Positions 1-64,000 of a stretch of DNA of 64,000 nucleotides are shown here, in pieces. The position numbers were made by a program, and so were the translations under genes. Source of the stretch: Candidatus Gastranaerophilales bacterium (lineage in GTDB: Bacteria > Cyanobacteriota > Vampirovibrionia > Gastranaerophilales > Gastranaerophilaceae); the NCBI GenBank assembly GCA_944324445.1, contig CALUWL010000001.1, positions 33,561 to 97,560 of the forward strand. The letters are read 5' to 3'. Numbering within the stretch: position 1 is the stretch's first letter; the number at the start of each line of letters is the position of its first letter. The notes under the pieces were generated by a model that worked only from the letters and a program-made list of their open reading frames with translations, had not been told where the DNA came from and ran no database searches.

Positions 1-93
1 CTAATTTCATAGTTAAATTTTACTACAACAAAAAATTTAAGAGTTAAAAATTTACAAAATTTACAATAAAACATCAAAATTGTATATTTGTAT

Positions 94-126
94 TATAATT
101 CTTTTTGAAAGTAATATAGCTATATT
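94..126 (+). promoter_or_regulatory. Possible promoter and palindrome before the zinc-ribbon ATPase gene
   Basis: A perfect -10 hexamer TATAAT lies at 94-99, and a perfect 14-base palindrome AATATAGCTATATT lies at 113-126, just downstream of the expected transcription start. No convincing -35 box sits 16-18 bases upstream. The palindrome could be an operator or be chance in AT-rich DNA. The first 138 bases contain no gene. Confidence 0.3.
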
Positions 127-138
127 GGAATAAAGATT

Positions 139-3100
139 TTGATTTGTCCGAAATGCAAAACAAAAGTACAAGACAATGAAACAATTTGTCCTACATGTAA
201 ATTAAGACTAATCTTTAAATGTCCAAAGTGTGGAGCCCCAACACGCCTTGGTTCCGTTAGCTGCAAAAATTGTGGACATGTTTTTGTTAAATTTTGCCCA
301 AAATGCAAATGTGCAAACTACTCTACAAGCGAAAAATGCAGAAAATGCGGCACATCACTTATAGAGCAACCTAAAACAGTAAAAAAAATTGAAATCAAAG
401 AAGAAAATAAAAAAACAAGCAAAACCGTTGCAATAACTGAAAATCAACCCAAAAAAGATTTTGAACCATTGTTAATCTGCATAAATTTTCCAAATCTTAA
501 AACAACATTTGAAAAATACAACAAAGAAGAATTTAAACAAAAAGTAACGGAAAATATTAAAACAACAGTCAAAATAACCTTTGGTGCTATTTGTAAATTT
601 ATAAAAGAAGATACTGTTGTTTTTAAATTTAATTACAATAAAAATATAAAATTCTTAGATAAAATCAATCAATTTGAAACAGAGTTTCAAAAATTTAACC
701 AAATTCTTGAAAAAACTCTTGATACAGGATTATCATACAAATTTGCAATATTAACTTTTAACGAAATAAAAAAAGATAAAGATATAAAACAACTGAAACT
801 GGGCTCTGATAAGGATGTTATTGTTTCAAACACAGTATATCCGAAGCTAAGCAGCGAGTTAACTCTTATAAAAATAGCTCCTGATTCATACAAACTGGTT
901 TTTCTTGATCATAAACCAACTTTTGAACATAGTGAATATAAAAAATACGATAAAGCCCTCGAAATGATTTTAAACAATCTTTCGGATAACAACTCAAAAG
1001 TAAGAGCAATTTCAATAAATGCACCCAGAGGGGCGGGCAAAACGCACTTATTAAACGATTTATATTTCAAAATTAATAAAGCATCTTCTGTTAACACTGT
1101 TATATTTTATGCTCAATGCTCAGCACTGACTCAAGTTAGCCCTTACGGCTTAATGCAAAGCTTTTTTACAAGCCTTTTTGACTGTCCGACTGTCTTGAAG
1201 GATGAATTTAACATTAAAGCATTTGAAAGAAAAGTTTTAGACAGGCTAAATCTTGAAAAGATAGATGAAGAAAACCTTGAAACACTTGCCAATTTAATCT
1301 ATCCCATTAAAAAAGATTATTTTGAAAACATATTAATTAACAAAGAAATCACATACAAATATTTAAAAGATATTTTTGACTACATCAAACAAAGAAAAAA
1401 TGTCATTTTTATAATTGATGACTTTGATTTAATTGATGAATCGTCATACGGATTTTTAAAACACCTTGTTGATGAAGATTACTTTGCAAGAGATGCTAAA
1501 ATGATTTTGGGTTATAAAAACCAACATGCAATTGCAATGTATTTTCAATCAAATAAATTAGACAACAATAACTGTCTCAATATTTCATTAAGAAGCTATA
1601 ACGCATCAGAAAGCAAAAATTTTATTAAAAAAATCCTTGGTCAAGATTCCGATGTACCTAATGAAATTTTAGCGCAAATTGCATACAATGCTCAAGGCAA
1701 CATCGCATACATTGAGCAAATTTTGCAATATTTATTCGAGCGAAAATATCTTTTTGTAAAAGATAAAAAAGTGAGCTTTATAAAAAACAATGAAAATGTT
1801 GAAATCCCTGAAACTCTTGAAAAATGTTTTTACGAAAGACTTGATTTTCTTAAAAATCAAAACGAAAAAGAATATATTTTCCTATGTACAGCATCCCTAT
1901 TAGGCGATAAATTAGACTACAGAATTCTTGCAGGTTTATATGAATTAACCGAAAATGAATTTTTTGATATAGTTGAAAAATTAAACAAAAAAGGATATTT
2001 AAAAAGAAAAGTTGATGATATTTATGGCTTCAAAAATTCTCTAACTTGGTCATACTGCTACATAAGAGCAAAAGAAGAAGAATTAATTAAAAAAGATGCC
2101 AAAAAACTTTTAGAAGAATTAAACGGCAAAACCATATCAACCCCTCTAATCTGCCCAATTTTAGCACAAATCATAGGAAACAAAGAATTAGCATACAGCT
2201 TATGGACAAAAAACCTTCAATTTGCAAACTACATAGGCGATATAAATATATACACAATGGCTCAAAAACAAAGCCTGATTTTACTTGAAAGCGTTAAGCT
2301 TGATAATTTTGAATACACTAAAAACAATATCTGTGAAAGATTAGGAAAATTAATCTACAAAAAAAGCCCGCAGGAAGCAAAAGACTACCTTTCAAACGCT
2401 ATTGTTGCCGCTCAAAAAAATAATGACGAGAATAGGGTTATTGATTTATCAGGATACTTGCTTACAAGTGCTATGCTAACACAAGATTACACCGGTGCTG
2501 TTGAAGTTTGCGATAATGTATTAAAATATTTTGATAAAAACGATAAAACAGAAAAAAAATCCACTCGAGAGCTTCAAATAGCCTTAATTAAAACAAGAAA
2601 ACTTGAAGCGCTTTTAAAACTCGGTTCATGGGAAGAAATTACAAGCCTTGTAAATACCGAAATCAATCCGATTTTACAAAAACATCTTAATATTTTTTCT
2701 AAACACAAATGGATTAATCAAAGCGAAATTTTCTATTGCTGGATTGAATCCAACATAATTTTAGCTCAAAGCTACTCGCAGCAAGGCTCTCCTTTAGCTT
2801 TTGAACTCATATCAGAAATAAATAAAGTATTAGAAAAAGAAAAAGGTCAAAGAATAGATTATCTTAAAGTGCGTCTTGCATACGCTAACGCTATGGCAAA
2901 TACTTCAAAAGGATATTTTGATGAATCTGACGCCATTTTAAAAGACATTGTTAAAGATTATTCATATACAATTGATACTCCCGAAATGGTTTGCGAATGG
3001 AATATAATAAGCTTAATAAATAAAATTTTAAGACTTGAAGTAGATAAAATTAAAGACGAACTTTTTGAGGCAACCGCTTTTGCAAACAATTGCTCGGATG

Positions 3101-3699
3101 AAGTATCAAAAAATATTTTAAAAACACTTTTAGCTTATGTTTTACTGGAAGAAAAATCATATTTAAAAGCAATTGAAATTTCGACAGAAGAAATGCAATA
3201 TTTCTCATCCAAAAAAATTGCCTTCGGAGCGCTTCTTGCTTGGTATATAAGCGCTGCTGCAACAGCAAACAATAGAGCCGATACATATTGTATTGAAATT
3301 TGCGAAAAAGCTGTTAAAATATGTGAAAATGCTCAAAATAACAACAGTTATTTCAAAATTTTATTCCAAGAACTCCTTGCAAAGGCTTATTTAAAATTAA
3401 ACGATTATGAAAACGCTAAAATGTACTGCGAAATGGGACTTCAAAGCGCATATGACAACGAATTGCTTTATCTGCAAATAAGATTAAATAACCTAAAAAC
3501 CCAAATAGCTAGAGAAAGACTTTCACAAGAACCCGATAATAAAAAATATGACTATGCTCAAAATATTATAAAAATGTATAATAGAACAATCGAACAAGCA
3601 AAAAGACTGAACTTAAAAGTCTACATTAGAAAAATAGAAAAAGAATTAACATCATTTAGGGCTCACTGCCAACTAAACAGAATAATAGAGGACAAATAA
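139..3699 (+). CDS. Triple zinc-ribbon, cyclase-like, P-loop ATPase, TPR-like protein
   Basis: A 1186-residue multidomain protein starting at TTG 139. Three CxxC...CxxC zinc ribbons fill residues 3-70 (Cys3/6/17/20, 28/31/42/45, 53/56/67/70). A charged linker follows. Residues about 108-255 look by pattern like a degenerate class III nucleotide-cyclase fold; I see no clear metal-binding aspartate pair. A P-loop ATPase comes next, with Walker A APRGAGKT at 295-302 and Walker B VIFIIDD ending at D427-D428. The remaining C-terminal half is helical and repetitive, like TPR repeats. Known proteins with a cyclase domain, AAA ATPase and TPR are large signalling or STAND-type ATPases, so a cytoplasmic sensor or scaffold is likely, but substrate and partners are unknown. 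There is no signal peptide. The acyltransferase gene follows after 12 bases and is probably co-transcribed. Domain order is seen; the cyclase assignment is inference. Confidence 0.75.
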   Translation: MICPKCKTKVQDNETICPTCKLRLIFKCPKCGAPTRLGSVSCKNCGHVFVKFCPKCKCANYSTSEKCRKCGTSLIEQPKTVKKIEIKEENKKTSKTVAITENQPKKDFEPLLICINFPNLKTTFEKYNKEEFKQKVTENIKTTVKITFGAICKFIKEDTVVFKFNYNKNIKFLDKINQFETEFQKFNQILEKTLDTGLSYKFAILTFNEIKKDKDIKQLKLGSDKDVIVSNTVYPKLSSELTLIKIAPDSYKLVFLDHKPTFEHSEYKKYDKALEMILNNLSDNNSKVRAISINAPRGAGKTHLLNDLYFKINKASSVNTVIFYAQCSALTQVSPYGLMQSFFTSLFDCPTVLKDEFNIKAFERKVLDRLNLEKIDEENLETLANLIYPIKKDYFENILINKEITYKYLKDIFDYIKQRKNVIFIIDDFDLIDESSYGFLKHLVDEDYFARDAKMILGYKNQHAIAMYFQSNKLDNNNCLNISLRSYNASESKNFIKKILGQDSDVPNEILAQIAYNAQGNIAYIEQILQYLFERKYLFVKDKKVSFIKNNENVEIPETLEKCFYERLDFLKNQNEKEYIFLCTASLLGDKLDYRILAGLYELTENEFFDIVEKLNKKGYLKRKVDDIYGFKNSLTWSYCYIRAKEEELIKKDAKKLLEELNGKTISTPLICPILAQIIGNKELAYSLWTKNLQFANYIGDINIYTMAQKQSLILLESVKLDNFEYTKNNICERLGKLIYKKSPQEAKDYLSNAIVAAQKNNDENRVIDLSGYLLTSAMLTQDYTGAVEVCDNVLKYFDKNDKTEKKSTRELQIALIKTRKLEALLKLGSWEEITSLVNTEINPILQKHLNIFSKHKWINQSEIFYCWIESNIILAQSYSQQGSPLAFELISEINKVLEKEKGQRIDYLKVRLAYANAMANTSKGYFDESDAILKDIVKDYSYTIDTPEMVCEWNIISLINKILRLEVDKIKDELFEATAFANNCSDEVSKNILKTLLAYVLLEEKSYLKAIEISTEEMQYFSSKKIAFGALLAWYISAAATANNRADTYCIEICEKAVKICENAQNNNSYFKILFQELLAKAYLKLNDYENAKMYCEMGLQSAYDNELLYLQIRLNNLKTQIARERLSQEPDNKKYDYAQNIIKMYNRTIEQAKRLNLKVYIRKIEKELTSFRAHCQLNRIIEDK

Positions 3700-3711
3700 T
3701 AGGAAAGAATT

Positions 3712-4542
3712 ATGGCAATAATTGAAACTCCGAAACATTTGTACAGCGATACACCGCCGACAATTTTAAGAAACAGAGAAGAAAAATTTAGAACAGCAAA
3801 AGATGTTCCTTTTTGGCTTTTTATTGCTGACTTTGTTTTTCCGAGAATGATTGAATCAAGGTTTCATTCTCTAATGTATAAAGGCATTGAAAATATTGAA
3901 AAAAGAGATAAAACAAAAGCAATGTTGTTTTACACCAACCACAACAATTGGTGGGATGGAATACTGGGCTATAATGTTGCAAGAAGAATAATGAAAGGGC
4001 GTCTGCGCCTAATGATAGAGGAGATGAACAGATTCCCTTTATTTCAATATATAGGCTGTTTTCCAATTAACAAAAAAACTGCACAAGATGCTATAAAAGC
4101 TCTTAAATATGCAGCAACAACTCTTAAAGATCCTGATATAAATTTTTGGCTGTTTCCGCAAGGAATTATAAGACCTCCGCACTATAGACCCGAAGTTTTT
4201 CAAACAGGACTTGCATATTTAACCGAAAATGCAGTTAAAAACTTCGGCGGAATTAATCTTTGCCCTGTTGCTGTTAATTATACATTTTTAAGACAGGATA
4301 AACCCGAAATTGTCCTTGAATTTGGAGAAGTTACAACGTATCATGATTTTAAATACAACAGAAAAGAATTCTGTCATAAATTAGAAAAAGAATTTGAAAT
4401 TTTGTGTGATAATCAACAAGCACAAATTTCCAAAGGAAATTTTGACGGTTACAGATACCTCTTTAAACAAAGATTAAGCTGGTGGCGAGATATCGAAAGA
4501 AGATTAAAAAACATCGGAATGAAAGATAAAATCGAACAATAA
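3712..4542 (+). CDS. PlsC-type lysophospholipid acyltransferase
   Basis: A 276-residue protein of the PlsC/LPLAT family, which transfers an acyl chain from acyl-ACP or acyl-CoA to a lysophospholipid or glycerophosphate at the membrane. The catalytic HX4D motif is HNNWWD at residues 77-82. The expected proline/glycine block appears as GCFPIN, and the substrate-binding FPEG motif appears as FPQG at 148-151, a Glu-to-Gln change. There is no obvious signal peptide or multi-pass membrane region. It sits between the zinc-ribbon ATPase gene and the ROK kinase gene. Its stop overlaps the next start by one base (TAATG), so it is translationally coupled. The changed FPEG motif means the acceptor may not be the usual 1-acylglycerol-3-phosphate. 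Confidence 0.85.
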   Translation: MAIIETPKHLYSDTPPTILRNREEKFRTAKDVPFWLFIADFVFPRMIESRFHSLMYKGIENIEKRDKTKAMLFYTNHNNWWDGILGYNVARRIMKGRLRLMIEEMNRFPLFQYIGCFPINKKTAQDAIKALKYAATTLKDPDINFWLFPQGIIRPPHYRPEVFQTGLAYLTENAVKNFGGINLCPVAVNYTFLRQDKPEIVLEFGEVTTYHDFKYNRKEFCHKLEKEFEILCDNQQAQISKGNFDGYRYLFKQRLSWWRDIERRLKNIGMKDKIEQ

Positions 4543-5510
4543 TGAAAAAATATGATATAGGGATTGATTTAGGCGGAACAAAAGTACTTTGCGCACTAAT
4601 CGACAAAAACGACAAAGAAAAAAAAGTTCTTTTTGAAATCAAGAAAAAAACAAAAAAAGAAAAAGGCAATAAAAAAGTAACAGCAAAATTACTTGAAGCT
4701 TTAGATGAATTATTCGAAATTTCAAACATAAAAAAAGAAGAAGTTGATTCTATAGGTCTTGCCGTTGCAGGTCAAATCGAAAGAACAAGCGGAACAGTTA
4801 TAGATGCTTGCAATCTAAATTTAAAAAATCTTGAAATTAAAAAAATCCTTGAAGAGAAATATTTAATTAAAACAAATGTTTTTAATGATGTTGAAGCAGC
4901 AGCAATAGGAGAGCTTGTTCTGGGGGCGGGAAAAAACCACAACAATATTTTGTGCGTTTTTATAGGAACAGGAATAGGTTCATCTCTTATAATAAATAAA
5001 AAAATATACCATGGTGCTTCCGGTTCAGCAGGTGAAATCGGGCACATAATTGTAGATTTAAACGGAAGAAGTTGTTCCTGCGGCGGAGTCGGCTGTCTTG
5101 AAGCTTATGCATCAAGAAGCGCTATAGAATCAAGAATACAAGGTGCCATTAAAAAAGGACGAAAATCAATCATAACAGAATTAACCCAGGCTCAACATAT
5201 TTCAACAAAATATATAAAACAAGCACTTGATGCTCATGATGAAGTTACAAGTCAATATGTAAACGAAGCAATTGAATACCTATCAGGCGGACTTGCAAGT
5301 GCAATGAATTTCTTCAACCCTGAACTTATAATCCTTGGCGGCGGATTAATTCAAGGGATAGATGAAATATACTTAAAAACGGTAAAGCTTGCAAAAGCAA
5401 AAGCGCTAAAAACCGCAAGCGAAAAAACAGAATTTAAAAAAGCACAACTCGGAGATTATTCAGGAGTAATCGGAGCAACTTTAACAGAAGAATATAATAA
5501 TGTCTTTTGA
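4542..5510 (+). CDS. ROK-family sugar kinase (glucokinase-like)
   Basis: A 322-residue ROK (repressor, ORF, kinase) family protein with no N-terminal DNA-binding domain, so a kinase rather than a repressor. The phosphate-binding loop DLGGTK is near residue 10. The ATPase core has GTGIGSSL, and the ROK zinc motif CSCGGVGCLEAY lies around residues 179-190, preceded by the GEIGH substrate/metal segment. Family members phosphorylate glucose, ManNAc, GlcNAc or fructose with ATP; glucokinase is the commonest assignment but the sugar cannot be read from sequence alone. It starts inside the stop of the acyltransferase gene, and its last 11 bases overlap mfd. Confidence 0.85.
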   Translation: MKKYDIGIDLGGTKVLCALIDKNDKEKKVLFEIKKKTKKEKGNKKVTAKLLEALDELFEISNIKKEEVDSIGLAVAGQIERTSGTVIDACNLNLKNLEIKKILEEKYLIKTNVFNDVEAAAIGELVLGAGKNHNNILCVFIGTGIGSSLIINKKIYHGASGSAGEIGHIIVDLNGRSCSCGGVGCLEAYASRSAIESRIQGAIKKGRKSIITELTQAQHISTKYIKQALDAHDEVTSQYVNEAIEYLSGGLASAMNFFNPELIILGGGLIQGIDEIYLKTVKLAKAKALKTASEKTEFKKAQLGDYSGVIGATLTEEYNNVF

Positions 5511-8500
5511 AAATATTAGTTTTAACTGCCTAAATTCTTTTATTAAAATTCCCGACAAACAAAAATTAGTTGTGTCAGGTCTTTTGAAACCTTTTAATTT
5601 GTTTTTGATTAAATCAATAATTGAAAAACAAAAAAAAGTTATATATATAACCCTTGATGAACAAAGCTCACTTAAAGCACAAAAAGATATAAAAAATCTG
5701 TTAAATATAGAAAGCGAGGTTTTTCCCTCGCAAGAAATCAGCTTTTACAGTGAACTTGAAAAAAACTACTATATATACGAAGAACAAATTAATATAATAC
5801 AAAATCAACCTGATATTATTTTCATGCCGGCTAAATCACTCCTTGAAAAATTTAACAATCAGGATTTTTATAAAAGTAATATTCTTGAAATTAAAAAAAA
5901 CGATACAATTGATTACTCTAATCTTGCAAAAACACTAATTTTAATGGGTTACAAAAGAACAGCCCAAGTAAGCGACATAGGAGAATTTGCGCTTCGAGGG
6001 GATATTCTTGATATTTATACGTTAGATAAAAATCCGATTAGGATAGAATTTTTTGCAGACAATGTTGAAGATATAAGATATTTTTATCCTAATAACCAAA
6101 AAAGCTTTGAACACACAGATAAAATCAAAATAACCCCTTTGTATAAATTTATTTTAAATGATGAAAACAAAGATTTTTTCAAAAAAGAAATTAAAAATAT
6201 TGAAATTAAAGATAACGACTTTCTTGAAAACCTAAAAAATGAATTAATTGAAAAAATTGATGAAATCGGATATTTTGAAGGAATAGAGTATTATCTTAAC
6301 TACTTTATTCAAAACCCCAGTTCAACATTAGATTTTTTTAAAGATTACATCTTAATTTTTGATGAATCCTCGCAAATTTTATCAAAATTTCAAACCATAG
6401 ATGAAACATACATTCAAAACTATAATGATTCAATTGCATCAAATTTAAAATTACCCTTAAAAAAACTCAATCACTTATCTTTTGAAGATTTTTCAAAAAA
6501 ACTGAAAACCTTTAAAAGAATTGCAATAGATAATTTCTTAACGGATGATTACGATAAAATAATTGATTTTACAACAGGTCTTGCTCCGATATTTTCCTCT
6601 GATATTCTCAATATTTCAAAATATATAAGAAAAAAATTGCAAGAAAACTATGAAATCAATATCTGCTCAAATTTTCCAAACAGATTAAAAGAAATTTTCG
6701 AAGAATTTGAAATTTTTTCAAATAACATAAAATATTTTCCTGATATATCCTTAGGCGGTGCTATAAGTGAAGATAATAAAATTTCAGACAGTAAAATTCT
6801 TTTTTTAACGGACAAAGAACTTTTCAATAAACATTCAAGAGATATTACAACAAAAAAATATTATTCAAATAAACAAACACAAGATTTTATAGATTCCATA
6901 AACGATCTTAAAATCGGCGAATATGTTGTACACAGTATCCATGGGATAGGAATATATAACGGCATAACAAAACAAACCATAGACGATAATCAAAAAGATT
7001 ACCTTGAAATACAATTTCAGGGAACAGATAAATTATTTATGCCTGCAGAGCAAATAAACCTTTTATATCGATACAGAGGTTCGGGAGCTTCTAAACCAAA
7101 ACTATCGAAAATGGGCGGAAGTGCTTGGGAAACAACCAAAACAAAAGCTAAAAAGGAAGTTGAGCTTATTGCATACGATTTATTGGATTTATATGCAAAA
7201 AGAAAAATGTCAAAGGGTATTCAATTTGATATAGATACCGCTTGGCAGTATGAAATGGAAGATAATTTTGAATATACCGAAACCCCTGATCAGATGAAAG
7301 CCATAATAGATGTCAAAAAAGATATGGAAAGCGAACTGCCTATGGATAGGTTGATTTGTGCTGATGTCGGTTTCGGAAAAACTGAAATTGCACTAAGAGC
7401 AATGTTTAAAGCAGTTATGAGCGGTTATCAAACAGCGCTAATTGCACCTACTACAATCCTTACAATGCAGCATTTTGAAACCCTGAAAGAAAGATTTGAA
7501 CCTTTTGAAGTAAGAATGGCTCTATTAAACAGATTTTGCTCAAAAAAAGAACAAAAAAATACAATCGAAAAATTAAAAACAGGAGAAATTGATGTCATAA
7601 TAGGGACTCACCGACTTTTATCAGATGATATTGAATTTAAAAACCTCGGATTATTGGTTGTAGATGAAGAACACAAATTCGGCGTACGACATAAAGAAAA
7701 ATTAAAAAAATTAAAAGAAAATATTGATGTCTTATCTTTAAGCGCAACTCCTATTCCAAGAACTCTCAATATGGCACTATCGGGCCTAAAGGATTTATCT
7801 GTAATCAATACTCCCCCGAAAAACAGATTGCCCGTTAAAACGTATGTCGGGGAATTTTCTACAACGTATGTTAAAAACGCAATAAACCAAGAAATTCAAA
7901 GAGAAGGGCAAGTCTTTTATTTATACAACAGAGTAGAAACTATTGAAAGATTTAAAGAAAAATTAAAAGAAATTGTTCCAAACGCAAGAATAGCGGTTGC
8001 ACACGGTCAAATGCAAGAAAAGCAGCTTGAGGAAATCATTTGCGACTTTATGGCTCGAAAATATGATATCCTGCTTTCAACAACCATTATTGAATCCGGA
8101 CTTGACATACCAAATGCAAACACAATTATAATCCATGATGCCGACAACTTTGGACTTGCTCAATTATACCAGCTTAGAGGCAGAGTGGGACGTTCCGACA
8201 GGCAAGCATATTGTTTTTGCTTTTATAAAAAATCAAAAGAATTAAATGAACAAGCAAGAAAAAGACTTGAATCAATTAAAGATTTTACAAATCTTGGAAG
8301 CGGCTATCAAATTGCGCTCAGAGATATCGAAATAAGGGGTGTCGGAAACATCTTGGGAACTCATCAGCACGGTCAGATGGTTAATGTTGGTTTTGATACT
8401 TATTGCAACCTTTTAGCTGAATGCATAGAAGATATTAAATCAAAACAAAATAAAAATCCTTACGAAAAACCAAAAGAAAAAAGAGAGCCTGCAATTATTG

Positions 8501-8976
8501 ATATTAACGCTCAGGCCTATATTCCTGATGATTGGGCACAGACTTACGAACAAAAAATCCTTGAATATAAAAGGATATCAGATGTAACTACAGTATCTGA
8601 GCTTGAAGAAATGGAACTAGGTTTTAAAGATAGATTCGCTAAAATCCCTGAATGTGTTAAAAATCTTATCAAACTGGTAAAATTAAGAATACTGGCAACA
8701 AACGCGGGTCTTTTATCCGTAAGACAAGCAGGAAATTCAATAAGAATAAATATGCCTTATACTATGCAGGAGTGGATTATTTTAAAATCCAAAATTGAAT
8801 ATAAAATAACCAAATACTTTACATTCACTCAACCGCCTAAAAACCTTGCTAAAACAAAAGGAATACTCCTTATGAACAAAAATGAAGATGATTTTGATGA
8901 AATATTTAACAAACTGGCGGATTTGTTTTATTATATTTCTGAGGTAATTTTAAATTTTAAAGTTGAAAATAATTGA
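5500..8976 (+). CDS. mfd: Transcription-repair coupling factor Mfd
   Basis: A 1158-residue Mfd, the usual length. It displaces RNA polymerase stalled at DNA lesions and recruits UvrA. The N-terminal UvrB-like module (about 1-330) binds UvrA. The RNA-polymerase interaction (CarD-like) domain begins near L470 with GEYVVHSIHGIGIY. The RecG-like translocase has Walker A ADVGFGKT at 621-628, DEEH at 722-725, SATPIPRTL, and motif VI QLRGRVGRSDR. A TRCF domain closes the protein. The start ATG lies inside the end of the ROK kinase gene (11-base overlap), and the next gene follows after 21 bases. Nothing unusual is seen in its motifs. Confidence 0.97.
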   Translation: MSFENISFNCLNSFIKIPDKQKLVVSGLLKPFNLFLIKSIIEKQKKVIYITLDEQSSLKAQKDIKNLLNIESEVFPSQEISFYSELEKNYYIYEEQINIIQNQPDIIFMPAKSLLEKFNNQDFYKSNILEIKKNDTIDYSNLAKTLILMGYKRTAQVSDIGEFALRGDILDIYTLDKNPIRIEFFADNVEDIRYFYPNNQKSFEHTDKIKITPLYKFILNDENKDFFKKEIKNIEIKDNDFLENLKNELIEKIDEIGYFEGIEYYLNYFIQNPSSTLDFFKDYILIFDESSQILSKFQTIDETYIQNYNDSIASNLKLPLKKLNHLSFEDFSKKLKTFKRIAIDNFLTDDYDKIIDFTTGLAPIFSSDILNISKYIRKKLQENYEINICSNFPNRLKEIFEEFEIFSNNIKYFPDISLGGAISEDNKISDSKILFLTDKELFNKHSRDITTKKYYSNKQTQDFIDSINDLKIGEYVVHSIHGIGIYNGITKQTIDDNQKDYLEIQFQGTDKLFMPAEQINLLYRYRGSGASKPKLSKMGGSAWETTKTKAKKEVELIAYDLLDLYAKRKMSKGIQFDIDTAWQYEMEDNFEYTETPDQMKAIIDVKKDMESELPMDRLICADVGFGKTEIALRAMFKAVMSGYQTALIAPTTILTMQHFETLKERFEPFEVRMALLNRFCSKKEQKNTIEKLKTGEIDVIIGTHRLLSDDIEFKNLGLLVVDEEHKFGVRHKEKLKKLKENIDVLSLSATPIPRTLNMALSGLKDLSVINTPPKNRLPVKTYVGEFSTTYVKNAINQEIQREGQVFYLYNRVETIERFKEKLKEIVPNARIAVAHGQMQEKQLEEIICDFMARKYDILLSTTIIESGLDIPNANTIIIHDADNFGLAQLYQLRGRVGRSDRQAYCFCFYKKSKELNEQARKRLESIKDFTNLGSGYQIALRDIEIRGVGNILGTHQHGQMVNVGFDTYCNLLAECIEDIKSKQNKNPYEKPKEKREPAIIDINAQAYIPDDWAQTYEQKILEYKRISDVTTVSELEEMELGFKDRFAKIPECVKNLIKLVKLRILATNAGLLSVRQAGNSIRINMPYTMQEWIILKSKIEYKITKYFTFTQPPKNLAKTKGILLMNKNEDDFDEIFNKLADLFYYISEVILNFKVENN

Positions 8977-8997
8977 TTTTTAAATAAGGAGAGAAAA

Positions 8998-10164
8998 ATG
9001 AAGTTTACAAAAATAGCACTGACAATTTTTTGTTCAATGGCTCTTTTTTGCGGATGCGCCAAAGATAGCGACATTGTTTTAAAAATAAACGATAAAAACA
9101 TTTCAAGAGCAGAATTTTACGGTGATTTCAATAAGATTAAAAATGTTCAACTAAAAAACGCACCAAAAGAGCTTCAAAAAGATGACAGCTACACTGTAAT
9201 TGCACTTAAAGAAAGATATTTGAACGATGTTATTGTAAGAACTCTTTTGGAACAAGAATTTGAAAAAAGAAAAATTGAAGCTTCAGAAAAAGAAATAAAA
9301 GATAAAAAAGCCCAAATAATAGCTCAAATAGGTTCAGAAGAACAATTCAACAACATTTTAAAAGAAAACCAAATATCAGAACAAAGATTAAATTCAGATA
9401 TGGCAAACGAAGTAAAAATAGCTAAATTAATTGATTCACTGGGAGCAAAAGAAGCAACAAATTCTGAAGTTGAAAAATATTATAAACAAAATAAACTTCA
9501 ATTTACAATGCCTGAAAGAGTTAAAGTTTCACATATTTTATTTGATACAAACCCTGAAAGCCTAAAAAGAAAAATAACTGACGCTGATAAAGAAGCAAAA
9601 CTTTCAACATCTGATATAGATAAAAAAGTTAAAGAAGAAATTGCAAGAAAAGAAAAACTTGCTCAAGAAGTAAGACAAAAGGCTCTTAATAATCCGAAAA
9701 ACTTTGCTCAATTAGCAACTCAATACTCTGAAGACCCGGGAACAGCTCAAAAAGGCGGCGATTTAGGTTTCATTACCCGTAATCAAGTTGTAAAAGAATT
9801 TGGTGATGCGGCATTTAGCCAAAAAGTCGGCACAATAAGCCCGATTGTTAAATCTCAATTCGGAGAACATATAATCTATGTAACAGATAAAGCAGCAGCA
9901 GGAGTACAATCATTATCTGATGTTAAAAATGATTTAAAGGCATATTTAACCGAACAAAAGAAAATCCAAGCTCTGCAAAAACTTATTGAAAATCTAAAAG
10001 CAAACGCTAAAATTGAATATGTTGATTCAAATTTAAGCCCCGATAGCATTAAAAAACAACTTGAAGAAGCTCTACCAAAGCAATTGGATTTTCAAAAAAA
10101 ACAAGGAGCACCAAAATCTAAATTAAAAATTTTAGATAAAAATCAAAAAGAAAATCAAAAATAA
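8998..10164 (+). CDS. Parvulin-type peptidyl-prolyl isomerase lipoprotein (SurA/PrsA-like)
   Basis: A 388-residue exported chaperone/foldase. The N-terminus is a lipoprotein signal peptide with lipobox LFCGC and lipidated Cys20. Residues about 25-150 form a SurA-N-like helical chaperone region. A parvulin (PpiC) rotamase domain at about 174-305 begins VKVSHIL and contains FAQLATQYSEDPGT, GGDLGF and FGEHIIYV; a charged insertion of about 40 residues separates the SHIL strand from the FAQLA helix. Family members help fold outer-membrane or secreted proteins in the periplasm. The start follows a good ribosome site (AAGGAGAG). The gene ends immediately before a strong intrinsic terminator, closing the operon that began at 139. 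Confidence 0.88.
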   Translation: MKFTKIALTIFCSMALFCGCAKDSDIVLKINDKNISRAEFYGDFNKIKNVQLKNAPKELQKDDSYTVIALKERYLNDVIVRTLLEQEFEKRKIEASEKEIKDKKAQIIAQIGSEEQFNNILKENQISEQRLNSDMANEVKIAKLIDSLGAKEATNSEVEKYYKQNKLQFTMPERVKVSHILFDTNPESLKRKITDADKEAKLSTSDIDKKVKEEIARKEKLAQEVRQKALNNPKNFAQLATQYSEDPGTAQKGGDLGFITRNQVVKEFGDAAFSQKVGTISPIVKSQFGEHIIYVTDKAAAGVQSLSDVKNDLKAYLTEQKKIQALQKLIENLKANAKIEYVDSNLSPDSIKKQLEEALPKQLDFQKKQGAPKSKLKILDKNQKENQK

Positions 10165-10192
10165 AAAATAACCGCCAAAAGGCGGTTATTTT
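10165..10192 (+). terminator. Intrinsic terminator after the parvulin gene
   Basis: A perfect 12-bp stem (AAAATAACCGCC paired with GGCGGTTATTTT) with an AAAA loop at 10177-10180. The 3' arm ends in TTATTTT and the 5' arm begins with an A run, so it can act in both directions. The ribosome site of rfaE2 (AAGGA, 10194-10198) starts two bases after the hairpin, so rfaE2 must depend on read-through or on a promoter inside the hairpin region. Confidence 0.85.
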
Positions 10193-10208
10193 AAAGGAAT
10201 ATAAGAAA

Positions 10209-10679
10209 ATGAAAAAAATATTAAAAAGAGAAGAAATTTTAAAAACAATTGAAAAATTAAAAAATGAAAATAAAACCATAGTTTTTACAAACGGCTGTTT
10301 TGATATACTTCATGTCGGACATGTAAGATATTTAAAAGAATCCGCTAAATATGGAGATATTTTAATTGTAGGTTTAAATTCAGATAGTTCAGTTAAAGAA
10401 CTTAAAGGTGAAAGCCGTCCTATAAATAACGAAAACGATAGAGCTGAAATCCTGAGCGCTTTATATTTTGTAGACTACATTGTAATTTTTAACGAAAATA
10501 CACCGGAAAACCTTTTAGATGAAATCAAACCGGATATTTACACAAAAGGCGCAGATTACACAATCGAAACTCTCCCTGAAGCAAAAACGGTTCTAAAAAA
10601 CGGCGGAAAAGTTGAATTTATAAACCTTGTAGAAGGAAAATCCACCACTAACATCATTAAAAAAACTCAAAATTCATAA
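10209..10679 (+). CDS. rfaE2: D-glycero-beta-D-manno-heptose 1-phosphate adenylyltransferase (RfaE2/HldE C-domain type)
   Basis: A 156-residue stand-alone nucleotidyltransferase corresponding to the C-terminal domain of HldE. It activates heptose-1-phosphate with ATP to ADP-heptose for the lipopolysaccharide inner core. The nucleotide-binding motif GCFDILHVGHV (HxGH) is near the N-terminus, ENDRAEILSAL mid-protein and EGKSTTNII near the C-terminus, as in RfaE2. The kinase half (RfaE1/HldA) is not in this window. It precedes the lpx genes, which fits a role in envelope polysaccharide, although a CDP-glycerol-type cytidylyltransferase is a distant alternative for the fold. Ribosome site AAGGA at 10194-10198. 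Confidence 0.88.
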   Translation: MKKILKREEILKTIEKLKNENKTIVFTNGCFDILHVGHVRYLKESAKYGDILIVGLNSDSSVKELKGESRPINNENDRAEILSALYFVDYIVIFNENTPENLLDEIKPDIYTKGADYTIETLPEAKTVLKNGGKVEFINLVEGKSTTNIIKKTQNS

Positions 10680-10703
10680 AACTTCTAACTTTTGTTAAAA
10701 AAA

Positions 10704-10732
10704 TTGGCAAAAAAGATTTATTGTTATACAAT
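10704..10732 (+). promoter_or_regulatory. Sigma70-type promoter of the lpx operon
   Basis: TTGGCA (10704-10709), a 17-base spacer and TACAAT (10727-10732) give a near-consensus housekeeping promoter. Transcription would start near 10739, leaving a leader of about 25 bases before the lpxD start with the ribosome site AAGGGAG (10753-10759). Confidence 0.62.
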
Positions 10733-10764
10733 AGATATACAAACTAGTACAAAAGGGAGTGAAA

Positions 10765-11889
10765 ATGGGTGAAATGAATGCAGGCGAAAAAAAATTCAGC
10801 CTTGAAGAATTGTCTCAATTAGTAGGCGGTATTTTAACAAAAGTGCAAGATGCAACAATAACAAAGGTTGCTCCGCCAAAATTAGCTGATGAAAATACGC
10901 TGGCTTTAGCTATGAACGAAGATGAAATCGAAAATATGGCTCAATCTAAAGCAAAAGCGGTGTTAGTTCCTTTGGGAGTTAATTTGGAAGGCATTTCAAC
11001 TATTGAAGTTGAACGCCCCAGACTTGCATTTATGAAGCTTTTAAATATTTTCTATATTGCTCCTGATACCCCAAGAAACATCCACCCGACTGCAGTCATT
11101 GATGAAACTGCTAAAATTGGAAAAAATGTTTCAATCGGTGCAAACGTTGTTATTTCAAGAGGAGTTGAAATCGGCGATAACACAGCTATAATGCCAAATG
11201 TATATATCGGAAAAAACTCTAAAATAGGTTCTGATTGCTTATTCCACCCTTCTGTTAACGTGGGAGATTTTGTGCAGATAGGTTCTCGCTGTATTCTACA
11301 TCACGGAGTAAGCCTTGGTGCGGACGGTTTTTCTTTTGTAACAGAAGCCCCAAGCAACATAGAACAAGCCCGTCAAGAAGGCGCAATCAAAGAAACAAAC
11401 ACCGAAGTTAAAGTATTTAAAATCCCTTCGCTTGGTTCAGTTGTAATCGGTGATGATGTTGAAATCGGCGCAAATACAACAATAGATAGAGGCACAATAG
11501 AAAACACAACAATTGGCAATCAAACAAAAATTGATAACCTTGTTATGATTGGACACAATTGTAAAATAGGCAATGCCTGCACAATAGTATCTCAAGTAGG
11601 TATTGCAGGAAGCTGCGTAATTGGAGATAGAGTCGTTATAGCAGGTCAAGCAGGCTTAAAAGACCACGTTGAAATCGGTGATGATTCAATTATTCTTGCA
11701 AAAGCAGGTGTTACAAAATCATTCCCGAAAAAATCAGTCATCATGGGAGCTCCTGCAGTTCTTAGAAAAGATTTCATCAAGAGACTTAAATATCTTGATG
11801 AAGCCGAAATAATGGTTCAAAAATACAAAAAATACCAACATTTATTAGAAGATTATGAGAAATTTTTAAATGAAGACGCTAAAATCTAA
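10765..11889 (+). CDS. lpxD: UDP-3-O-acylglucosamine N-acyltransferase LpxD
   Basis: LpxD adds the second hydroxyacyl chain from acyl-ACP to UDP-3-O-acyl-glucosamine in lipid A synthesis, in the cytoplasm. The protein has the small N-terminal uridine-binding domain (about 10-100) and a long left-handed beta-helix of hexapeptide repeats (about 110-340). The catalytic-histidine region is MIGHNCKIG, and a C-terminal helical tail follows. The frame opens at GTG 10759, but that GTG is part of the ribosome site AAGGGAG; ATG 10765, five bases after that site, is the better start (374 residues). Its 3' end overlaps lpxC by 20 bases. First gene of lpxD-lpxC-fabZ-lpxA. Confidence 0.95.
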
Positions 11890-12691
11890 CTTAACATTAA
11901 ACGGTGCGGGGCTTATGTTTGCAGCTCCCGTTGAAATAACATTAAAACCATCAGATAAAAAAGGTATAAGATTTTTTATTCAAGACGGCATTGTTGAAGC
12001 AAAAGTTGAAAACGTTGTATCAACAGAACATTGCGTTATTTTGGCTGATGTTGAAAACGGTGCAAAACACAAAATCGCCCTTGTTGAACATTTTATGGCA
12101 GCATGTGCAATAAAAGGAATTGATGCACTTGATGTACATTTTAATTCTCAAGGATTTGAAATGCCTATTTTCGATGGCAGTGCAAAAAAATGGATTGAGG
12201 AATTTGATAAAATAGGATATTCCGGTTCAACTGATGAAATAGAGCCGCTTAAAAGTGTTGTAACTTTCCAGAAAAATAATTCATCCATAGTTATTATGCC
12301 AGCCAAGGAAAATACAACAATAACATATTCCGTTAATTTTAATCACCCTGATTTACGTCAAAGATGGGTAAATTTAGATGAAAACAACATTAATGAAATA
12401 ATAGAAGCCAGAACCTTCGGTTATTTGAAAGACCTTGAAAAATTCCAAGCAGCAGGATATTCTAAAGGCGTTACAATAGAAAACACCGTAGGATTAACTG
12501 ATGACGGATATACAACAGCTCTTAGAAGCGAATTTGAACCTGCCAAACATAAAATTCTTGATATAATAGGGGATTTATATTTAACAGGTTATAATCCGCT
12601 AAAATTAAAAGCAAATATTTTGGTAAAAGAAGCAGGACACGGTTACCACGTTGAATGTGCCAAAATTTTAAAACAAATATTAAATAAATGA
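11870..12691 (+). CDS. lpxC: UDP-3-O-acyl-N-acetylglucosamine deacetylase LpxC
   Basis: LpxC is the zinc-dependent deacetylase of the committed lipid A step. At 273 residues it is a little shorter than the E. coli enzyme (about 305). Recognisable elements are EHFMAAC with the first zinc histidine, [35 protein letters not shown] with zinc His and Asp, and the C-terminal catalytic histidine in AGHGYHVE. It is a free-standing LpxC, not the LpxC-FabZ fusion of some phyla. The start ATG lies 20 bases inside lpxD, implying coupled translation. fabZ follows after 10 bases. Confidence 0.95.
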
Positions 12692-12701
12692 GGAGATAAT
12701 A

Positions 12702-13148
12702 ATGGATTCAATAGTTACACCGATATCATTGGACTACAGCGAAATATTAAAAATGCTGCCGCATAGATATCCGTTTTTGTTGGTAGACAGAATAACAGAA
12801 TGTGTCCCCGGTAAATATTCAAAAGGATATAAAAACGTTACCTTTAACGAACCTTTTTTTCAAGGACATTTTCCTGAAAATCCAATAATGCCGGGTGTAC
12901 TTCAAATTGAAGCATTAGCTCAAACATCTGCTCCAATCTTAATGACAATGGAACAATACAAAGGAAAATTAACACTTTTTGCAGGAGTTGAAGGGGCAAA
13001 ATTCAAAAATATTGTAAGACCCGGCGACAAACTTGAAATGGAAACAGAGTGCCTCAAAGTCAAAGGCCCAATAGCAAAATGCTTAGGAAGAGCCTATGTA
13101 GACGGTAAACTTTGTACAGAAGCGGAATTAACAGTAGCATTAAAATAA
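12702..13148 (+). CDS. fabZ: 3-hydroxyacyl-ACP dehydratase FabZ
   Basis: A 148-residue hot-dog-fold dehydratase of type II fatty-acid synthesis. It competes with LpxA for 3-hydroxyacyl-ACP and so sets the balance between phospholipid and lipid A. The catalytic histidine is in LPHRYPFLLVDRI, and the family motif GHFPENPIMPGVLQIEALAQ carries the catalytic Glu. A strong ribosome site AGGAG lies at 12691-12695. It sits between lpxC and lpxA, the usual order in cyanobacteria and many other Gram-negative bacteria. Confidence 0.97.
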   Translation: MDSIVTPISLDYSEILKMLPHRYPFLLVDRITECVPGKYSKGYKNVTFNEPFFQGHFPENPIMPGVLQIEALAQTSAPILMTMEQYKGKLTLFAGVEGAKFKNIVRPGDKLEMETECLKVKGPIAKCLGRAYVDGKLCTEAELTVALK

Positions 13149-13160
13149 AAAGGATTAAAA

Positions 13161-13985
13161 ATGACCTCCAGTAAAATTCATCCAAGTGCAATAATTGATA
13201 AAAGCGCTAAAATTGCACCTGATGTAGAAATTGGCGCATACGCAATAATAGGACCCGATACAATTATTGAAGAAGGCTGCAAAATAGGAGAAAGTGCCAA
13301 TATTCAATATTCTAAAATAGGAAAAAATACAAAAATTTCACCTTTTGCTTCAATCGGCGGCGAGCCCCAAGATTTAGGCTACAAAGGAGAACATACAGGA
13401 GTAGTAATAGGTGAAAATTGCTGGATAAGAGAATTTGCAACCGTAAATAGAGCCTCAGGCGAAGGCTGCAACACTATTGTAGGCAACAATTGCATGCTTA
13501 TGGCATACACTCATGTTGCTCATAATTGCACCCTTGAAGATAACGTTATTATGGCAAACGCTGCAACTATAGGCGGTCATTGCCATGTAGGTTTTGGTGC
13601 TTTTCTTGGCGGAATGTCAGTTTTTCATCAACACGTAAGAATTGGAGAAATGGCAATTATATCAGGAGCATCAGCAGCAAGAAGCGACATAATTCCGTAT
13701 TGCAAAGCAGAAGGAATCCCGTGTCTGCCTATTGGGCTTAATGCTATAGGTTTAAGAAGAAAAAATGTTGATAAAGAATCAAGAGATGCAATCCACAAAG
13801 CTATAAGACTCTTAAGAAACGAACATTATAACACCACTCAAGCTCTTGAGTTAATTGAACAAGAATTTAAGGGTAATAAATATGTAGATAGACTTGTGGA
13901 TTTCGTAAGATCATCCAAAAGAGGATGTACATTAAGATTTAAAGCAGCTTACCATGGTCAAATAGAAGAAGACGGGGAAGAATAA
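13161..13985 (+). CDS. lpxA: UDP-N-acetylglucosamine O-acyltransferase LpxA
   Basis: LpxA performs the first reaction of lipid A synthesis, moving a 3-hydroxyacyl chain from ACP to UDP-GlcNAc. The 274-residue protein has an N-terminal left-handed beta-helix of hexapeptide repeats from IHPSAIID onward. The catalytic histidine region is MAYTHVAHNC. A C-terminal helical domain begins near IGLRRKNV and carries the RxLRN-type helix. Length and architecture are typical. It ends directly against the next gene (stop 13983-13985, start 13986), so the aminopeptidase is very likely in the same transcript. Confidence 0.95.
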   Translation: MTSSKIHPSAIIDKSAKIAPDVEIGAYAIIGPDTIIEEGCKIGESANIQYSKIGKNTKISPFASIGGEPQDLGYKGEHTGVVIGENCWIREFATVNRASGEGCNTIVGNNCMLMAYTHVAHNCTLEDNVIMANAATIGGHCHVGFGAFLGGMSVFHQHVRIGEMAIISGASAARSDIIPYCKAEGIPCLPIGLNAIGLRRKNVDKESRDAIHKAIRLLRNEHYNTTQALELIEQEFKGNKYVDRLVDFVRSSKRGCTLRFKAAYHGQIEEDGEE

Positions 13986-15092
13986 ATGTTTAATCCGCTG
14001 ATTAAAAAATATGCAGATGTTCTTGTAAATTATTCAACTAAAGTAAAAGAAAACGATTTAGTTATAATCTACGCAAGAGGGTATGCAGCACAGCCATTGG
14101 TTAAAGAAATTTACAAGGCTTGCCTTATAAACGGTGCAAATCCAATTGTAAGAACATCAATGGATGAATTAGCGGAAACTTTTATTAAATATGCAAACGA
14201 TAAACAGCTTGAATATGTTGATGAAATGTCAAAAATTGAAGTTGAAAAAGCTGATGTAATGATTTTTATCGGTGCACCGAATAACGTTAAGAATATGGCA
14301 AACGCCGACACGGAAAAACTTGCTAAACGCTCAAAAGCAGTGCATCCTATTTTAGCTAAAAGACTGGAGCGCTCGGCTAAAAATGAAATGCGCTGGGTAA
14401 TAGCTGATTACCCCACAAATGCTCTTGCTCAAGAAGCTTCAATGAGCCTTGAAGAATACAGCGAGTTTTTAATTAAATCTTGCTATCTTGATTTGGATAA
14501 TCCTGTTGAAAAATGGGAAGAAATAGATAAAGAACAAAAAAGATTAGCTGAAATTTTAAATAAAACATCCAAAATCCGTTTTCTCGGAGAAAAAACAGAT
14601 GTTACTTTTTCGACCAAAGGAAGAATCTGGGTTCCATGCTCAGGCAATATGAATTTTCCGGACGGCGAAATATTTACATCTCCCGTTGAAGATAGCGCCG
14701 AAGGTGAAATCTATTTCGATTTTCCGCAAAATTACCACGGTTCAAGCGCAAAAGAAGTATATATTAAATTAAAAAACGGCAAAGTCATTGAAGCAGAAGC
14801 TCAAAGCGGCAATGAATTTTTACAAAGTATGTTAAATACCGATGAAGGCTCCCGTTTTGTAGGAGAAATTGCAATCGGCACAAACGAAAGAATACAAGAT
14901 GTAACAGGAAATATACTTTTTGATGAAAAAATCGGCGGTTCAATTCATGTTGCTTTTGGTGCAAGCTATCCTGAAGCAGGCGGCAAAAACAAATCAGGTC
15001 TGCATTGGGATATGATTAAAAATATGAAAAATGGCGGCAAAATATTTGCTGATGATAAATTAATATATGAAAACGGCAAATTTATAATTTAA
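13986..15092 (+). CDS. M29-family metalloaminopeptidase
   Basis: A 368-residue thermophilic-type (AmpS/PepS/aminopeptidase T) M29 peptidase that removes N-terminal residues from peptides in the cytoplasm, using two metal ions. Family landmarks include the N-terminal Rossmann-like half and the C-terminal catalytic half. The latter has metal-ligand motifs FPDGEIFTSP and GEIAIGTN, the histidine in GSIHVAFG and the HWD segment near the end. No signal peptide is seen. It lies in the lpx transcript immediately after lpxA and one base before the polyprenyl synthase gene. A direct link to lipid A is not evident, so this is probably simple operon packing. Confidence 0.88.
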   Translation: MFNPLIKKYADVLVNYSTKVKENDLVIIYARGYAAQPLVKEIYKACLINGANPIVRTSMDELAETFIKYANDKQLEYVDEMSKIEVEKADVMIFIGAPNNVKNMANADTEKLAKRSKAVHPILAKRLERSAKNEMRWVIADYPTNALAQEASMSLEEYSEFLIKSCYLDLDNPVEKWEEIDKEQKRLAEILNKTSKIRFLGEKTDVTFSTKGRIWVPCSGNMNFPDGEIFTSPVEDSAEGEIYFDFPQNYHGSSAKEVYIKLKNGKVIEAEAQSGNEFLQSMLNTDEGSRFVGEIAIGTNERIQDVTGNILFDEKIGGSIHVAFGASYPEAGGKNKSGLHWDMIKNMKNGGKIFADDKLIYENGKFII

Positions 15093-15093
15093 G

Positions 15094-15999
15094 ATGGATA
15101 AAACAAAAAAAATTAAAGAAATTGTACCAATCTTAACTGATGATCTCGATTTTTTTGAAAACGAATTAAGAAAAATCATAAATCAGAGCAATGATTTCTT
15201 AAAAGACGACTTAACAAGTTTTATGTTTTCAAATCCAAAAAGATTAAGACCGATTTTTACACTTTTATTTGCTCAAATTTTAAATATAGCAGATTTTAAA
15301 ACCGTAATAAATATATGTCTTGCTATTGAAATATTGCATAATGCATCGTTAATCCATGATGATATTTTAGATAATGAAAAATTAAGAAGAAATAACCCGA
15401 CTTTTTTTGAAAAATATGGCGCAAAAATAGCAGTTTTAGAAGGTGATTTGCTTTTGAGCATGGCATTAAATGTTTTAAGTGATACAAATCTTGAAATCTT
15501 AAAAATTTTTTCGGATAAAATTCAAAAAACTCTTGACGGTGAAATCCAACAAAATGCAACAATAAATAAATTAACAGATGAAAAACAATATATTAAAAAA
15601 ACCTTTAATAAAACCGGAAATCTTTTTTTAGCAGGACTTGAGTCTCTTTTTACACTAAAAAAAATTGACGATTGTATAAAATCAAACTTAATAAATTTTA
15701 TGCAAAACTATGCTATTGCTTTTCAAATTAAAAATGATACCGATAATATTGTAAATAAAAATTCAACAGATATTAAAAATGGAAACTACACTTTGCCTGT
15801 GTTATACTTTTGCAGTGAATACGGTTACAATATTCCCGATTGCAAAAATCAATGTTTTCAAAAATGCATTAAAAAAGCTAACAAAAAAGTTGCAGAATAC
15901 AAAAATCTTGCACTAAGCTATCTTGAAAATACCGAAAATACTATATACAAAGAAACCTTGATTAACTTATGCAATCAGACTTTAAGGAGCAAATTTTGA
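15094..15999 (+). CDS. Polyprenyl diphosphate synthase family protein with altered second Asp motif
   Basis: A 301-residue trans-isoprenyl diphosphate synthase homologue. The first aspartate-rich motif is intact: DDILD at 89-93, followed by NEKLRR. The upstream KRLRP substrate-binding segment is also present. The second aspartate-rich motif, normally DDxxD after FQ, reads NDTDN at 214-218 (FQIKNDTDN), losing the first and last aspartates that help hold the magnesium cluster for isopentenyl diphosphate. It may make a quinone or carrier side chain with modified kinetics, act as a subunit of a heteromeric synthase, or have lost activity. It overlaps the signal peptidase gene by a few bases. Confidence 0.8.
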   Translation: MDKTKKIKEIVPILTDDLDFFENELRKIINQSNDFLKDDLTSFMFSNPKRLRPIFTLLFAQILNIADFKTVINICLAIEILHNASLIHDDILDNEKLRRNNPTFFEKYGAKIAVLEGDLLLSMALNVLSDTNLEILKIFSDKIQKTLDGEIQQNATINKLTDEKQYIKKTFNKTGNLFLAGLESLFTLKKIDDCIKSNLINFMQNYAIAFQIKNDTDNIVNKNSTDIKNGNYTLPVLYFCSEYGYNIPDCKNQCFQKCIKKANKKVAEYKNLALSYLENTENTIYKETLINLCNQTLRSKF

Positions 16000-17321
16000 T
16001 ATATACGGAAAAAATTAAAGAATTTTTTATTAAAAATTATAAATTAATACTTTTTTTACTAATATTTTTCTGTGTTTGCTTTGTGTACAACATAAATAAT
16101 CCCACTTTAAATTACATTTTAAAAAGAGGGATATTGCTTGAATATTCAATTCCAAATTATGATACTAAAACAAAAGATAGCCTCAAAGAATTAAATTTTA
16201 AATATCTTGATTCACAAATTTTTAAACTTGATAAAAAAGATTACGATTTTGAAAATGACCCTTATGAAAATGTTCTTTTTGTTCAAATACCAATGTTAGC
16301 AGATAAAAAAACGGAAGCTGAAATTAATAAAATTTCAGACGTAGTATTTAAAAATAATGAAAATTCAAAATTAATAGATGTTAGTGCACTGGGAAGCGAT
16401 TACAACCAACCTTATGGTGCTTTTTTAAAATTCTTAGGTATTTTATTTGTTTCACTTGTAATTTTTTATATTTCTTTGTATTTATTTTTCAATAAAGAAT
16501 TTTCAAAAGAAAAAATTAAAAAATCCGTTATTGGTTTTTGCGAAAAAAGAAAACAATCATGTAAAAAATTAATAAATAAAACAAAAGAAAAAGGGGTAAT
16601 TTACCTCATTAAAAAAATTCTATTTGATGACGCTGAAGATGAAAACGGCAATGAAAAAGAAACAAGTTTTACAAAAGAGATTATTTCAACGATTATTTTT
16701 GTACTTGTTTGCGTTATTTTAATCAGGTACTTTATAGGCGAATTACGCTGGATTCCATCAGGTTCAATGCGCCCTACCATACTTGAAAAAGATAGAGTAT
16801 TTGTTGAAAAGCTCGAATATCCTAAAAAAGAAATCAAAAGAGGGGATATACTTGTTTTCTATCCGCCTGAAGTTCAGCTTTCAAATTCACCTTTTGCGGT
16901 TTTATCAAGATTAACAGGCATTTTTTGCAAAGATATAGCATTCATTAAAAGAGTAGTAGGAATGCCAAACGATAAATTTGAAATTAAACAAGATAAAAAA
17001 GACGGTCAATATCGAGTGTTTATCAACGATAAAGCCTTAAATGAACCTTATATAAGCTCTAAAACAAATTGGACGCCATGCGCTGAAAATATGTATTGCG
17101 GACCTTTTATAATACCTGAAAATCATTATTTTATGATGGGAGATAACAGAAACAACTCTCAAGACAGTCGTTTTTGGGGCTTTTTAAATAAAAATAGAAT
17201 TATAGGAAGAGCAAATTTCATGTTCTTTCCTATTAAAAGAATAAATGTCCTAAAAGACAAATACATGATTTTAAATAAAAATTCTAAAGAAAAATCAACT
17301 TATATCGTCGATAGATATTAA
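15996..17321 (+). CDS. lepB: Signal peptidase I with long N-terminal membrane extension
   Basis: Type I signal peptidase that cleaves Sec and Tat signal peptides at the outer face of the inner membrane. The frame is open from ATG 15969, but ribosome site AAGGAG (15984-15989) is placed six bases before TTG 15996, which overlaps the preceding stop; this gives 441 residues. The Ser/Lys dyad is seen as IPSGSMRPT (S257) and FIKRVVGMP (K318), with box E GDNRNNSQDSRFWGF from G382. A transmembrane helix precedes S257. The extra N-terminal 230 residues contain a first membrane helix (about 12-32), a soluble domain of about 100 residues and a second helix (about 145-165). That extension is much longer than the two-helix anchor of E. 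coli LepB and has no function I recognise. Confidence 0.92.
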   Translation: MIYTEKIKEFFIKNYKLILFLLIFFCVCFVYNINNPTLNYILKRGILLEYSIPNYDTKTKDSLKELNFKYLDSQIFKLDKKDYDFENDPYENVLFVQIPMLADKKTEAEINKISDVVFKNNENSKLIDVSALGSDYNQPYGAFLKFLGILFVSLVIFYISLYLFFNKEFSKEKIKKSVIGFCEKRKQSCKKLINKTKEKGVIYLIKKILFDDAEDENGNEKETSFTKEIISTIIFVLVCVILIRYFIGELRWIPSGSMRPTILEKDRVFVEKLEYPKKEIKRGDILVFYPPEVQLSNSPFAVLSRLTGIFCKDIAFIKRVVGMPNDKFEIKQDKKDGQYRVFINDKALNEPYISSKTNWTPCAENMYCGPFIIPENHYFMMGDNRNNSQDSRFWGFLNKNRIIGRANFMFFPIKRINVLKDKYMILNKNSKEKSTYIVDRY

Positions 17322-17335
17322 TTTTTATATAAAAT

Positions 17336-17365
17336 TTGACATGACGCAGACTTTTATAGTGTAAT
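17336..17365 (+). promoter_or_regulatory. Possible promoter of the smc operon
   Basis: A perfect -35 TTGACA lies at 17336-17341. The best spaced -10 is TGTAAT at 17360-17365 (18-base spacer); TATAGT at 17355-17360 is closer to consensus but only 13 bases away. An alternative is that the element is not used and smc is read through from lepB. Confidence 0.4.
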
Positions 17366-17401
17366 TAAGATACCGGAGTAGGTTTTTTAAAAAATCAATC
17401 G

Positions 17402-20400
17402 ATGTATATAAAAGAAATAGAAATAGACAACTTTAAATCTTTTGCAAATAAAGTTACTGTGCCGTTGCTTGAAGGTTTTACAGCTATATCCGGTCCGAAC
17501 GGATCAGGAAAGAGCAACATTATAGATAGCGTATTGTTTGCGCTGGGCTTGACTACCGCCCGCACGCTGCGCTCCGAACAAGGTGTTGCTGATTTAATTA
17601 CAAACCACAACAAAAGAGGAGAAGCATCGGTTAAAGTAACTTTCGGAGATGAAAACGGAAACAGTGCAAATGAATTTTCCGTAAAAAGATATATAAAAAA
17701 AGGTAAAAACGGGGTTCAATCAAACTATTATTATAATGATAAACCCTGCACATTAACTCAAATTCACCTTGAGCTTGAAAAATATAACATTTCTCCAAAC
17801 AGCTACAACGTAATGATGCAAGGTGATGTAACAGAAATCACCAAATGTTCTCCAATGGAGAGAAGAAAAATAATAGATGAAATTGCAGGAACTGCTGATT
17901 TTGATAGAAAAATCACGCTTGCAGGCGAACAAATCCAAAGCGTTGAAGATAGAGTCGCAAACACAAACATCTTAATGGGTGAAATAGATAACAGAATTGA
18001 ACAATTAAAAGAAGAAAGAGAAGTTGCCCTAAAATATAAAAAATATAAAGACGAAAAAACTTCTCTTGAAAATCAAATACAAAGTGCAAAATATTTTGAT
18101 ACTGTTCGCTCTCTGGAGCTTGTTCATCAAAATATTCTTGCGGCTACAAAAGAAAAAAAAGAATTAAATCAAAAACTAAAAGAAGCAGAATCAAGAATTG
18201 AAGATACAAAAATAAAATACGATAAAATAAACGCAAAAGTTAAAGCACAAGGCGAAGAAAAACAACTCGAAGTCAAAAAAACAGCTGAAGAAAAAAAAGG
18301 TGAAATCGAAAGAAAAAAATCTGCAATTGCACAAGTTGAAAAAACCACTCTCGATAATTTAAAATCAATAGAAAGCTATAAAAACGGCATAGAAGTTCAA
18401 AAACAAAAAATTGAAGAATTTAAAAAAGCAATTGAAGAAAAAAATCTTGAACTTAAAAAATTAAATAAAGCACTGGAAGATAAAAAAGCCGAGCTAAATA
18501 AAATAATTAGCGAAATGACAGGCTTAAATAAATCTGCAGATGAACATATTCAAAACAGAAACAAATTAAGAAAAGAATTAGAAGATTTAAAAGACCAAGA
18601 AACACAATTAATAAAAGAGCAGCTTCCTTTAGAAAATGAATATAAAAATAACGAAGATAAAATCAAATCCACAAAAGAAACAATGGATAAGCTTTTAAAT
18701 GCTGCAAAAGTTTTTGAAAATGAAAAAGATAAATTAAATCTTCAAATAGAAACTCTTGAAAACGAAGTTAAGGATTTTAAACTTCTTCAAACCAAAACAT
18801 TTGAAGAATTAGATAAAACCAAAACCCAAAAGGAAGATAATTTTTATCAAATTCAACAAGCACAAAAAAGAATTGCAATACTGGATGCTAACAAAAACGC
18901 TTATAAATCAGTCGGTATGGGTTCAGGCATTGAAACCGTCATGAGAGCGCATATTGAAGGAGTACATGAACCGTTAGCACAACTGGCAGAAGTTGAAAGC
19001 GAATATATAGACGCTATTAATGTTGCAATGGGAGCAAGAGCCTTTTCTATTGTTGTAGATGACCAAGATACAGCCTATAAAGCTATACAAATATTACGCT
19101 CACAAGGAAGAGATAGGGCTTCTTTTATTCCACTTAGCATAATAAAAAAAGCTCCTGTAAAAATGGCGCTGCCCAAAGAAAAAGGGGTTATAGATTTTGC
19201 AATTAATTTGATTGATTTTGATGATAAATATATAGATGCATTTTATTTTGCATTAGGTGAAACCGTTGTAGTTGAAAACGAAACAACGGCAAAAAAACTT
19301 GCAGGAAAATATAGAGTCGTTACTCTAGAAGGCGATATAACAGAAAAAAGCGGTCTTATAACAGGCGGCGCAAGAAAGAAAAATGCATCATTCTTTGACA
19401 AAAGTCAAGAAAAAGAACTTGAAAAATACAAAAAAGCTCTTAAAAATCTTGAAGAGTCCACAAGAGATTTAGCTCAAAAAGAAAAAGATTTAGAGCGAAG
19501 ATTGGATGACATCAGACAAAAACATTCAAATGCTTTAAATAGCTTAAATTCAGCAAGAATTGAACTTAAAAATTTAATTTCAAATAATGAACAATCAGCT
19601 GATATTATCCAAAAAGGAAAAGATGATCTTAAGAGCCTTAAAGAAAGAAATACAAAACTTTCTAAGGAATTAGATTTATTTGAAAATCGCCACATTAAAT
19701 TAAATGATAAAATCCAAAAAACCCAAGAAGACCTTGAAGAAGTCGAAAAACTTATTGATGAGGGCGAATTAAAGAAATTAAAAGAAAAAACAAACGGAAT
19801 TGAAGAAGAAATTAAAACAATCGAAAAATCAATAATGACGGTTGAAAACGACATAGAAAAGGACGAAAATCAAATTAAATTCCAACAAAGTCAAATTTCT
19901 ACCCGTCAAACAGATATTGAAAAACTAACAAAAGATAATAAAAATTTAAAAACCGAACGTGAACAATTCATGCTCGAAATTGAAAATGTCAAAAAAGAAC
20001 TGGAAGCGCTTGAAAAAGAAATCGAAGAACTGGGCAAAAACCTTGTAGAATTGCAAAGTCAAAGAGATGAATTACAAGAAGCTCTTTTAGGGGCTAAAAC
20101 CGACAAAAATAAAATCCAAGACAATATAGAAAGATTGCTCGAGCAGGAAGAAAGCTACAAAGCAAGAAGGCGCGAACTTGAACCTATGCTTGAAAATATC
20201 TTAAAAGAATTTGAAGCAGCAGGAATTAACCCAAAAGAACTCGAGCAAACCGAAGTTCCTCTTGAAGAAATTACCTCTAAAATATCCAAACTACAAAAGA
20301 AAATGGAAGAATTGGAACCTGTTAATATGCGCGCTCTAACAGAATACGATGAAGTTATGGAGCGTCAAAATTCATATAAAGAAAAGGTTTTAACTCTTGA

Positions 20401-20908
20401 AAATGAAAAAAATGAAATAAAAACACGCATGAGCGGATATCAAAATCTTAAAAAAGAAACCTTCCTAGAAGCATATCATGCTATAAATAAAAATTTCAAA
20501 GAAGTATTTGCGCAATTATCGGAAGGCGAAGGAACGCTTGTTTTGGAAAACGAAAACGATCCTTTCTCCGGCGGGCTTACCTTTGAAGCAAATATAAGAG
20601 ATAAGAAAAACCAAAAACTTGCAGGCATGTCAGGCGGAGAAAAATCCCTGACTGCTCTTGCATTTGTTTTTGCAATTCAAAAATATCTGCCCTCGCCATT
20701 TTACGCATTCGATGAAGTCGATATGCACTTGGATGGTCCGAATGTTGAAAGATTGGCAACAATTATTACAAAACAATCAAAAACAGCTCAATTTGTAGTT
20801 GTTTCGCTTAGAAAACCAATGCTTGATAATGCAGACAGAATGATAGGCGTTACACAAAAAGATAAAGGGGTAACAAAAATCTCCGGAATTAAGTTGAAAG
20901 ATGAATAA
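17402..20908 (+). CDS. smc: Chromosome partition/condensation ATPase SMC
   Basis: A 1168-residue SMC, the expected length, which forms the bacterial condensin with ScpA and ScpB. N-terminal Walker A is GPNGSGKS at 31-38 in the canonical opening MYIKEIEIDNFKSFANK. Two long coiled-coil arms flank a hinge around residues 500-660 with GMGSGIE near its start. The C-terminal head has signature MSGGEKS from M1076 and Walker B FYAFDEVDMHLD. It begins the block smc-scpA-scpB and ends in TAATG, overlapping scpA by one base. No Shine-Dalgarno is obvious close to the ATG; the nearest purine run is about 20 bases upstream. Confidence 0.97.
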   Translation: MYIKEIEIDNFKSFANKVTVPLLEGFTAISGPNGSGKSNIIDSVLFALGLTTARTLRSEQGVADLITNHNKRGEASVKVTFGDENGNSANEFSVKRYIKKGKNGVQSNYYYNDKPCTLTQIHLELEKYNISPNSYNVMMQGDVTEITKCSPMERRKIIDEIAGTADFDRKITLAGEQIQSVEDRVANTNILMGEIDNRIEQLKEEREVALKYKKYKDEKTSLENQIQSAKYFDTVRSLELVHQNILAATKEKKELNQKLKEAESRIEDTKIKYDKINAKVKAQGEEKQLEVKKTAEEKKGEIERKKSAIAQVEKTTLDNLKSIESYKNGIEVQKQKIEEFKKAIEEKNLELKKLNKALEDKKAELNKIISEMTGLNKSADEHIQNRNKLRKELEDLKDQETQLIKEQLPLENEYKNNEDKIKSTKETMDKLLNAAKVFENEKDKLNLQIETLENEVKDFKLLQTKTFEELDKTKTQKEDNFYQIQQAQKRIAILDANKNAYKSVGMGSGIETVMRAHIEGVHEPLAQLAEVESEYIDAINVAMGARAFSIVVDDQDTAYKAIQILRSQGRDRASFIPLSIIKKAPVKMALPKEKGVIDFAINLIDFDDKYIDAFYFALGETVVVENETTAKKLAGKYRVVTLEGDITEKSGLITGGARKKNASFFDKSQEKELEKYKKALKNLEESTRDLAQKEKDLERRLDDIRQKHSNALNSLNSARIELKNLISNNEQSADIIQKGKDDLKSLKERNTKLSKELDLFENRHIKLNDKIQKTQEDLEEVEKLIDEGELKKLKEKTNGIEEEIKTIEKSIMTVENDIEKDENQIKFQQSQISTRQTDIEKLTKDNKNLKTEREQFMLEIENVKKELEALEKEIEELGKNLVELQSQRDELQEALLGAKTDKNKIQDNIERLLEQEESYKARRRELEPMLENILKEFEAAGINPKELEQTEVPLEEITSKISKLQKKMEELEPVNMRALTEYDEVMERQNSYKEKVLTLENEKNEIKTRMSGYQNLKKETFLEAYHAINKNFKEVFAQLSEGEGTLVLENENDPFSGGLTFEANIRDKKNQKLAGMSGGEKSLTALAFVFAIQKYLPSPFYAFDEVDMHLDGPNVERLATIITKQSKTAQFVVVSLRKPMLDNADRMIGVTQKDKGVTKISGIKLKDE

Positions 20909-21777
20909 TGACAGAAGCAGTTAGTGAATTTTATTCAAACAATAAGTTAAAATATGATGAAATCAAGGTTCTTGATGGAACAGTAGACTTTGGAAGTAAT
21001 ACCGAATTTATTTCACGTTCAGGTATTAAAAAAGATGTTCAAACAGATGCCATCGAAATCATACTTGACCTTGTAAAAGAAGGAAAACTTGATCCTTGGA
21101 ATATTGATATTGTTGATTTATACGATAAATATATGGCAAGAATATCTCAATTAAAACAAGATAACTTGCGCTCTGTCGGAAAAGCAATTCTTTTTTCTTC
21201 CACTCTTTTAAAAATAAAATCCGACATTCTGCAAGGGATTTCGATTAACGATTTTGATCCTGAACCTTTGGATTATTTTGAAGACGATAACTTTGAAGCA
21301 GACTATGAGCAGATGCAAATTCCGACAAATAATGTTGTATCATTTGACGAAGTCCTTCAAAGACGTACATCTGTCCGCTTAAACAGAAAAAGAAACGTAA
21401 CCTTAAAAGATTTAATCAGACATATTCAATTTTACGAAGATTTAGAAAAAAAATATGCAATCAAAAACGCACTTGATAGAAAAGAACGCCGAGTAAGAAA
21501 CTACTCAACTCTTAAAGCAGCGGAAATAAAAGAGCTTGCACATGATGAATATGTTGAAGAAGTTGTTGAAAAAATGAGGCAAAATTTATGCCAAATTTTA
21601 TCAAGGGAAGAAAATATAGAACTTAGAGAATTATGTCTTCTTGGTTTCGACAGAAGCTCCGCTTTTATTGCGCTTTTATTTTTAGCTCGTGAAGAAGAAT
21701 ATGAAATCAAGCAAAAAGAATTTTACGGCAAGTTATATGTCCAAAAAGCAGACAAAAATGAGGTTGAAATAGAATAA
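20908..21777 (+). CDS. scpA: Segregation and condensation protein A
   Basis: A 289-residue kleisin that bridges the SMC heads. The N-terminal region has the family pattern DAIEIILDLVKEGKLDPWNI (canonical LDLLLxLI..KLDI), and the C-terminal winged-helix region (about 210-280) has LCLLGFDRSSAFIALLFLA before the final strands. An acidic linker, with E/D-rich segments around 112-130, joins them. It has one-base TAATG overlaps with smc before it and scpB after it, so the three condensin subunits are translationally coupled in the order SMC-ScpA-ScpB. Confidence 0.93.
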   Translation: MTEAVSEFYSNNKLKYDEIKVLDGTVDFGSNTEFISRSGIKKDVQTDAIEIILDLVKEGKLDPWNIDIVDLYDKYMARISQLKQDNLRSVGKAILFSSTLLKIKSDILQGISINDFDPEPLDYFEDDNFEADYEQMQIPTNNVVSFDEVLQRRTSVRLNRKRNVTLKDLIRHIQFYEDLEKKYAIKNALDRKERRVRNYSTLKAAEIKELAHDEYVEEVVEKMRQNLCQILSREENIELRELCLLGFDRSSAFIALLFLAREEEYEIKQKEFYGKLYVQKADKNEVEIE

Positions 21778-22289
21778 TGGAAATGGAAACCCTAAAAGCA
21801 AAAGTTGAAGCTGTTTTATTTATAACTTCAAAAGCAATGCAGCCTAATGAAATAGCTGAAATACTTCAATTTGATGAAGAAAAAGTAACCGAAGCGCTAT
21901 TGGATTTAATGTTCGATTATTCATCAAGAAACGGCGCGCTTGAAATTGATGATGAAGATGGCTACATTATTCAAGTTAAAGCAGAACACATGGATATAGT
22001 TGAAAAGCTTTGCCCGGTTGAGCTAAAACCGTCTGTACTAAAAACTTTAACTGTAATTGCTCTTAAAGAACCCATAAGACAAACCACTTTAAAAGAGCTG
22101 CGCTCAAACGCTTATGAGCATATTGCGGAATTATTGGAACAAGGATTAATTTCAAAAACAAAAGACAAAAACGGAAGAAGTTTTAATATTAGGACAACAA
22201 AAAAATTTCAGGAGTATTTTAAATTAAAAGGGGATATAAAAGCTTTAGTTAAAAAGCTTGATGCAGCAGAAGACCTTAAAAATTTATGA
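21777..22289 (+). CDS. scpB: Segregation and condensation protein B
   Basis: A 170-residue ScpB with two winged-helix domains that dimerises and binds the kleisin ScpA. The N-terminal domain begins LKAKVEAVLFITSKAMQPNE, and the second carries LKTLTVIALKEPIRQTTLKE and the beta-wing LISKTKDKNGRS. The length is slightly below that of B. subtilis ScpB (about 197). The start overlaps the scpA stop by one base, and the end overlaps the start of the following ribonucleotide reductase homologue by four bases (ATGA). Confidence 0.93.
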   Translation: MEMETLKAKVEAVLFITSKAMQPNEIAEILQFDEEKVTEALLDLMFDYSSRNGALEIDDEDGYIIQVKAEHMDIVEKLCPVELKPSVLKTLTVIALKEPIRQTTLKELRSNAYEHIAELLEQGLISKTKDKNGRSFNIRTTKKFQEYFKLKGDIKALVKKLDAAEDLKNL

Positions 22290-23632
22290 AAATAGAAAAA
22301 ATCACTCCAAAAATTTTTAAACAAAATAAATTCAACAAAAAAAATACTGATATAACTTTTTTAAAGTCCGATAAATTGCTATCCGAAGGGCTTTATATAA
22401 ATTTTTATTCGGAAGCATTTAAAAAAGATATAAATTTTTTGCCTTTAATTGAGCGCAATATAGCTAACAAAAACGAAAATAGCGAAGCTTTTTTTAATAG
22501 AATAGCATCGTATTTTTTCAATAAACCTGAAGATAAAACGATTTTTTTAAATTATCTAAAAAACGGTTATATTTCTTTTTCAACATCGGCTTATAAAGGT
22601 ATTACAACATCTAAAAAACCTTTTAGTGCAATAGGAATAGAACTTGATTGCAATAAAACAATTGTAGAGCACCTTGCAAATCTTGAAAAAATTATAAAAA
22701 ATGAGCAGGGCGTAGGGATTAATTTTTCAAAATTTGAAAACCCAACTGATACAATAAAACAAATTAATTCATATTTTTTATTTCGACAAAAAGAAAACGA
22801 TTTAAAAAGACCTCCTGCAGGAATTGCCCTTTTAAATATTGATAATCCTGAAATTCTTGAATTTATAAAATTAAAAGATGAAGAAAATTACAGCACTTGG
22901 TGCTTTGATTTATCTGTTATATTACCCGATGATTTTATTCAAAAGGTTGATAACAATGAAACAATTACTTTAACAAACGGCAAAAAAGTTGCAGCAAAAG
23001 AAATTTATAATACACTTTTAAATTCAATGCTAAAAAAAGGAGAGCCGGGGGTTATTTTTTCAAATGATAAAAATTATATCTGCGATTCTTGCGCTGCAGC
23101 ACCATTAAAGCCAAACGAGGGTTTGACATTGGCGCACATTAACCTTGCAAAATTTTATGATAAAAACAAAAATTCAATTGATACGGATAAATTAAATAAT
23201 GCTGCCAGATACTTATCTATTGCGCTTTCTAAATTGGATAATAACGGTTATATCGGTGTATTAGGTTATCAAGAACTTTTAGATAAAATGAATTTGCAAT
23301 ACGGTAAAAATGAGGCTAATAAAATATTAGACCTTATGTTAAAAATAATAAAAGAGCAAACTTCAAAATTCAATCTTAAAATGTCAATTGCCCCCACAGG
23401 GACAATCTCAAGAATTTTAAAAACCACGCCTGCTATCGAACCTAATAAAAATAGACCTATAAGTTACGATGATGAACTTAATACTATGAAAACAGCTCAA
23501 AAATATCTTGAAGGAAATATCTCAAAAACAATTCAATTAAATAAAGATGCAACTCCTAAAGATATTGACTATATTTTAAGAAAAGCTCAAGAATATAAAT
23601 TAAGAGGTTTAACTGTTTTTAAAGCTCAATAA
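22286..23632 (+). CDS. Degenerate class II ribonucleotide reductase homologue
   Basis: A 448-residue protein clearly related to adenosylcobalamin-dependent (class II, NrdJ-type) ribonucleotide reductase: GVGINFSKF, PEILEFIKLKDEEN, INLAKF and the C-terminal APTGTIS...TTPAIEPN block are recognisable. The loop around the thiyl cysteine aligns without gaps to the family pattern NPCGEQPLPPYGACNLGSIN. There, Cys269 is kept, but the catalytic Asn becomes Asp267, the catalytic Glu becomes Ala271, and the redox cysteine becomes Leu280. The partner redox cysteine in SACFVLP is Ile116. No ATP cone and no C-terminal CxxC tail are present, so it is much shorter than working enzymes. It probably does not reduce ribonucleotides by the known mechanism; a regulatory or nucleotide-binding role is inference. 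It is coupled to scpB by an ATGA overlap and overlaps the opposite gene by 14 bases at the 3' end. Confidence 0.8.
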   Translation: MKIEKITPKIFKQNKFNKKNTDITFLKSDKLLSEGLYINFYSEAFKKDINFLPLIERNIANKNENSEAFFNRIASYFFNKPEDKTIFLNYLKNGYISFSTSAYKGITTSKKPFSAIGIELDCNKTIVEHLANLEKIIKNEQGVGINFSKFENPTDTIKQINSYFLFRQKENDLKRPPAGIALLNIDNPEILEFIKLKDEENYSTWCFDLSVILPDDFIQKVDNNETITLTNGKKVAAKEIYNTLLNSMLKKGEPGVIFSNDKNYICDSCAAAPLKPNEGLTLAHINLAKFYDKNKNSIDTDKLNNAARYLSIALSKLDNNGYIGVLGYQELLDKMNLQYGKNEANKILDLMLKIIKEQTSKFNLKMSIAPTGTISRILKTTPAIEPNKNRPISYDDELNTMKTAQKYLEGNISKTIQLNKDATPKDIDYILRKAQEYKLRGLTVFKAQ

Positions 23633-24761
23633 AATCTTTCATATCTAATTTTAAAAGATTTTTTATTTCATCAATTGCAATTGTTTTTGCAAAAACAATT
23701 GCAAAAACAGGATTTTTCTTAGCATCAATTTTTCTTATTTCAAGAGGATTTTTAATATTATTTAGATATTTTTCAAAATCAATTCCCTTGATTTTAATCT
23801 TATCAATCTCAGACGGGATATCTGCCATGGTGAAATAAAAATAAGAATTATCAACATTAGATAAAATCTTATCCCAATCGGGCTTTAATTTTTTAAAATA
23901 ATATTCATAAACATTAATCCCCCAAGCAAAATAAGCAATATCCGTTATACACCAGCCGCAAAACCTTAAAGGATTAATTTCAATTGGAATTATTTGTTCA
24001 TTATTTGCCCTTAATTCAAGATGAAAAGGAAAATTCTTAAATCCGAGGCAAGCCCCAATTTTATCCAAAACCGCAGTAAACTTATCAAGATATTTTTGAA
24101 TAATTTCTTTGGATGTGAAATAAACTCTATCTGATACATCATTTTCATCAAAAAACGGATGCTTAAATATATTCAATATTGTTGCTTTACCATTTTCATC
24201 AAAATAAGCATCAAGCGCGTATTCATCGCCCTCAATCATTTCTTCAATTATAAATTCACTGAAATTAACAACGCTTTTAGGAAAAATTCCTTCAACTTTT
24301 TTTATTTCGTCTTTTACTAATTGAACAACTTTTTGCCATTCGTTTATATTTTTAACAGGATAAACCCCAAAACTCAAAAACCCGACCGAAGGTTTTAAAA
24401 TAAGAGGATATTTAAGATTTGAAGGATTAATTGAATCAATTTCTTCTAGTGATATTTTTCTAAAATAAAAATCAGGATAAATTTCTTTTAAATATTCTCT
24501 GAATAATACTTTATTTTTACTTATTTTTATATACTTTGAAACATCAAATGAAGGAAATTTTTCTAAAATCCAATCAGTTGAATTTTCCGAATTTGAATAA
24601 AACAATTCGTTATTTGACATCTTTAGCGCTTCATTTTCACTTAACAAAAATTTTTTATCCAAAAATTCAATTGAAACATTATTTTCCAGAACCGAAAAAT
24701 TATTTTTCTGAATTGTTTCAACTAAAAAATCCGATACATAAGGTTTTTCTAATATAATCAT
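23619..24761 (-). CDS. ATP-grasp domain protein of unknown substrate
   Basis: A 380-residue ATP-grasp-fold protein. The family joins a carboxylate to an amine, thiol or similar group via an acylphosphate. Visible elements: the ATP-binding beta-strand lysine in YPLILKPSVGFLSFGVYPV, the hinge region FIIEEMIEGDEYALDAYF, and the metal-binding end HLELR...IPIEINPLRFCGWC with Glu and Asn ligands. The N-terminal 110 residues form the pre-ATP-grasp domain. The substrate cannot be assigned; amino-acid or peptide ligases and carnosine-synthase-like enzymes share this layout. Its ribosome site AGGA (24770-24773) lies inside the 3' arm of a 15-bp hairpin. It lies downstream of the HD-GYP gene on the same strand, and its 3' end runs 14 bases into the ribonucleotide reductase homologue. 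Confidence 0.75.
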   Translation of the reverse strand: MIILEKPYVSDFLVETIQKNNFSVLENNVSIEFLDKKFLLSENEALKMSNNELFYSNSENSTDWILEKFPSFDVSKYIKISKNKVLFREYLKEIYPDFYFRKISLEEIDSINPSNLKYPLILKPSVGFLSFGVYPVKNINEWQKVVQLVKDEIKKVEGIFPKSVVNFSEFIIEEMIEGDEYALDAYFDENGKATILNIFKHPFFDENDVSDRVYFTSKEIIQKYLDKFTAVLDKIGACLGFKNFPFHLELRANNEQIIPIEINPLRFCGWCITDIAYFAWGINVYEYYFKKLKPDWDKILSNVDNSYFYFTMADIPSEIDKIKIKGIDFEKYLNNIKNPLEIRKIDAKKNPVFAIVFAKTIAIDEIKNLLKLDMKDFIEL

Positions 24762-24763
24762 AA

Positions 24764-24802
24764 ATAAAATCCTGATATAAACTTCTCATATCAGGATTTT
24801 AT
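24764..24802 (-). terminator. Hairpin between HD-GYP and ATP-grasp genes, covering a ribosome site
   Basis: A perfect 15-bp inverted repeat (24764-24778 with 24788-24802) and a nine-base loop lie 13 bases after the HD-GYP stop. Read on the minus strand the hairpin ends in ATTTTATTT, as in an intrinsic terminator. Its 3' arm contains AGGA, eight bases from the ATP-grasp ATG, so the same fold would also hide that gene's ribosome site in read-through RNA. Confidence 0.7.
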
Positions 24803-24815
24803 CATAAAATATAAA

Positions 24816-26099
24816 TTATTTTTTAATTTCAATTAATACATCAACAATTTTAGGATCCCATTTTATTCCGGATTCTTTTTTGATAATTTCCAGTGCTTCT
24901 TTATTTGATAGCGCTTTTCTGTGGGCTCTATCTTGAGTTAAGGCACAATATGCACCTGCAAGAGCAATTATTCTTGAACCCAAAGGAATAGAATTTCCTT
25001 TTAATCCCTCAGGGAAACCTTTTCCATTGTATCTTTCTTCCTGATAATTAATATACGGGACAACTTCCGACATAAAATTAATATTCATCAACAAATCAAC
25101 CCCGACATTAGGATGATTTTTAAGCTCGTTCCACTCTGCATCGGTTAATTTGTCTTTTTTAGTAAACAATTCTTCAGATAAAGTAATTTTACCTATATTT
25201 TGCAATAAACCTGCATAATATATTAAATCTGTTGTTTTTTCATTTAAACCTAAATGCTCACAAATTTCTCTTGATAAATTAGCGCATTCATTAGAATGTG
25301 AACGTTTGTATTGACCTTTTAAATCAGCTGCATAGGCTAATTTTTCAACAAATGTCTGCTGTTGATCGCCAAGATCACCAATGATTGCCGTTAATTGTGC
25401 TCTTAAGTTTTGCAATTCCAAAGTTGAAACACTATCCAATGCAACCAAGCGTTTAACTTCATCAATAAGCTTTTGAAGCCCCATAGAAGTTACAAACAAG
25501 CCGGCCATGTTTTGAATTAAATCTGCATATTCAAATTCCAAAGGACGTTCAACTTTTCTTATAATTTCAATTACACCAATGCATTCGAAGTTATTTTTCA
25601 TAGGAAAAATTGAAAATTGCAGTTCGTCTTTTTCAAAACAATATTCTTCTTCTTTTTGCATAACTTCTTGAATGTAATCAGTTATATTATCATTTGAAAG
25701 TTCTTCATCGGATGAACCTGCATGGCGCAAGGGCTCGCCTTTTTTAGCAAGAAAGATATTGCATTCAACCAAATTCAACATTAATTTTATTGTTTTTGCA
25801 ATTGAATTATAGATAACAAAATCTTCATTATTTTCAAAACCCAACAAACTCAATGTATTATCGATTGAATATATCGAAATAAGTTCATTTAATTGAGCTT
25901 TAAGGCTTTCTCTTTTATCTTTTTCTTTTGCCTTTTTGGAGATTTTTTCAACAAGTTCGGGGTTAATTAACTGTTCCGTAAAAAAATCACCTAAAAAAAA
26001 AAAAAAAATCTCTTCTAAAGGGTCATCTTCAAGAAGATTTATATTTCTGGTGTAAACCGAAGCATCACTATTTGCCTTCTGTTTTTTTGTTTTACTCAT
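24816..26099 (-). CDS. GAF-like plus degenerate HD-GYP domain protein
   Basis: A 427-residue cytoplasmic protein. Residues about 85-215 look like a GAF sensor domain; a helix then leads to an HD-GYP domain (about 240-425), the fold of cyclic-di-GMP phosphodiesterases. Several family positions are kept: the first histidine (KRSHSNECANLS), NHPNVGVDLL and RIIALAGAYCALTQDR (family DxxDAL region). The HD metal pair is Gln300-Asn301 (LLQNIGKI), the HHE triplet reads YQE, and GYP reads GFP. The active site therefore appears unable to hold its metals, so a binding or regulatory role is likelier than catalysis. The gene carries a run of 16 T (minus strand) early in the frame, encoding IFFFFL near residue 33. 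No membrane anchor is seen apart from this phenylalanine run. Confidence 0.85.
   Translation of the reverse strand: MSKTKKQKANSDASVYTRNINLLEDDPLEEIFFFFLGDFFTEQLINPELVEKISKKAKEKDKRESLKAQLNELISIYSIDNTLSLLGFENNEDFVIYNSIAKTIKLMLNLVECNIFLAKKGEPLRHAGSSDEELSNDNITDYIQEVMQKEEEYCFEKDELQFSIFPMKNNFECIGVIEIIRKVERPLEFEYADLIQNMAGLFVTSMGLQKLIDEVKRLVALDSVSTLELQNLRAQLTAIIGDLGDQQQTFVEKLAYAADLKGQYKRSHSNECANLSREICEHLGLNEKTTDLIYYAGLLQNIGKITLSEELFTKKDKLTDAEWNELKNHPNVGVDLLMNINFMSEVVPYINYQEERYNGKGFPEGLKGNSIPLGSRIIALAGAYCALTQDRAHRKALSNKEALEIIKKESGIKWDPKIVDVLIEIKK
25993..26008. repeat. Sixteen-base A/T homopolymer inside a coding frame
   Basis: An uninterrupted A16 (T16 on the coding strand) about 90 bases into the GAF/HD-GYP gene. 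One base of gain or loss would shift the frame near residue 35. It is the longest single-base run I noticed in the window. It may be a slippage (phase-variation or transcriptional-slippage) site; assembly error in run length is also possible, although the frame is open as given. Confidence 0.9.
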
Positions 26100-26175
26100 A
26101 AATACCCAATCCTGTGCCGTTCATATTTTTGTTTACGGCATATTTTTTTAAAACTGAAGTATTTTTTTAAAAAAA

Positions 26176-26204
26176 TTATACATTAGTTAATATATTTTTA
26201 TACT
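26176..26204 (+). promoter_or_regulatory. Possible promoter of metX-metW
   Basis: TTATAC (26176-26181), a 17-base spacer and TATACT (26199-26204) precede metX by 26 bases. The -35 matches consensus at only three positions. The upstream 130 bases show no SAM-riboswitch-like fold that I can recognise. Confidence 0.35.
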
Positions 26205-26230
26205 TTTGTTATAGATGATAAAATAAAAAT

Positions 26231-27325
26231 ATGGGAATAGAAAATTACGCAGAAACAAAATTTTATAAATTAAACGAACCAATTGCGCTAAAATGCGGAA
26301 AATCTCTTGAAAATATTCAAATAGCCTATCAAACATACGGCAAGTTAAACGACAATAAAGATAATGCGATTTTAGTACTGCACGCTCTAACAGGAAGCGC
26401 TCACGCTGCTTTTATAAACAAAAAAACAAACAAAAAAGGCTGGTGGGATGATATGATAGGTCCCAACAAAGCTTTTGATACAAACAAATTTTTTATAATC
26501 TCAACAAACGTATTAGGCGGCTGCTACGGAACAACGGGTCCAACTTCAATTAACCCCAAAACCAATAAACCCTATGCTCTTGATTTTCCTGTTGTAACCA
26601 TAGAAGATATGGTTAATGTTCAAAAGAAATTAATAGATTACTTTGGAATTAAAAAATTAATCGTTGCAGGCGGCTCTATGGGCGGAATGCAAGCCCTTGA
26701 ATGGTCAATATCATACCCTGAAAATGTTAAATCTACGATTTTAATTGCAACAGCAGCAAGACTCAACGCTCAATCAATTGCTTTTAACGCGGTTGCAAGA
26801 AACGCTATTTTAACAGACAAAAATTTTAATAACGGGAACTATTACAAAAAAGAACCCCCTGCCTCAGGGCTTGCCATTGCAAGAATGGTAGGACACATAA
26901 CGTATTTATGCGAAGAAGCAATGTATAAAAAATTCGGAAGAGAATTCAAAGAAACGCCAAGCTTCGATTTTGGAATAGATTTTCAGGTTGAAAGTTATCT
27001 TGAACACCAAGGAAGAATCTTTGTTGACAGGTTTGATGCCAACAGTTACTTATATATAACAAAAGCTCTGGATTATTACGATCCGATTAAAACACACGGC
27101 AGCCTTGAAAATGCGCTGAAAAACAGTCAATCAAACTTTCTAATTATTTCATTTTCAACAGATTGGCTTTTTACAACCGCTCAATCAAAACAAATTGTAA
27201 GCACTTTAATTAAATTAAATAAAAACGTATCTTTTGTTGAACTTGAAAGCAAATGCGGACATGATGCTTTTCTTTTAGAGTTTGAAAAACAGACAAAAAT
27301 TATAAAAAGTTTTTTAGGAGAATAA
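26231..27325 (+). CDS. metX: Homoserine O-acetyltransferase MetX
   Basis: A 364-residue alpha/beta-hydrolase-fold enzyme that acetylates (in some lineages succinylates) L-homoserine, the first dedicated step of methionine synthesis. Family signatures are GWWDDMIGP, TNVLGGCYGTTGP and the nucleophile elbow GGSMGG. The inferred catalytic triad is Ser149 (GGSMGG), Asp311 (STDWLF) and His344 (CGHDAF), in the standard order. metW begins at the very next base after the stop, the widespread metXW arrangement. No ribosome site is obvious upstream of the ATG, and the predicted transcription start is only about 20 bases away. Confidence 0.95.
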   Translation: MGIENYAETKFYKLNEPIALKCGKSLENIQIAYQTYGKLNDNKDNAILVLHALTGSAHAAFINKKTNKKGWWDDMIGPNKAFDTNKFFIISTNVLGGCYGTTGPTSINPKTNKPYALDFPVVTIEDMVNVQKKLIDYFGIKKLIVAGGSMGGMQALEWSISYPENVKSTILIATAARLNAQSIAFNAVARNAILTDKNFNNGNYYKKEPPASGLAIARMVGHITYLCEEAMYKKFGREFKETPSFDFGIDFQVESYLEHQGRIFVDRFDANSYLYITKALDYYDPIKTHGSLENALKNSQSNFLIISFSTDWLFTTAQSKQIVSTLIKLNKNVSFVELESKCGHDAFLLEFEKQTKIIKSFLGE

Positions 27326-27937
27326 ATGACAACTAAAGAATTTAATCTAAATTATAAAATCGTATGCAGCTTGATTTCAAATAATTCAAGGGTTTTAGAC
27401 CTTGGCTGCGGCGATGGCAAATTGTTAAAAATCCTAAAAAATGAAAAAAATGTTAAAGGCCTCGGAGTTGAAATTAACCAAGATAGCGTGCTCGAGGCTC
27501 TTCAAAAAGGCTTGAATATTGTTCAAGGAGATTTAGACAAGGGTTTAGAGGAATTTCAGGATAAAAGTTTTGATTTTGCAATTTTAAATCAAACATTGCA
27601 ATCAACCAAAAACCCTGAATTTGTCATATATGAAATGTTGAGAGTTGCTAAAAAATGTATTGTATCATTTCCTAATTTTGCATATTGGAAAGTCAGATTC
27701 TATCTTTTTTTAAAAGGCAAAATGCCAAAATCTAAAGTACTGCCTTATGAATGGTATGATACACCAAATGTACATTTGCTTACTATAAGTGATTTTTTTG
27801 AATTTTGCAAAAAAAGAAATATATCAATTGAAAAATCTGTTTACCTTACCAAAAGAAAATCCAGAAGCGGTTTTTTGATTAGAAATATTGCTAACTTTTT
27901 TTCAGAAGAGGCAATATTTGTAATATCAAAAAATTAA
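27326..27937 (+). CDS. metW: MetW-like methyltransferase-fold protein
   Basis: A 203-residue class I SAM-binding-fold protein with motif I VLDLGCGDG, GVEINQD, the FDFAILNQTLQ segment and SFPNFAYWKVR, all characteristic of MetW. In other bacteria MetW is required with MetX for full homoserine acetyltransferase activity. It directly abuts metX, consistent with that partnership. A perfect 26-base AT palindrome follows the stop. Nothing in the sequence departs from the family. Confidence 0.93.
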   Translation: MTTKEFNLNYKIVCSLISNNSRVLDLGCGDGKLLKILKNEKNVKGLGVEINQDSVLEALQKGLNIVQGDLDKGLEEFQDKSFDFAILNQTLQSTKNPEFVIYEMLRVAKKCIVSFPNFAYWKVRFYLFLKGKMPKSKVLPYEWYDTPNVHLLTISDFFEFCKKRNISIEKSVYLTKRKSRSGFLIRNIANFFSEEAIFVISKN

Positions 27938-27963
27938 AAATCTAATTTATATAAATTAGATTT
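27938..27963. repeat. Perfect 26-base AT-rich palindrome after metW
   Basis: AAATCTAATTTAT is followed directly by its reverse complement with no spacer, starting at the base after the metW stop. As RNA it is a weak hairpin without GC pairs, so it is a doubtful terminator. As DNA it could be an operator for the kinase gene, whose ATG is about 90 bases downstream. Confidence 0.5.
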
Positions 27964-28049
27964 ACATAAAATATATAAATAATATTTTACTTTTTTTTAT
28001 TTTTGTAGTAGAATTATCTTAATTTGACATACGCTATGAAAAGATTGCA

Positions 28050-28736
28050 ATGAAAATACAAACAAAGAAAGACGAATTTTTAGCAAAAATAATTCACGAT
28101 TTAAAAACACCCACAACAGCTCAAATCAAAGCACTAGAATCCTTTTTGGCAACCTGTTCAGATAAAATCAACGAAGAAGAAAAAGATTTAATAGAACTTA
28201 CGCTCAATTCTTGCAATTATATGCAAAAATTGATTGACACATTTGGGTCTATTTATAAATTAAACTTTGAAAATATTATCTTGAGCTACGAAAAATTCAG
28301 TATAATTGATTTAATCAACAAAACCATACAAGAGTTAAATATACTTTTAAAATATTATAATTTGAAAATAGAATTCAAATACAATAACGATATAATAGTT
28401 AATGCAGACAGATTACAAATAAAAAGAGTATTAGAAAACTTAATTTCAAATGCCATAAATTATGCTTTCAAAAATTCAACAATTTACATACAAACAGAAT
28501 TGAAAAAAGGAGAAGTAACATTTGAAATTAAAAATAGCAGCTATTTTATTGAGCCTAAAATTTTAAAAGAGATATTTGAAAAATTCAAGACTCATCCATC
28601 CAACTACAACAAAGCAGGAGTTGGATTAGGGCTATATTTATCAAAAGAAATTATCCATGCACATTTTGGCAAAATGATTGCAAAGAGTTATCCAGACGAT
28701 GTTAACATTTTCGGCTTTGTAATTCCTGAAAAATAA
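28050..28736 (+). CDS. Soluble orphan histidine kinase
   Basis: A 228-residue sensor-kinase core with no membrane segment and no separate sensor domain. The H-box is IIHDLKTPTT with phospho-acceptor His16 almost at the N-terminus. The HATPase domain has N-box LENLISNAINYA and G-box AGVGLGLYLSKEII. No response regulator is adjacent; the receiver-STAS gene 16 kb away is a possible but unsupported partner. An out-of-frame five-codon ATG frame (28036) precedes the start, and no ribosome site is visible near the chosen ATG. The gene ends at a hairpin that mainly serves the opposite strand. Confidence 0.88.
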   Translation: MKIQTKKDEFLAKIIHDLKTPTTAQIKALESFLATCSDKINEEEKDLIELTLNSCNYMQKLIDTFGSIYKLNFENIILSYEKFSIIDLINKTIQELNILLKYYNLKIEFKYNNDIIVNADRLQIKRVLENLISNAINYAFKNSTIYIQTELKKGEVTFEIKNSSYFIEPKILKEIFEKFKTHPSNYNKAGVGLGLYLSKEIIHAHFGKMIAKSYPDDVNIFGFVIPEK

Positions 28737-28766
28737 AAAAATGCAAGCAAATTATATTGCTTGCAT
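28737..28766 (-). terminator. Terminator between convergent genes
   Basis: A 10-bp perfect stem (28741-28750 with 28757-28766, loop ATTATA). On the minus strand it is followed by TTTTTTT, making a good intrinsic terminator for the gene at 28805-30037. On the plus strand the trailing T run is short, so it may serve the kinase gene weakly. Confidence 0.75.
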
Positions 28767-28804
28767 TAAAAGTAATTAAGTTAAGCGGAATGTGGGTTTA
28801 TAGG

Positions 28805-30037
28805 TTAAGCAAAAGTTTTAAATGAACTTTCAACGTTATCATCGATTACCTTTTGAACTGATTCAACTTCAGTTGTAACCGCACTTCTTTGGGTTTCGAT
28901 GTTATCTAGTTCAAGTTCTAATTTTTTATCCTGATTTTGGATTTGAGTTTGCAATCTGTCATATTTTGCTTTTGCTCTGTCATCATCTTCAGTGTAGTAT
29001 GAATCAGAAATGTTCGCTGTTGAATCCCAAGACAAGCTGCTCCATTTCACCTTTCCGGTTTCTGAATCTACGCTGCCTTTTTCAAGCAAATATTTACCGT
29101 TTCTTAAACAATCTTGAAGATAGTTAGGTCCATCCGTTGAGCCATCTATATCTGTTGAACCGTATTTTAATGTTTCATCAACTACATATCTTTGAATAAC
29201 AACGCCATTTGCATCAACAAGACTGAATTTACCGTCTGCACCTTCAACTTTGTTTACATTTGTTGTAGTTTTTAAAGTAGAAGAAGGAATAGAGGAGGAG
29301 TCATTAACCAAACTTGCGGTTTCTGAACTTGCAAATGAATTTTTTAAATTTTCATCAGTAATTTCAGCACCGGTTCTGTAATTATAATAAGCAGTCGTTC
29401 CATCGTTTTTAACAACTGCAATCATTCCATGCTGAGTATCAATTTGTAATCCTTTTGTATTTATGGTGTTCGATGAAGATAATAAATTTCCAAGTGCAGT
29501 AGATGTGCCATTTGATTCTTTAGGTATAACTATATAATTATCACCACTATTTTCTTTTTTACCATCAGAAGAAGTTGAGCCGACTCTATACACGCCATCA
29601 GCATCTTGAGCAGTTACAACATTTGATTTTTTAGTAATTGTTCCGGGGATTTCTTCTGCACTTGAAACAACAATAGCACCATAAGCATCAACCAATCTAT
29701 ATGCAGATGTGCTTGCATATTCTTGTCCGGTTGTTCTGTCATAAGCTTGAATACCGCTGTCATCAGCAGAAAACTGTGCCAATGTACCACTGACTAAAGT
29801 AGCATAAGTTAAGTTAGAGGTTCTATTTACAACATCATTACCTGAATTTGTTGAAGCTAATGCAAGTGAAATTTTCATTTGCCTATTGGATGTAGCATTT
29901 TCGTAATCAACCGCAATTTCTTCTAATTGCTGAGCTAAAACTAATCTTTTTTGTGAAATTTGTTGCGCTCTGTACTCCAGATCGCTCTTTCTGGCAGTTA
30001 ATAATAACATTCTGCCTTGACTTGCTGATAATCCCAT
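28805..30037 (-). CDS. Unknown protein with helical ends and variable middle (filament-subunit-like layout)
   Basis: I do not recognise this protein by name. The frame opens at GTG 30046, but AGGTGG (30043-30048) is a ribosome site for ATG 30037, giving 410 residues beginning MGLSASQGRMLLLTARKSD. Residues 1-60 and the last 65 (DRAKAKYDRLQTQIQNQDKK onward) are heptad-rich helices. The 280 residues between are polar and rich in Ser, Thr, Asn, Asp and Gly, probably beta structure. Both ends are likely to pair as a coiled coil, the plan of flagellin, hook-associated and needle-type subunits that are exported without a signal peptide. No signal peptide is present. The gene is monocistronic: a terminator separates it from rplI upstream, and another lies downstream. 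The export idea is inference. Confidence 0.7.
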   Translation of the reverse strand: MGLSASQGRMLLLTARKSDLEYRAQQISQKRLVLAQQLEEIAVDYENATSNRQMKISLALASTNSGNDVVNRTSNLTYATLVSGTLAQFSADDSGIQAYDRTTGQEYASTSAYRLVDAYGAIVVSSAEEIPGTITKKSNVVTAQDADGVYRVGSTSSDGKKENSGDNYIVIPKESNGTSTALGNLLSSSNTINTKGLQIDTQHGMIAVVKNDGTTAYYNYRTGAEITDENLKNSFASSETASLVNDSSSIPSSTLKTTTNVNKVEGADGKFSLVDANGVVIQRYVVDETLKYGSTDIDGSTDGPNYLQDCLRNGKYLLEKGSVDSETGKVKWSSLSWDSTANISDSYYTEDDDRAKAKYDRLQTQIQNQDKKLELELDNIETQRSAVTTEVESVQKVIDDNVESSFKTFA

Positions 30038-30180
30038 TTTTACCACCTTTACTTTTAATTACTTTTGCAGATTTTAAACACCACAATTCAAGTGTTCTTT
30101 TATCCAATTGAATAGTTCCCACTTTTTTTAATACAATAACAAATTTATTTTTTTATCTTTACAAAAATTAATAAATCGCA

Positions 30181-30220
30181 AATAAAAATACCTTCCCTAA
30201 AAAAGGAAGGTATTTTTATT
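30181..30220 (-). terminator. Terminator of the minC-minD-minE-rplI operon
   Basis: A perfect 16-bp stem (30181-30196 with 30205-30220), eight-base loop and T-rich tail on either strand, located 21 bases after the rplI stop. The region from here to the next gene start (30038) is gene-free and must hold the promoter of the 410-residue unknown. Confidence 0.88.
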
Positions 30221-30241
30221 TATGACGATTTTTAAATTATC

Positions 30242-30736
30242 TTATGCTTCTTCTGTTGTTTCTTCTTCAAAAACTTCTTTGATTGTTTCAGAAGCAGTAA
30301 CTTCAACATTTAATTGAGCTTTAACTTTTGATGACAATTTAATTGTCATAACAAAATTTCCAACATGATTGATAGGGCTATCTAAGATAATTGCTTTTTT
30401 ATCTATTTCCATACCTGTTTTTGCAAGTAATTCTTCAGCCAATTTTTTAGTTGTAATTGTACCGAACAATTTTCCTGATTCACCTGCTTTAGCGCTCAAC
30501 TGAATTACATTAATTTTTTCAATTGCTTCTTTAGCACTCAAAGCTTCTTGATGTAATTTTTCAGCTTTTGCTTTAATTCTAGCAATATTTCTTTCTCTTT
30601 GAGCCAAAGCTCCAGCTGTTGCAACTTCAGCCAATGAATTAGGTATCAAATAGTTTCTTGCATAACCATCTTTAACGTTTACAAGATCACCCATTTCGCC
30701 TATATTTTGTACATCTTTTTTTAATATAACCTGCAT
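30242..30736 (-). CDS. rplI: 50S ribosomal protein L9
   Basis: Ribosomal protein L9, which binds 23S rRNA at the base of the L1 stalk. The open frame extends upstream, but the family N-terminus MQVILKKDVQNIGEMGDLV and a strong AAGGAG ribosome site fix the start at ATG 30736 (164 residues). The N-terminal RNA-binding domain contains GYARNYLIP; a long helix and the C-terminal domain follow. The C-terminus carries an acidic tail (EEETTEEA) beyond the usual length. It lies downstream of minE in the same direction, with an 83-base gap that may contain its own promoter. Confidence 0.95.
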   Translation of the reverse strand: MQVILKKDVQNIGEMGDLVNVKDGYARNYLIPNSLAEVATAGALAQRERNIARIKAKAEKLHQEALSAKEAIEKINVIQLSAKAGESGKLFGTITTKKLAEELLAKTGMEIDKKAIILDSPINHVGNFVMTIKLSSKVKAQLNVEVTASETIKEVFEEETTEEA

Positions 30737-30819
30737 TGGTTTTCTCCTTTTGCTTAATTTTTGTGATGAGCTAAGTTTTATCATATTCAAAACATACTTA
30801 AATTTCAAGCATGCCAAAC

Positions 30820-31320
30820 TTATTTATTTTTTGGTTTCTCTTCTTTATTTTCTTCTTCATTTTCTTCTTCGGAAGATTCTTCAGTTTTTTCCTTTAAATC
30901 CTCGTTTTCCGCTTCAACCATTTGACCTGCAAGTTCTTGAGCTTTTTCTTTTACAAGCTCTTTTAACTCGCCCACTATTTCTTCTGTTTTTTCAATCTTA
31001 GCTTTTTCTTGTATAGATAAAGCTTCATCAATTTCCTCGTCTGTCTTAGGTCTTAAAACAGGTATACTCAAATTTAAAATTGTAGCATTTTCTGTAGCAT
31101 CAATACTTAAATCAAAAGAATCAACATCTATTTCAAGATATCTAGAAATACTATCTATCATATCATCTTTAAGCATTTGCATTGCGCGTTCTGAAAAACC
31201 AACTCTATCCTGCATTAAAACAGTTTTTAAACGGCTTTTTGCAACAACTTTTGTATCGTCGTTTTGAGATGTAAAAAAGCTCAAAACTTTATCATATAAA
31301 TCTGAAAAAATATCTTTCAT
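30820..31320 (-). CDS. minE: Cell division topological specificity factor MinE, acidic tail
   Basis: MinE stimulates the MinD ATPase and drives Min oscillation. ATG 31320, one base past the minD stop, is the likely start; the frame extends eight codons further into minD without a better ribosome site. The 166-residue protein opens with the membrane-targeting region MKDIFSDLYDKVLSFF. The anti-MinCD helix carries KSRLKTVLMQDR and the dimer domain DMIDSISRYLEID. The last 75 residues are a Glu/Lys-rich low-complexity tail, about twice the normal MinE length (roughly 90 residues). The tail's role is unknown. Confidence 0.9.
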   Translation of the reverse strand: MKDIFSDLYDKVLSFFTSQNDDTKVVAKSRLKTVLMQDRVGFSERAMQMLKDDMIDSISRYLEIDVDSFDLSIDATENATILNLSIPVLRPKTDEEIDEALSIQEKAKIEKTEEIVGELKELVKEKAQELAGQMVEAENEDLKEKTEESSEEENEEENKEEKPKNK

Positions 31321-31321
31321 T

Positions 31322-32131
31322 TTAACCCTGCGCTTTCTTAGCAAAGAATTTTTTAATCTTATCTATGAATGTTGTAGGCTCATCAATATCCAACAATGGC
31401 ACATCTTCACCCATAATTCTCCTTGCAACATTTAAATATGCTTGACCTGCAAGAGATTTTTCATCATTCACAACAGGCTCACCTTTATTAGTTGATGTAA
31501 TAATATTAGTATCTTCTGGAATTACACCTATTAAATCACATGATAATATTTCAACTACATCGTCCACACCCATCATATCATTTGATTTTATTAGCTTTGG
31601 ACGAACACGATTAACTAAAAGACGATATTTTTCAACTCCTTCTTTTGACTCCAAAAGTCCGATGATTCTATCTGCATCACGAATAGCACTCATTTCAGGA
31701 GTTGTAACAACAATAGCCTCATTTGCGCCTGCTACTGCGTTTTGGAAACCTTGTTCAATTCCGGCAGGACAATCAACAAGCACATAATCAAAATCTTTCT
31801 TTAATTGCTCGCAGATATCTTTTAATTGTTCAGCGTCAACTGCCGATTTATCTCTGGTTTGCGCTGCAGCCAACAAGCAAAGATTTGGATTTTTCTTGTC
31901 TTTTACAAGGGCTTGTTTCAATTTACAACGTTCTTCCACAACGTCAACTATAGTATATACTATTCTATTTTCTAATCCCAATAATAAATCTAAATTTCTC
32001 AACCCTATATCAGTATCAATTAATACTACTTTATTTCCCATATGGGCTAAAGCTGTGCCAATATTTGCAGAAGTAGTTGTTTTACCAACCCCTCCTTTTC
32101 CTGATGTAATTACAATAACAGAACCAGCCAT
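31322..32131 (-). CDS. minD: Septum-site determining ATPase MinD
   Basis: A 269-residue deviant-Walker ATPase that binds the membrane in the ATP state, recruits MinC and is released by MinE. It begins MAGSVIVITSGKGGVGKTTT, with the signature lysine in KGGVGKTT. Switch regions appear as DTDIGLRNLD and VDCPAGIEQGF. The C-terminal amphipathic membrane-targeting helix is FIDKIKKFFAKKA. It lies between minC and minE at close spacing, consistent with one transcript. All catalytic elements are present. Confidence 0.97.
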   Translation of the reverse strand: MAGSVIVITSGKGGVGKTTTSANIGTALAHMGNKVVLIDTDIGLRNLDLLLGLENRIVYTIVDVVEERCKLKQALVKDKKNPNLCLLAAAQTRDKSAVDAEQLKDICEQLKKDFDYVLVDCPAGIEQGFQNAVAGANEAIVVTTPEMSAIRDADRIIGLLESKEGVEKYRLLVNRVRPKLIKSNDMMGVDDVVEILSCDLIGVIPEDTNIITSTNKGEPVVNDEKSLAGQAYLNVARRIMGEDVPLLDIDEPTTFIDKIKKFFAKKAQG

Positions 32132-32143
32132 TTATTTGCTCCT

Positions 32144-33262
32144 TTAATTTTGATTAATCTTAAACAACATAATTTCATTATCCACAACACGCGCTTCTTC
32201 AGGCGTAAATATGGAAGATCTTATAATATACGGTATATTTGTACCGTCCGGACGTCTTGAATAACAATTAGCTATTCTAAGTTGTACCGCATTCATTTTA
32301 AGAGCTCTAACTTTGGCATTTTTATTGCCTTTATATCCCGCATGAGCAATTCCCGAAAGAACTCCCCAAACCGTGATATCACCTATGGCCCTAATTTCAC
32401 TTCCCGGATGGCAATCACCTATAATTACAACATTACCGTCAGATTCTAAAATTTGACCTGAGCGAAGCGTTTGATTTATATAGGTAGTATTTTTTGTATC
32501 TGAAATAACAGGATCATTAGTAGGTGTTTCATAAAAATCTACTTCTTCCCAATCATCAGATACTATTTCGTTTTCATCATAAGCTTTTTTATATACACCA
32601 ATTGAGTTTTTTTCAAAATTTGTATAATCCTCAATATCTTTTAAATCTGTCGAATTGTTTTGCTCAAGATTATTATAAGCATTTGAAAGACCAGAAAATT
32701 CGTCTATTGTCCTTACGACATCCTCGGGCTTTTGATACTGGGAAATCACTTGTTTTTCTATAGTTTCAAAATTCTCTTTAGGGTTTATTCCAGCATTTTT
32801 TAAATCCGAACCTATGTTTATACTTTGTTGGTGGGTTTTTATTGCATCTAAATCAGCTTCAAAATGCAATCCGTTAACATCCTTTAGAGCAATAACTTCA
32901 CTCTTATTAGGCTCGGTATTTATACTAAAAGGCTGAAAATCAGCTTTTTTATCTTCAGCTAAACCACCTATCTCTTCAACTCTTTTTTCAATCGGTTTTT
33001 GAACTAAAATGTTCATATTTTCAGCAACCGAGGCTGTTTGCGGATTAATTGTTTCTATGGTATCCAAAATGCAACCATAACTTGTAATTAAAGATTGAAT
33101 ACTTAATAGTTGTGATTGATTAAGACTGCTGTCATTTAACTTTAAAACAATCTTTTTGCCGGAATGGTTTAAAGTTTCCAAGGCCAAAGAAAGACTATTT
33201 ACAATTTCACCGGTTGATGTGCAAGACGCCATATCTACTACGAAAAATTCATTGTCGTACAT
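32144..33262 (-). CDS. minC: Septum-site determining protein MinC
   Basis: The C-terminal 110 residues are a clear MinC beta-helix domain (TLRSGQILESDGNVVIIGD, GDITVWGVLSGIAHAG, RIANCYSR), which binds MinD and septal FtsZ. The long open frame overlaps the opposite-strand gene region, so I place the start at ATG 33262 (MYDNEFFVVDMAS, 372 residues) after an AAGG purine run. Residues 1-90 can be the FtsZ-inhibiting N-domain, though very divergent. A linker of about 150 polar, acidic residues separates the two domains, longer than in E. coli MinC (231 residues overall). First gene of minC-minD-minE-rplI. Confidence 0.9.
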   Translation of the reverse strand: MYDNEFFVVDMASCTSTGEIVNSLSLALETLNHSGKKIVLKLNDSSLNQSQLLSIQSLITSYGCILDTIETINPQTASVAENMNILVQKPIEKRVEEIGGLAEDKKADFQPFSINTEPNKSEVIALKDVNGLHFEADLDAIKTHQQSINIGSDLKNAGINPKENFETIEKQVISQYQKPEDVVRTIDEFSGLSNAYNNLEQNNSTDLKDIEDYTNFEKNSIGVYKKAYDENEIVSDDWEEVDFYETPTNDPVISDTKNTTYINQTLRSGQILESDGNVVIIGDCHPGSEIRAIGDITVWGVLSGIAHAGYKGNKNAKVRALKMNAVQLRIANCYSRRPDGTNIPYIIRSSIFTPEEARVVDNEIMLFKINQN

Positions 33263-33398
33263 ACTATTGTTTAACCTTAAAAAATCTGATACTTTATTCA
33301 AGACTACATTAAAAAAAACGCTACTACAATTATTTATAAAGGAATGTAAAAATATTTTCACACGTGTTAATTTTTTTCCTTCACCGTGCTTTAATAAA

Positions 33399-34184
33399 AT
33401 GCCTATGTTAAGTATTACAAAAAGACAAGAAAAAATATTCAAGGATTTTAATTTTCCCGATGAACATGCCCTTGCCGTTATAAGAAAAGAAGAAAAAACA
33501 AAAAAAGCAAGTGCTCTAGGAAGCTTGATTGGCGTAACTGCAGGGCTTGCCGCATCAATTGCTCTGGCAAGAAGAAATCAACCCATAAAGGATGTTTTTG
33601 TAAAAAATAATTTCAAAGAAACGTTTAATAATTTTAGAAAATACACAAAACTAGATTATGAAGGCTTAAGAGGTTACGTTTATATGTTACTTCAAGCAGT
33701 AGGCGCAAGCGCAGGAAGTCTTATAGCTGGTTCAATGTGCGATAAACATTCAGAAAACAGAGTTGAAAAATTAAAAGAAGCAGTATTTGTGATAAATAAT
33801 GTTGCAATTCCAACAGCATTTGCAAAAACAATTGAACATATACTATGCGTTGCAAAAAATTCAAACGAAAAAACAATTTTAAAAACAATAGCCAACAATA
33901 AAATTCTGAAAAATATATCAGTTATTCTTGGACTCGCTGTAGGTATGGCTACAAGTATGAGTGTATCTAATACAATTAATACAAAAGTAATCGAACCGGA
34001 TGACAAAAGAAAGAAAACAATAAAACCGACCGATTTCTTGATTCATGTTGACGATATAATACCAATTTTAATTTCCTCAAAAGACAGCATGTTAGCAGGC
34101 TTGCCTTTGGATAGAGCTTTGCCTTTAATATACTACATACTGGGCGCAAAAGTCGGAGAACGTAATTACTACACTTATGAATAA
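33399..34184 (+). CDS. Small multi-pass membrane protein, unknown family
   Basis: A 261-residue protein that I do not recognise. Although the frame is open from 33156, that part is antisense to minC, and ATG 33399 (MPMLSITKRQEKIF) or 33405 is more plausible. Four to five hydrophobic, small-residue-rich segments are visible: about 40-58 (LGSLIGVTAGLAASIALA), 90-115, 132-150, 172-195 and 215-235. Between them are Lys-rich polar loops. The Gly/Ala-rich helices resemble glycine-zipper membrane segments. Divergent from minC with about 136 bases between; no ribosome site is obvious. A possible lineage-specific inner-membrane protein; role unknown. Confidence 0.65.
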   Translation: MPMLSITKRQEKIFKDFNFPDEHALAVIRKEEKTKKASALGSLIGVTAGLAASIALARRNQPIKDVFVKNNFKETFNNFRKYTKLDYEGLRGYVYMLLQAVGASAGSLIAGSMCDKHSENRVEKLKEAVFVINNVAIPTAFAKTIEHILCVAKNSNEKTILKTIANNKILKNISVILGLAVGMATSMSVSNTINTKVIEPDDKRKKTIKPTDFLIHVDDIIPILISSKDSMLAGLPLDRALPLIYYILGAKVGERNYYTYE

Positions 34185-34195
34185 AAATTACAGAC

Positions 34196-34218
34196 AAAAA
34201 AAAGGGGCTGTTAGCCCC
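34196..34218 (-). terminator. Leftward terminator with no visible upstream gene
   Basis: GGGGCT/AGCCCC stem with a three-base loop. Only on the minus strand is it followed by eight T (A8 at 34196-34203 on plus), so it ends leftward transcription. No minus-strand gene lies to the right for more than 3 kb (until bioB). It may terminate an unseen small RNA or block antisense transcription. Confidence 0.6.
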
Positions 34219-34437
34219 AAACTGTCTGGAATTAAGAATAGCTGGAAGTATGAAAAAGATTAATTATATAATTAAATACTTATAAACTAAATTCAATTAC
34301 ACACATGGGTAATATTTAAAGACAAATGCTTTTAATGAAATTTTTATTAAGTGTAAATTTAACAGTTATTCATTATTTTTTATAATATATGGCTAAAAAT
34401 CAAATATATCTTGAAAAAAAATATTTAAAAATAGGGG

Positions 34438-34466
34438 TTGACAAATAAAATTTTTAGGTGCATAAT
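34438..34466 (+). promoter_or_regulatory. Strong sigma70-type promoter for the 88-residue protein
   Basis: TTGACA (34438-34443), 17-base spacer, CATAAT (34461-34466). Transcription would start near 34473. The leader contains a 6-bp hairpin (34483-34488 with 34494-34499) and the ribosome site GAGGTGAG ahead of ATG 34535. This is the most consensus-like promoter noticed in the window. Confidence 0.72.
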
Positions 34467-34534
34467 AAGAACATAAAGATAAAGTGTTAATGAAACACTA
34501 AAAACTAAATCAAACAAGAGGTGAGAAAACCAAA

Positions 34535-34801
34535 ATGTTAATGATAACTCCAATAAAAAATGTACAAAATACAATTAATAAAAATATAAGTTTCAAATCA
34601 GGCGTAAGAACCAATTATGGTGCAAACGTAATAAATGAAACACCTGATATGAAACATGAAGGAAATTTTCTAACAGACTTTTTAGGAGCAATTAAACAAT
34701 CTCCTTTATTCTATGAAACTTTTTACGGAAGACAACAAAGCATAGAAAAAGGACTTGAAACCGGAGTTGCTCAACAAAATAAAATTAACGCAATTGCGTA
34801 A
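34535..34801 (+). CDS. Small soluble protein of unknown function, strongly expressed context
   Basis: An 88-residue protein with no recognised domain, signal peptide or membrane segment. It starts MLMITPIKNVQNTINKN, contains the segment NISFKSGVRTNYGANV and ends in a polar Gln/Asn-rich tail. It is a single-gene transcription unit, with a near-consensus promoter (34438-34466), a leader hairpin, a good ribosome site and a strong terminator 55 bases after the stop. That context suggests an abundant product. A second small protein at 49579-49842 has a comparable setting but no clear sequence similarity. Confidence 0.68.
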   Translation: MLMITPIKNVQNTINKNISFKSGVRTNYGANVINETPDMKHEGNFLTDFLGAIKQSPLFYETFYGRQQSIEKGLETGVAQQNKINAIA

Positions 34802-34856
34802 ACAAAGCATTATCAACACCTAACAACACAATCTCGAAGCATAAACAACAAACAAC

Positions 34857-34885
34857 AGCCTTATCAAATTTGATAAGGCTTTTTA
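34857..34885 (+). terminator. Terminator of the small-protein gene
   Basis: AGCCTTATCA paired with TGATAAGGCT around AATT (34857-34880) is followed by TTTTT. This typical intrinsic terminator separates the 88-residue protein from the next large gene, whose promoter must lie in the remaining 110 bases. Confidence 0.88.
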
Positions 34886-34997
34886 ATTATTTGTAAAAAA
34901 ATGTAAACATTTTCCGAAAAAACATAAAGTTACATAAAAGAATTGTCGTTAACCAACTTGAACAACAATTTTTATTTCTTGAAAGGGACAATGGAAT

Positions 34998-37847
34998 ATG
35001 GGTAACGACTTTTCATCATCCGGAAATGAACTTTTAAAAAAATTAAGTTCTACAATTATGAATGATTCTTGGCTGCAAAATTTGTACGGAAGTAAAAGAG
35101 CAGATCAACAAAGTGAATTGAAAAAAATATTCACCGTTGTCGCTTCAAATGACGTAACAACAAGTGAAAAAAAGGCTTTAATGAGCAGAAAAGAGATTTT
35201 ACAAGACAAAGTAGAACGTCTAGAAGCTAAGATGGCTGTCCTTGAAGAAGAACTTGCAAAAAATCAAGCAGAAATTGCTCGACATGCAGATGAGATAACC
35301 AATTTAATAACATCTGTTGAAGATAAATCAGAGGCCCTTGAAGAACAACAAAAAAGAAACGTTAAAAACGCAATAGAAGATGTGTTTTACGAATACGAAA
35401 GAGGTATCATAGGAAAAGATGCCGTTTCGGGAGAAATTAAAAAAAGGGTTAAAAACAACACATATAAAGATAGAGAATCTGCAGCAATCGAAAAACTATT
35501 AGGCAGACTTGATGCAAAAGAAGCAGAAGTTGCAGCCTTAGTTAACGATGCTACAAAATGGATAGATCAAAAAAATCTTTTAAGCTCACAATATGGCGCA
35601 ACAAAATCAGCATATGATTTAATTAATGCTAATTTAAAACAAATAGGAAACACTGAGACAAATTACACAAATTCAGACTACGATACATCTATACCTGTTT
35701 ATTCTCTTGAAAAAACAGATATAGTAAGCGACCTGTTTGAAAACCCTAAGCTCAATGTTCAACCCGGAGAAAATCAAAACTACGAAGAAGGCAGTCAAAT
35801 TCCTAGTTTAGATAGCGTAAATGAAAAATACGGGCAATATTATTCAAATCAAATAACAGCAGGAAAAGATCCTTTCAGCATAGAAAACGAGGCTGTTCAA
35901 AAACTAGGGCAAGCCCTCAATAATGGTCTACTTGAAGAATTAAATAGTGCCGGAATATACGGAAAAGAATTAACTGATTTTCTTGTTAATAATTTTTCAG
36001 GAGCGCAAATTAAATACTCTGATGACGGAAAACTCCAAATTCCATATGGGCATGGCGATGATGCTTATAAAGTTTATTCAAAAATTACCGACTTTTTAAA
36101 AAATAATCAATTGCCCAACGATGTTACAAGTTGGAATAAAGACAGTTTCAAAGGTACACTAAATACTTGGGATAAAGAAGGCGGCAATACAATTTCATCA
36201 AATAAACAAATTGAAGCTTTATCTGAAAACTATGCTCAAATTCTTGATAAAATGAGCACCAAAGAACCAAAATTCACCTTTAAAGAAGCAATGTATGCAT
36301 TGTTTAATCCTGATACAGGCTTATTTAAAGATAGCGGCGTAGTATATGACCCTGAATTACAAGGTGAAAATCCAAATTATTTCATAGAACTTGCAGGTGA
36401 TGATGAAACAGCAGAAATGTACAAAAACCTTGCAATTAAAATATATGATATTTGGGGCGTTAAACCTTCAAGAGGTGCAGATGTAGAAAATTATGAACCC
36501 GCACCAGATGGCAGCACAAATACAAATGATGGCACAGATACTCCTGAAGTCGATAAAACTGACCCTATTTCATTTAAAATAAACAACGCAGAATACACAT
36601 TTTTAATAGATAGAAACAAAGACGGATCCTTTAGCGGCAAAGAAGAATTCATTGGCGCTCAAGAAGGCAAAAGCTGGCTAGATGATTTAAAATCTCTTGA
36701 TTCAAATAACGACGGAAAATTAAGCGGCGAAGAATTAAAGGATTTAAGAATCCTTGGTTCCTCATATACCGATAATGCTCAAACAACCTACACCGGAGGA
36801 AAATATCTAAACGAAGAAACAACAAACATTCAATACAAGCTAAGTAACGCAAGCGACATGGGAATCGAAGAAATCAACCTTGAAGGACTTGAAAATCAAG
36901 TTGATAACTCATTAAATAAAAATGATATTAACAACTCCGAATTATTTAGTGACAGCTTTAAGTTTACATTAAACGGTCAAGAAATAACCGCATCAAGAAA
37001 AGATGACACAGACTATTTCATGAATGCTGTATACAAAGATGCTTACGGAAAAAATTTCAACCTCGGAATGAGCGGAGATGAAATTCAGTCAATAATGGAC
37101 AAGGATTATGGCGAATTTGATAAATTCTCAGCTGCGTATGCTGATGTATACACCGATGTTAACGTCCTTGCAAACGCAGGTCAGGCAGCTCAAGAAACAA
37201 GAGCAATGTTTGATAAAGTAATGGATAGAATAGATAAAGACGAAAATGCACAACTTCTCAGAGCAAGCAATAAAGCAGCAGCTCTTACAAACGAAGACAG
37301 CTGGACAACAATGCAAAATGAAGTAGCTGAACTTGCTGCAAAAGAAGGTATTGTAATTGATATGGAACAAGCAAAAGGTATCTATATAACAGACGGAAGC
37401 CTTTCTGCCCAAGGAATTGTTGACTCGTATAAAAACATGATAGCTCAAGAAAACGCAATCGAAAATGAAAGAGGCGTACAAAAAGAAGCTTGGAGTGCAA
37501 TAATATTATGTGCTCAAAACGGAATTGCGCCTAATGCTGATAATATTATGGAAATGCTTACAAGCGGAGAAGCAAAAACCGCTCAAGATATAGTTGATAT
37601 TCTCCTAAAAGCGCAAGAAGAAGCAAACGTTAACGTTACAATTAATGATTTAGGTTTCGATAGCGAAAGAGAAGAAGAAATCTATAACAAATTCAACGAA
37701 GTATTTAATGCTGCAGGATTAAACAATAAGGTTGTAGATGCTTTAGCTGAATTATGTACCGAACAACAAAACGACAGAAGCTTTATGCAAGATAAAACCG
37801 CAGATGAGCTTGCTAAATTAATGCTTGAAAGGTACACTAACGGATAA
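34998..37847 (+). CDS. Large coiled-coil protein with paired EF-hand loops, unknown function
   Basis: A 949-residue protein without signal peptide or membrane helix. Residues about 55-120 are a strong coiled coil rich in Lys/Glu heptads, with more helix to about 215. A polar middle follows. Two canonical EF-hand calcium loops occur at 538-549 (DRNKDGSFSGKE) and 568-579 (DSNNDGKLSGEE), with ligands at loop positions 1, 3, 5, 9 and 12. The C-terminal 260 residues are helical, acidic and Ala-rich. The Gly/Asp-rich Ca loops can also be dockerin-like, but no dockerin pair spacing is seen. ATG 34998 is nine bases after AAAGGGA; a four-codon ATG frame at 34991 overlaps the start. The gene stands alone between terminators. 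Function unknown; possibly an exported or structural Ca-responsive protein. Confidence 0.75.
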   Translation: MGNDFSSSGNELLKKLSSTIMNDSWLQNLYGSKRADQQSELKKIFTVVASNDVTTSEKKALMSRKEILQDKVERLEAKMAVLEEELAKNQAEIARHADEITNLITSVEDKSEALEEQQKRNVKNAIEDVFYEYERGIIGKDAVSGEIKKRVKNNTYKDRESAAIEKLLGRLDAKEAEVAALVNDATKWIDQKNLLSSQYGATKSAYDLINANLKQIGNTETNYTNSDYDTSIPVYSLEKTDIVSDLFENPKLNVQPGENQNYEEGSQIPSLDSVNEKYGQYYSNQITAGKDPFSIENEAVQKLGQALNNGLLEELNSAGIYGKELTDFLVNNFSGAQIKYSDDGKLQIPYGHGDDAYKVYSKITDFLKNNQLPNDVTSWNKDSFKGTLNTWDKEGGNTISSNKQIEALSENYAQILDKMSTKEPKFTFKEAMYALFNPDTGLFKDSGVVYDPELQGENPNYFIELAGDDETAEMYKNLAIKIYDIWGVKPSRGADVENYEPAPDGSTNTNDGTDTPEVDKTDPISFKINNAEYTFLIDRNKDGSFSGKEEFIGAQEGKSWLDDLKSLDSNNDGKLSGEELKDLRILGSSYTDNAQTTYTGGKYLNEETTNIQYKLSNASDMGIEEINLEGLENQVDNSLNKNDINNSELFSDSFKFTLNGQEITASRKDDTDYFMNAVYKDAYGKNFNLGMSGDEIQSIMDKDYGEFDKFSAAYADVYTDVNVLANAGQAAQETRAMFDKVMDRIDKDENAQLLRASNKAAALTNEDSWTTMQNEVAELAAKEGIVIDMEQAKGIYITDGSLSAQGIVDSYKNMIAQENAIENERGVQKEAWSAIILCAQNGIAPNADNIMEMLTSGEAKTAQDIVDILLKAQEEANVNVTINDLGFDSEREEEIYNKFNEVFNAAGLNNKVVDALAELCTEQQNDRSFMQDKTADELAKLMLERYTNG

Positions 37848-37864
37848 TACCTAATAAATCATAT

Positions 37865-37904
37865 AAATTAAAAGCCTGCATAATTATTTGCAGGCTTTTA
37901 ATTT
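37865..37904. terminator. Shared terminator between convergent genes, overlapping bioB codons
   Basis: A perfect 16-bp stem (37865-37880 with 37889-37904) with an eight-base loop and T runs at both ends, so it works for the EF-hand gene (+) and bioB (-). The bioB stop (37884-37886) lies in the loop, and its last codons are in the right-hand arm. Confidence 0.88.
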
Positions 37905-38813
37905 TTTGTTTGCCTTCAAAACTTTTTTCCTATCATCATCAGCGCTAAAACCGGTTGTAGTTAAATAATTTCCTACAATAGCACTATCTACAGCGTTTTT
38001 AATTGCAACTAATATGTTTTTTTCCGATAATCGAGCTTTTTTACCTCCGGCAAGACGAATGCTTGAATTTGGATTTGCAATTTTAAAAATCGCCAACGTT
38101 CTTAAAATATTTTCCTCATCAATCTTATCTAAATAATTTTCAAAAGGAGTTCCCTTAATTGGAGTCAAAATATTAACAGGTATGCTATCCGGATTAATTT
38201 CGGCTAATTCTAAAGCCATTTCAACTCTTTGTTCAACGGTTTCGCCCATTCCGATTATAACACCGCAACAAAGCTCCATTCCTGCTTCTTTTACATATTT
38301 ACAAGTGTTTATTCTATCTTCATAGGTATGCGTAGTGCAAATTTTATCGTGATAGCTTTTACATGTATTTATATTGTGATGAAAGCGATTTAAACCTGCT
38401 TTTTTTAATTCTTGAGCTTGTTGTTTGGTTAAAATTCCTATACTGGCACAGCTTTTTAAACCTAAGGCATTAATTTCTTTTATCATTTTCAAAAGTTCAT
38501 CAAAATCTTTAGCTTCATCAGGAGTTTTACCTGATGTTACTATTGCAAAGTTAATTGCTCCGTTTTGTTTTGATTCCTTTGCAGCTTTTATAACTTCATC
38601 CACGCTAACTAAAGGATGAGTAAAAATATCGGTGTTATATCTTGTTGATTGAGCGCAATACTTGCAATCTTGCGAACATTTTCCGGTACGAGCAGAAATC
38701 AGAGAACAAAATTCAAATTCATCAAATGTGTACTTTTTTGAAATAGTTAAAAGCTCATCCAAAGGCAGATTATACAATCTTAAAAGTTCTTCTTTATTTA
38801 TTTTTTCACTCAT
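37884..38813 (-). CDS. bioB: Biotin synthase BioB
   Basis: A 309-residue radical-SAM enzyme that inserts sulfur into dethiobiotin, the last step of biotin synthesis. The radical-SAM cluster motif is CSQDCKYCAQS (CxxxCxxC). Other family segments are SARTGKCSQDC, HHNINTC, the CGVIIGMGE region and RLAGG near the C-terminus; the arginine there helps bind the sacrificial [2Fe-2S] cluster. The length is slightly below the usual 315-345. It is transcribed divergently from bioD, 55 bases away. Its end overlaps the shared terminator hairpin. Confidence 0.95.
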   Translation of the reverse strand: MSEKINKEELLRLYNLPLDELLTISKKYTFDEFEFCSLISARTGKCSQDCKYCAQSTRYNTDIFTHPLVSVDEVIKAAKESKQNGAINFAIVTSGKTPDEAKDFDELLKMIKEINALGLKSCASIGILTKQQAQELKKAGLNRFHHNINTCKSYHDKICTTHTYEDRINTCKYVKEAGMELCCGVIIGMGETVEQRVEMALELAEINPDSIPVNILTPIKGTPFENYLDKIDEENILRTLAIFKIANPNSSIRLAGGKKARLSEKNILVAIKNAVDSAIVGNYLTTTGFSADDDRKKVLKANKKLKACK

Positions 38814-38837
38814 TTTATCTTTTCCTTATCCTTGTTT

Positions 38838-38853
38838 TATAATTTTACTATAA
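38838..38853. promoter_or_regulatory. Divergent promoter region between bioB and bioD
   Basis: The 55-base gap between the bioB and bioD starts contains -10-like TATAAT (38838-38843, +) and TATAGT (38848-38853 read on -). No BirA-type palindrome (TTGTAAACC/GGTTTACAA) could be seen, so control of this locus is not evident. Ribosome site GAAAGG precedes bioD. Confidence 0.35.
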
Positions 38854-38868
38854 AGAAAGGCATAAAAT

Positions 38869-39531
38869 ATGAAAAATATTTTTATAACTGGAGTTGATAC
38901 CGACATAGGAAAAACTTTTGTTTCTATTGGAATTTGTCTTTTAAAAGAAAATGAAAATAAAAAGGTTGGATATTTTAAGCCGTTTCAAAGCGGAGCTTAT
39001 GAAAAAGAAGGCAAATTAATTGCTCCGGACCCTTATGAACTTAAAAAATATTCATCAATACCATCTAAATATTCTTATCTTTTTAAAGGAGAGGTATCGC
39101 CTCATCTAGCGAGCATTTTAGATAATGTTGAGGTTGATATGAATAAAGTTAAATATGATCTTGAAAATTTTTCAAAAGATAAAGATTTTGTTGTGGTCGA
39201 AGGAGCCGGAGGGTTGTATTGCCCTGCTATTAAAGGAAAATTGTTTTCAGATATAATCAAAGAGCTTAATTTAGAAACAATCATTGTAACAACCCCACAT
39301 TTAGGCAGATTAAATCATACTCTAATGACATTAGAATGCGCTAAAATTAATAATATCAAGATAAAAGGTATTATCATAAATAAAATACCAGAAAATATGA
39401 CCCTATCAGAAAAAAACTTTATAAAAGAACTTAAATTGTTTTCTGATGTTGAAATTTTAGGAGCAATACCTGAAATTAAAGTTTTGAATAAAGAAAATAT
39501 TTTAAAAGCTTTTAAGACTTTGAATATTTAA
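38869..39531 (+). CDS. bioD: Dethiobiotin synthetase BioD
   Basis: A 220-residue P-loop enzyme that closes the ureido ring of 7,8-diaminononanoate with CO2 and ATP to give dethiobiotin. Walker A is GVDTDIGKTFVS, and the substrate/Mg segment is VVEGAGGLYCP. A KPFQSG motif follows the first strand. Its 3' end overlaps bioC on the opposite strand by 20 bases. The aminotransferase that makes its substrate (BioA) is not in this window. Confidence 0.95.
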   Translation: MKNIFITGVDTDIGKTFVSIGICLLKENENKKVGYFKPFQSGAYEKEGKLIAPDPYELKKYSSIPSKYSYLFKGEVSPHLASILDNVEVDMNKVKYDLENFSKDKDFVVVEGAGGLYCPAIKGKLFSDIIKELNLETIIVTTPHLGRLNHTLMTLECAKINNIKIKGIIINKIPENMTLSEKNFIKELKLFSDVEILGAIPEIKVLNKENILKAFKTLNI

Positions 39532-40231
39532 CATATAAAGGATTATAGGTAAGTTTATTTTGATATTTTGATTTATACAATTTTAATTTTTCTTTTAATT
39601 CTTTAATTGAAAATTTTTCTTTTGTAAGAGCATTTACTCCTGTTGATTTAAGATGCCTTAAAATATCAAAGGAATCATCAAATTTTAGTTCATACTCTTT
39701 TTCAAAAACTAAAACATTATCTAAAAACATGGCTTTTATATCTTCAGATGAAGGATAATTTAAACCGACATTAAAAATATCTTTTATTTCAAAAAAATTC
39801 TTTTTGGAAAAAAGAGAAAGAACCATAACCCCATCGTTAGCTAAAAAAGATTGAAGTTTTTTTATAACTTTATCTAAATTATCGCACCATTGCAAACTTG
39901 CATTAGCAATTATTAAATCAAATTTTTTATCTGTTTCAAAATTTTCAATATCAGCATTTATAAATTCTATTTTATTATTTATTTTATTAACATATTTTTT
40001 TGCCTGAGAAATTATATCAACTGCAGTATAGTTTTCAAAATCAGGATTTTTTAAAACCAGTTTTTCGGTTAAAATCCCAGTATAAGAACCTATTTCAAGA
40101 ATATTTTTATATTTTTTATTATTTAACAATTCTATTAATTCATCTGCCATGATTTTTTGAACAAAGGCATTGGAATTGTATGTTAAAAGACTTTTTATAA
40201 ATTTCTTTTTTACGAATTCTTTATCTAACAT
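39512..40231 (-). CDS. bioC: Malonyl-ACP O-methyltransferase BioC
   Basis: BioC methylates the free carboxyl of malonyl-ACP so that fatty-acid synthesis can build the pimeloyl chain. ATG 40231 (MLDKEFVKKKFIKSLLTYNS) matches the family N-terminus; the frame extends 13 codons further into bioG without family similarity. The 239-residue SAM-binding domain shows ILEIGSYTGILT (motif I with a serine in place of the usual cysteine), FDLIIANASLQW and ILRHLKSTGVNAL, all BioC hallmarks. The bioG stop overlaps the chosen start by seven bases. Confidence 0.92.
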   Translation of the reverse strand: MLDKEFVKKKFIKSLLTYNSNAFVQKIMADELIELLNNKKYKNILEIGSYTGILTEKLVLKNPDFENYTAVDIISQAKKYVNKINNKIEFINADIENFETDKKFDLIIANASLQWCDNLDKVIKKLQSFLANDGVMVLSLFSKKNFFEIKDIFNVGLNYPSSEDIKAMFLDNVLVFEKEYELKFDDSFDILRHLKSTGVNALTKEKFSIKELKEKLKLYKSKYQNKLTYNPLYVKYSKS

Positions 40232-40863
40232 AATAAATCCTGCCAGCTTGAATAAATCCCAAAAGGACAATGAGTTGAATTAATTTCAATAATATCTGCT
40301 TTACCTTGCCAAAAATTTATCTGGTTTTTAGTCGGGATAATCCTGTCATCAGTTGAAATTATTGCTTTATCAAATTTGATTTCATTTTTTATTTGTTTTT
40401 TTTGAATTTCAAATAACTCTTCTCTAAGTTCTTCGATTGACCTTGTTATAGTAATTTCAGGATTTAATTTGCCGCCTTTAAACATATTTTTTATAAATTT
40501 ATCTAAAGAATCCTCATTTAAAAATTTTGCCGTAATTTTATATATTTTTTCAGGTATTCCAAAATCATTATCAACTATTTTAGTTGTTCCGTTTATTGCA
40601 ACTTTATAGTCAAAACTATTAAAAATATCAGCAAAATTATTAACGGCAAAAACCCCCATCGACCAGCAAATTAAATATTTTTTTTCATATTTATCAAAAT
40701 CAAATTGTAAAAAATCAAAATCTAAATTTCTGTAATCAAATAAAAAAAGAATGTCAAAACCATCCGTTTTAAGATGTTTAACGGGAGTTTCATTCATTGC
40801 CCAGCCGTTAAAAAAAACAATTAGATTTTTATTATTTTTTTTATTTAACCAAAAATATTGCAT
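40225..40863 (-). CDS. bioG: Pimeloyl-ACP methyl ester esterase BioG (DUF452 type)
   Basis: A 212-residue alpha/beta-hydrolase of the BioG family, which removes the methyl group added by BioC to release pimeloyl-ACP. The N-terminal oxyanion-region motif is FFNGWAMNE, the nucleophile elbow CWSMGVFA (Ser68), and the catalytic histidine His198 in THCPFG; the acid is probably in the STDDRIIP segment. It is the functional equivalent of BioH. It starts one base after bioF ends and overlaps bioC by seven bases at the other end, so bioF-bioG-bioC is one coupled unit. Confidence 0.92.
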   Translation of the reverse strand: MQYFWLNKKNNKNLIVFFNGWAMNETPVKHLKTDGFDILFLFDYRNLDFDFLQFDFDKYEKKYLICWSMGVFAVNNFADIFNSFDYKVAINGTTKIVDNDFGIPEKIYKITAKFLNEDSLDKFIKNMFKGGKLNPEITITRSIEELREELFEIQKKQIKNEIKFDKAIISTDDRIIPTKNQINFWQGKADIIEINSTHCPFGIYSSWQDLLC

Positions 40864-41997
40864 TTATATTTTCTCCAACAAATTTTTTACTTCCTCAAAT
40901 TCCATATCTGCAGTTAAAGAAAGTCTTAACCTCGAAGTATTTAAAGGAACAGTAGGCGGATTTATCGGAAGAACATAGAAGCCTTCTTTTTGAAGCCTTA
41001 GCGCTGTTTCTTTTGTTTTTGAGCTTTCACCAATAATAACCGGAATAATTTGAGAAGCACTAACAGTCGGATAAATTTTATGAACCTTTTTAAATAAATT
41101 GTTTAATTTTTCTTTCTGACTAATTAAAAAATCAAACTTTTCTGTTAATAAAAAATTACTCCACAAAATATTAACCGAAGGCAAAGCAGTGGAAAATATA
41201 AATCCTGAAGCTTTATTTATCAAATAATCAACTATCGTATTACTTGAAATAGCAACAGCACCGACTGAAGCCAAGGATTTACCCAAAGTAACGGTAAAAA
41301 TATCCACATCATTTAATAAATCATTTTCATCGGAAACCCCTGCAAGATTTTGTCCAAACACACCAAAGGCATGAGCTTCATCAATCATCAAAAGGCAATT
41401 ATATTTCTTTTTAAGCTCAATTAATTTTTTGATATCCGCGATATCTCCATCCATTGAAAAAACTGATTCTGATATAATAATTGCATTTTTGTATTTGTTT
41501 CTATGGGTATAGAGCATTTTTTCTAATGACTCATAATCATTGTGTTTATAGCGAAAATGCTCTGCCAAGGACAATTTTAAACCCGATACAATGCTTGCAT
41601 GGTTTAATTTATCCGAAAATATGCAATCGGATTTTGTAAATAAAGTGCTTACAATACTTTGATTACATTGATACCCCGTATTAAACAACAAGGCTCTTTC
41701 TTTTTTAAATAAATTTGCAAATTTATTTTCTAAAACACTGTAACTTTTTGAATTTCCGGTAAGCAAACGAGCAGAAGCAGAAGAAAACAAAAATTCAGTT
41801 GAATTTTTATGCCTTTCAATAAATTCTGAAATTAAATCTTTGTTTGTACTTAAATTCAAGTAATCATTGGAAGAAAAATTAAGCATTTTTCTTCCTTCTA
41901 CAACAATATATTTTGAGATTTTTTCTTCTATGTTTTTAATTGAGCGAAAACTCGAATTTTCCTTTAATTTTTCAAGCTCTGATGTGTAATTTTGCAT
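40864..41997 (-). CDS. bioF: 8-amino-7-oxononanoate synthase BioF
   Basis: A PLP-dependent alpha-oxoamine synthase that condenses pimeloyl-ACP with alanine. The frame opens at 42015 but ATG 41997 (MQNYTSELEKLKENSSFRSI) is the likely start (377 residues). Motifs: LNFSSNDYLNLS, GNSKSYSVLE, DEAHAFGVFG (PLP-stacking and Asp), TLGKSLASVGA with the PLP lysine, and FSTALPS. First gene of bioF-bioG-bioC. A TATTAT -10-like element ends about six bases before the ATG, so the transcript may be nearly leaderless. Confidence 0.95.
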   Translation of the reverse strand: MQNYTSELEKLKENSSFRSIKNIEEKISKYIVVEGRKMLNFSSNDYLNLSTNKDLISEFIERHKNSTEFLFSSASARLLTGNSKSYSVLENKFANLFKKERALLFNTGYQCNQSIVSTLFTKSDCIFSDKLNHASIVSGLKLSLAEHFRYKHNDYESLEKMLYTHRNKYKNAIIISESVFSMDGDIADIKKLIELKKKYNCLLMIDEAHAFGVFGQNLAGVSDENDLLNDVDIFTVTLGKSLASVGAVAISSNTIVDYLINKASGFIFSTALPSVNILWSNFLLTEKFDFLISQKEKLNNLFKKVHKIYPTVSASQIIPVIIGESSKTKETALRLQKEGFYVLPINPPTVPLNTSRLRLSLTADMEFEEVKNLLEKI

Positions 41998-42022
41998 AAA
42001 TTTATAATAACACAAATTTATT

Positions 42023-42874
42023 TTATAAAATCAAAGCAAGTATCATTAGTATTATAGAACCTATTTGAAGCCCTGTTGATGTAAATTTTTGAATTTTATT
42101 TGCTTCATATAATTTAGCTGTCTGCTGAGCATTTGCGGCAGCTTGAAGCCTTTGCATTCTCAAATAATCATCATCAGATGAAAAATCCCGCTGAAAAATT
42201 TTCCTTTCAAGCCTGTTTAACCTTAAACCAACAGGGTCTTGCGAATATGTTTTAGAAAATAAAATAGTTTCTAAACCTGATAATTGTATATGAATATCAG
42301 AATTTTCATATTTATTTTGAGAGCCCATATATTGCTCAATATCTCTTGTTGGAGCATAAGGCTGCTCGACATGATAAGAAGGATTTTGAGCCACAACATC
42401 TTTTTTAACGTAAGCTTTTAACCTATCCGTTCTTGAAGCCAAGTCGCCTTCTTGAGTTGAACCGAATATCTTTTTTTCAAGCCTGTCTAATCTTTTATAG
42501 ATATTTTCTTTTTCGTATGTTGAATTAAAAAGCTGATACTCTAAAGTATCGATTTGAGGATAATTTATTCCTGCTACTTCATCAGAATCTATTTCATAAG
42601 CGGGTTTTATACTATCTTCATAACTTTCAAAACCCATAGCTTCATTTAATTTTTTAATTCTTTGTTCAATTGAAAGTTTTGAATTAACAGTGCCAAAGAC
42701 ATTATTTTCAATTCTTGATAATCTTTCTTGGGGTGTATCTTTTGAATATTCAAAGCCCCAAATTGAATTTTCCATTTTTGAAATTTGAATAGCAGAAGGA
42801 CTTTGAGCTGCAAAAGTCATATTCACACTCAAAAACAAGAACATTATAAAAATTGTCAGATTCTTTTTAATCAT
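42023..42874 (-). CDS. Secreted or membrane-anchored protein with three RLxRLExxiFG repeats
   Basis: A 283-residue protein that I do not recognise by family name. The N-terminus is a Sec signal peptide or anchor (about residues 1-22, hydrophobic core FIMFLFLSVNMTFAA), and residues 262-283 form a C-terminal membrane helix. Between them are three diverged repeats of about 45 residues: ERLSRIENNVFG, KRLDRLEKKIFG and LRLNRLERKIFQ. Each is preceded by an LE/ME-x-x-xF/W helix and followed by a second R-x-RL helix. The repeats are amphipathic and probably form a helical surface in the periplasm. Adjacent to bioF but with no functional link apparent. Confidence 0.72.
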   Translation of the reverse strand: MIKKNLTIFIMFLFLSVNMTFAAQSPSAIQISKMENSIWGFEYSKDTPQERLSRIENNVFGTVNSKLSIEQRIKKLNEAMGFESYEDSIKPAYEIDSDEVAGINYPQIDTLEYQLFNSTYEKENIYKRLDRLEKKIFGSTQEGDLASRTDRLKAYVKKDVVAQNPSYHVEQPYAPTRDIEQYMGSQNKYENSDIHIQLSGLETILFSKTYSQDPVGLRLNRLERKIFQRDFSSDDDYLRMQRLQAAANAQQTAKLYEANKIQKFTSTGLQIGSIILMILALIL

Positions 42875-42941
42875 ACTGATATTATATCAGGTCTTTAATG
42901 ATTTTTTCTTGGAAGTAAGTATTAGAATTAAAGTATATTTT

Positions 42942-44444
42942 TTAAACCTTTTGAGAAACCATTTCTTCTACTAAATTACAAGTCAAATTAACTAATGCGT
43001 CTTTATATTGTTCGCATTTTTCTTTTGTTTTTGCTTCAAACCTTAATGTAAAAACAGGTTCAGTATTACTTTGACGAATTAGAGCAAAACCGTCATCAAA
43101 AATAATTCTAAGACCGTCTATGGTTATTATTTCTTTAATTTTTGAATTAAAAAGATTATCATCAATAAGCGATTTTAATTTTTCTAAAACATCTTTTTTA
43201 TATTCATTAGGGCATTTTAAACGAACTTCATTAGAAAGATGAACAGCGCTAAAAGGTTCTAATAAATCAGTCAATTTAAAATTCGGATTAATTTTTTTAT
43301 TTTTTGCAACAATTTCAATTAATCTGCAGCCGGCATAAATAGCATCATCATAGCCGTAGTATCTGTCCTTAAAAAACGTATGACCGGACATTTCTCCCGC
43401 TAACAGCGCACCTTCTTCTCTCATCTTAGATTTAATATATCCGTGGCCTGTTTTTGTCATTATAGCTATGCCGCCTGTTTCATTTATTTTATCGTATAAA
43501 ACCTGCGAACACTTAACTTCAGATACTATAACGGGCTTTTCTCCGCGAGGAGCAAGAGTTTTAATTAAATCCTGAGCATAAATATATAATAATTTATCAC
43601 CGGATATAATTGTGCCGTCGCTTGCAATTGCGCCTATTCTATCTGAGTCGCCATCAAAAGCTATACCTAAATCTGCTTTTTGTTCTTTTATTTTTTCAGT
43701 TATAGCTTTAAGAGTTTTAATATCGGAAGGGTTTGGATGGTGATTAGGAAATGTTCCATCTGGTTCAGAAAAAAGTTCAACAACTTCACATCCCAAATCA
43801 CGATACAATTGAGGAGCAACAATTCCGCCTGTTGCATTTGCGCTATCTACAACAACTTTTATATCTTTTCCTATTTTTCCAAACATATCATAAATTTTAT
43901 TTTGATAATTTGAAATAATATCATAAGCTTTAACAAAACCGGATATAACTTGTCTATAGCCGCAGCTTTTTGAATGAATTTCTTCAGTTAATCTTTTAAC
44001 TTCTTTAATTTGAGCTTCATTTAAACTTTGACGGTTAAATGTCATTTTAAGCCCGTTATATTCGGGCGGATTATGCGAAGCGGTAACAATTAAAGCTCCC
44101 ATAACCTTTTTATTTTCAGTTATTTCAGAATCTATCTTTGCAAATTCCGAAAAATATCCCAAAGGAGTAGGTGCAAGTCCTAAATCTAAAATATTTGCCC
44201 CCATAGAGGTAACACCTTGTATTATAGCTCTTTTAAGCTCAGGAGAATGGTTTCTTGCATCCATGCAAACGGTAAATAATAATTCTCTTGGAGTCTTTTC
44301 TTGATTATTTTTCTTTAATTCTTCTAAAACAAAAGCCACATATCCTTTTGCAGCATGAAAAAATACATCAGAATTAACTTCAGATGGAAAAATTCCTCTT
44401 ATATCATTTTTGCCGAAGGCTTTTGTGTTTACCGTGTTATCCAT
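42942..44444 (-). CDS. Alpha-D-phosphohexomutase (phosphomannomutase/phosphoglucomutase)
   Basis: A 500-residue phosphohexomutase interconverting hexose 1- and 6-phosphates for nucleotide-sugar supply. ATG 44444 follows ribosome site AAGGAGAT; the frame extends further only through the promoter region. The four domains carry the phosphoserine loop TASHNPPEYNGLK, metal loop DGDSDRIGA, sugar-binding loop GEMSGHTFF (with YYGYDDA), and phosphate-binding loop RQSNTEPVFTLRFE. The GEMSGH motif is usual for bifunctional phosphomannomutase/phosphoglucomutase. The specific sugar is not fixed by sequence. Confidence 0.92.
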   Translation of the reverse strand: MDNTVNTKAFGKNDIRGIFPSEVNSDVFFHAAKGYVAFVLEELKKNNQEKTPRELLFTVCMDARNHSPELKRAIIQGVTSMGANILDLGLAPTPLGYFSEFAKIDSEITENKKVMGALIVTASHNPPEYNGLKMTFNRQSLNEAQIKEVKRLTEEIHSKSCGYRQVISGFVKAYDIISNYQNKIYDMFGKIGKDIKVVVDSANATGGIVAPQLYRDLGCEVVELFSEPDGTFPNHHPNPSDIKTLKAITEKIKEQKADLGIAFDGDSDRIGAIASDGTIISGDKLLYIYAQDLIKTLAPRGEKPVIVSEVKCSQVLYDKINETGGIAIMTKTGHGYIKSKMREEGALLAGEMSGHTFFKDRYYGYDDAIYAGCRLIEIVAKNKKINPNFKLTDLLEPFSAVHLSNEVRLKCPNEYKKDVLEKLKSLIDDNLFNSKIKEIITIDGLRIIFDDGFALIRQSNTEPVFTLRFEAKTKEKCEQYKDALVNLTCNLVEEMVSQKV

Positions 44445-44474
44445 TAAATCTCCTTCAAATATAGTAGTATATTC

Positions 44475-44526
44475 ATTATATACTAAAAATTTCACTATAG
44501 CATTTTTAAAAAAATAATTGTATAAT
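44475..44526. promoter_or_regulatory. Divergent promoter region, with likely leaderless start for the receiver-STAS gene
   Basis: Two perfect -10 boxes point apart: TATAAT at 44475-44480 read on the minus strand for the mutase, and TATAAT at 44521-44526 for the regulator. The regulator's ATG (44533) begins six bases after its -10, which is where transcription should start. No good -35 is seen for either. Confidence 0.5.
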
Positions 44527-44532
44527 TCTGAT

Positions 44533-45447
44533 ATGGAAAATGAAATTAGAATTACACAAGAACAATTTGACAACCTTTTAAAATTGTCTGATATTGAGAT
44601 TGCGGCAGATACTCAAGAAGACGTTCAAGATTTAGTTTCAAGAGCGTTGATATCACTGGAGAGGAAATTAAATTATTTTAATTACCCTTTAAGCTTTTTT
44701 ACTGCCGAAGTTACAAATGTTTTAATAGTTGATGATACCGAGCTTTCAATATTTCAACTATCGGTTATGCTTGAAAAAATCGGTATGAATGTTTATGTTG
44801 CAAGAAGCAAAGAAGAGGCTCTTGCTGAATTTAAGAAGAAAAATTTTGACTTTTTAATTTTGGATTTATATCTTCCGGATTATAAAGACGGTTTTGATTT
44901 AATTGTTGAAGCAAATAAGTTAAGAAATGAAGAAGGCAGAGATTTTAGAATTATAGCCATTTCAGGAACAGATAATCCCAAAATTATACAAGACGCTTAC
45001 AAGCTTGAAATTGATGAATTTATACCTAAAGCACCTATGTGGCATGAAAAAGTATTAAAATTCATTTCAAATTCGACAAATAAAATCACAAATGAAGAAT
45101 TTACAAGATACTATGTCAATGACAATATTTGTTCTTTAACTTTATATAAAATCAACAATGAAAAATATGTAGACAAAGTAATTAAAGAAGTTAACGCAAA
45201 TGTTTTAACCGGAAAACAAAATATAATCTTTAATATGGAGCATATAAAGATTTTTTCAGACAGTTTTGCAAACCTTTTTGCAGAAGTTTATAAATCAACA
45301 AGCCTAAAAGAAGGTATGTTTGTTTTGGTTAAACCGTGCGAAGATGTATTAAAGGCTCTCGAATTTGTATTTTTAAGTGATGCAATTCCAATATTTAATA
45401 CAATTGAAGAAGCAGTTGAATATATTGAGATGAACAATTTTATTTAA
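44533..45447 (+). CDS. Response-regulator receiver plus STAS-like domain protein
   Basis: A 304-residue two-domain signalling protein. Residues about 1-55 are a helical N-terminal segment. A CheY-type receiver at about 60-175 has the acidic pair Asp67-Asp68 (VDDTE), phospho-acceptor Asp111 (LILDLYLP) and Lys166 (PKAP). Residues about 195-304 have the alternating strand-helix pattern of a STAS (anti-sigma-antagonist) domain, without an obvious phosphorylatable Ser in the usual place. The frame is open from TTG 44518, but that TTG adjoins the -10 box TATAAT, so ATG 44533 is preferred. The 3' end overlaps lpxK by eight bases on the opposite strand. Possibly part of a partner-switching pathway; no partner is adjacent. 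Confidence 0.8.
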   Translation: MENEIRITQEQFDNLLKLSDIEIAADTQEDVQDLVSRALISLERKLNYFNYPLSFFTAEVTNVLIVDDTELSIFQLSVMLEKIGMNVYVARSKEEALAEFKKKNFDFLILDLYLPDYKDGFDLIVEANKLRNEEGRDFRIIAISGTDNPKIIQDAYKLEIDEFIPKAPMWHEKVLKFISNSTNKITNEEFTRYYVNDNICSLTLYKINNEKYVDKVIKEVNANVLTGKQNIIFNMEHIKIFSDSFANLFAEVYKSTSLKEGMFVLVKPCEDVLKALEFVFLSDAIPIFNTIEEAVEYIEMNNFI

Positions 45448-46501
45448 TTTCTTCAATAACGTTTTTTAATTTTAAAACATTAAAAGAGTATCCTTTTATG
45501 TCTTCAATTAAACTTAACAGCTTAGTTTCATCCTTTTGAGTTGTTATAAATGTTCTAACATCTTTTTCTTTTGCAATTTTAATTAAAGCCTTGATATCAT
45601 CTTTCGTATATAAATGATGATCATCAAAAGAAATTTTATCAACCAAAACATATTTATCTTCTAAAAAGGAATAAAATTGTTCAGGTTGCCCTATGGCGCA
45701 AAATGCTATTGCTTCCAGTTTTTCTGATAAATTAGGTTTGATTTTAGCTTTTGTTGTTGCACTATATATAATATCAGGCGCCATAGTGCATATTTTTAAA
45801 GGTAAATTAAATTCTTTTGCCCATTTTATTGCATTATCTAAATTATTATCACCTTTATTTACAAGAATAATTTCATTGGCACGTTTAATTTGAGATAAAG
45901 GCTCTCTTAATGGCCCTCTTGGCAATAAATGATTATTTCCAAAGCGCATTTTTGAATCAATAACTAAAATTGATTTGTCTTTTTTTAACTTTCTATTTGA
46001 AAAACCGTCATCTAAAATTATAATATCAACAGCAAACTTAATTATTGCCTCTTGAGAAGCAATATATCTATCTGTACAGGTTATAACAACAACGTTATCA
46101 TTGACTTTTTTTGCTAATTGATAAGGTTCATCTCCGCACAAAAGTCCATTATCAAAATTAAGCCCCTTAAAATCCTTAACTATCACAGGAGTTTTACCTG
46201 ATAATTTTGATTTATAACCTCTTGAAATTATTGCAACTTTTTTTTCTTTTGATATTCTATTTGCAATCTCAATTACTATAGGAGTTTTTCCGACTCCGCC
46301 CGTTGTTAAATTGCCGACGCAAATAATTGGTATAGGGATATTTTTTTCTTTTAAAATATTTTTTTCATATAAAAAATTTTTAAAATTTATGACCGTAGCG
46401 TAAAAAAATTCGCAAATCCCTAATACACTATTTAAGATAAAGTTAGGTTTTTTTCTTAAATAGTGTATATCTTGAAAATAGGTTTTTAAATTTTTTGCCA
46501 T
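45440..46501 (-). CDS. lpxK: Tetraacyldisaccharide 4'-kinase LpxK
   Basis: A 353-residue membrane-associated kinase that phosphorylates the 4' position of the lipid A disaccharide precursor. The P-loop is GNLTTGGVGKTPIVIEIA, followed by ISRGYKSKL, GDEPYQLAKK and DDGFSNRKLKKD, with LLPRGPLREPL also conserved. A hydrophobic N-terminal helix (about 22-43) attaches it to the inner membrane. It is the last gene of the mlaE-mlaF-mlaD-lpxK unit (two bases after mlaD), linking lipid A completion with lipid transport. LpxB, LpxH/I and KdtA are not in this window. Confidence 0.94.
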   Translation of the reverse strand: MAKNLKTYFQDIHYLRKKPNFILNSVLGICEFFYATVINFKNFLYEKNILKEKNIPIPIICVGNLTTGGVGKTPIVIEIANRISKEKKVAIISRGYKSKLSGKTPVIVKDFKGLNFDNGLLCGDEPYQLAKKVNDNVVVITCTDRYIASQEAIIKFAVDIIILDDGFSNRKLKKDKSILVIDSKMRFGNNHLLPRGPLREPLSQIKRANEIILVNKGDNNLDNAIKWAKEFNLPLKICTMAPDIIYSATTKAKIKPNLSEKLEAIAFCAIGQPEQFYSFLEDKYVLVDKISFDDHHLYTKDDIKALIKIAKEKDVRTFITTQKDETKLLSLIEDIKGYSFNVLKLKNVIEEIK

Positions 46502-46503
46502 TT

Positions 46504-47868
46504 TTAAAACATCAATCTAAATAATAAAAATCTTTTATTTAATTTTTCCGAAAATTTCTTAACATTTCTTGTAATTATAAGAACATCTTTAACGGTGCTT
46601 CTTAATTTTAATTTTTCAGTGTCTTCAAGCTTATTATATTCATCAATTAATTTAGATACGTTTTCTGTAATATTTGCAAGATTATTTACTGTTTTTGTAA
46701 TATCTTCTTTTAATTGTTCATCTTTAGTGTATTCATTTATATAAGTTGTAATTTCTGATAGATTTCTCATTGTTTCATCTGCATTAGATATAATTTCTGA
46801 TGTTTGAGAATCTTCAAGAATTTTATTTATATTATCAGACATTCTTCCAACGGATTTTATACTTGAAACCACATCATTTTTGAGGGTTTCATCCGATACT
46901 ATAGCGTTTAAATTATCAGACAATTTTGTAAGACTTTCAATTAAATCCTCTGATTGAGCAATCAAGGTTTCAATTTCTTTTCTGCTCGAGTCAATTAAAA
47001 TTGTAGCCTTATCAAGTGTTGTATTAGCACTTGCTGTAAGTACTCTTATATTATCAACCGAGCTTTTCAAGCTTCCTATAAATTCATCTGATAAAATTTC
47101 AGATACTCTATCGTTTGTTTCAGCTAAAGAACGAGCTGCCCTGAATTGTAAATCCATAAAATCAGATAAGCGCATAGGTTCAATTACGGTATATTTTAAG
47201 TTTTTATTTGGAGTAGTCGGAATTTCGCCATCGGTTATATAAAACATTAGTTTTCCGTTATCTGCTTTAACACTAAGCATATCGCTATCCAAAATTAACC
47301 CTGGTAAATCTATAATATAAGCTAACTTTATAACATTTTTTGTTTTGATTTTTTGTCTTACTTCATAAGGAAGCTGAGATTTTTTCAAAACTTCAACATC
47401 TAAAACTTTTCCGATTTCAGCTTCTCCATCAGATAAAACCATATAAATCGGCTGGTTTATTTGAATATCAGTTTTAGTACTATTTGTTTCACCATAGATA
47501 AATTCGGTTTTAGGAGGCGTTACTTCAAGGAATTGCTCACCTATTATCCCTGATTGTTGAATTGAAATAGTTGAAGCATATGGAATTTTAACCCCTTTTT
47601 CAGTTACAACAAATCTTAATTTAACGTAACTATCTTTTCCGTTAATAACAGGGGTTATTTCTTCGACCTGACCTATTCTAAGCCCCATCATTTGAACAGC
47701 AGAACCTGCTCTCATGCCGTTTACATCTTTAAAAGCAAGATCTATTCTTTCGCCGCCTGATAAACTTCTTCCTTTTACCCATAGGATAGTAAAAATCAAT
47801 ATAGATATTGCCGTTAGAGTCAATATGCCGACCTTTAAAGATGATGAGTATTTTCCTTTTTTATCCAT
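46504..47868 (-). CDS. mlaD: MCE-domain lipid-binding protein (MlaD-like)
   Basis: A 454-residue membrane-anchored periplasmic protein. One transmembrane helix (about 10-30) precedes a single MCE domain (about 38-125) with GMRAGSAVQMMGLRIGQVEEI and SGIIGEQFLEVTPP. A middle region then leads to a long helical C-terminal part (about 230-440) with repeated Asn/Asp/Ser-rich heptads, which may form a helical barrel or needle spanning the periplasm. Much longer than E. coli MlaD (183 residues) and closer to plant TGD2-type and cyanobacterial MCE proteins. Transports lipids with the MlaF-MlaE ATPase-permease encoded just upstream. Confidence 0.9.
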   Translation of the reverse strand: MDKKGKYSSSLKVGILTLTAISILIFTILWVKGRSLSGGERIDLAFKDVNGMRAGSAVQMMGLRIGQVEEITPVINGKDSYVKLRFVVTEKGVKIPYASTISIQQSGIIGEQFLEVTPPKTEFIYGETNSTKTDIQINQPIYMVLSDGEAEIGKVLDVEVLKKSQLPYEVRQKIKTKNVIKLAYIIDLPGLILDSDMLSVKADNGKLMFYITDGEIPTTPNKNLKYTVIEPMRLSDFMDLQFRAARSLAETNDRVSEILSDEFIGSLKSSVDNIRVLTASANTTLDKATILIDSSRKEIETLIAQSEDLIESLTKLSDNLNAIVSDETLKNDVVSSIKSVGRMSDNINKILEDSQTSEIISNADETMRNLSEITTYINEYTKDEQLKEDITKTVNNLANITENVSKLIDEYNKLEDTEKLKLRSTVKDVLIITRNVKKFSEKLNKRFLLFRLMF

Positions 47869-47879
47869 TTCAATTCCTT

Positions 47880-48605
47880 TTACCTTGTCGCAATGTTCAT
47901 AGGACCTTCAATAGAAGCGCTTACAAATTGTCTGGCGTAATCGTTTTGACCTTGTAAAAGCTCCCCTACTGTACCTTTAAAAACAATATTTCCTTGATAA
48001 AGCATTATAACGTAATCAACGGCTCTCTTAATCGTTGAAAGCTGGTGAGTTACAACAACGCAAGAAGCGTTTAATTCTTTTTTTAATTGAACGATATAAT
48101 CTTCAATCATAGTAGACGTTACAGGATCAAGCCCTGCTGTCGGTTCATCGTATAAAATAATTCTTGGATTTGTAACAATCGCGCGGGCAAAACCAACTCT
48201 TTTTTGCATACCGCCTGATAATTCCGAAGGATACAATTCTTCTATGCCTTCCAATCCAACCATTTTTAGCTTTTCGCTTACAATTTTTGAAATTTCATCT
48301 TTTGTATATTTTGAGCGAAATTCTTTTCTCTCAACCAGAGGAAATGCGATATTGTCATATACATCCAAAAAATCAAACAAAGCACTGTATTGAAAAGACA
48401 TCGCAATTTCAGAATTTTTAGGATATATAATTTCTCCTGAATCTTTATCTAAAATCCCTGATATAATTTTTAAAAGCGTAGATTTCCCGGAACCCGAAAA
48501 ACCAATTACGCCAAGCGTCTGACCGTTTTCAATTTTAAACGATATATTATTTAAAACTTTTTTTCCTTCAAAAGATTTTGACAAATTTTTTACTTCTAAA
48601 GACAT
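47880..48605 (-). CDS. mlaF: ABC-transporter ATPase for lipid transport (MlaF-like)
   Basis: A 241-residue ABC ATPase that powers phospholipid transport. ATG 48605 is chosen because the extended frame overlaps mlaE and lacks homology. Walker A is GFSGSGKST, Q-loop MSFQYSALFDFLDVYDN (family-typical SALFD), signature LSGGMQKRVGFARAI, Walker B IILYDEPTAGLDP, and the switch histidine in VTHQLST. Eleven bases separate it from mlaE and from mlaD. The motifs point to a functional enzyme. Confidence 0.94.
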   Translation of the reverse strand: MSLEVKNLSKSFEGKKVLNNISFKIENGQTLGVIGFSGSGKSTLLKIISGILDKDSGEIIYPKNSEIAMSFQYSALFDFLDVYDNIAFPLVERKEFRSKYTKDEISKIVSEKLKMVGLEGIEELYPSELSGGMQKRVGFARAIVTNPRIILYDEPTAGLDPVTSTMIEDYIVQLKKELNASCVVVTHQLSTIKRAVDYVIMLYQGNIVFKGTVGELLQGQNDYARQFVSASIEGPMNIATR

Positions 48606-48616
48606 AATCTGCTTTC

Positions 48617-49414
48617 TTATAAATAAAATACCGACGCAAAAATAAAATCCCACAATGCAATGGCTAAAAAAGACCAAACAACGGCTTTTGTGGTTGCAAT
48701 ACCGACCTCTTTTGCACCACCTCTGGTTGAATAACCACAAGAGCAACTAATTAAAGCAATAGTTCCTCCAAAAAATGAAGCTTTTAAAATTGCAATAAAA
48801 ATATCTCTAACATATAGCCCGTGCCACAAGGATGTGTAGTAATTTAAAAGACTTAAATCAGCCGTTAAATTTGAAACATATCCGGCGCAAATCAATCCAA
48901 ATGTTGCAGAAATTACAAATACAGCCGGCATAAAAAGTACTCCGGCTACAAATCTGGGTACAACCAAATATTCAATAGGATCAACCTTTAAAACTTTCAT
49001 AGCGCTCAATTGTTCCGTAACTGCCATAGACGCTATTTCAGATGCAAAAGATGAACCCACCATTGATATAATTGCAAAACCGCTCATAACAACAGCCAGT
49101 TCTCTTACCATAACAAGCGCCGATAACATGCCTGTATAATCCGCTCCGCCTTGTTTTGCAAGCTCTGGTGCCAGCTGCATTGCAATAATAGCAGACGTCA
49201 TACCGACAATAGTAAGACTAATGGGGATACTATCGTATGCAAAACGCTTAGATTGTTCAATCACTTCAGTGAAATTAATTTTTAATTGTAGAATATATTT
49301 TAAAACACTCAAAAAATCACATCCCATTCTACCCAATGTGATTAAAAAATCCTCTATCTCCTTCCAGAGCAAATTAAAGCCCTGATAGGTAAGTGTTTTA
49401 TTTAGTTCGAACAT
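48617..49414 (-). CDS. mlaE: MlaE-family ABC permease
   Basis: A 265-residue inner-membrane permease of the MlaE/TGD1 (DUF140) family that moves phospholipid between membranes with MlaF and the MCE protein. It shows five to six membrane segments: about 62-85 (IPISLTIVGMTSAIIAMQLA), 95-120, 150-180 and two near the C-terminus. The conserved VMVRELAVVMSGF and EIASMAVTEQLSAMKVL elements are present. First gene of mlaE-mlaF-mlaD-lpxK. The promoter directly ahead suggests a near-leaderless transcript; no ribosome site is visible before the ATG. Confidence 0.93.
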   Translation of the reverse strand: MFELNKTLTYQGFNLLWKEIEDFLITLGRMGCDFLSVLKYILQLKINFTEVIEQSKRFAYDSIPISLTIVGMTSAIIAMQLAPELAKQGGADYTGMLSALVMVRELAVVMSGFAIISMVGSSFASEIASMAVTEQLSAMKVLKVDPIEYLVVPRFVAGVLFMPAVFVISATFGLICAGYVSNLTADLSLLNYYTSLWHGLYVRDIFIAILKASFFGGTIALISCSCGYSTRGGAKEVGIATTKAVVWSFLAIALWDFIFASVFYL

Positions 49415-49422
49415 ATACTTAT

Positions 49423-49451
49423 TTTATATTAAAAAGATTTAAAAAACACAA
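49423..49451 (-). promoter_or_regulatory. Promoter of mlaE-mlaF-mlaD-lpxK
   Basis: On the minus strand, TTGTGT (49451-49446), 17-base spacer, TATAAA (49428-49423). The start point would be about 49416, two bases before the mlaE ATG at 49414. The mRNA would thus have almost no leader. Confidence 0.55.
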
Positions 49452-49578
49452 TTAGCGTAATTTTTAGACCATTTAAACTAGAAAAAATCTTTAAAAAAAT
49501 TAATATTTTATTCTTTTTAGCAAAATAAAATCTTTACTTGTTTTATAATAAATGAAACTTGAAACGAAAGGATTTAAC

Positions 49579-49842
49579 ATGGCAATCTCAGGAATCAACC
49601 CTACTTTATTAAAACCAAAGAGCATTAACTATCCAACAAGAAATGTGGTAAACCCCAAAGTAATTATTGATGCAGGCAATGAAATATTAAGAGAACAAGG
49701 AGTTAACGTGCAATCAGCAGCTTCAACAGCAAAAAAACTCCCCTTAGGCAAAATTGCAGCAGGTGCTATTGCAGTTGCAGGCGCTATTTTAGCCGCATTA
49801 AAAATTAAACAAAATGCAGACAATAAAAAAGAAAATGCATAA
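49579..49842 (+). CDS. Small protein with C-terminal membrane helix, unknown
   Basis: An 87-residue protein. The frame is open from 49552, but AAAGGA (49567-49572) is six bases before ATG 49579, so MAISGINPTLLKPKSINYPT is the likely N-terminus. Residues about 1-50 are polar. Residues about 57-76 form a Gly/Ala-rich hydrophobic helix (GKIAAGAIAVAGAILAALKI), followed by a Lys-rich tail, the pattern of a single-pass, tail-anchored protein. A -10 box TATAAT lies at 49544-49549 and a strong terminator follows the stop. Comparable in context to the 88-residue protein at 34535, with no clear similarity. No function assigned. Confidence 0.62.
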   Translation: MAISGINPTLLKPKSINYPTRNVVNPKVIIDAGNEILREQGVNVQSAASTAKKLPLGKIAAGAIAVAGAILAALKIKQNADNKKENA

Positions 49843-49860
49843 AACAATTTTTAAAAAATC

Positions 49861-49887
49861 AAAACCTCTCAATCGAGAGGTTTTTTT
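49861..49887 (+). terminator. Terminator after the 87-residue protein
   Basis: AAAACCTCTC paired with GAGAGGTTTT around AATC, with seven T in a row at the 3' side (49881-49887). A textbook intrinsic terminator. It also lies downstream of the serA stop (49923) on the minus strand, where the tail AAAA arm gives TTTT, so it may serve both genes. Confidence 0.85.
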
Positions 49888-49922
49888 GTTGTTAATTTTT
49901 ACGGTTTTTTGCTGATTAAAAA

Positions 49923-51500
49923 CTAAAGCCCTATGTATTTAGCTTTATCAACACCGTCTATTGTTACAATTTTTTCCAATGTTTCAGCTTGAACTTCGCT
50001 GTCTGTGTTAATTATCATTATTGATTTATCAGTATTATCAATTGATTGAGCTACTTGCATGCCTGAAATATTAATCTCATCAGCACCAAGTACACTTGCA
50101 ACTTTTGCTACCATATTTGGTTTATTTGTGTGTGGGACTAAAAGCATATGTTTTTTGGGTTCGATAGATACTTTATAATTGTTAATTCTTACTATATGCT
50201 TAATATCTTTTGCAATTAATGAGCCTTTTACAATTGTTGAATAACCACCTGTTTTAATTTGTACTTCAATAGAATTTTCACTATCGTTTGTTTTAGAGGT
50301 TTTAACTTCTATTCCTCTTTGCTTAGCTACAATCGGAGCATTAACATAGTTAATTCCAACCATATTAGCAGATAACACCCCTTTTAAAATTGCAATTTCC
50401 AACGGAGAAATATCCAGCTTAGAAAGTTCGCCGCCAACAGCTACAGATACTTCTTTTATGGCATCGGTTGTTAGTTGCGAAGCAATTTCTGCTATATTTT
50501 GAGCTAAATCCATATACTCTTTAACCGCTTCTAATTTTTGCGGTTTTAGTGCAGGAATATTTATAGCATTTGTTGCATTTCCGCCGGATAAAACTTCTAC
50601 AACTTGGTTTGCAACATCAAGTGCAACATTAATTTGGGCTTCATCTGTGCTTGCTCCCAAATGAGGTGTTAAAATTGCTTTATTTCCAAGCTTTAACAGC
50701 GGAGAATCTTTTACATTTTTTTCATCTTCATACACATCAATTGCACATTGAGCAACTTGCCCTGATTGAATAGCATCAAACAATGCTTTTTCATCTATTA
50801 TTCCGCCGCGGGCACAGTTAATAATTCTGACACCTTTTTTCATTCTGTTTAAAGTGTTGAGGTTAATTAAACCTGTTGTTTCTTTTGTTTTTGGAGTATG
50901 AATTGTTATATAATCGCACAATCCCCAAAATTCATCCAAATGCTTAATATATTTAGCACCCATTTTCTCGATTATTTCAGGATTAGAATAAGGATCAAAA
51001 ACAACAACCTTCATTCCTAAAGAAAGAGCAACGTTAGCTACATGAGAACCTATTTTGCCAAGCCCGATTATACCAAGAGTTTTATTATATACTTCAACGC
51101 CCGTAAATTTAGAACGCTCCCAAAGCCCCTGCTTAACAGAAAAATCAGCAGCAGGAATATTTCTTGACATAGCCATCATCATAGCAATAGTATGTTCTGC
51201 TGCAGCATGTGTGTTTCCATCAGGGGAATTCACAACTATTATACCTTTTTGAGTAGCCGCATTTACATCAATATTATCTACTCCAACACCTGCACGGCCG
51301 ATTATTTTAAGATTTTTTCCTGCTTCTATAACTTTAGCAGTTACCTTAGTTTGTGATCTAACCAACAGAGCATCATATTCACCTATAATTTTACATAACT
51401 CCTCTTCATCCATAGTAGGTAAGTTATCAGCTTGCGCAACACGAGCTACAATTTTAACGGCTAAATCATTAATTTTATCCGTGATTAATACTTTTGGCAT
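49923..51500 (-). CDS. serA: D-3-phosphoglycerate dehydrogenase SerA
   Basis: A 525-residue long-form phosphoglycerate dehydrogenase, the first step of serine synthesis. N-terminal substrate/NAD halves show GRAGVGVDNIDV, the NAD-binding GLGKIGSHVA, CARGGIIDEKAL and the catalytic histidine in TPHLGASTDEA. Residues about 315-450 form the intervening substrate-binding domain, and 455-525 the ACT regulatory domain (LLVPHTNKPNMVAKVASVLG). A good ribosome site (AGAGGA) precedes ATG 51500. It lies 11 bases after the GNAT-like gene on the same strand. Confidence 0.97.
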   Translation of the reverse strand: MPKVLITDKINDLAVKIVARVAQADNLPTMDEEELCKIIGEYDALLVRSQTKVTAKVIEAGKNLKIIGRAGVGVDNIDVNAATQKGIIVVNSPDGNTHAAAEHTIAMMMAMSRNIPAADFSVKQGLWERSKFTGVEVYNKTLGIIGLGKIGSHVANVALSLGMKVVVFDPYSNPEIIEKMGAKYIKHLDEFWGLCDYITIHTPKTKETTGLINLNTLNRMKKGVRIINCARGGIIDEKALFDAIQSGQVAQCAIDVYEDEKNVKDSPLLKLGNKAILTPHLGASTDEAQINVALDVANQVVEVLSGGNATNAINIPALKPQKLEAVKEYMDLAQNIAEIASQLTTDAIKEVSVAVGGELSKLDISPLEIAILKGVLSANMVGINYVNAPIVAKQRGIEVKTSKTNDSENSIEVQIKTGGYSTIVKGSLIAKDIKHIVRINNYKVSIEPKKHMLLVPHTNKPNMVAKVASVLGADEINISGMQVAQSIDNTDKSIMIINTDSEVQAETLEKIVTIDGVDKAKYIGL

Positions 51501-51511
51501 TTTTCCTCTTT

Positions 51512-52525
51512 CTATCCTTTCGGTAAATATGCTTGCGAATATCTGTATGATTGAACAAAGCCAACAGACTCATACATTTTAACAGCACTTTGTAAACTTA
51601 AATCTAAACTCGCATTTAATTCATTCAATTCAACAATACCGCCTTGATACAGTTTTACAATATCTATAACTGCAGCTTTTACAAGAGGTTTTGAAAGTTT
51701 TAAACCCTGATGCTCGGGTAATATTCCTATTAAAGGCAAATTTGCAATACCATCACCCGTAACATTAGCAAGACAAAAACCGACTAACTTGTTTTCATAT
51801 AACAAAATCTTGCTTGCTTGAGGTAAAAATCTTCCGTATATAGATGTTGTAATTTTGTGTGTTATATCTCTGCAACCGTCAAGTGAAGAAAATCTTAAAT
51901 CAAAGTTCACATCAGACGAATTCTTAAATGAATTATATATAGCTTCAGATAATTCTTCAAAATAAATATCTCTATAAGGAGTTAATTTATAACCTATTGG
52001 TAAATCCATAAAGTTAAACTGGGAAATTTCTTTAACCAATTGCTTGTTTTTAATATCAAATACAACAACACCTGTGTCGATAAAATCAAAACCAAACTCA
52101 GCAACATCCTTTTTAAAAGGTTCCTGAACCCCAAGCATGGCATAACTTACAGCTGCATGCTTTCTTTGACTTCTTGTTAAATCCATGAATTTTTCAAACA
52201 AACATCTTCTTTTATTGGTTATATCTTCGCTTCCCAAACAATGGATTACAAAAAGCTCAATAACATCATGCGGTACAGTTGTATAAGCCAAAAATCCGGT
52301 AGGAATTGAATCTTCAAGCAAAATTATACAATTCACTAACCCTTTTGCAAAAGAATCAATAAAATCTTCATACAATAAAGGGTCTATTTCAAACTTATAA
52401 TCTGTTCTGGCTCTGAGGCGAAAATCATTATATGCCCCCTGGAATACTCTAAAATATTTTTCTTCTAATACAGCGACTTCATACATAAAAGCAATACTTT
52501 CCTTGGTTTTTAAAAATTGTACCAT
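51512..52525 (-). CDS. Tandem GNAT-like acetyltransferase-fold protein
   Basis: A protein of about 337 residues with two GNAT-like halves. The C-terminal half has the acetyl-CoA-binding region IGILPEHQGLKLSKPLVKAA (canonical V.P..RG.G...L) and the end motif AVKMYESVGFVQSYRYSQAY. The N-terminal half (about 10-160) has the strand pattern but a weak cofactor loop (HCLGSEDITNKRR). Substrate unknown. The frame is open from TTG 52549, but neither start has a ribosome site; I prefer ATG 52525, nine bases after GATAAT-like sequence. It sits between ribBA and serA, probably in one transcript with serA. Confidence 0.75.
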   Translation of the reverse strand: MVQFLKTKESIAFMYEVAVLEEKYFRVFQGAYNDFRLRARTDYKFEIDPLLYEDFIDSFAKGLVNCIILLEDSIPTGFLAYTTVPHDVIELFVIHCLGSEDITNKRRCLFEKFMDLTRSQRKHAAVSYAMLGVQEPFKKDVAEFGFDFIDTGVVVFDIKNKQLVKEISQFNFMDLPIGYKLTPYRDIYFEELSEAIYNSFKNSSDVNFDLRFSSLDGCRDITHKITTSIYGRFLPQASKILLYENKLVGFCLANVTGDGIANLPLIGILPEHQGLKLSKPLVKAAVIDIVKLYQGGIVELNELNASLDLSLQSAVKMYESVGFVQSYRYSQAYLPKG

Positions 52526-52589
52526 GGATGTATATTTATTATCAAACAATTATGTAGAAATGTATCAATTAATGTTAAGTATACACTTT

Positions 52590-53789
52590 TTAACCAATTA
52601 AATGGTGCATTTTTTCAACCTTTGTCTTTATGTATTTCTCGTTATATTTGTTTATAACAGGCTCAATTGGAACTCTTTCAACTATTTCAAGTCCGTAACC
52701 TTCTAAACCAATTATTTTTTTAGGGTTATTTGTTAAAAGTTTAAATTTAGAATATCCCAACTGTCTTAAAATTTGAGCTCCCGTTCCGTAATCTCTTAAA
52801 TCCGGCGCAAACCCTAAAGATACATTAGCTTGAACAGTGTCTTCTCCTTTATCTTGAAGGGCATAAGCTTTTATTTTATTTATAAGTCCTATTCCTCTTC
52901 CTTCTTGACCTCTCATATAAACAAGAGCGCCTTTACCATACTCGTTAATCATCTTCAGTGCAGTATGCAATTGATAATTACAATCACACCTTAAACTATG
53001 AAAAATATCACCCGTTAAACATTCAGAATGAACTCTTACCATAGGAATTTTATCTGAACCGTCATCTTTAACAAGTGCAACATATTCATCATTATTTAAT
53101 AAATTTCTATATCCCAATATCGTAAACTCGCCAAATTGTGTTGGAAGTTTTGCACTTGCTTCCATCCTTACCGTCATTTCTTTTGAAATGCGGTATTTAA
53201 CAAGGTCGGCAACGGTTATTACTTTAATATCATTATTTTTTGCAAATTCTAATATATAATCTCTGCGCGCCATATGGCCATCAGGTGTCATAATTTCACA
53301 CATAGCACCAGCCTTTGGAAGATTTGTTAATTTTGCTAAATCCACAACAGCTTCAGTGTGCCCTATACGCTCTAATACTCCGCCTTTTCTTGAAACACAA
53401 GGAAAAAGATGCCCCGGGCGTCTTAAATCAGAAGGCGTTGACTTTTCATCAATCAAAACTTCAATTGTTTTAGCTCTATCATAAGCTGAAATCCCCGTTG
53501 TTACACCAAATTTTTCATCAGCATCAATTGAAACCGTAAAAGCAGTTTTCATGCTTTCTGTGTTTTGAGCCACCATTTGATTAAGTTCCATTTTATCTGC
53601 AATATTTTTATCAATTGCAACACAAATCAAACCTCTTGCATTTTGAGCCATATAATTTATAACATCAGGAGTTGCAAACTTAGCGTTACATATCATATCG
53701 CCTTCGTTTTCTCTATCTTCATCATCAACAACTATAATTATTTTACCCTTAGCGTAATCAATTAAGGCATCTTCTATGGAACTAAACAT
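52590..53789 (-). CDS. ribBA: Bifunctional DHBP synthase / GTP cyclohydrolase II (RibBA)
   Basis: A 399-residue fusion catalysing two entry reactions of riboflavin synthesis. The N-terminal 3,4-dihydroxy-2-butanone-4-phosphate synthase (about 1-200) has [19 protein letters not shown] and HTEAVVDLA. The C-terminal GTP cyclohydrolase II (about 205-399) has [20 protein letters not shown] (zinc cysteines), [17 protein letters not shown] and LLTNNPKK. Both active sites look complete. Downstream of ribE by 21 bases. ribD and ribH are not in this window. Confidence 0.97.
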
Positions 53790-53810
53790 TCAAACCTCCC
53801 GAAATAAAAC

Positions 53811-54440
53811 TTAAAAACCATTTTCCTTTAAAAATTCAAGCGTTATTTCTTTTTTTTCATTTTTTGAAATAAATTTTTTTATGTATTTTGCAAAAATATC
53901 ATATTCAATATTAACTATATCACCAATTTTTAAATTTTTTAAATTTGTATTTTCAATTGTTTCAGGTATCAAAGAAACTTCAAAAAAATCATATTCAACC
54001 TTGCTTACGGTTAAACTTACACCGTTAATTGCGATTGAACCTTTGTATATAATTAAATCAGTGTTACAAAGAATTTTTATCTTTTTTGAAAACCCGTCGT
54101 TTTCAATTGATTTAATTTTAGCTGATGTATCAATATGACCGGATACAATGTGTCCATCTAATCTAGAATTTATTTTCATTGCCCTTTCAAGGTTAATTTC
54201 ATCACCTTTTTTTAAAAAGGCCAAATTAGTTAAATTAAGCGTTTCTTTCATAATATCAGCTTCAAAATACGGTAAATTTATTGATATAACACTAAGACAC
54301 ACACCATTAAGCGCAATAGAATCACCGACTTTAATTTCTTTAGCATCTAAAAAATCAGCACTAAATAAAATTTTAGCACCCATATCAGATAAAATTACTT
54401 TCTCAACCTGCCCTTTTGTTTCAACTAAACCGGTAAACAT
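53811..54440 (-). CDS. ribE: Riboflavin synthase alpha chain
   Basis: A 209-residue riboflavin synthase that dismutates two lumazines to riboflavin. ATG 54440 gives the exact family start MFTGLVETKGQVEKV; the frame extends six codons further without homology. The two lumazine-binding repeats are seen: GDSIALNGVCLSV...AFLKKGDEINLERAM, then GSIAINGVSLTVSKVE...NLKIGDIVNIEYD. The internal motif SGHIDTSA marks the start of the second barrel. Co-directional with ribBA. No FMN-riboswitch pattern is visible in the short 80-base upstream region. Confidence 0.95.
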   Translation of the reverse strand: MFTGLVETKGQVEKVILSDMGAKILFSADFLDAKEIKVGDSIALNGVCLSVISINLPYFEADIMKETLNLTNLAFLKKGDEINLERAMKINSRLDGHIVSGHIDTSAKIKSIENDGFSKKIKILCNTDLIIYKGSIAINGVSLTVSKVEYDFFEVSLIPETIENTNLKNLKIGDIVNIEYDIFAKYIKKFISKNEKKEITLEFLKENGF

Positions 54441-54470
54441 ATTAACAAAATAGCACAAAAAAAACCAAAA

Positions 54471-54500
54471 TAAAAGTCGGATAATATCATCCGACTTTTA
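54471..54500 (-). terminator. Terminator of the RipA-like membrane protein gene
   Basis: A perfect 12-bp stem (54471-54482 with 54489-54500) with a six-base loop, followed on the minus strand by TTTTATTTTGG. It lies 21 bases after the gene at 54522-54989 and 30 bases before ribE. Confidence 0.82.
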
Positions 54501-54521
54501 AACAACAATTAATCTTTTTCA

Positions 54522-54989
54522 TTACATCATCTGGTATTTAATCATGTTTGTTATGCTGTATGTGCAAACCACAAAATACACGCAAGCAATCAATAAAGTT
54601 AAAGTCTTTTGAAAATCACCAAATACAATTAAATTATTTTTCTTTTTCATTTGGCTATAATCAACAAATTCTTTATGATAAGGCTGTTCCGGAAGTTTTG
54701 TTTCAAGATATTCCAAAACTTTGGCGTATTTAACTTTTATTAACAGTTGGTATGAATCAATATTCATCCACCACATTAAAGTTGCAGCAATACCGATAAC
54801 ACAAAGCACAATAACAGGAGGATATTGAGGAGTTAAAGTACTTAAAATATATGTAGTAACAAGTATAATTATATTTAATACAAGATAAAACCTGTTAGTT
54901 GAAAATTGTCTGTCTATAAATTTTTCTTTAGCTTCTGAATAAATTCTGTATTGTTCCAGAATTAAATATTTTTCATCTTTCGGATCCAT
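54522..54989 (-). CDS. RipA-like small integral membrane protein
   Basis: A 155-residue membrane protein. Three hydrophobic segments are visible: about 34-52 (FYLVLNIIILVTTYILS), 58-76 (PVIVLCVIGIAATLMWWM) and 128-148. Residues 1-32 are a charged helix starting MDPKDEKYLILEQYRIYSEA, and the loop after the second segment contains SYQLLIKVKYAKVLEYLETK. This pattern, including the WWM and KLPEQPYHKEF elements, resembles RipA-family octameric membrane proteins (originally described in Francisella), but that comparison is from memory. Monocistronic; a terminator follows it. Confidence 0.6.
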   Translation of the reverse strand: MDPKDEKYLILEQYRIYSEAKEKFIDRQFSTNRFYLVLNIIILVTTYILSTLTPQYPPVIVLCVIGIAATLMWWMNIDSYQLLIKVKYAKVLEYLETKLPEQPYHKEFVDYSQMKKKNNLIVFGDFQKTLTLLIACVYFVVCTYSITNMIKYQMM

Positions 54990-55066
54990 TAATACATGCT
55001 CCTTTCATAAAGTAAGTTTAGCACATTTTCAAATTATGTATTTAGTTTAAAAGTATGATTTTAAGG

Positions 55067-55162
55067 AAAAAAAATGGGGTACATACCCCAATTCGCATAC
55101 TAGCCGAAGCATTAACAACACATTTATAATACAATCTATTTTCTTAAAAGAAAATAGATTGT
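55067..55162 (-). terminator. Two hairpins downstream of the M16 peptidase operon
   Basis: Reading on the minus strand after the stop at 55193, a perfect 15-bp hairpin comes first (55131-55145 with 55148-55162). A TGGGGT/ACCCCA hairpin follows (55075-55090) with eight T after it. The second is a clear intrinsic terminator; the first lacks a U-tract and may be a processing or stability element. No gene lies in the 203-base gap. Confidence 0.75.
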
Positions 55163-55192
55163 TAAGAAATGTAATATAAATGTAGTAGATAA

Positions 55193-56422
55193 CTAAAAAT
55201 CTGCCGGTCTGAATTTATCCGGAGCAATTATAACAGTCAATTTTGGAGAATTTATGACAAGTTCTGCCATAGCAGACACATCATCAGCACTAACTTTACT
55301 AACCTCTTTTATAAAATTATCATTGTAATCAAGCCCAAGCCCCATAATATAATTGTATCCGTTAACAGAAGCAATTTGAGCATTATTTTGACTAAAATAT
55401 TCTATTCTTCCTGCAATATTTTCTTTTGCTCCCTGAAGTTCTTTTTCATCGGGTGGACAATCTGCAAGTTTTTTAAGCTCTATATAAAAACCTTCTAATG
55501 ATTTTTGTATGTTTGTGGGAGCTGTTCCTATATACATGTTAAATATTCCGCTATGAAGCAGGGTTTCATACTGACTTCTTACGGTATATGCCAGCCCTTG
55601 TTTATCTCTTAAATTGACAAATAACCTTGATGAAAGTCCTGATGAACCCAAAATATTATTTAAAACAGTTAATTTAGCACAATTTTTACTGTTAAAAGAA
55701 TCAATCAAACACCCTTGAAGTATTTGAGCTTGAGAGGCGTCATCTTTTGTAAGCCACACATTTTCATTATTTTTTAAAGTAAAAATATCTTCAATTTCAT
55801 CTTTAGAAATATCAGATTTCATAAAATCAAAGTTCTTTTTGAAATATTCTAAAAGGCTGTCTTTATCTTCAATATCACCAACAATTGAAATTACTTTTTC
55901 AGCTTTTAAAAGTTCCTTATGAGCAATTAAAATATCTTCTTTTGTAATTTTATCTATATCATCTAAAATCCTAGTGTGAGTAGAGCTATAGGGATGCTCT
56001 TTAAAAATATTTTTTATAAAAGCATCTGTTAATTTCATTTTCGGACTGTCTAAATCAGAAATTATCTCGCCTTTAATTTTTAAAACTTCTTTTTCAAAAT
56101 CATCAAAAGTAGAATTTAAAATTAAATCCTTAAATAATTCCATTGCTTTATTAAAATCTTCATTTAAAAATATCAGACCTGCTTTAATATAATCCTGCTT
56201 TGCTTTAAAGGTTATATCAATGCATTCTTGTTCAAATTCTTTTGATAATTCAAGTGCTGAATATTTTTTTGTTCCTTGAAGCAAAAGCCTTGATAACAGC
56301 GCATTTACACCATAAAATTTTTCTTTTTTATTTGTTTTAAAGAAAAAATTAACAGCAATCCTTGGAGTTTTTGGCATTCTTTTAAAAAGAATATTAATTC
56401 CTTCAATATTAAATTGTTCCAT
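55193..56422 (-). CDS. M16-family peptidase homologue without the zinc motif (partner subunit)
   Basis: A 409-residue M16 (pitrilysin-like) protein that lacks the HXXEH zinc site where expected near residue 45-60; the segment reads NALLSRLLLQGT. It retains the C-terminal R/Y substrate-closing motif GSSGLSSRLFVNLRDKQGLAYT. In M16B heterodimers such a subunit closes the chamber and provides the R/Y pair while the partner supplies zinc. Its start overlaps the active subunit's stop by one base (TAATG). Together they probably form a peptide-degrading heterodimer; substrate unknown. Confidence 0.9.
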   Translation of the reverse strand: MEQFNIEGINILFKRMPKTPRIAVNFFFKTNKKEKFYGVNALLSRLLLQGTKKYSALELSKEFEQECIDITFKAKQDYIKAGLIFLNEDFNKAMELFKDLILNSTFDDFEKEVLKIKGEIISDLDSPKMKLTDAFIKNIFKEHPYSSTHTRILDDIDKITKEDILIAHKELLKAEKVISIVGDIEDKDSLLEYFKKNFDFMKSDISKDEIEDIFTLKNNENVWLTKDDASQAQILQGCLIDSFNSKNCAKLTVLNNILGSSGLSSRLFVNLRDKQGLAYTVRSQYETLLHSGIFNMYIGTAPTNIQKSLEGFYIELKKLADCPPDEKELQGAKENIAGRIEYFSQNNAQIASVNGYNYIMGLGLDYNDNFIKEVSKVSADDVSAMAELVINSPKLTVIIAPDKFRPADF

Positions 56423-57759
56423 TATTGTTCTCCTTCAGGCAAAAGTAAACTTACTGAAATTTTAGCGGGATTTAGATATTTTCTTGCCATTTCTTCAAGA
56501 TAAGCGCAATCTATTTCATCCAACATAGGCAAATACTTATCCGCAAGAGAAATATCATCACAAACAGTAGTCCAATAACCGATTGCATCTGCTATATCAG
56601 CTACCATTTCGGAATCCTGCGCGAAATTAACTTTTGCTCTTTTTTTAGCTTTAATCAATTCATCAGATTCAATCTTTTCAAGATTTTTGAGATGACTTTT
56701 TAATTCCTCAATTACAACATCTTTATATTTAGGATCAAAATTTGCTTCTATAAAGAAATTATCCCCGTCCCTAAATTGATAATGACAACTTTCCAATTGA
56801 TAATAATGAGGCTCTTTTTGACTTTCAATCAAATCAGAATATAGTCTTGAACTTTTACCATCGCCTAAAATTGTTGACAATAAATCCAGAGCTATTGTTT
56901 CTTTTAGATTTTTAGCACTATCCGCTAAAGCTCCAAGCATTATATATCCGGTATTTATCTGAGCGTAATCAACAACGGTTTTAGGATTTTTTATTGCAAT
57001 TTCTTTTTCTCTTTTATCAGGAATACATTTTTCAATATTTGAATTATCCTTAAACATAAAGTTTTCTTGAATTAAGTCAATAACTGTTTTTTCATCAAAT
57101 TCCCCAACTACAATAGTTGTAATATTAGATGGAACATAAAAAGTTTTATAATATTTCATAATTTCTTCTTGAGAAATATTAGCAATTATTTCCTTAGTTC
57201 CAATTACTTCACGTTTATACGGATGATTTTCATACATTGAAGCATTAAGATTTTTATAAACCTTTCTCCAATTATTATCTTCGCCCATTCTTATTTCTTC
57301 AATTACGACATATCGTTCTCTTTTTTCATCAGGCGCTTTTCCATTAGGATTAAAAGTAGGGCCTATTTCATCAACGGGAAAAAGGGCATCAACCATCATA
57401 TCAGCGTGCATTTCAAGCGCAATTTTAAAATGCTCTTTTGGAATATTTATATAGTAAAAAGTATAATCTTTCCAAGTTGCAGCGTTTATTATTCCGCCTT
57501 TTTGCTCCATAGTTCTATCAAAGCAACCTGCGGGGTATTTTGTAGTACCTTTAAATAAAAGATGTTCTACAAAGTGTGAAACACCGTTATTTTCATTATT
57601 TTCATTAATTGAACCTGTTTTAACCCAAGAGCTTATATTTATAATAGGACTTTTTTTATAAGCTAAAACTGCTTTATGTCCGTTATCAAAAGTATAAACA
57701 CTTAAAGGTTTTTCCAAATAAGGATAGTTTATTTGTTCTTTTTTAATTATTTCTGCCAT
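56422..57759 (-). CDS. M16-family zinc peptidase (active subunit)
   Basis: A 445-residue M16 peptidase. The inverted zinc motif HFVEH (HXXEH) is near residue 62, and the downstream glutamate ligand in VVIEEIRMGEDN. N- and C-terminal halves form the clam-shell, with GDGKSSRLYSDLIESQ in the second. No signal peptide is visible, so the pair is cytoplasmic or exported by other means. Translationally coupled to the zinc-less partner. aroH ends just one base before this gene starts. Confidence 0.93.
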   Translation of the reverse strand: MAEIIKKEQINYPYLEKPLSVYTFDNGHKAVLAYKKSPIINISSWVKTGSINENNENNGVSHFVEHLLFKGTTKYPAGCFDRTMEQKGGIINAATWKDYTFYYINIPKEHFKIALEMHADMMVDALFPVDEIGPTFNPNGKAPDEKRERYVVIEEIRMGEDNNWRKVYKNLNASMYENHPYKREVIGTKEIIANISQEEIMKYYKTFYVPSNITTIVVGEFDEKTVIDLIQENFMFKDNSNIEKCIPDKREKEIAIKNPKTVVDYAQINTGYIMLGALADSAKNLKETIALDLLSTILGDGKSSRLYSDLIESQKEPHYYQLESCHYQFRDGDNFFIEANFDPKYKDVVIEELKSHLKNLEKIESDELIKAKKRAKVNFAQDSEMVADIADAIGYWTTVCDDISLADKYLPMLDEIDCAYLEEMARKYLNPAKISVSLLLPEGEQ

Positions 57760-57760
57760 A

Positions 57761-58123
57761 TTATTTCAAGTCCTGTCTTAAATTTACTGCATTTTTTAAA
57801 TAAATATGTTTTATTTCATTTTGTTTTTTATCGGTATTAAAAACAACCAAAACCCTTATACACATTTTAATTGCACCTTCTATATCGGCTTCATTATAGC
57901 ACATCATAGGAACATACTTAAAATCAAAATTTTCTCTTGCATATTTAGCAGGAAAATCTGCAGTCAAATCTTTTGTTAAAGTAAAAATTACAAAGGAAAT
58001 ATCTTCTTTTTGAACTGAATTTTTTTCTATAATTTCACTTAAAAGTTCAATTGTAGCTTGTTTAATATCTTCCTTTGAATTATTTTCAACAGTGATTGCC
58101 CCTCTTATACCCCTTTGATACAT
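57761..58123 (-). CDS. aroH: Chorismate mutase, AroH type
   Basis: A 120-residue trimeric chorismate mutase that converts chorismate to prephenate for Phe and Tyr synthesis. Segments RGIRGAITVENNSKEDI, FPAKYAREN, KCIRVLV-type region (here MCIRVLVVFNTD), and IKHIYLKNAVNLRQDL follow the B. subtilis AroH plan, including the active-site arginines (Arg7-like and Arg near position 90). Located between fmt and the M16 pair and overlapping fmt's stop by one base, an unusual neighbourhood for an aromatic amino-acid gene. Confidence 0.93.
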   Translation of the reverse strand: MYQRGIRGAITVENNSKEDIKQATIELLSEIIEKNSVQKEDISFVIFTLTKDLTADFPAKYARENFDFKYVPMMCYNEADIEGAIKMCIRVLVVFNTDKKQNEIKHIYLKNAVNLRQDLK

Positions 58124-59058
58124 TATTGAAAGAAATCTCCTTTTTTAATTCTTGCTCCATTTGCCCAATCAGAAGCTTTCATTTCGCCTTTTCCTTCAGG
58201 TTTTACCAAAAGAAGCCTCAAGGCATTATCTAAACATTTGACAACCACGCCGCTTTTAGATATTTCAACAATTTCACCTGCTTGCCCAACCGTATTTTCG
58301 ACTACTTCCGTTTTTAAAATTTTAATAATTTTTCCTTTATAAGTTGATTGATTAGTATTTATTAAATACATTCCCCTTATTTTATCATGCAGTTTTTGAG
58401 CAGGTGCAGCCCAATTGATTTCTTTTTCTTCCTTTTTTAATTTTTTTGTAAAAGTTGCTTTATTATTATCCTGTGCAAAAGGTATTAAAGTTCCTTCATA
58501 TAACCCTTTTAGAGTTTTATCCAATAAATCGGGAGAAAGATTTGAAATTTTATCCATTAATTCAATAACATTCATCTCAGGAGTTATTTCAATTTTTTCC
58601 TGCAAACATATATCCCCAGCGTCAAGCTCCAGAACAGTTTTCATTGTTGTTATTCCTGTTTCTTTTTTACCGTCTATAATCGCTGTTGCAATAGGATTAG
58701 CACCTCTATATTCAGGCAAAAGACTTGCATGAAGATTAATTGTAGCAAATTTTGGTATATCAATAACTTCTTGAGATAAAATTTGACCAAAAGCAAAAGT
58801 AACGAAAAAATCCGGCTTCATCTCCTTTAATTTTTCGATTACATCAGGTTCTCTGGAAATTTTATCAGGTTCAAAAACAGTAATATTATTCTCTTTGGCT
58901 ATTTTTGTAATTTCACGCTCTACAATTTTTTTCCCGCGATTTTGTGCTTTTGCTTTTTGGGTAACAAGAGCTAAAACATCGTAATCTTTAGAATTTATAA
59001 AAAAATTAAAACTGTTAAGCGCAATATTTGGAGTTGCAAAAAATACAACCTTAATCAT
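58123..59058 (-). CDS. fmt: Methionyl-tRNA formyltransferase
   Basis: A 311-residue enzyme that formylates Met-tRNAfMet using 10-formyl-THF. The N-terminal Rossmann domain has INLHASLLPEYRGANPI, with the catalytic Asn/His and signature SLLPxxRG. The catalytic Asp is in ELDAGDI. The C-terminal tRNA-binding OB-like domain begins around residue 205 (WAAPAQKLHDKIRGM). Three bases separate it from def, the usual def-fmt pairing. The stop overlaps aroH by one base. Confidence 0.96.
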   Translation of the reverse strand: MIKVVFFATPNIALNSFNFFINSKDYDVLALVTQKAKAQNRGKKIVEREITKIAKENNITVFEPDKISREPDVIEKLKEMKPDFFVTFAFGQILSQEVIDIPKFATINLHASLLPEYRGANPIATAIIDGKKETGITTMKTVLELDAGDICLQEKIEITPEMNVIELMDKISNLSPDLLDKTLKGLYEGTLIPFAQDNNKATFTKKLKKEEKEINWAAPAQKLHDKIRGMYLINTNQSTYKGKIIKILKTEVVENTVGQAGEIVEISKSGVVVKCLDNALRLLLVKPEGKGEMKASDWANGARIKKGDFFQ

Positions 59059-59061
59059 TTA

Positions 59062-59679
59062 TTAATTTTCCTCTAACTCTCTTTTCAGCTTTTCAACAAC
59101 TTCAGGATGTTCTTTTTCGTATACGACTATTTCATTTTCTAAATCTTCTTCATCCAATAATTTATCCACTTCAACAGGAGGCAAATTAAACTTTTTCAAG
59201 ACACTATCAGTTTCAAACCTGTTTCTGCAATGGTCAATAAAGAGTTTGCCGTCCAGATGATCAAATTCATGCTGAATTGCTCTTGCTAAAAGTTCTCCAT
59301 CTCGAGCTTCTTTTACAAAAGGACGACCGTTTATATCAAGCGCTTTTACCATGACATTTGCATACCTTCTAACATTTGTATATGCTTTCGGAAAGCTCAA
59401 ACAGCCTTCATAACTATTAATCGCACCTGATTTTTTTATTATTTTCGGATTTACAAAAACCAGCGGATTAATCGGTCCGTTTGGATCAGACACATCAATT
59501 ACAAATATTCTTAAATTTTCTCCTACCTGCGGAGCAGCTAAACCGACACCATTTGCGCTGTACATGGTATCCAGCATATCCATTATCAAAGTTTTTATTT
59601 TCTTTGAAACTTTTGTAACTTCTTTTGATTTTTCCCTTAAAATCGGGTTTCCGTATTCAATAATTTTTAAAATAGACAT
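59062..59679 (-). CDS. def: Peptide deformylase
   Basis: A 205-residue metalloenzyme that removes the N-formyl group from nascent proteins. Motif 1 GVGLAAPQVG, motif 2 EGCLSFP (metal Cys) and motif 3 QHEFDHLDG (HExxH) are all present. The C-terminus is extended by about 35 acidic residues (EEDLENEIVVYEKEHPEVVE) beyond bacterial type 1 enzymes. It is the first gene of def-fmt-aroH-M16 and diverges from the pilT-like gene across a 108-base gap. Confidence 0.96.
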   Translation of the reverse strand: MSILKIIEYGNPILREKSKEVTKVSKKIKTLIMDMLDTMYSANGVGLAAPQVGENLRIFVIDVSDPNGPINPLVFVNPKIIKKSGAINSYEGCLSFPKAYTNVRRYANVMVKALDINGRPFVKEARDGELLARAIQHEFDHLDGKLFIDHCRNRFETDSVLKKFNLPPVEVDKLLDEEDLENEIVVYEKEHPEVVEKLKRELEEN

Positions 59680-59724
59680 AGTTTAATATTAACACACTTA
59701 ACTTTTTTAGTAAAATTTAACAAA

Positions 59725-59763
59725 ATTATACAAATTGCATAATTAAAAATTACATTATAAAAT
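59725..59763. promoter_or_regulatory. Divergent promoter region between def and the PilT-type gene
   Basis: For the plus strand: TTGCAT (59735-59740), 17-base spacer, TAAAAT (59758-59763). For the minus strand: a perfect TATAAT at 59725-59730 read leftward, about 45 bases before the def ATG, with only a weak -35. Ribosome site GAGGAG (59772-59777) serves the plus gene. Confidence 0.45.
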
Positions 59764-59787
59764 ATTAAATTGAGGAGTCTTATAAAA

Positions 59788-60885
59788 ATGACATTTGATT
59801 TAGATGATTTTTTAATAAAATCACAAAAAGCACAAGCATCAGATATCCACTTAAATTGCAACAAAGTGCCGTCTTTAAGAATAAACGGGGAAATTTATAA
59901 AATTTCAACCAGCCCTTTAACTTATGGAGATATTCAAGCAATTTTAGAAAAAACACTTCCAACAGAATACAGAAACGCAATGAAGGATGCTAAAGACTTT
60001 GATTACATCTATGAAATTAAAGGTGTATCAAGATATAGAGTAAATTATTGCAAAGATATTTACCATGGTAAATTTACATTTAGAACAATTCCTTATTATA
60101 TAAAATCACTAAATGAGCTTACTCTTCCTGAATATTTAAAGGAATTTACAAAATTCAATAACGGAATAGTCTTTGTAACAGGAGCAACCGGCTCGGGAAA
60201 ATCTACAACATTAGCAAGCTTAATTGAAATAATTAATCAAACAAGAAAAAGTCATATCGTTACCATAGAAGACCCTGTTGAATTTGTATACGAAGACAAA
60301 AAATCTATCATAACCCAAAGAAGTCTGGATATAGACGTAAAAGATTTTAAATCGGGAATTAAATACGCTCTAAGACAAGACCCCAATGTTATTCTGGTAG
60401 GTGAAATACGTGATAAAGAAACCCTTTTAAGCGCAATTGAAGCTTCTGAAACAGGGCATCTAGTCTTTTCAACTTTACACACAAACGGAACAATTCCTTC
60501 AATAAACCGTCTTAAAGGTTTTATTGAAGAATCCGCCCAAAATCAATTTATGAAACGCCTTGCAAACTGTATAAGAGGAATTGTTCATCAACAACTAGTT
60601 CCGACAACAAACAACGGAACTTTAACGCCCGCTGTTGAAATTCTAAGCTTTACATCAACCGTTATAGATTATGTTAAAGACGGCAAATTTAATGAAATAT
60701 ATCATTTAATGCAACTAAGCAAACAATCAAATCTAAACACAATGAATGCTTCTTTATATCAGTTATATGAAAAAGGCATAATTACAAAAGAAACAGCACT
60801 TGAACACAGCCTTGAAAAAATTGAAATGGATCAAATGATAAGAGGCATCTACAGAAACAATACACTGGATGAAACAATATTATAA
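59788..60885 (+). CDS. pilT: PilT-type retraction ATPase
   Basis: A 365-residue secretion-type hexameric ATPase that in type IV pilus systems powers retraction. The longest frame opens at TTG 59770, but ribosome site GAGGAG (59772-59777) is placed for ATG 59788. Walker A GATGSGKST (from G132), Asp box TIEDPVEF, Walker B VILVGEIRDKET and His box HLVFSTLHTNG are all present. The N-terminal PAS-like region (QASDIHLNCNKVPS) matches PilT/PilU rather than PilB. No other pilus gene is in the window. It is followed by a zinc-ribbon gene after 26 bases. Confidence 0.88.
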   Translation: MTFDLDDFLIKSQKAQASDIHLNCNKVPSLRINGEIYKISTSPLTYGDIQAILEKTLPTEYRNAMKDAKDFDYIYEIKGVSRYRVNYCKDIYHGKFTFRTIPYYIKSLNELTLPEYLKEFTKFNNGIVFVTGATGSGKSTTLASLIEIINQTRKSHIVTIEDPVEFVYEDKKSIITQRSLDIDVKDFKSGIKYALRQDPNVILVGEIRDKETLLSAIEASETGHLVFSTLHTNGTIPSINRLKGFIEESAQNQFMKRLANCIRGIVHQQLVPTTNNGTLTPAVEILSFTSTVIDYVKDGKFNEIYHLMQLSKQSNLNTMNASLYQLYEKGIITKETALEHSLEKIEMDQMIRGIYRNNTLDETIL

Positions 60886-60911
60886 TTTTTTAAAATAAGG
60901 AGTAAAAAAGT

Positions 60912-62246
60912 ATGGCGCCATTTCCGGAAACCGAAATAATGACAATTAAAAGACTTGAAGTAGCTTTAAGAAAAATGGATTTAAAGCTTTTAAAAGACGG
61001 GGCATATAAACTTCATGAAAAATACCACGGGGGTTATAAATTCGAATATTTGGATTTATTAAAAGAAATTTTTATGGAAGTATCCAATAATGCTTCAATT
61101 CCAAATGATATTAAAGATATTTTAGCGCCTACAATTGAAGATATTTTATCTCAACAAGGAATTAGTACAGATACATCAACCTCTCCTTATGAAGCTCTTA
61201 ACCAAAACAGAGTATCAAGCCTTACATCACTAAGCTACAGTCCAAATACTTTTGAAGAAAGTCAAGTGCAAGAACAGAAAATTAATGCTTTTGATGCTTT
61301 TAGCGCAAAATCCGATGAAAAACCGGAAAATCAAAATAAAATCTCATATTCTCAAAGCCCCTTTAGCGCAAAACCCTTTGAAGAATTTTCAATGAATACT
61401 CAAACAACAGAAACTAAAACCGCAAGTGTCGAAGTGCCTCAAGTCGAAAATGAAACTCCTATAGCTCAAGAAACCCTGCAAACAGAAGAAAAAACACCGA
61501 TTCAAACAAAAAATATAGCCATATTCTATGGGCAAGACAACTCCAATGAAAAGAAAAAGAATATCTTAAATTTTAAAAAACTTATTTCAAATTCACAAAA
61601 CGGTTCAATTGAAGAAATTTTAAAACTTTTATGTGAAATAAACACTCAAACAGACACAAATGTTTCAGAGCTTAAAAATCTTTTTGAACAACTTCAAAAA
61701 ACGCAGCATAAATTAAGCCTGACTACAAACGTTTCAAGCAAATATTTAATAAGCCTTTTTGAAGATAATAATTTTTCATATTCCTTTAAAAATAACAATC
61801 AAGAAGCACAAACAAAACTTATACCGATTTTTGGCTTATCTAATTTATTTGTTTGTAAAAACTGCAAAGAAAAATATTTAAACAAAAACAGTGAAATTTC
61901 ATCGCTTATTTTAGAATGTCCAAAATGCAAAAGTCCCATGTTTCCTGATTTTTACTCTAATCAAGACAATGGAGAACTTAATTTAGATTACTACAGCGAA
62001 GCCTTGATTTCACTTGCAAATTCGGAAGTCTGGTTTATTGTTCATCCTGTAATGGAAGAAAAAGCAATCGCAAGCCTGCTTTCAAATGCGCTTAAATTAA
62101 ACACTAAAATTAAAGATATATTTATTTTAGATAAAGACATAAACACAAGAGAAAACTTTAGAAGCTTATTTTCATCAATAAACCCTGAAGTAAAAATTAA
62201 TATTCAAATGAGCGCTCTTGAAGATTTTTTAAACTTGGTGAGATAA
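60912..62246 (+). CDS. Linker-rich zinc-ribbon protein, unknown function
   Basis: A 444-residue protein that I do not recognise as a whole. Residues about 1-75 are helical (MAPFPETEIMTIKRLEVALR). A long low-complexity Gln/Thr/Ser/Glu-rich linker runs to about 205. The C-terminal 240 residues are folded and include a zinc ribbon CKNC (about 317-320)...CPKC (about 337-340). A strand-helix ending (SLANSEVWFIVHPVMEEKAI, KIKDIFILDKD) follows and recalls the small C-terminal part of Sir2-like proteins; the catalytic NAD motifs are not seen, so this is only a faint resemblance. It lies directly between pilT and recO, joined to recO by a stop/start junction (62246/62247). Ribosome site AAGGAG at 60897-60902. 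Possibly a scaffold for the ATPase, but unproven. Confidence 0.6.
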   Translation: MAPFPETEIMTIKRLEVALRKMDLKLLKDGAYKLHEKYHGGYKFEYLDLLKEIFMEVSNNASIPNDIKDILAPTIEDILSQQGISTDTSTSPYEALNQNRVSSLTSLSYSPNTFEESQVQEQKINAFDAFSAKSDEKPENQNKISYSQSPFSAKPFEEFSMNTQTTETKTASVEVPQVENETPIAQETLQTEEKTPIQTKNIAIFYGQDNSNEKKKNILNFKKLISNSQNGSIEEILKLLCEINTQTDTNVSELKNLFEQLQKTQHKLSLTTNVSSKYLISLFEDNNFSYSFKNNNQEAQTKLIPIFGLSNLFVCKNCKEKYLNKNSEISSLILECPKCKSPMFPDFYSNQDNGELNLDYYSEALISLANSEVWFIVHPVMEEKAIASLLSNALKLNTKIKDIFILDKDINTRENFRSLFSSINPEVKINIQMSALEDFLNLVR

Positions 62247-63020
62247 TTGAAAAAGAACTACACAACAGAAGCAATTAACCTTAAAAATTATCCCTTAAAC
62301 GATAATGACAGTATTATTGTAATGTTTTCCAAAAATAAAGGGCTAATAAGAGCAATAGCAAAAGGGGCAAAGCGTCCAAAATCCAAATTGGGCGCAAGAA
62401 TTCAAATGTTTATTGCAAATAAGCTTATGCTTTTTGAAGGAAAAAACTTAGACACAATTCAGGAAGCTCAAAGCTTGAACACTTTTTCAAAAATAAGAAA
62501 TGATTTGGATAAATTGTCTTATTCAATGTATATAGCAGAACTTATAAATAATTTTTGTTCAAATCATTATTCGCAAGATGAAAACAACGAAGAAATCTAT
62601 AATTTGATTTTTAACACTTATAATAAAATATCAAACGCCTCAACAAAAGAAGAGGTTTTGCTTTCTGTTTTAAAATTTCAAATTAAATTAATGGATACAC
62701 TAGGCTGGGGTATCGATTTTAAAATGTGCAGCGTTTGCCAAAAAGAAATCGAAACAAATGCGCTATTTTCATTTAGTTTAGGAAGTTTTGTGTGTTTTAA
62801 ATGTGCAAAAGGGGATTTAAGCTGTATCAAAATCCATGATAAAATCAGAGAATTTATGCAGACTCTTTTAATTTCGGATTTTAATTTGCAGACAAAATAT
62901 GATAAGCTTGCAAATATTATGGTTTTAGAAAAATGCTTTAATTTTATGAAAAAATATATAGATAATATCTCGCACAAAAAAACAAAAATCTTTGAAGTAC
63001 TAGATTGCGTGAGTCAATAG
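62247..63020 (+). CDS. recO: DNA repair protein RecO
   Basis: A 257-residue RecO that, with RecF/RecR, loads RecA onto SSB-coated DNA. It starts at TTG 62247 immediately after the preceding stop, with GGTGAG four bases upstream. The N-terminal OB-fold begins YTTEAINLKNYPLNDNDSII with the basic RPKSKLG loop. The helical C-terminal domain holds the zinc motif CSVC...CFKC, which is present in many but not all RecO proteins. Standard length and content. Confidence 0.93.
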   Translation: MKKNYTTEAINLKNYPLNDNDSIIVMFSKNKGLIRAIAKGAKRPKSKLGARIQMFIANKLMLFEGKNLDTIQEAQSLNTFSKIRNDLDKLSYSMYIAELINNFCSNHYSQDENNEEIYNLIFNTYNKISNASTKEEVLLSVLKFQIKLMDTLGWGIDFKMCSVCQKEIETNALFSFSLGSFVCFKCAKGDLSCIKIHDKIREFMQTLLISDFNLQTKYDKLANIMVLEKCFNFMKKYIDNISHKKTKIFEVLDCVSQ

Positions 63021-63028
63021 GGGATATT

Positions 63029-63973
63029 ATGGATAAAGTTCTTGTTATTTTACCTGAAAGCATAGGCGGAAGATTAACAACTTCAAGCATAAAAGACGGT
63101 TTTATTCAAAACGGATTTTGTGTTGATGTATTTGATGAGCTTTATAAAAATGATTTAAATTTTGATTTTAAAAATTATAAATACATTGTAGGCTATGATT
63201 TTTCCCCTGTTAAATTTAAAATCGATAATAATTTGAAAATTCCTGCTATTGCTTATTTTTCAGATGTCATACAAGAAAAAACTTCGGGAATAGGATATTT
63301 AGAATATTATAAATACTTAAAAAACAACGATATTTTTGTTTTTTACTGGGATAGAGAACTTGCAAAAAAAGAAAATTTATTTTATCTGCCGCATTTTGTA
63401 AATTGTGAAATATATAAAAAATTAAAGCCATTATCAAAAACTTCTTTTGATATTTCTTTTATGGGAAGGCTGGATACTAAAATAAGACTTGAAACATATT
63501 TAAATTTAAATAAACATTTTAAGAACCTGAAATTTAGCTGGCATGCTATTGAAAAACATTATATAGACGCTTATTCAAGATGTGAAAACGATTTTGAAAA
63601 AGAAATTTTAAAAAACACATACAAAGGTTTTATTGATAACGAAAACGATATGGCAGAAGCAATTAACAATACAAAAATTATCTACAATATTAATTCTCAA
63701 GGCATAAGCTCGCTTAATTACAGAACTTTTCAGGTTTTAGCCTGCAAAAGACTAATGATTTCAGATAAAAGAGGTGAACTTGATTTATTTAAAGGAACTT
63801 TACCTTATTATTGCAATTTCGATGATTTAGTTAAAAAAATCGAATTTTACTTAAATAATGAAATCGAATACCAAAAAATTACCGAAAAAACCGACAAAAT
63901 AGTTAAACTAAATCATAATTCAAAAATTTGCGTTGAAAAAATGCTAAAGATGATAAATTCAAAAAATAACTAA
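63029..63973 (+). CDS. CgeB-like glycosyltransferase family protein
   Basis: A 314-residue glycosyltransferase-like protein. The frame opens at 63005, but ATG 63029 lies after AGGGG (63019-63023) and gives MDKVLVILPESIGGRLTTSS. The N-terminal half has a Rossmann-like opening. The C-terminal part SLNYRTFQVLACKRLMISDK...LFKG matches the end of CgeB-type/GT-B spore-maturation glycosyltransferases (R-x-F-E-A-L-A-C-type motif), which bind the nucleotide sugar. Donor and acceptor are unknown. It is coupled closely after recO, and only 27 bases remain to the window end, so downstream context is missing. Confidence 0.72.
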   Translation: MDKVLVILPESIGGRLTTSSIKDGFIQNGFCVDVFDELYKNDLNFDFKNYKYIVGYDFSPVKFKIDNNLKIPAIAYFSDVIQEKTSGIGYLEYYKYLKNNDIFVFYWDRELAKKENLFYLPHFVNCEIYKKLKPLSKTSFDISFMGRLDTKIRLETYLNLNKHFKNLKFSWHAIEKHYIDAYSRCENDFEKEILKNTYKGFIDNENDMAEAINNTKIIYNINSQGISSLNYRTFQVLACKRLMISDKRGELDLFKGTLPYYCNFDDLVKKIEFYLNNEIEYQKITEKTDKIVKLNHNSKICVEKMLKMINSKNN

Positions 63974-64000
63974 AATTTATTTATCAAAATCGAATAAATC

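What the first reader, a model, noticed from the sequence alone, without database searches (positions are those of the whole stretch)
22286..23632. Class II ribonucleotide reductase paralogue with its radical-chemistry residues replaced
The fold is recognisable, and the loop around the thiyl cysteine aligns gap-free to the NrdJ pattern. Cys269 is kept, but the catalytic Asn is Asp267, the catalytic Glu is Ala271, and both redox cysteines are gone (Leu280, Ile116). The ATP cone and the C-terminal CxxC tail are absent. A retained cysteine with lost partners suggests a repurposed nucleotide or cobalamin-binding protein, not simple decay, since the frame is intact.
Basis: partly seen in the sequence, partly recalled or inferred. 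Interest (0 to 1): 0.78.

Follow-up and report, generated by a model that had tools for sequence, protein, structure and literature searches.

The report
Radical-dead reductase barrel beside SMC genes
In one genus of gut bacteria, a gene lying directly behind the chromosome-condensing SMC genes encodes a protein predicted to have the shape of the enzyme that makes DNA building blocks, yet it has lost the residues that enzyme needs while staying under purifying selection, so it likely senses or handles nucleotides instead of making them.

Summary
ORF 22286-23632 (448 aa) is an intact ribonucleotide-reductase (RNR) barrel with Asn->Asp267, Glu->Ala271, no redox cysteines and no C-terminal cysteine tail; only the fingertip Cys269 remains. 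It is not decay: D267 and C269 are invariant in 109 of 109 short sequences, and dN/dS is 0.10-0.22 in the 14 closest pairs. The gene is in 26 of 28 genomes of its genus, each time directly behind scpB (smc-scpA-scpB-X). Its genome has no other PF02867 match; the reductase is class III NrdD/NrdG. All 28 genomes lack matches to both cobalamin adenosyltransferase families searched, so a B12 role is unlikely. It is not a decayed copy of the order's own NrdJ: it nests among RNR-like proteins without the catalytic Asn ('AxCAE' instead of NxCxE) that share a shortened segment and nearly all lack the tail; 17 of them carry NUDIX domains. That group mostly keeps the Glu and the redox pair; the window family lost these too and fixed an Asp-x-Cys finger loop. 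Most likely function, inferred: a B12-free nucleotide-binding pseudo-reductase co-expressed with condensin. A new thiol chemistry is not excluded.

The parts
22286..23632 (+). RNR-like barrel gene (448 aa), no catalytic Asn/Glu, no redox Cys, no Cys tail
22286..22289 (+). ATGA overlap of the scpB stop with the start of this gene; the first in-frame ATG lies -4 to +6 nt from the scpB stop in 26 of 26 genomes
   Evidence: 25 genomes; G008, which the script misread
22286..22399 (+). codons 1-38: predicted disordered N-terminal tail, variable between species
   Evidence: (pLDDT < 50 for 1-38)
22628..22633 (+). codons 115-116: site of the first redox Cys (T. maritima C134 by recall), here Ala-Ile; no Cys in either column in 109 short sequences
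22808..22819 (+). codons 175-178 RPPA, loop-2 position (mostly RRGA in canonical NrdJ); preceded by the short segment shared with the Asn-less group
22898..22903 (+). codons 205-206 Trp-Cys, family signature (W 109/109, C 108/109; canonical NrdJ has Asn at 206 in 21 of 21)
23081..23098 (+). codons 266-271 C-D-S-C-A-A, the finger loop (NPCGE in canonical NrdJ); D267 and C269 109/109
23123..23125 (+). codon 280 Leu at the second redox Cys position (T. maritima C333)
23393..23410 (+). codons 370-375 PTGTIS, distal phosphate loop, kept
23522..23530 (+). codons 413-415 Ser-Lys-Thr, motif kept from canonical RNR
17402..20908 (+). smc, first gene of the linked cluster
   Evidence: name recalled from the sequence
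20908..21777 (+). scpA
   Evidence: name recalled
21777..22289 (+). scpB, immediately upstream in 26 of 26 genomes that carry the gene
   Evidence: name recalled
23681..23710 (+). terminator-like hairpin after the gene (weak: 5 such sites in the region, 4.3 expected)

Best explanation
This intact gene, the last of an smc-scpA-scpB-X cluster that is probably one operon, encodes a protein predicted to fold as a ribonucleotide-reductase barrel; it lacks the catalytic Asn, the Glu and both redox cysteines, so it is very likely not a reductase, and it would likely bind a nucleotide through its kept phosphate loop and act as a B12-free sensor or modulator made together with condensin. Shown: gene position, residue losses, invariance of the new Asp-x-Cys finger loop, dN/dS well under 1, no match for canonical NrdJ or for two cobalamin adenosyltransferase families in the genus, and intact NrdD and NrdG genes. 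Predicted: the fold. Inferred: one transcript, loss of reductase activity, nucleotide binding, and a link to chromosome handling. Origin (from tree and shared shortened segment): a wider group of RNR-like proteins without the catalytic Asn, not the order's own NrdJ. Rough confidence by step: not a reductase 0.95; maintained function 0.95; no adenosylcobalamin 0.85; nucleotide ligand 0.5; role tied to SMC-ScpAB 0.3.
For: Residue losses and 109/109 invariance of D267 and C269. Short form in 26 of 28 genus genomes, with no canonical-length PF02867 match in any of the 28. Directly behind scpB in 26 of 26, start -4 to +6 nt from the scpB stop. The 3' neighbour differs in 8 of 26 (one of these ends at a contig edge), so the scpB link outlasts rearrangement. 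dN/dS 0.10-0.22 in the 14 closest of 325 pairs. PF02572 in 0 of 28 genus genomes against 28 of 30 others; PF01923 in 0 of 58. Own NrdD and NrdG pass their NCBIfam cut-offs. Confident barrel model with RNR as best structural match. Tree and shared shortened segment with the Asn-less group. NUDIX labels on 17 relatives point to nucleotide-type substrates.
Against: I have no ligand, partner or expression data. The apical phosphate loop (PNSP) is replaced, so the nucleotide site is at least altered. Two genomes of the genus do without the gene (G015, G027), so it is not essential for SMC function. It evolves much faster than its cluster mates (median identity 0.52 against 0.85 for scpB), unlike a core condensin subunit. 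The position behind scpB may only provide a promoter. Model coordinates are not returned, so I could not inspect the pocket. The NUDIX labels are on relatives that still hold Glu and the redox pair, so the hint may not carry over.
Confidence: 0.4

Rival explanations
1. New-chemistry enzyme: the Asp267-x-Cys269 finger loop, with Cys206 and Cys266, would be a re-made active site (thiol nucleophile or metal site) acting on a nucleotide without radicals or B12.
For: D267 and C269 109/109, C206 108/109, C266 99/109; D267 and C206 replace residues that are invariant or nearly so in canonical NrdJ (Asn at 267 in 20 of 21, Asn at 206 in 21 of 21). Invariant or nearly invariant polar residues S99, S114, N146, N161, R175, K197, N286, S413.
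Against: C266 is Thr or Phe in 10 of 109 and C206 is Arg in 1, so no strict four-ligand metal site. No geometry could be measured. No known activity to match.
Confidence: 0.27
2. Protein-binding scaffold: the barrel has lost ligand chemistry altogether and likely serves as an adaptor, for SMC-ScpAB or for NrdD, with the motifs kept for folding.
For: Inactive betaherpesvirus R1 homologues work through protein contacts (PMC5469499, passages). Position in the cluster. Predicted disordered variable tail.
Against: Most invariant residues fall in motifs of the former active site; this is judged from sequence alone, not from the model.
Confidence: 0.2
3. A working but unusual ribonucleotide reductase.
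For: Fingertip Cys kept; barrel fold predicted.
Against: Asn, Glu, both redox Cys and tail are missing in the window protein, and no Asn, Glu or redox Cys stands at these columns in any of 109 short sequences; no match to two adenosyltransferase families; NrdD and NrdG present. Class I small subunits were not searched for.
Confidence: 0.03
4. A decaying pseudogene of the genus's former NrdJ.
For: Fast evolution; absent in 2 of 28.
Against: Open frame through the match in 26 of 26 (the one stop counted, in G010, is the terminal one), dN/dS 0.10-0.22, invariant motifs, and the tree plus the shortened segment place it outside the order's own NrdJ.
Confidence: 0.02

Closest known systems
Class II ribonucleotide reductase NrdJ (T. 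maritima, PDB 1xje/3o0o)
   Different: NPCGE is replaced by DSCAA; no redox Cys pair; no tail; PNSP loop replaced; a 41-residue segment cut to 29 here; two further segments roughly 50 residues shorter than in most relatives; NCBIfam cut-off failed.
Asn-less NrdJ-like group found here ('AxCAE' proteins P0122-P0259, some with NUDIX); my searches found no published name
   Same: No catalytic Asn, shortened segment before loop 2 (25-33 residues in the window family, 27-31 in nearly all the rest), no C-terminal Cys pair (absent in 97 of 100, 20 of 21 and 5 of 5); many share RPPAG and Trp205.
   Different: They nearly all keep the Glu (99 of 100) and the redox Cys pair (96 of 99 and 99 of 100) and most are 520-860 aa; the window family is mostly 400-460 aa and lost both.
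Inactive betaherpesvirus R1 homologues (HCMV UL45, MCMV M45)
   Same: RNR large-subunit homologues with most catalytic residues gone, kept for another role (PMC5469499, passages).
   Different: Viral proteins acting on host signalling; no bacterial gene-cluster link. Common ancestry beyond the shared fold was not tested.
Class I/Id RNR alpha subunit (6dqx, 6dqw)
   Same: Highest structural Z, 36.4 over 381 residues, perhaps because these chains are short.
   Different: Active reductases (recalled); the sequence scores higher against class II models.

Membership tests
Ribonucleotide reductase barrel superfamily (PF02867) | Pfam gathering score and barrel fold | tested here: met
   83 bits against 23.9; pLDDT 90.1 model, RNR top matches
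Class II RNR NrdJ | NXCXE finger-loop motif shared by class O, I and II (PMC9669993, section 9 read) | tested here: not met
   D-S-C-A-A here; no Asn at 267 and no Glu at 271 in 109 of 109
Class II RNR NrdJ | Redox Cys pair on strands A and F (PMC9669993, section 9) | tested here: not met
   No Cys at columns 115, 116 or 280 in 109 sequences
Class II RNR NrdJ | C-terminal Cys pair or Cys-rich domain (PMC5704485, passages) | tested here: not met
   Protein ends in LTVFKAQ; no pair in 21 of 21 window-family rows, present in 33 of 35 canonical rows
Class II RNR NrdJ | NCBIfam equivalog score TIGR02504 | tested here: not met
   128.6 against 399.95 bits; two canonical NrdJ of relatives score 740.4 and 733.2
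Class II RNR NrdJ | Binds adenosylcobalamin | not testable with these tools
   Indirect: PF02572 in 0 of 28 and PF01923 in 0 of 28 genus genomes
Asn-less NrdJ-like group (defined here) | No Asn at the 267 position, shortened segment, no tail | tested here: met
   nested in tree, S+I 98/87, next to P0122-P0124 96/89
Asn-less NrdJ-like group (defined here) | Keeps Glu and redox Cys pair | tested here: not met
   Lost in all 109 short sequences
SMC-ScpAB condensin component | Encoded in the smc-scpA-scpB cluster | tested here: met
   26 of 26 behind scpB
SMC-ScpAB condensin component | Physical association with SMC, ScpA or ScpB | not testable with these tools
   No interaction data

The most novel reading that the evidence does not exclude
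The RNR fold holds an unrecognised branch that abandoned ribonucleotide reduction. Its 'AxCAE' members, some fused to NUDIX hydrolases, would use the thiyl Cys and Glu for another reaction on nucleotides. In one Gastranaerophilales genus that also gave up adenosyl-B12, the branch was remade into a non-radical Asp-x-Cys nucleotide sensor or enzyme wired into the condensin operon.
Probability: 0.25. Interest if true: 0.82.

Novelty: new variant of a known kind. Interest (0 to 1): 0.62.

Why it matters
RNR is treated as a family with one reaction; the NxCxE loop is described as shared by classes O, I and II (PMC9669993, section 9). A bacterial lineage that keeps the barrel under selection, without the reduction machinery and next to the condensin genes, would be a cellular case of RNR repurposing, known to me mainly from herpesviruses. 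It also makes a question testable: what the Asn-less, partly NUDIX-linked RNR-like proteins do.

Tried and rejected
Decay: rejected on frame, dN/dS and invariance. Vertical relic of the genus's NrdJ: rejected by tree and shortened segment; caveats: the window family has a long stem (1.24 changes per column), one AxCAE protein (P0145) falls on the canonical side of the 99/98 split, and the root is a midpoint.

Phage origin: viral-contig scans with the two relative alignments gave one locus each (L146, L147); both encode ordinary NPCGE reductases. The phage collection gave distant reductases for the window protein (20 of 736 records listed, 19-24% identity). The viral fold library ranks ordinary phage and virus reductases first. 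Whole-genome scans of the order (383 genomes) and phylum (386 genomes) for the Asn-less group were not selective, because canonical NrdJ also pass the threshold; only G255 scored far above the rest (841 bits, next 346), and nothing stood out (best 422.5 bits, reductase-length frames). G131 had come up in the family scan; a weak match in G208 there (6e-11) was not examined.

N-terminal motif idea: a loose [IVLP][STNA]F[KTMRQGN][AGSN] scan gave 20 of 581 ORFs, no convincing tag. Structure of relative P0122 folded without an alignment failed (pLDDT 36.6) and was not used. Promoter and terminator scan gave no excess (26 against 27.4, 5 against 4.3).

Literature: searches with RNR plus Gastranaerophilales (0 papers), Melainabacteria (1), pseudoenzyme (3), NrdJ plus catalytically inactive (1), a six-term search on missing catalytic residues (1), NUDIX plus adenosylcobalamin (3), and RNRdb/class II/paralog (10 of 123 listed) listed no title on this family; I read only the listings of these. 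Only the held open library was searched.

Full report
What is there. ORF 22286-23632 encodes 448 residues and overlaps the scpB stop by four bases. Pfam's RNR barrel model matches clearly (E 2.5e-23), while the NrdJ equivalog matches far under its cut-off (128.6 of 399.95 bits). PMC9669993 (section 9 read) states that class O, I and II RNRs share NXCXE around the catalytic Cys and that class I and II use a Cys pair on strands A and F. The window protein fails both.

It is a maintained family. A protein search gave 205 hits, 120 listed; P0002-P0109 are short relatives and P0110-P0121 canonical reductases. With the window's own, the 109 short sequences are 251-473 aa, the shortest probably fragments. 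In them D267, C269, K197, W205, F193, I194, F207, S210, Y241 and S259 are 109/109, C206 108/109, C266 99/109, R175, N286, P370 and S413 108/108. Glu never occurs at 271, Cys never at 115, 116 or 280. Against 21 canonical sequences, the window family has Asp and Cys where these have Asn at 267 (20 of 21) and Asn at 206 (21 of 21). dN/dS (NG86) in the 14 closest of 325 pairs is 0.10-0.22, with dS 0.41-1.24; scpB in the same pairs is at most about 0.04. Median identity is 0.52 for this gene, 0.85 scpB, 0.81 scpA, 0.80 smc: constrained but fast.

Distribution and context. Of 58 genomes searched (the window's included), 28 are of the window's genus; 26 carry the short gene, G015 and G027 do not. 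None of the 28 shows a canonical-length PF02867 match, and the window's genome has only this one. Of the 30 others, 27 have canonical NrdJ, one of them (G048) in two pieces. A family-wide scan of 239 genomes gave 13 short-form matches, all in the genus, and two intermediates, G255 and G131; the part of its match list not shown lies below E 7.6e-22. A pattern scan of 84,980 species found 24 short-form loci, titled Gastranaerophilales, 'uncultured bacterium' or Cyanobacteria (some from goat and roe deer gut), and 3 distant ones; such a scan misses remote forms. In 26 of 26 the gene follows scpB, with first ATG -4 to +6 nt from the scpB stop. Of 26, 18 have the ATP-grasp gene next on the 3' side and 8 do not, one of these at a contig end. 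Fifteen scpB loci without the gene (G015, G027 and 13 from other genera) show no relative of it in the stretch fetched; in G015 the ATP-grasp gene follows scpB directly.

Metabolic setting. NRDD (PF13597) is found in 27 of the 28 genus genomes (not in G006). The window genome's NrdD scores 572.5 against 326.35 and its NrdG 189.7 against 126.1, with ATP-cone and glycine-radical domains in NrdD. The adenosyltransferase CobA/BtuR (PF02572) is in 0 of 28 genus genomes and 28 of 30 others; PF01923 is in 0 of 58. The two other genomes without PF02572 (G030, G047) also lack NrdJ; G050 lacks NrdJ but has PF02572. So the adenosyltransferase and canonical NrdJ mostly go together, and the genus has neither. 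Class I small subunits were not searched for.

Where it comes from. The intermediate from G255 (562 aa, STCAE) and a search with it gave a set of mostly 530-860 aa proteins with A or S in place of the catalytic Asn. Per group: 20 canonical have N, E and both redox Cys in 20 of 20; 21 'I' proteins have A or S (17, 4), Glu 20 of 21 (one Asp), second redox Cys 17 of 21; 5 'A' proteins have A or S (4, 1), Glu 5, redox Cys 5 and 5. The segment before loop 2 is 41 residues in 20 of 20 canonical, 27 in 19 of 21 I (two shorter or missing), 27-29 in A and 25-33 in the 21 window-family rows. A profile search returned 154 proteins, 120 listed; of 116 new ones, 15 have Asn and all 15 have the 41-residue segment, 100 lack Asn (89 A, 9 S, 2 V) and all have 27-31, and 1 is a fragment. 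Of the 100, 99 keep Glu, 96 of 99 the first and 99 of 100 the second redox Cys, and 97 have no C-terminal Cys pair; of 35 canonical rows 33 have the pair. Seventeen carry a precomputed NUDIX label; I rescanned three and found NUDIX at the N-terminus in two and the C-terminus in one. A 60-row tree (7 of the 67 aligned rows left out) puts the window family, 100/100, next to P0122-P0124 (96/89), within S+I (98/87), split from all canonical sequences in it, the order's own included (99/98). Limits: long stem, midpoint root, one AxCAE protein on the other side. The shared shortened segment is independent support.

What the losses mean. PMC8365446 (passages) describes an apical phosphate loop, PNSP in diphosphate reductases, and a distal loop. 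In the 21 window-family rows aligned, PNSP is replaced by [FL]S[ST][SNA], while the distal PTGTxS loop is largely kept. So a phosphate-bearing ligand is plausible but not bound as in a normal reductase. Reductase chemistry is very unlikely on present knowledge.

Verdict. The best reading is a pseudo-reductase under selection, probably nucleotide-binding and B12-free, co-expressed with SMC-ScpAB; a new thiol chemistry at Asp-x-Cys is the main rival. The wider Asn-less group is the more general find.

Noticed in passing
P0142-P0259 (proteins): About 100 RNR-like proteins with AxCAE-type loops instead of NxCxE and a segment shortened by 10-14 residues; 17 carry a NUDIX label, N-terminal in two and C-terminal in one of three rescanned. 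Many are unnamed or labelled reductase alpha chain or NUDIX protein.
   Followed up: partly
P0127, P0128, P0131-P0140: Asn-less RNR-like proteins of 811-860 aa with about 280 extra residues before the barrel; no Pfam domain found in that part of P0138.
   Followed up: no
G000-G027; G030; G047: Lack of CobA/BtuR goes with lack of canonical NrdJ in this order.
   Followed up: partly
G255: C59 (L124 2375-4063) and C63: One genome of another genus holds both an Asn-less RNR-like gene and a canonical-length RNR match.
   Followed up: partly
L082 8731-9762, L089 5832-6458, L093 1275-2942: Several Gastranaerophilales proteins start with a short stretch holding a motif like ISFQG, PTFTS or PAFKG; some Asn-less RNR-like proteins have IAFKAN or ISFMAN there. 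A loose scan (20 of 581 ORFs) was not conclusive.
   Followed up: partly
genomes G028-G056 against G000-G027: Two NrdD lineages in the order: one matching PF13597 at about 1e-115 (the genus and a few others) and one at about 1e-200; some genomes have both (e.g. G030, G047).
   Followed up: no
window 23681-23710: 12-pair hairpin with a T-rich tail after the gene, inside the convergent ATP-grasp gene; could end the smc cluster transcript, but such sites are not in excess.
   Followed up: no
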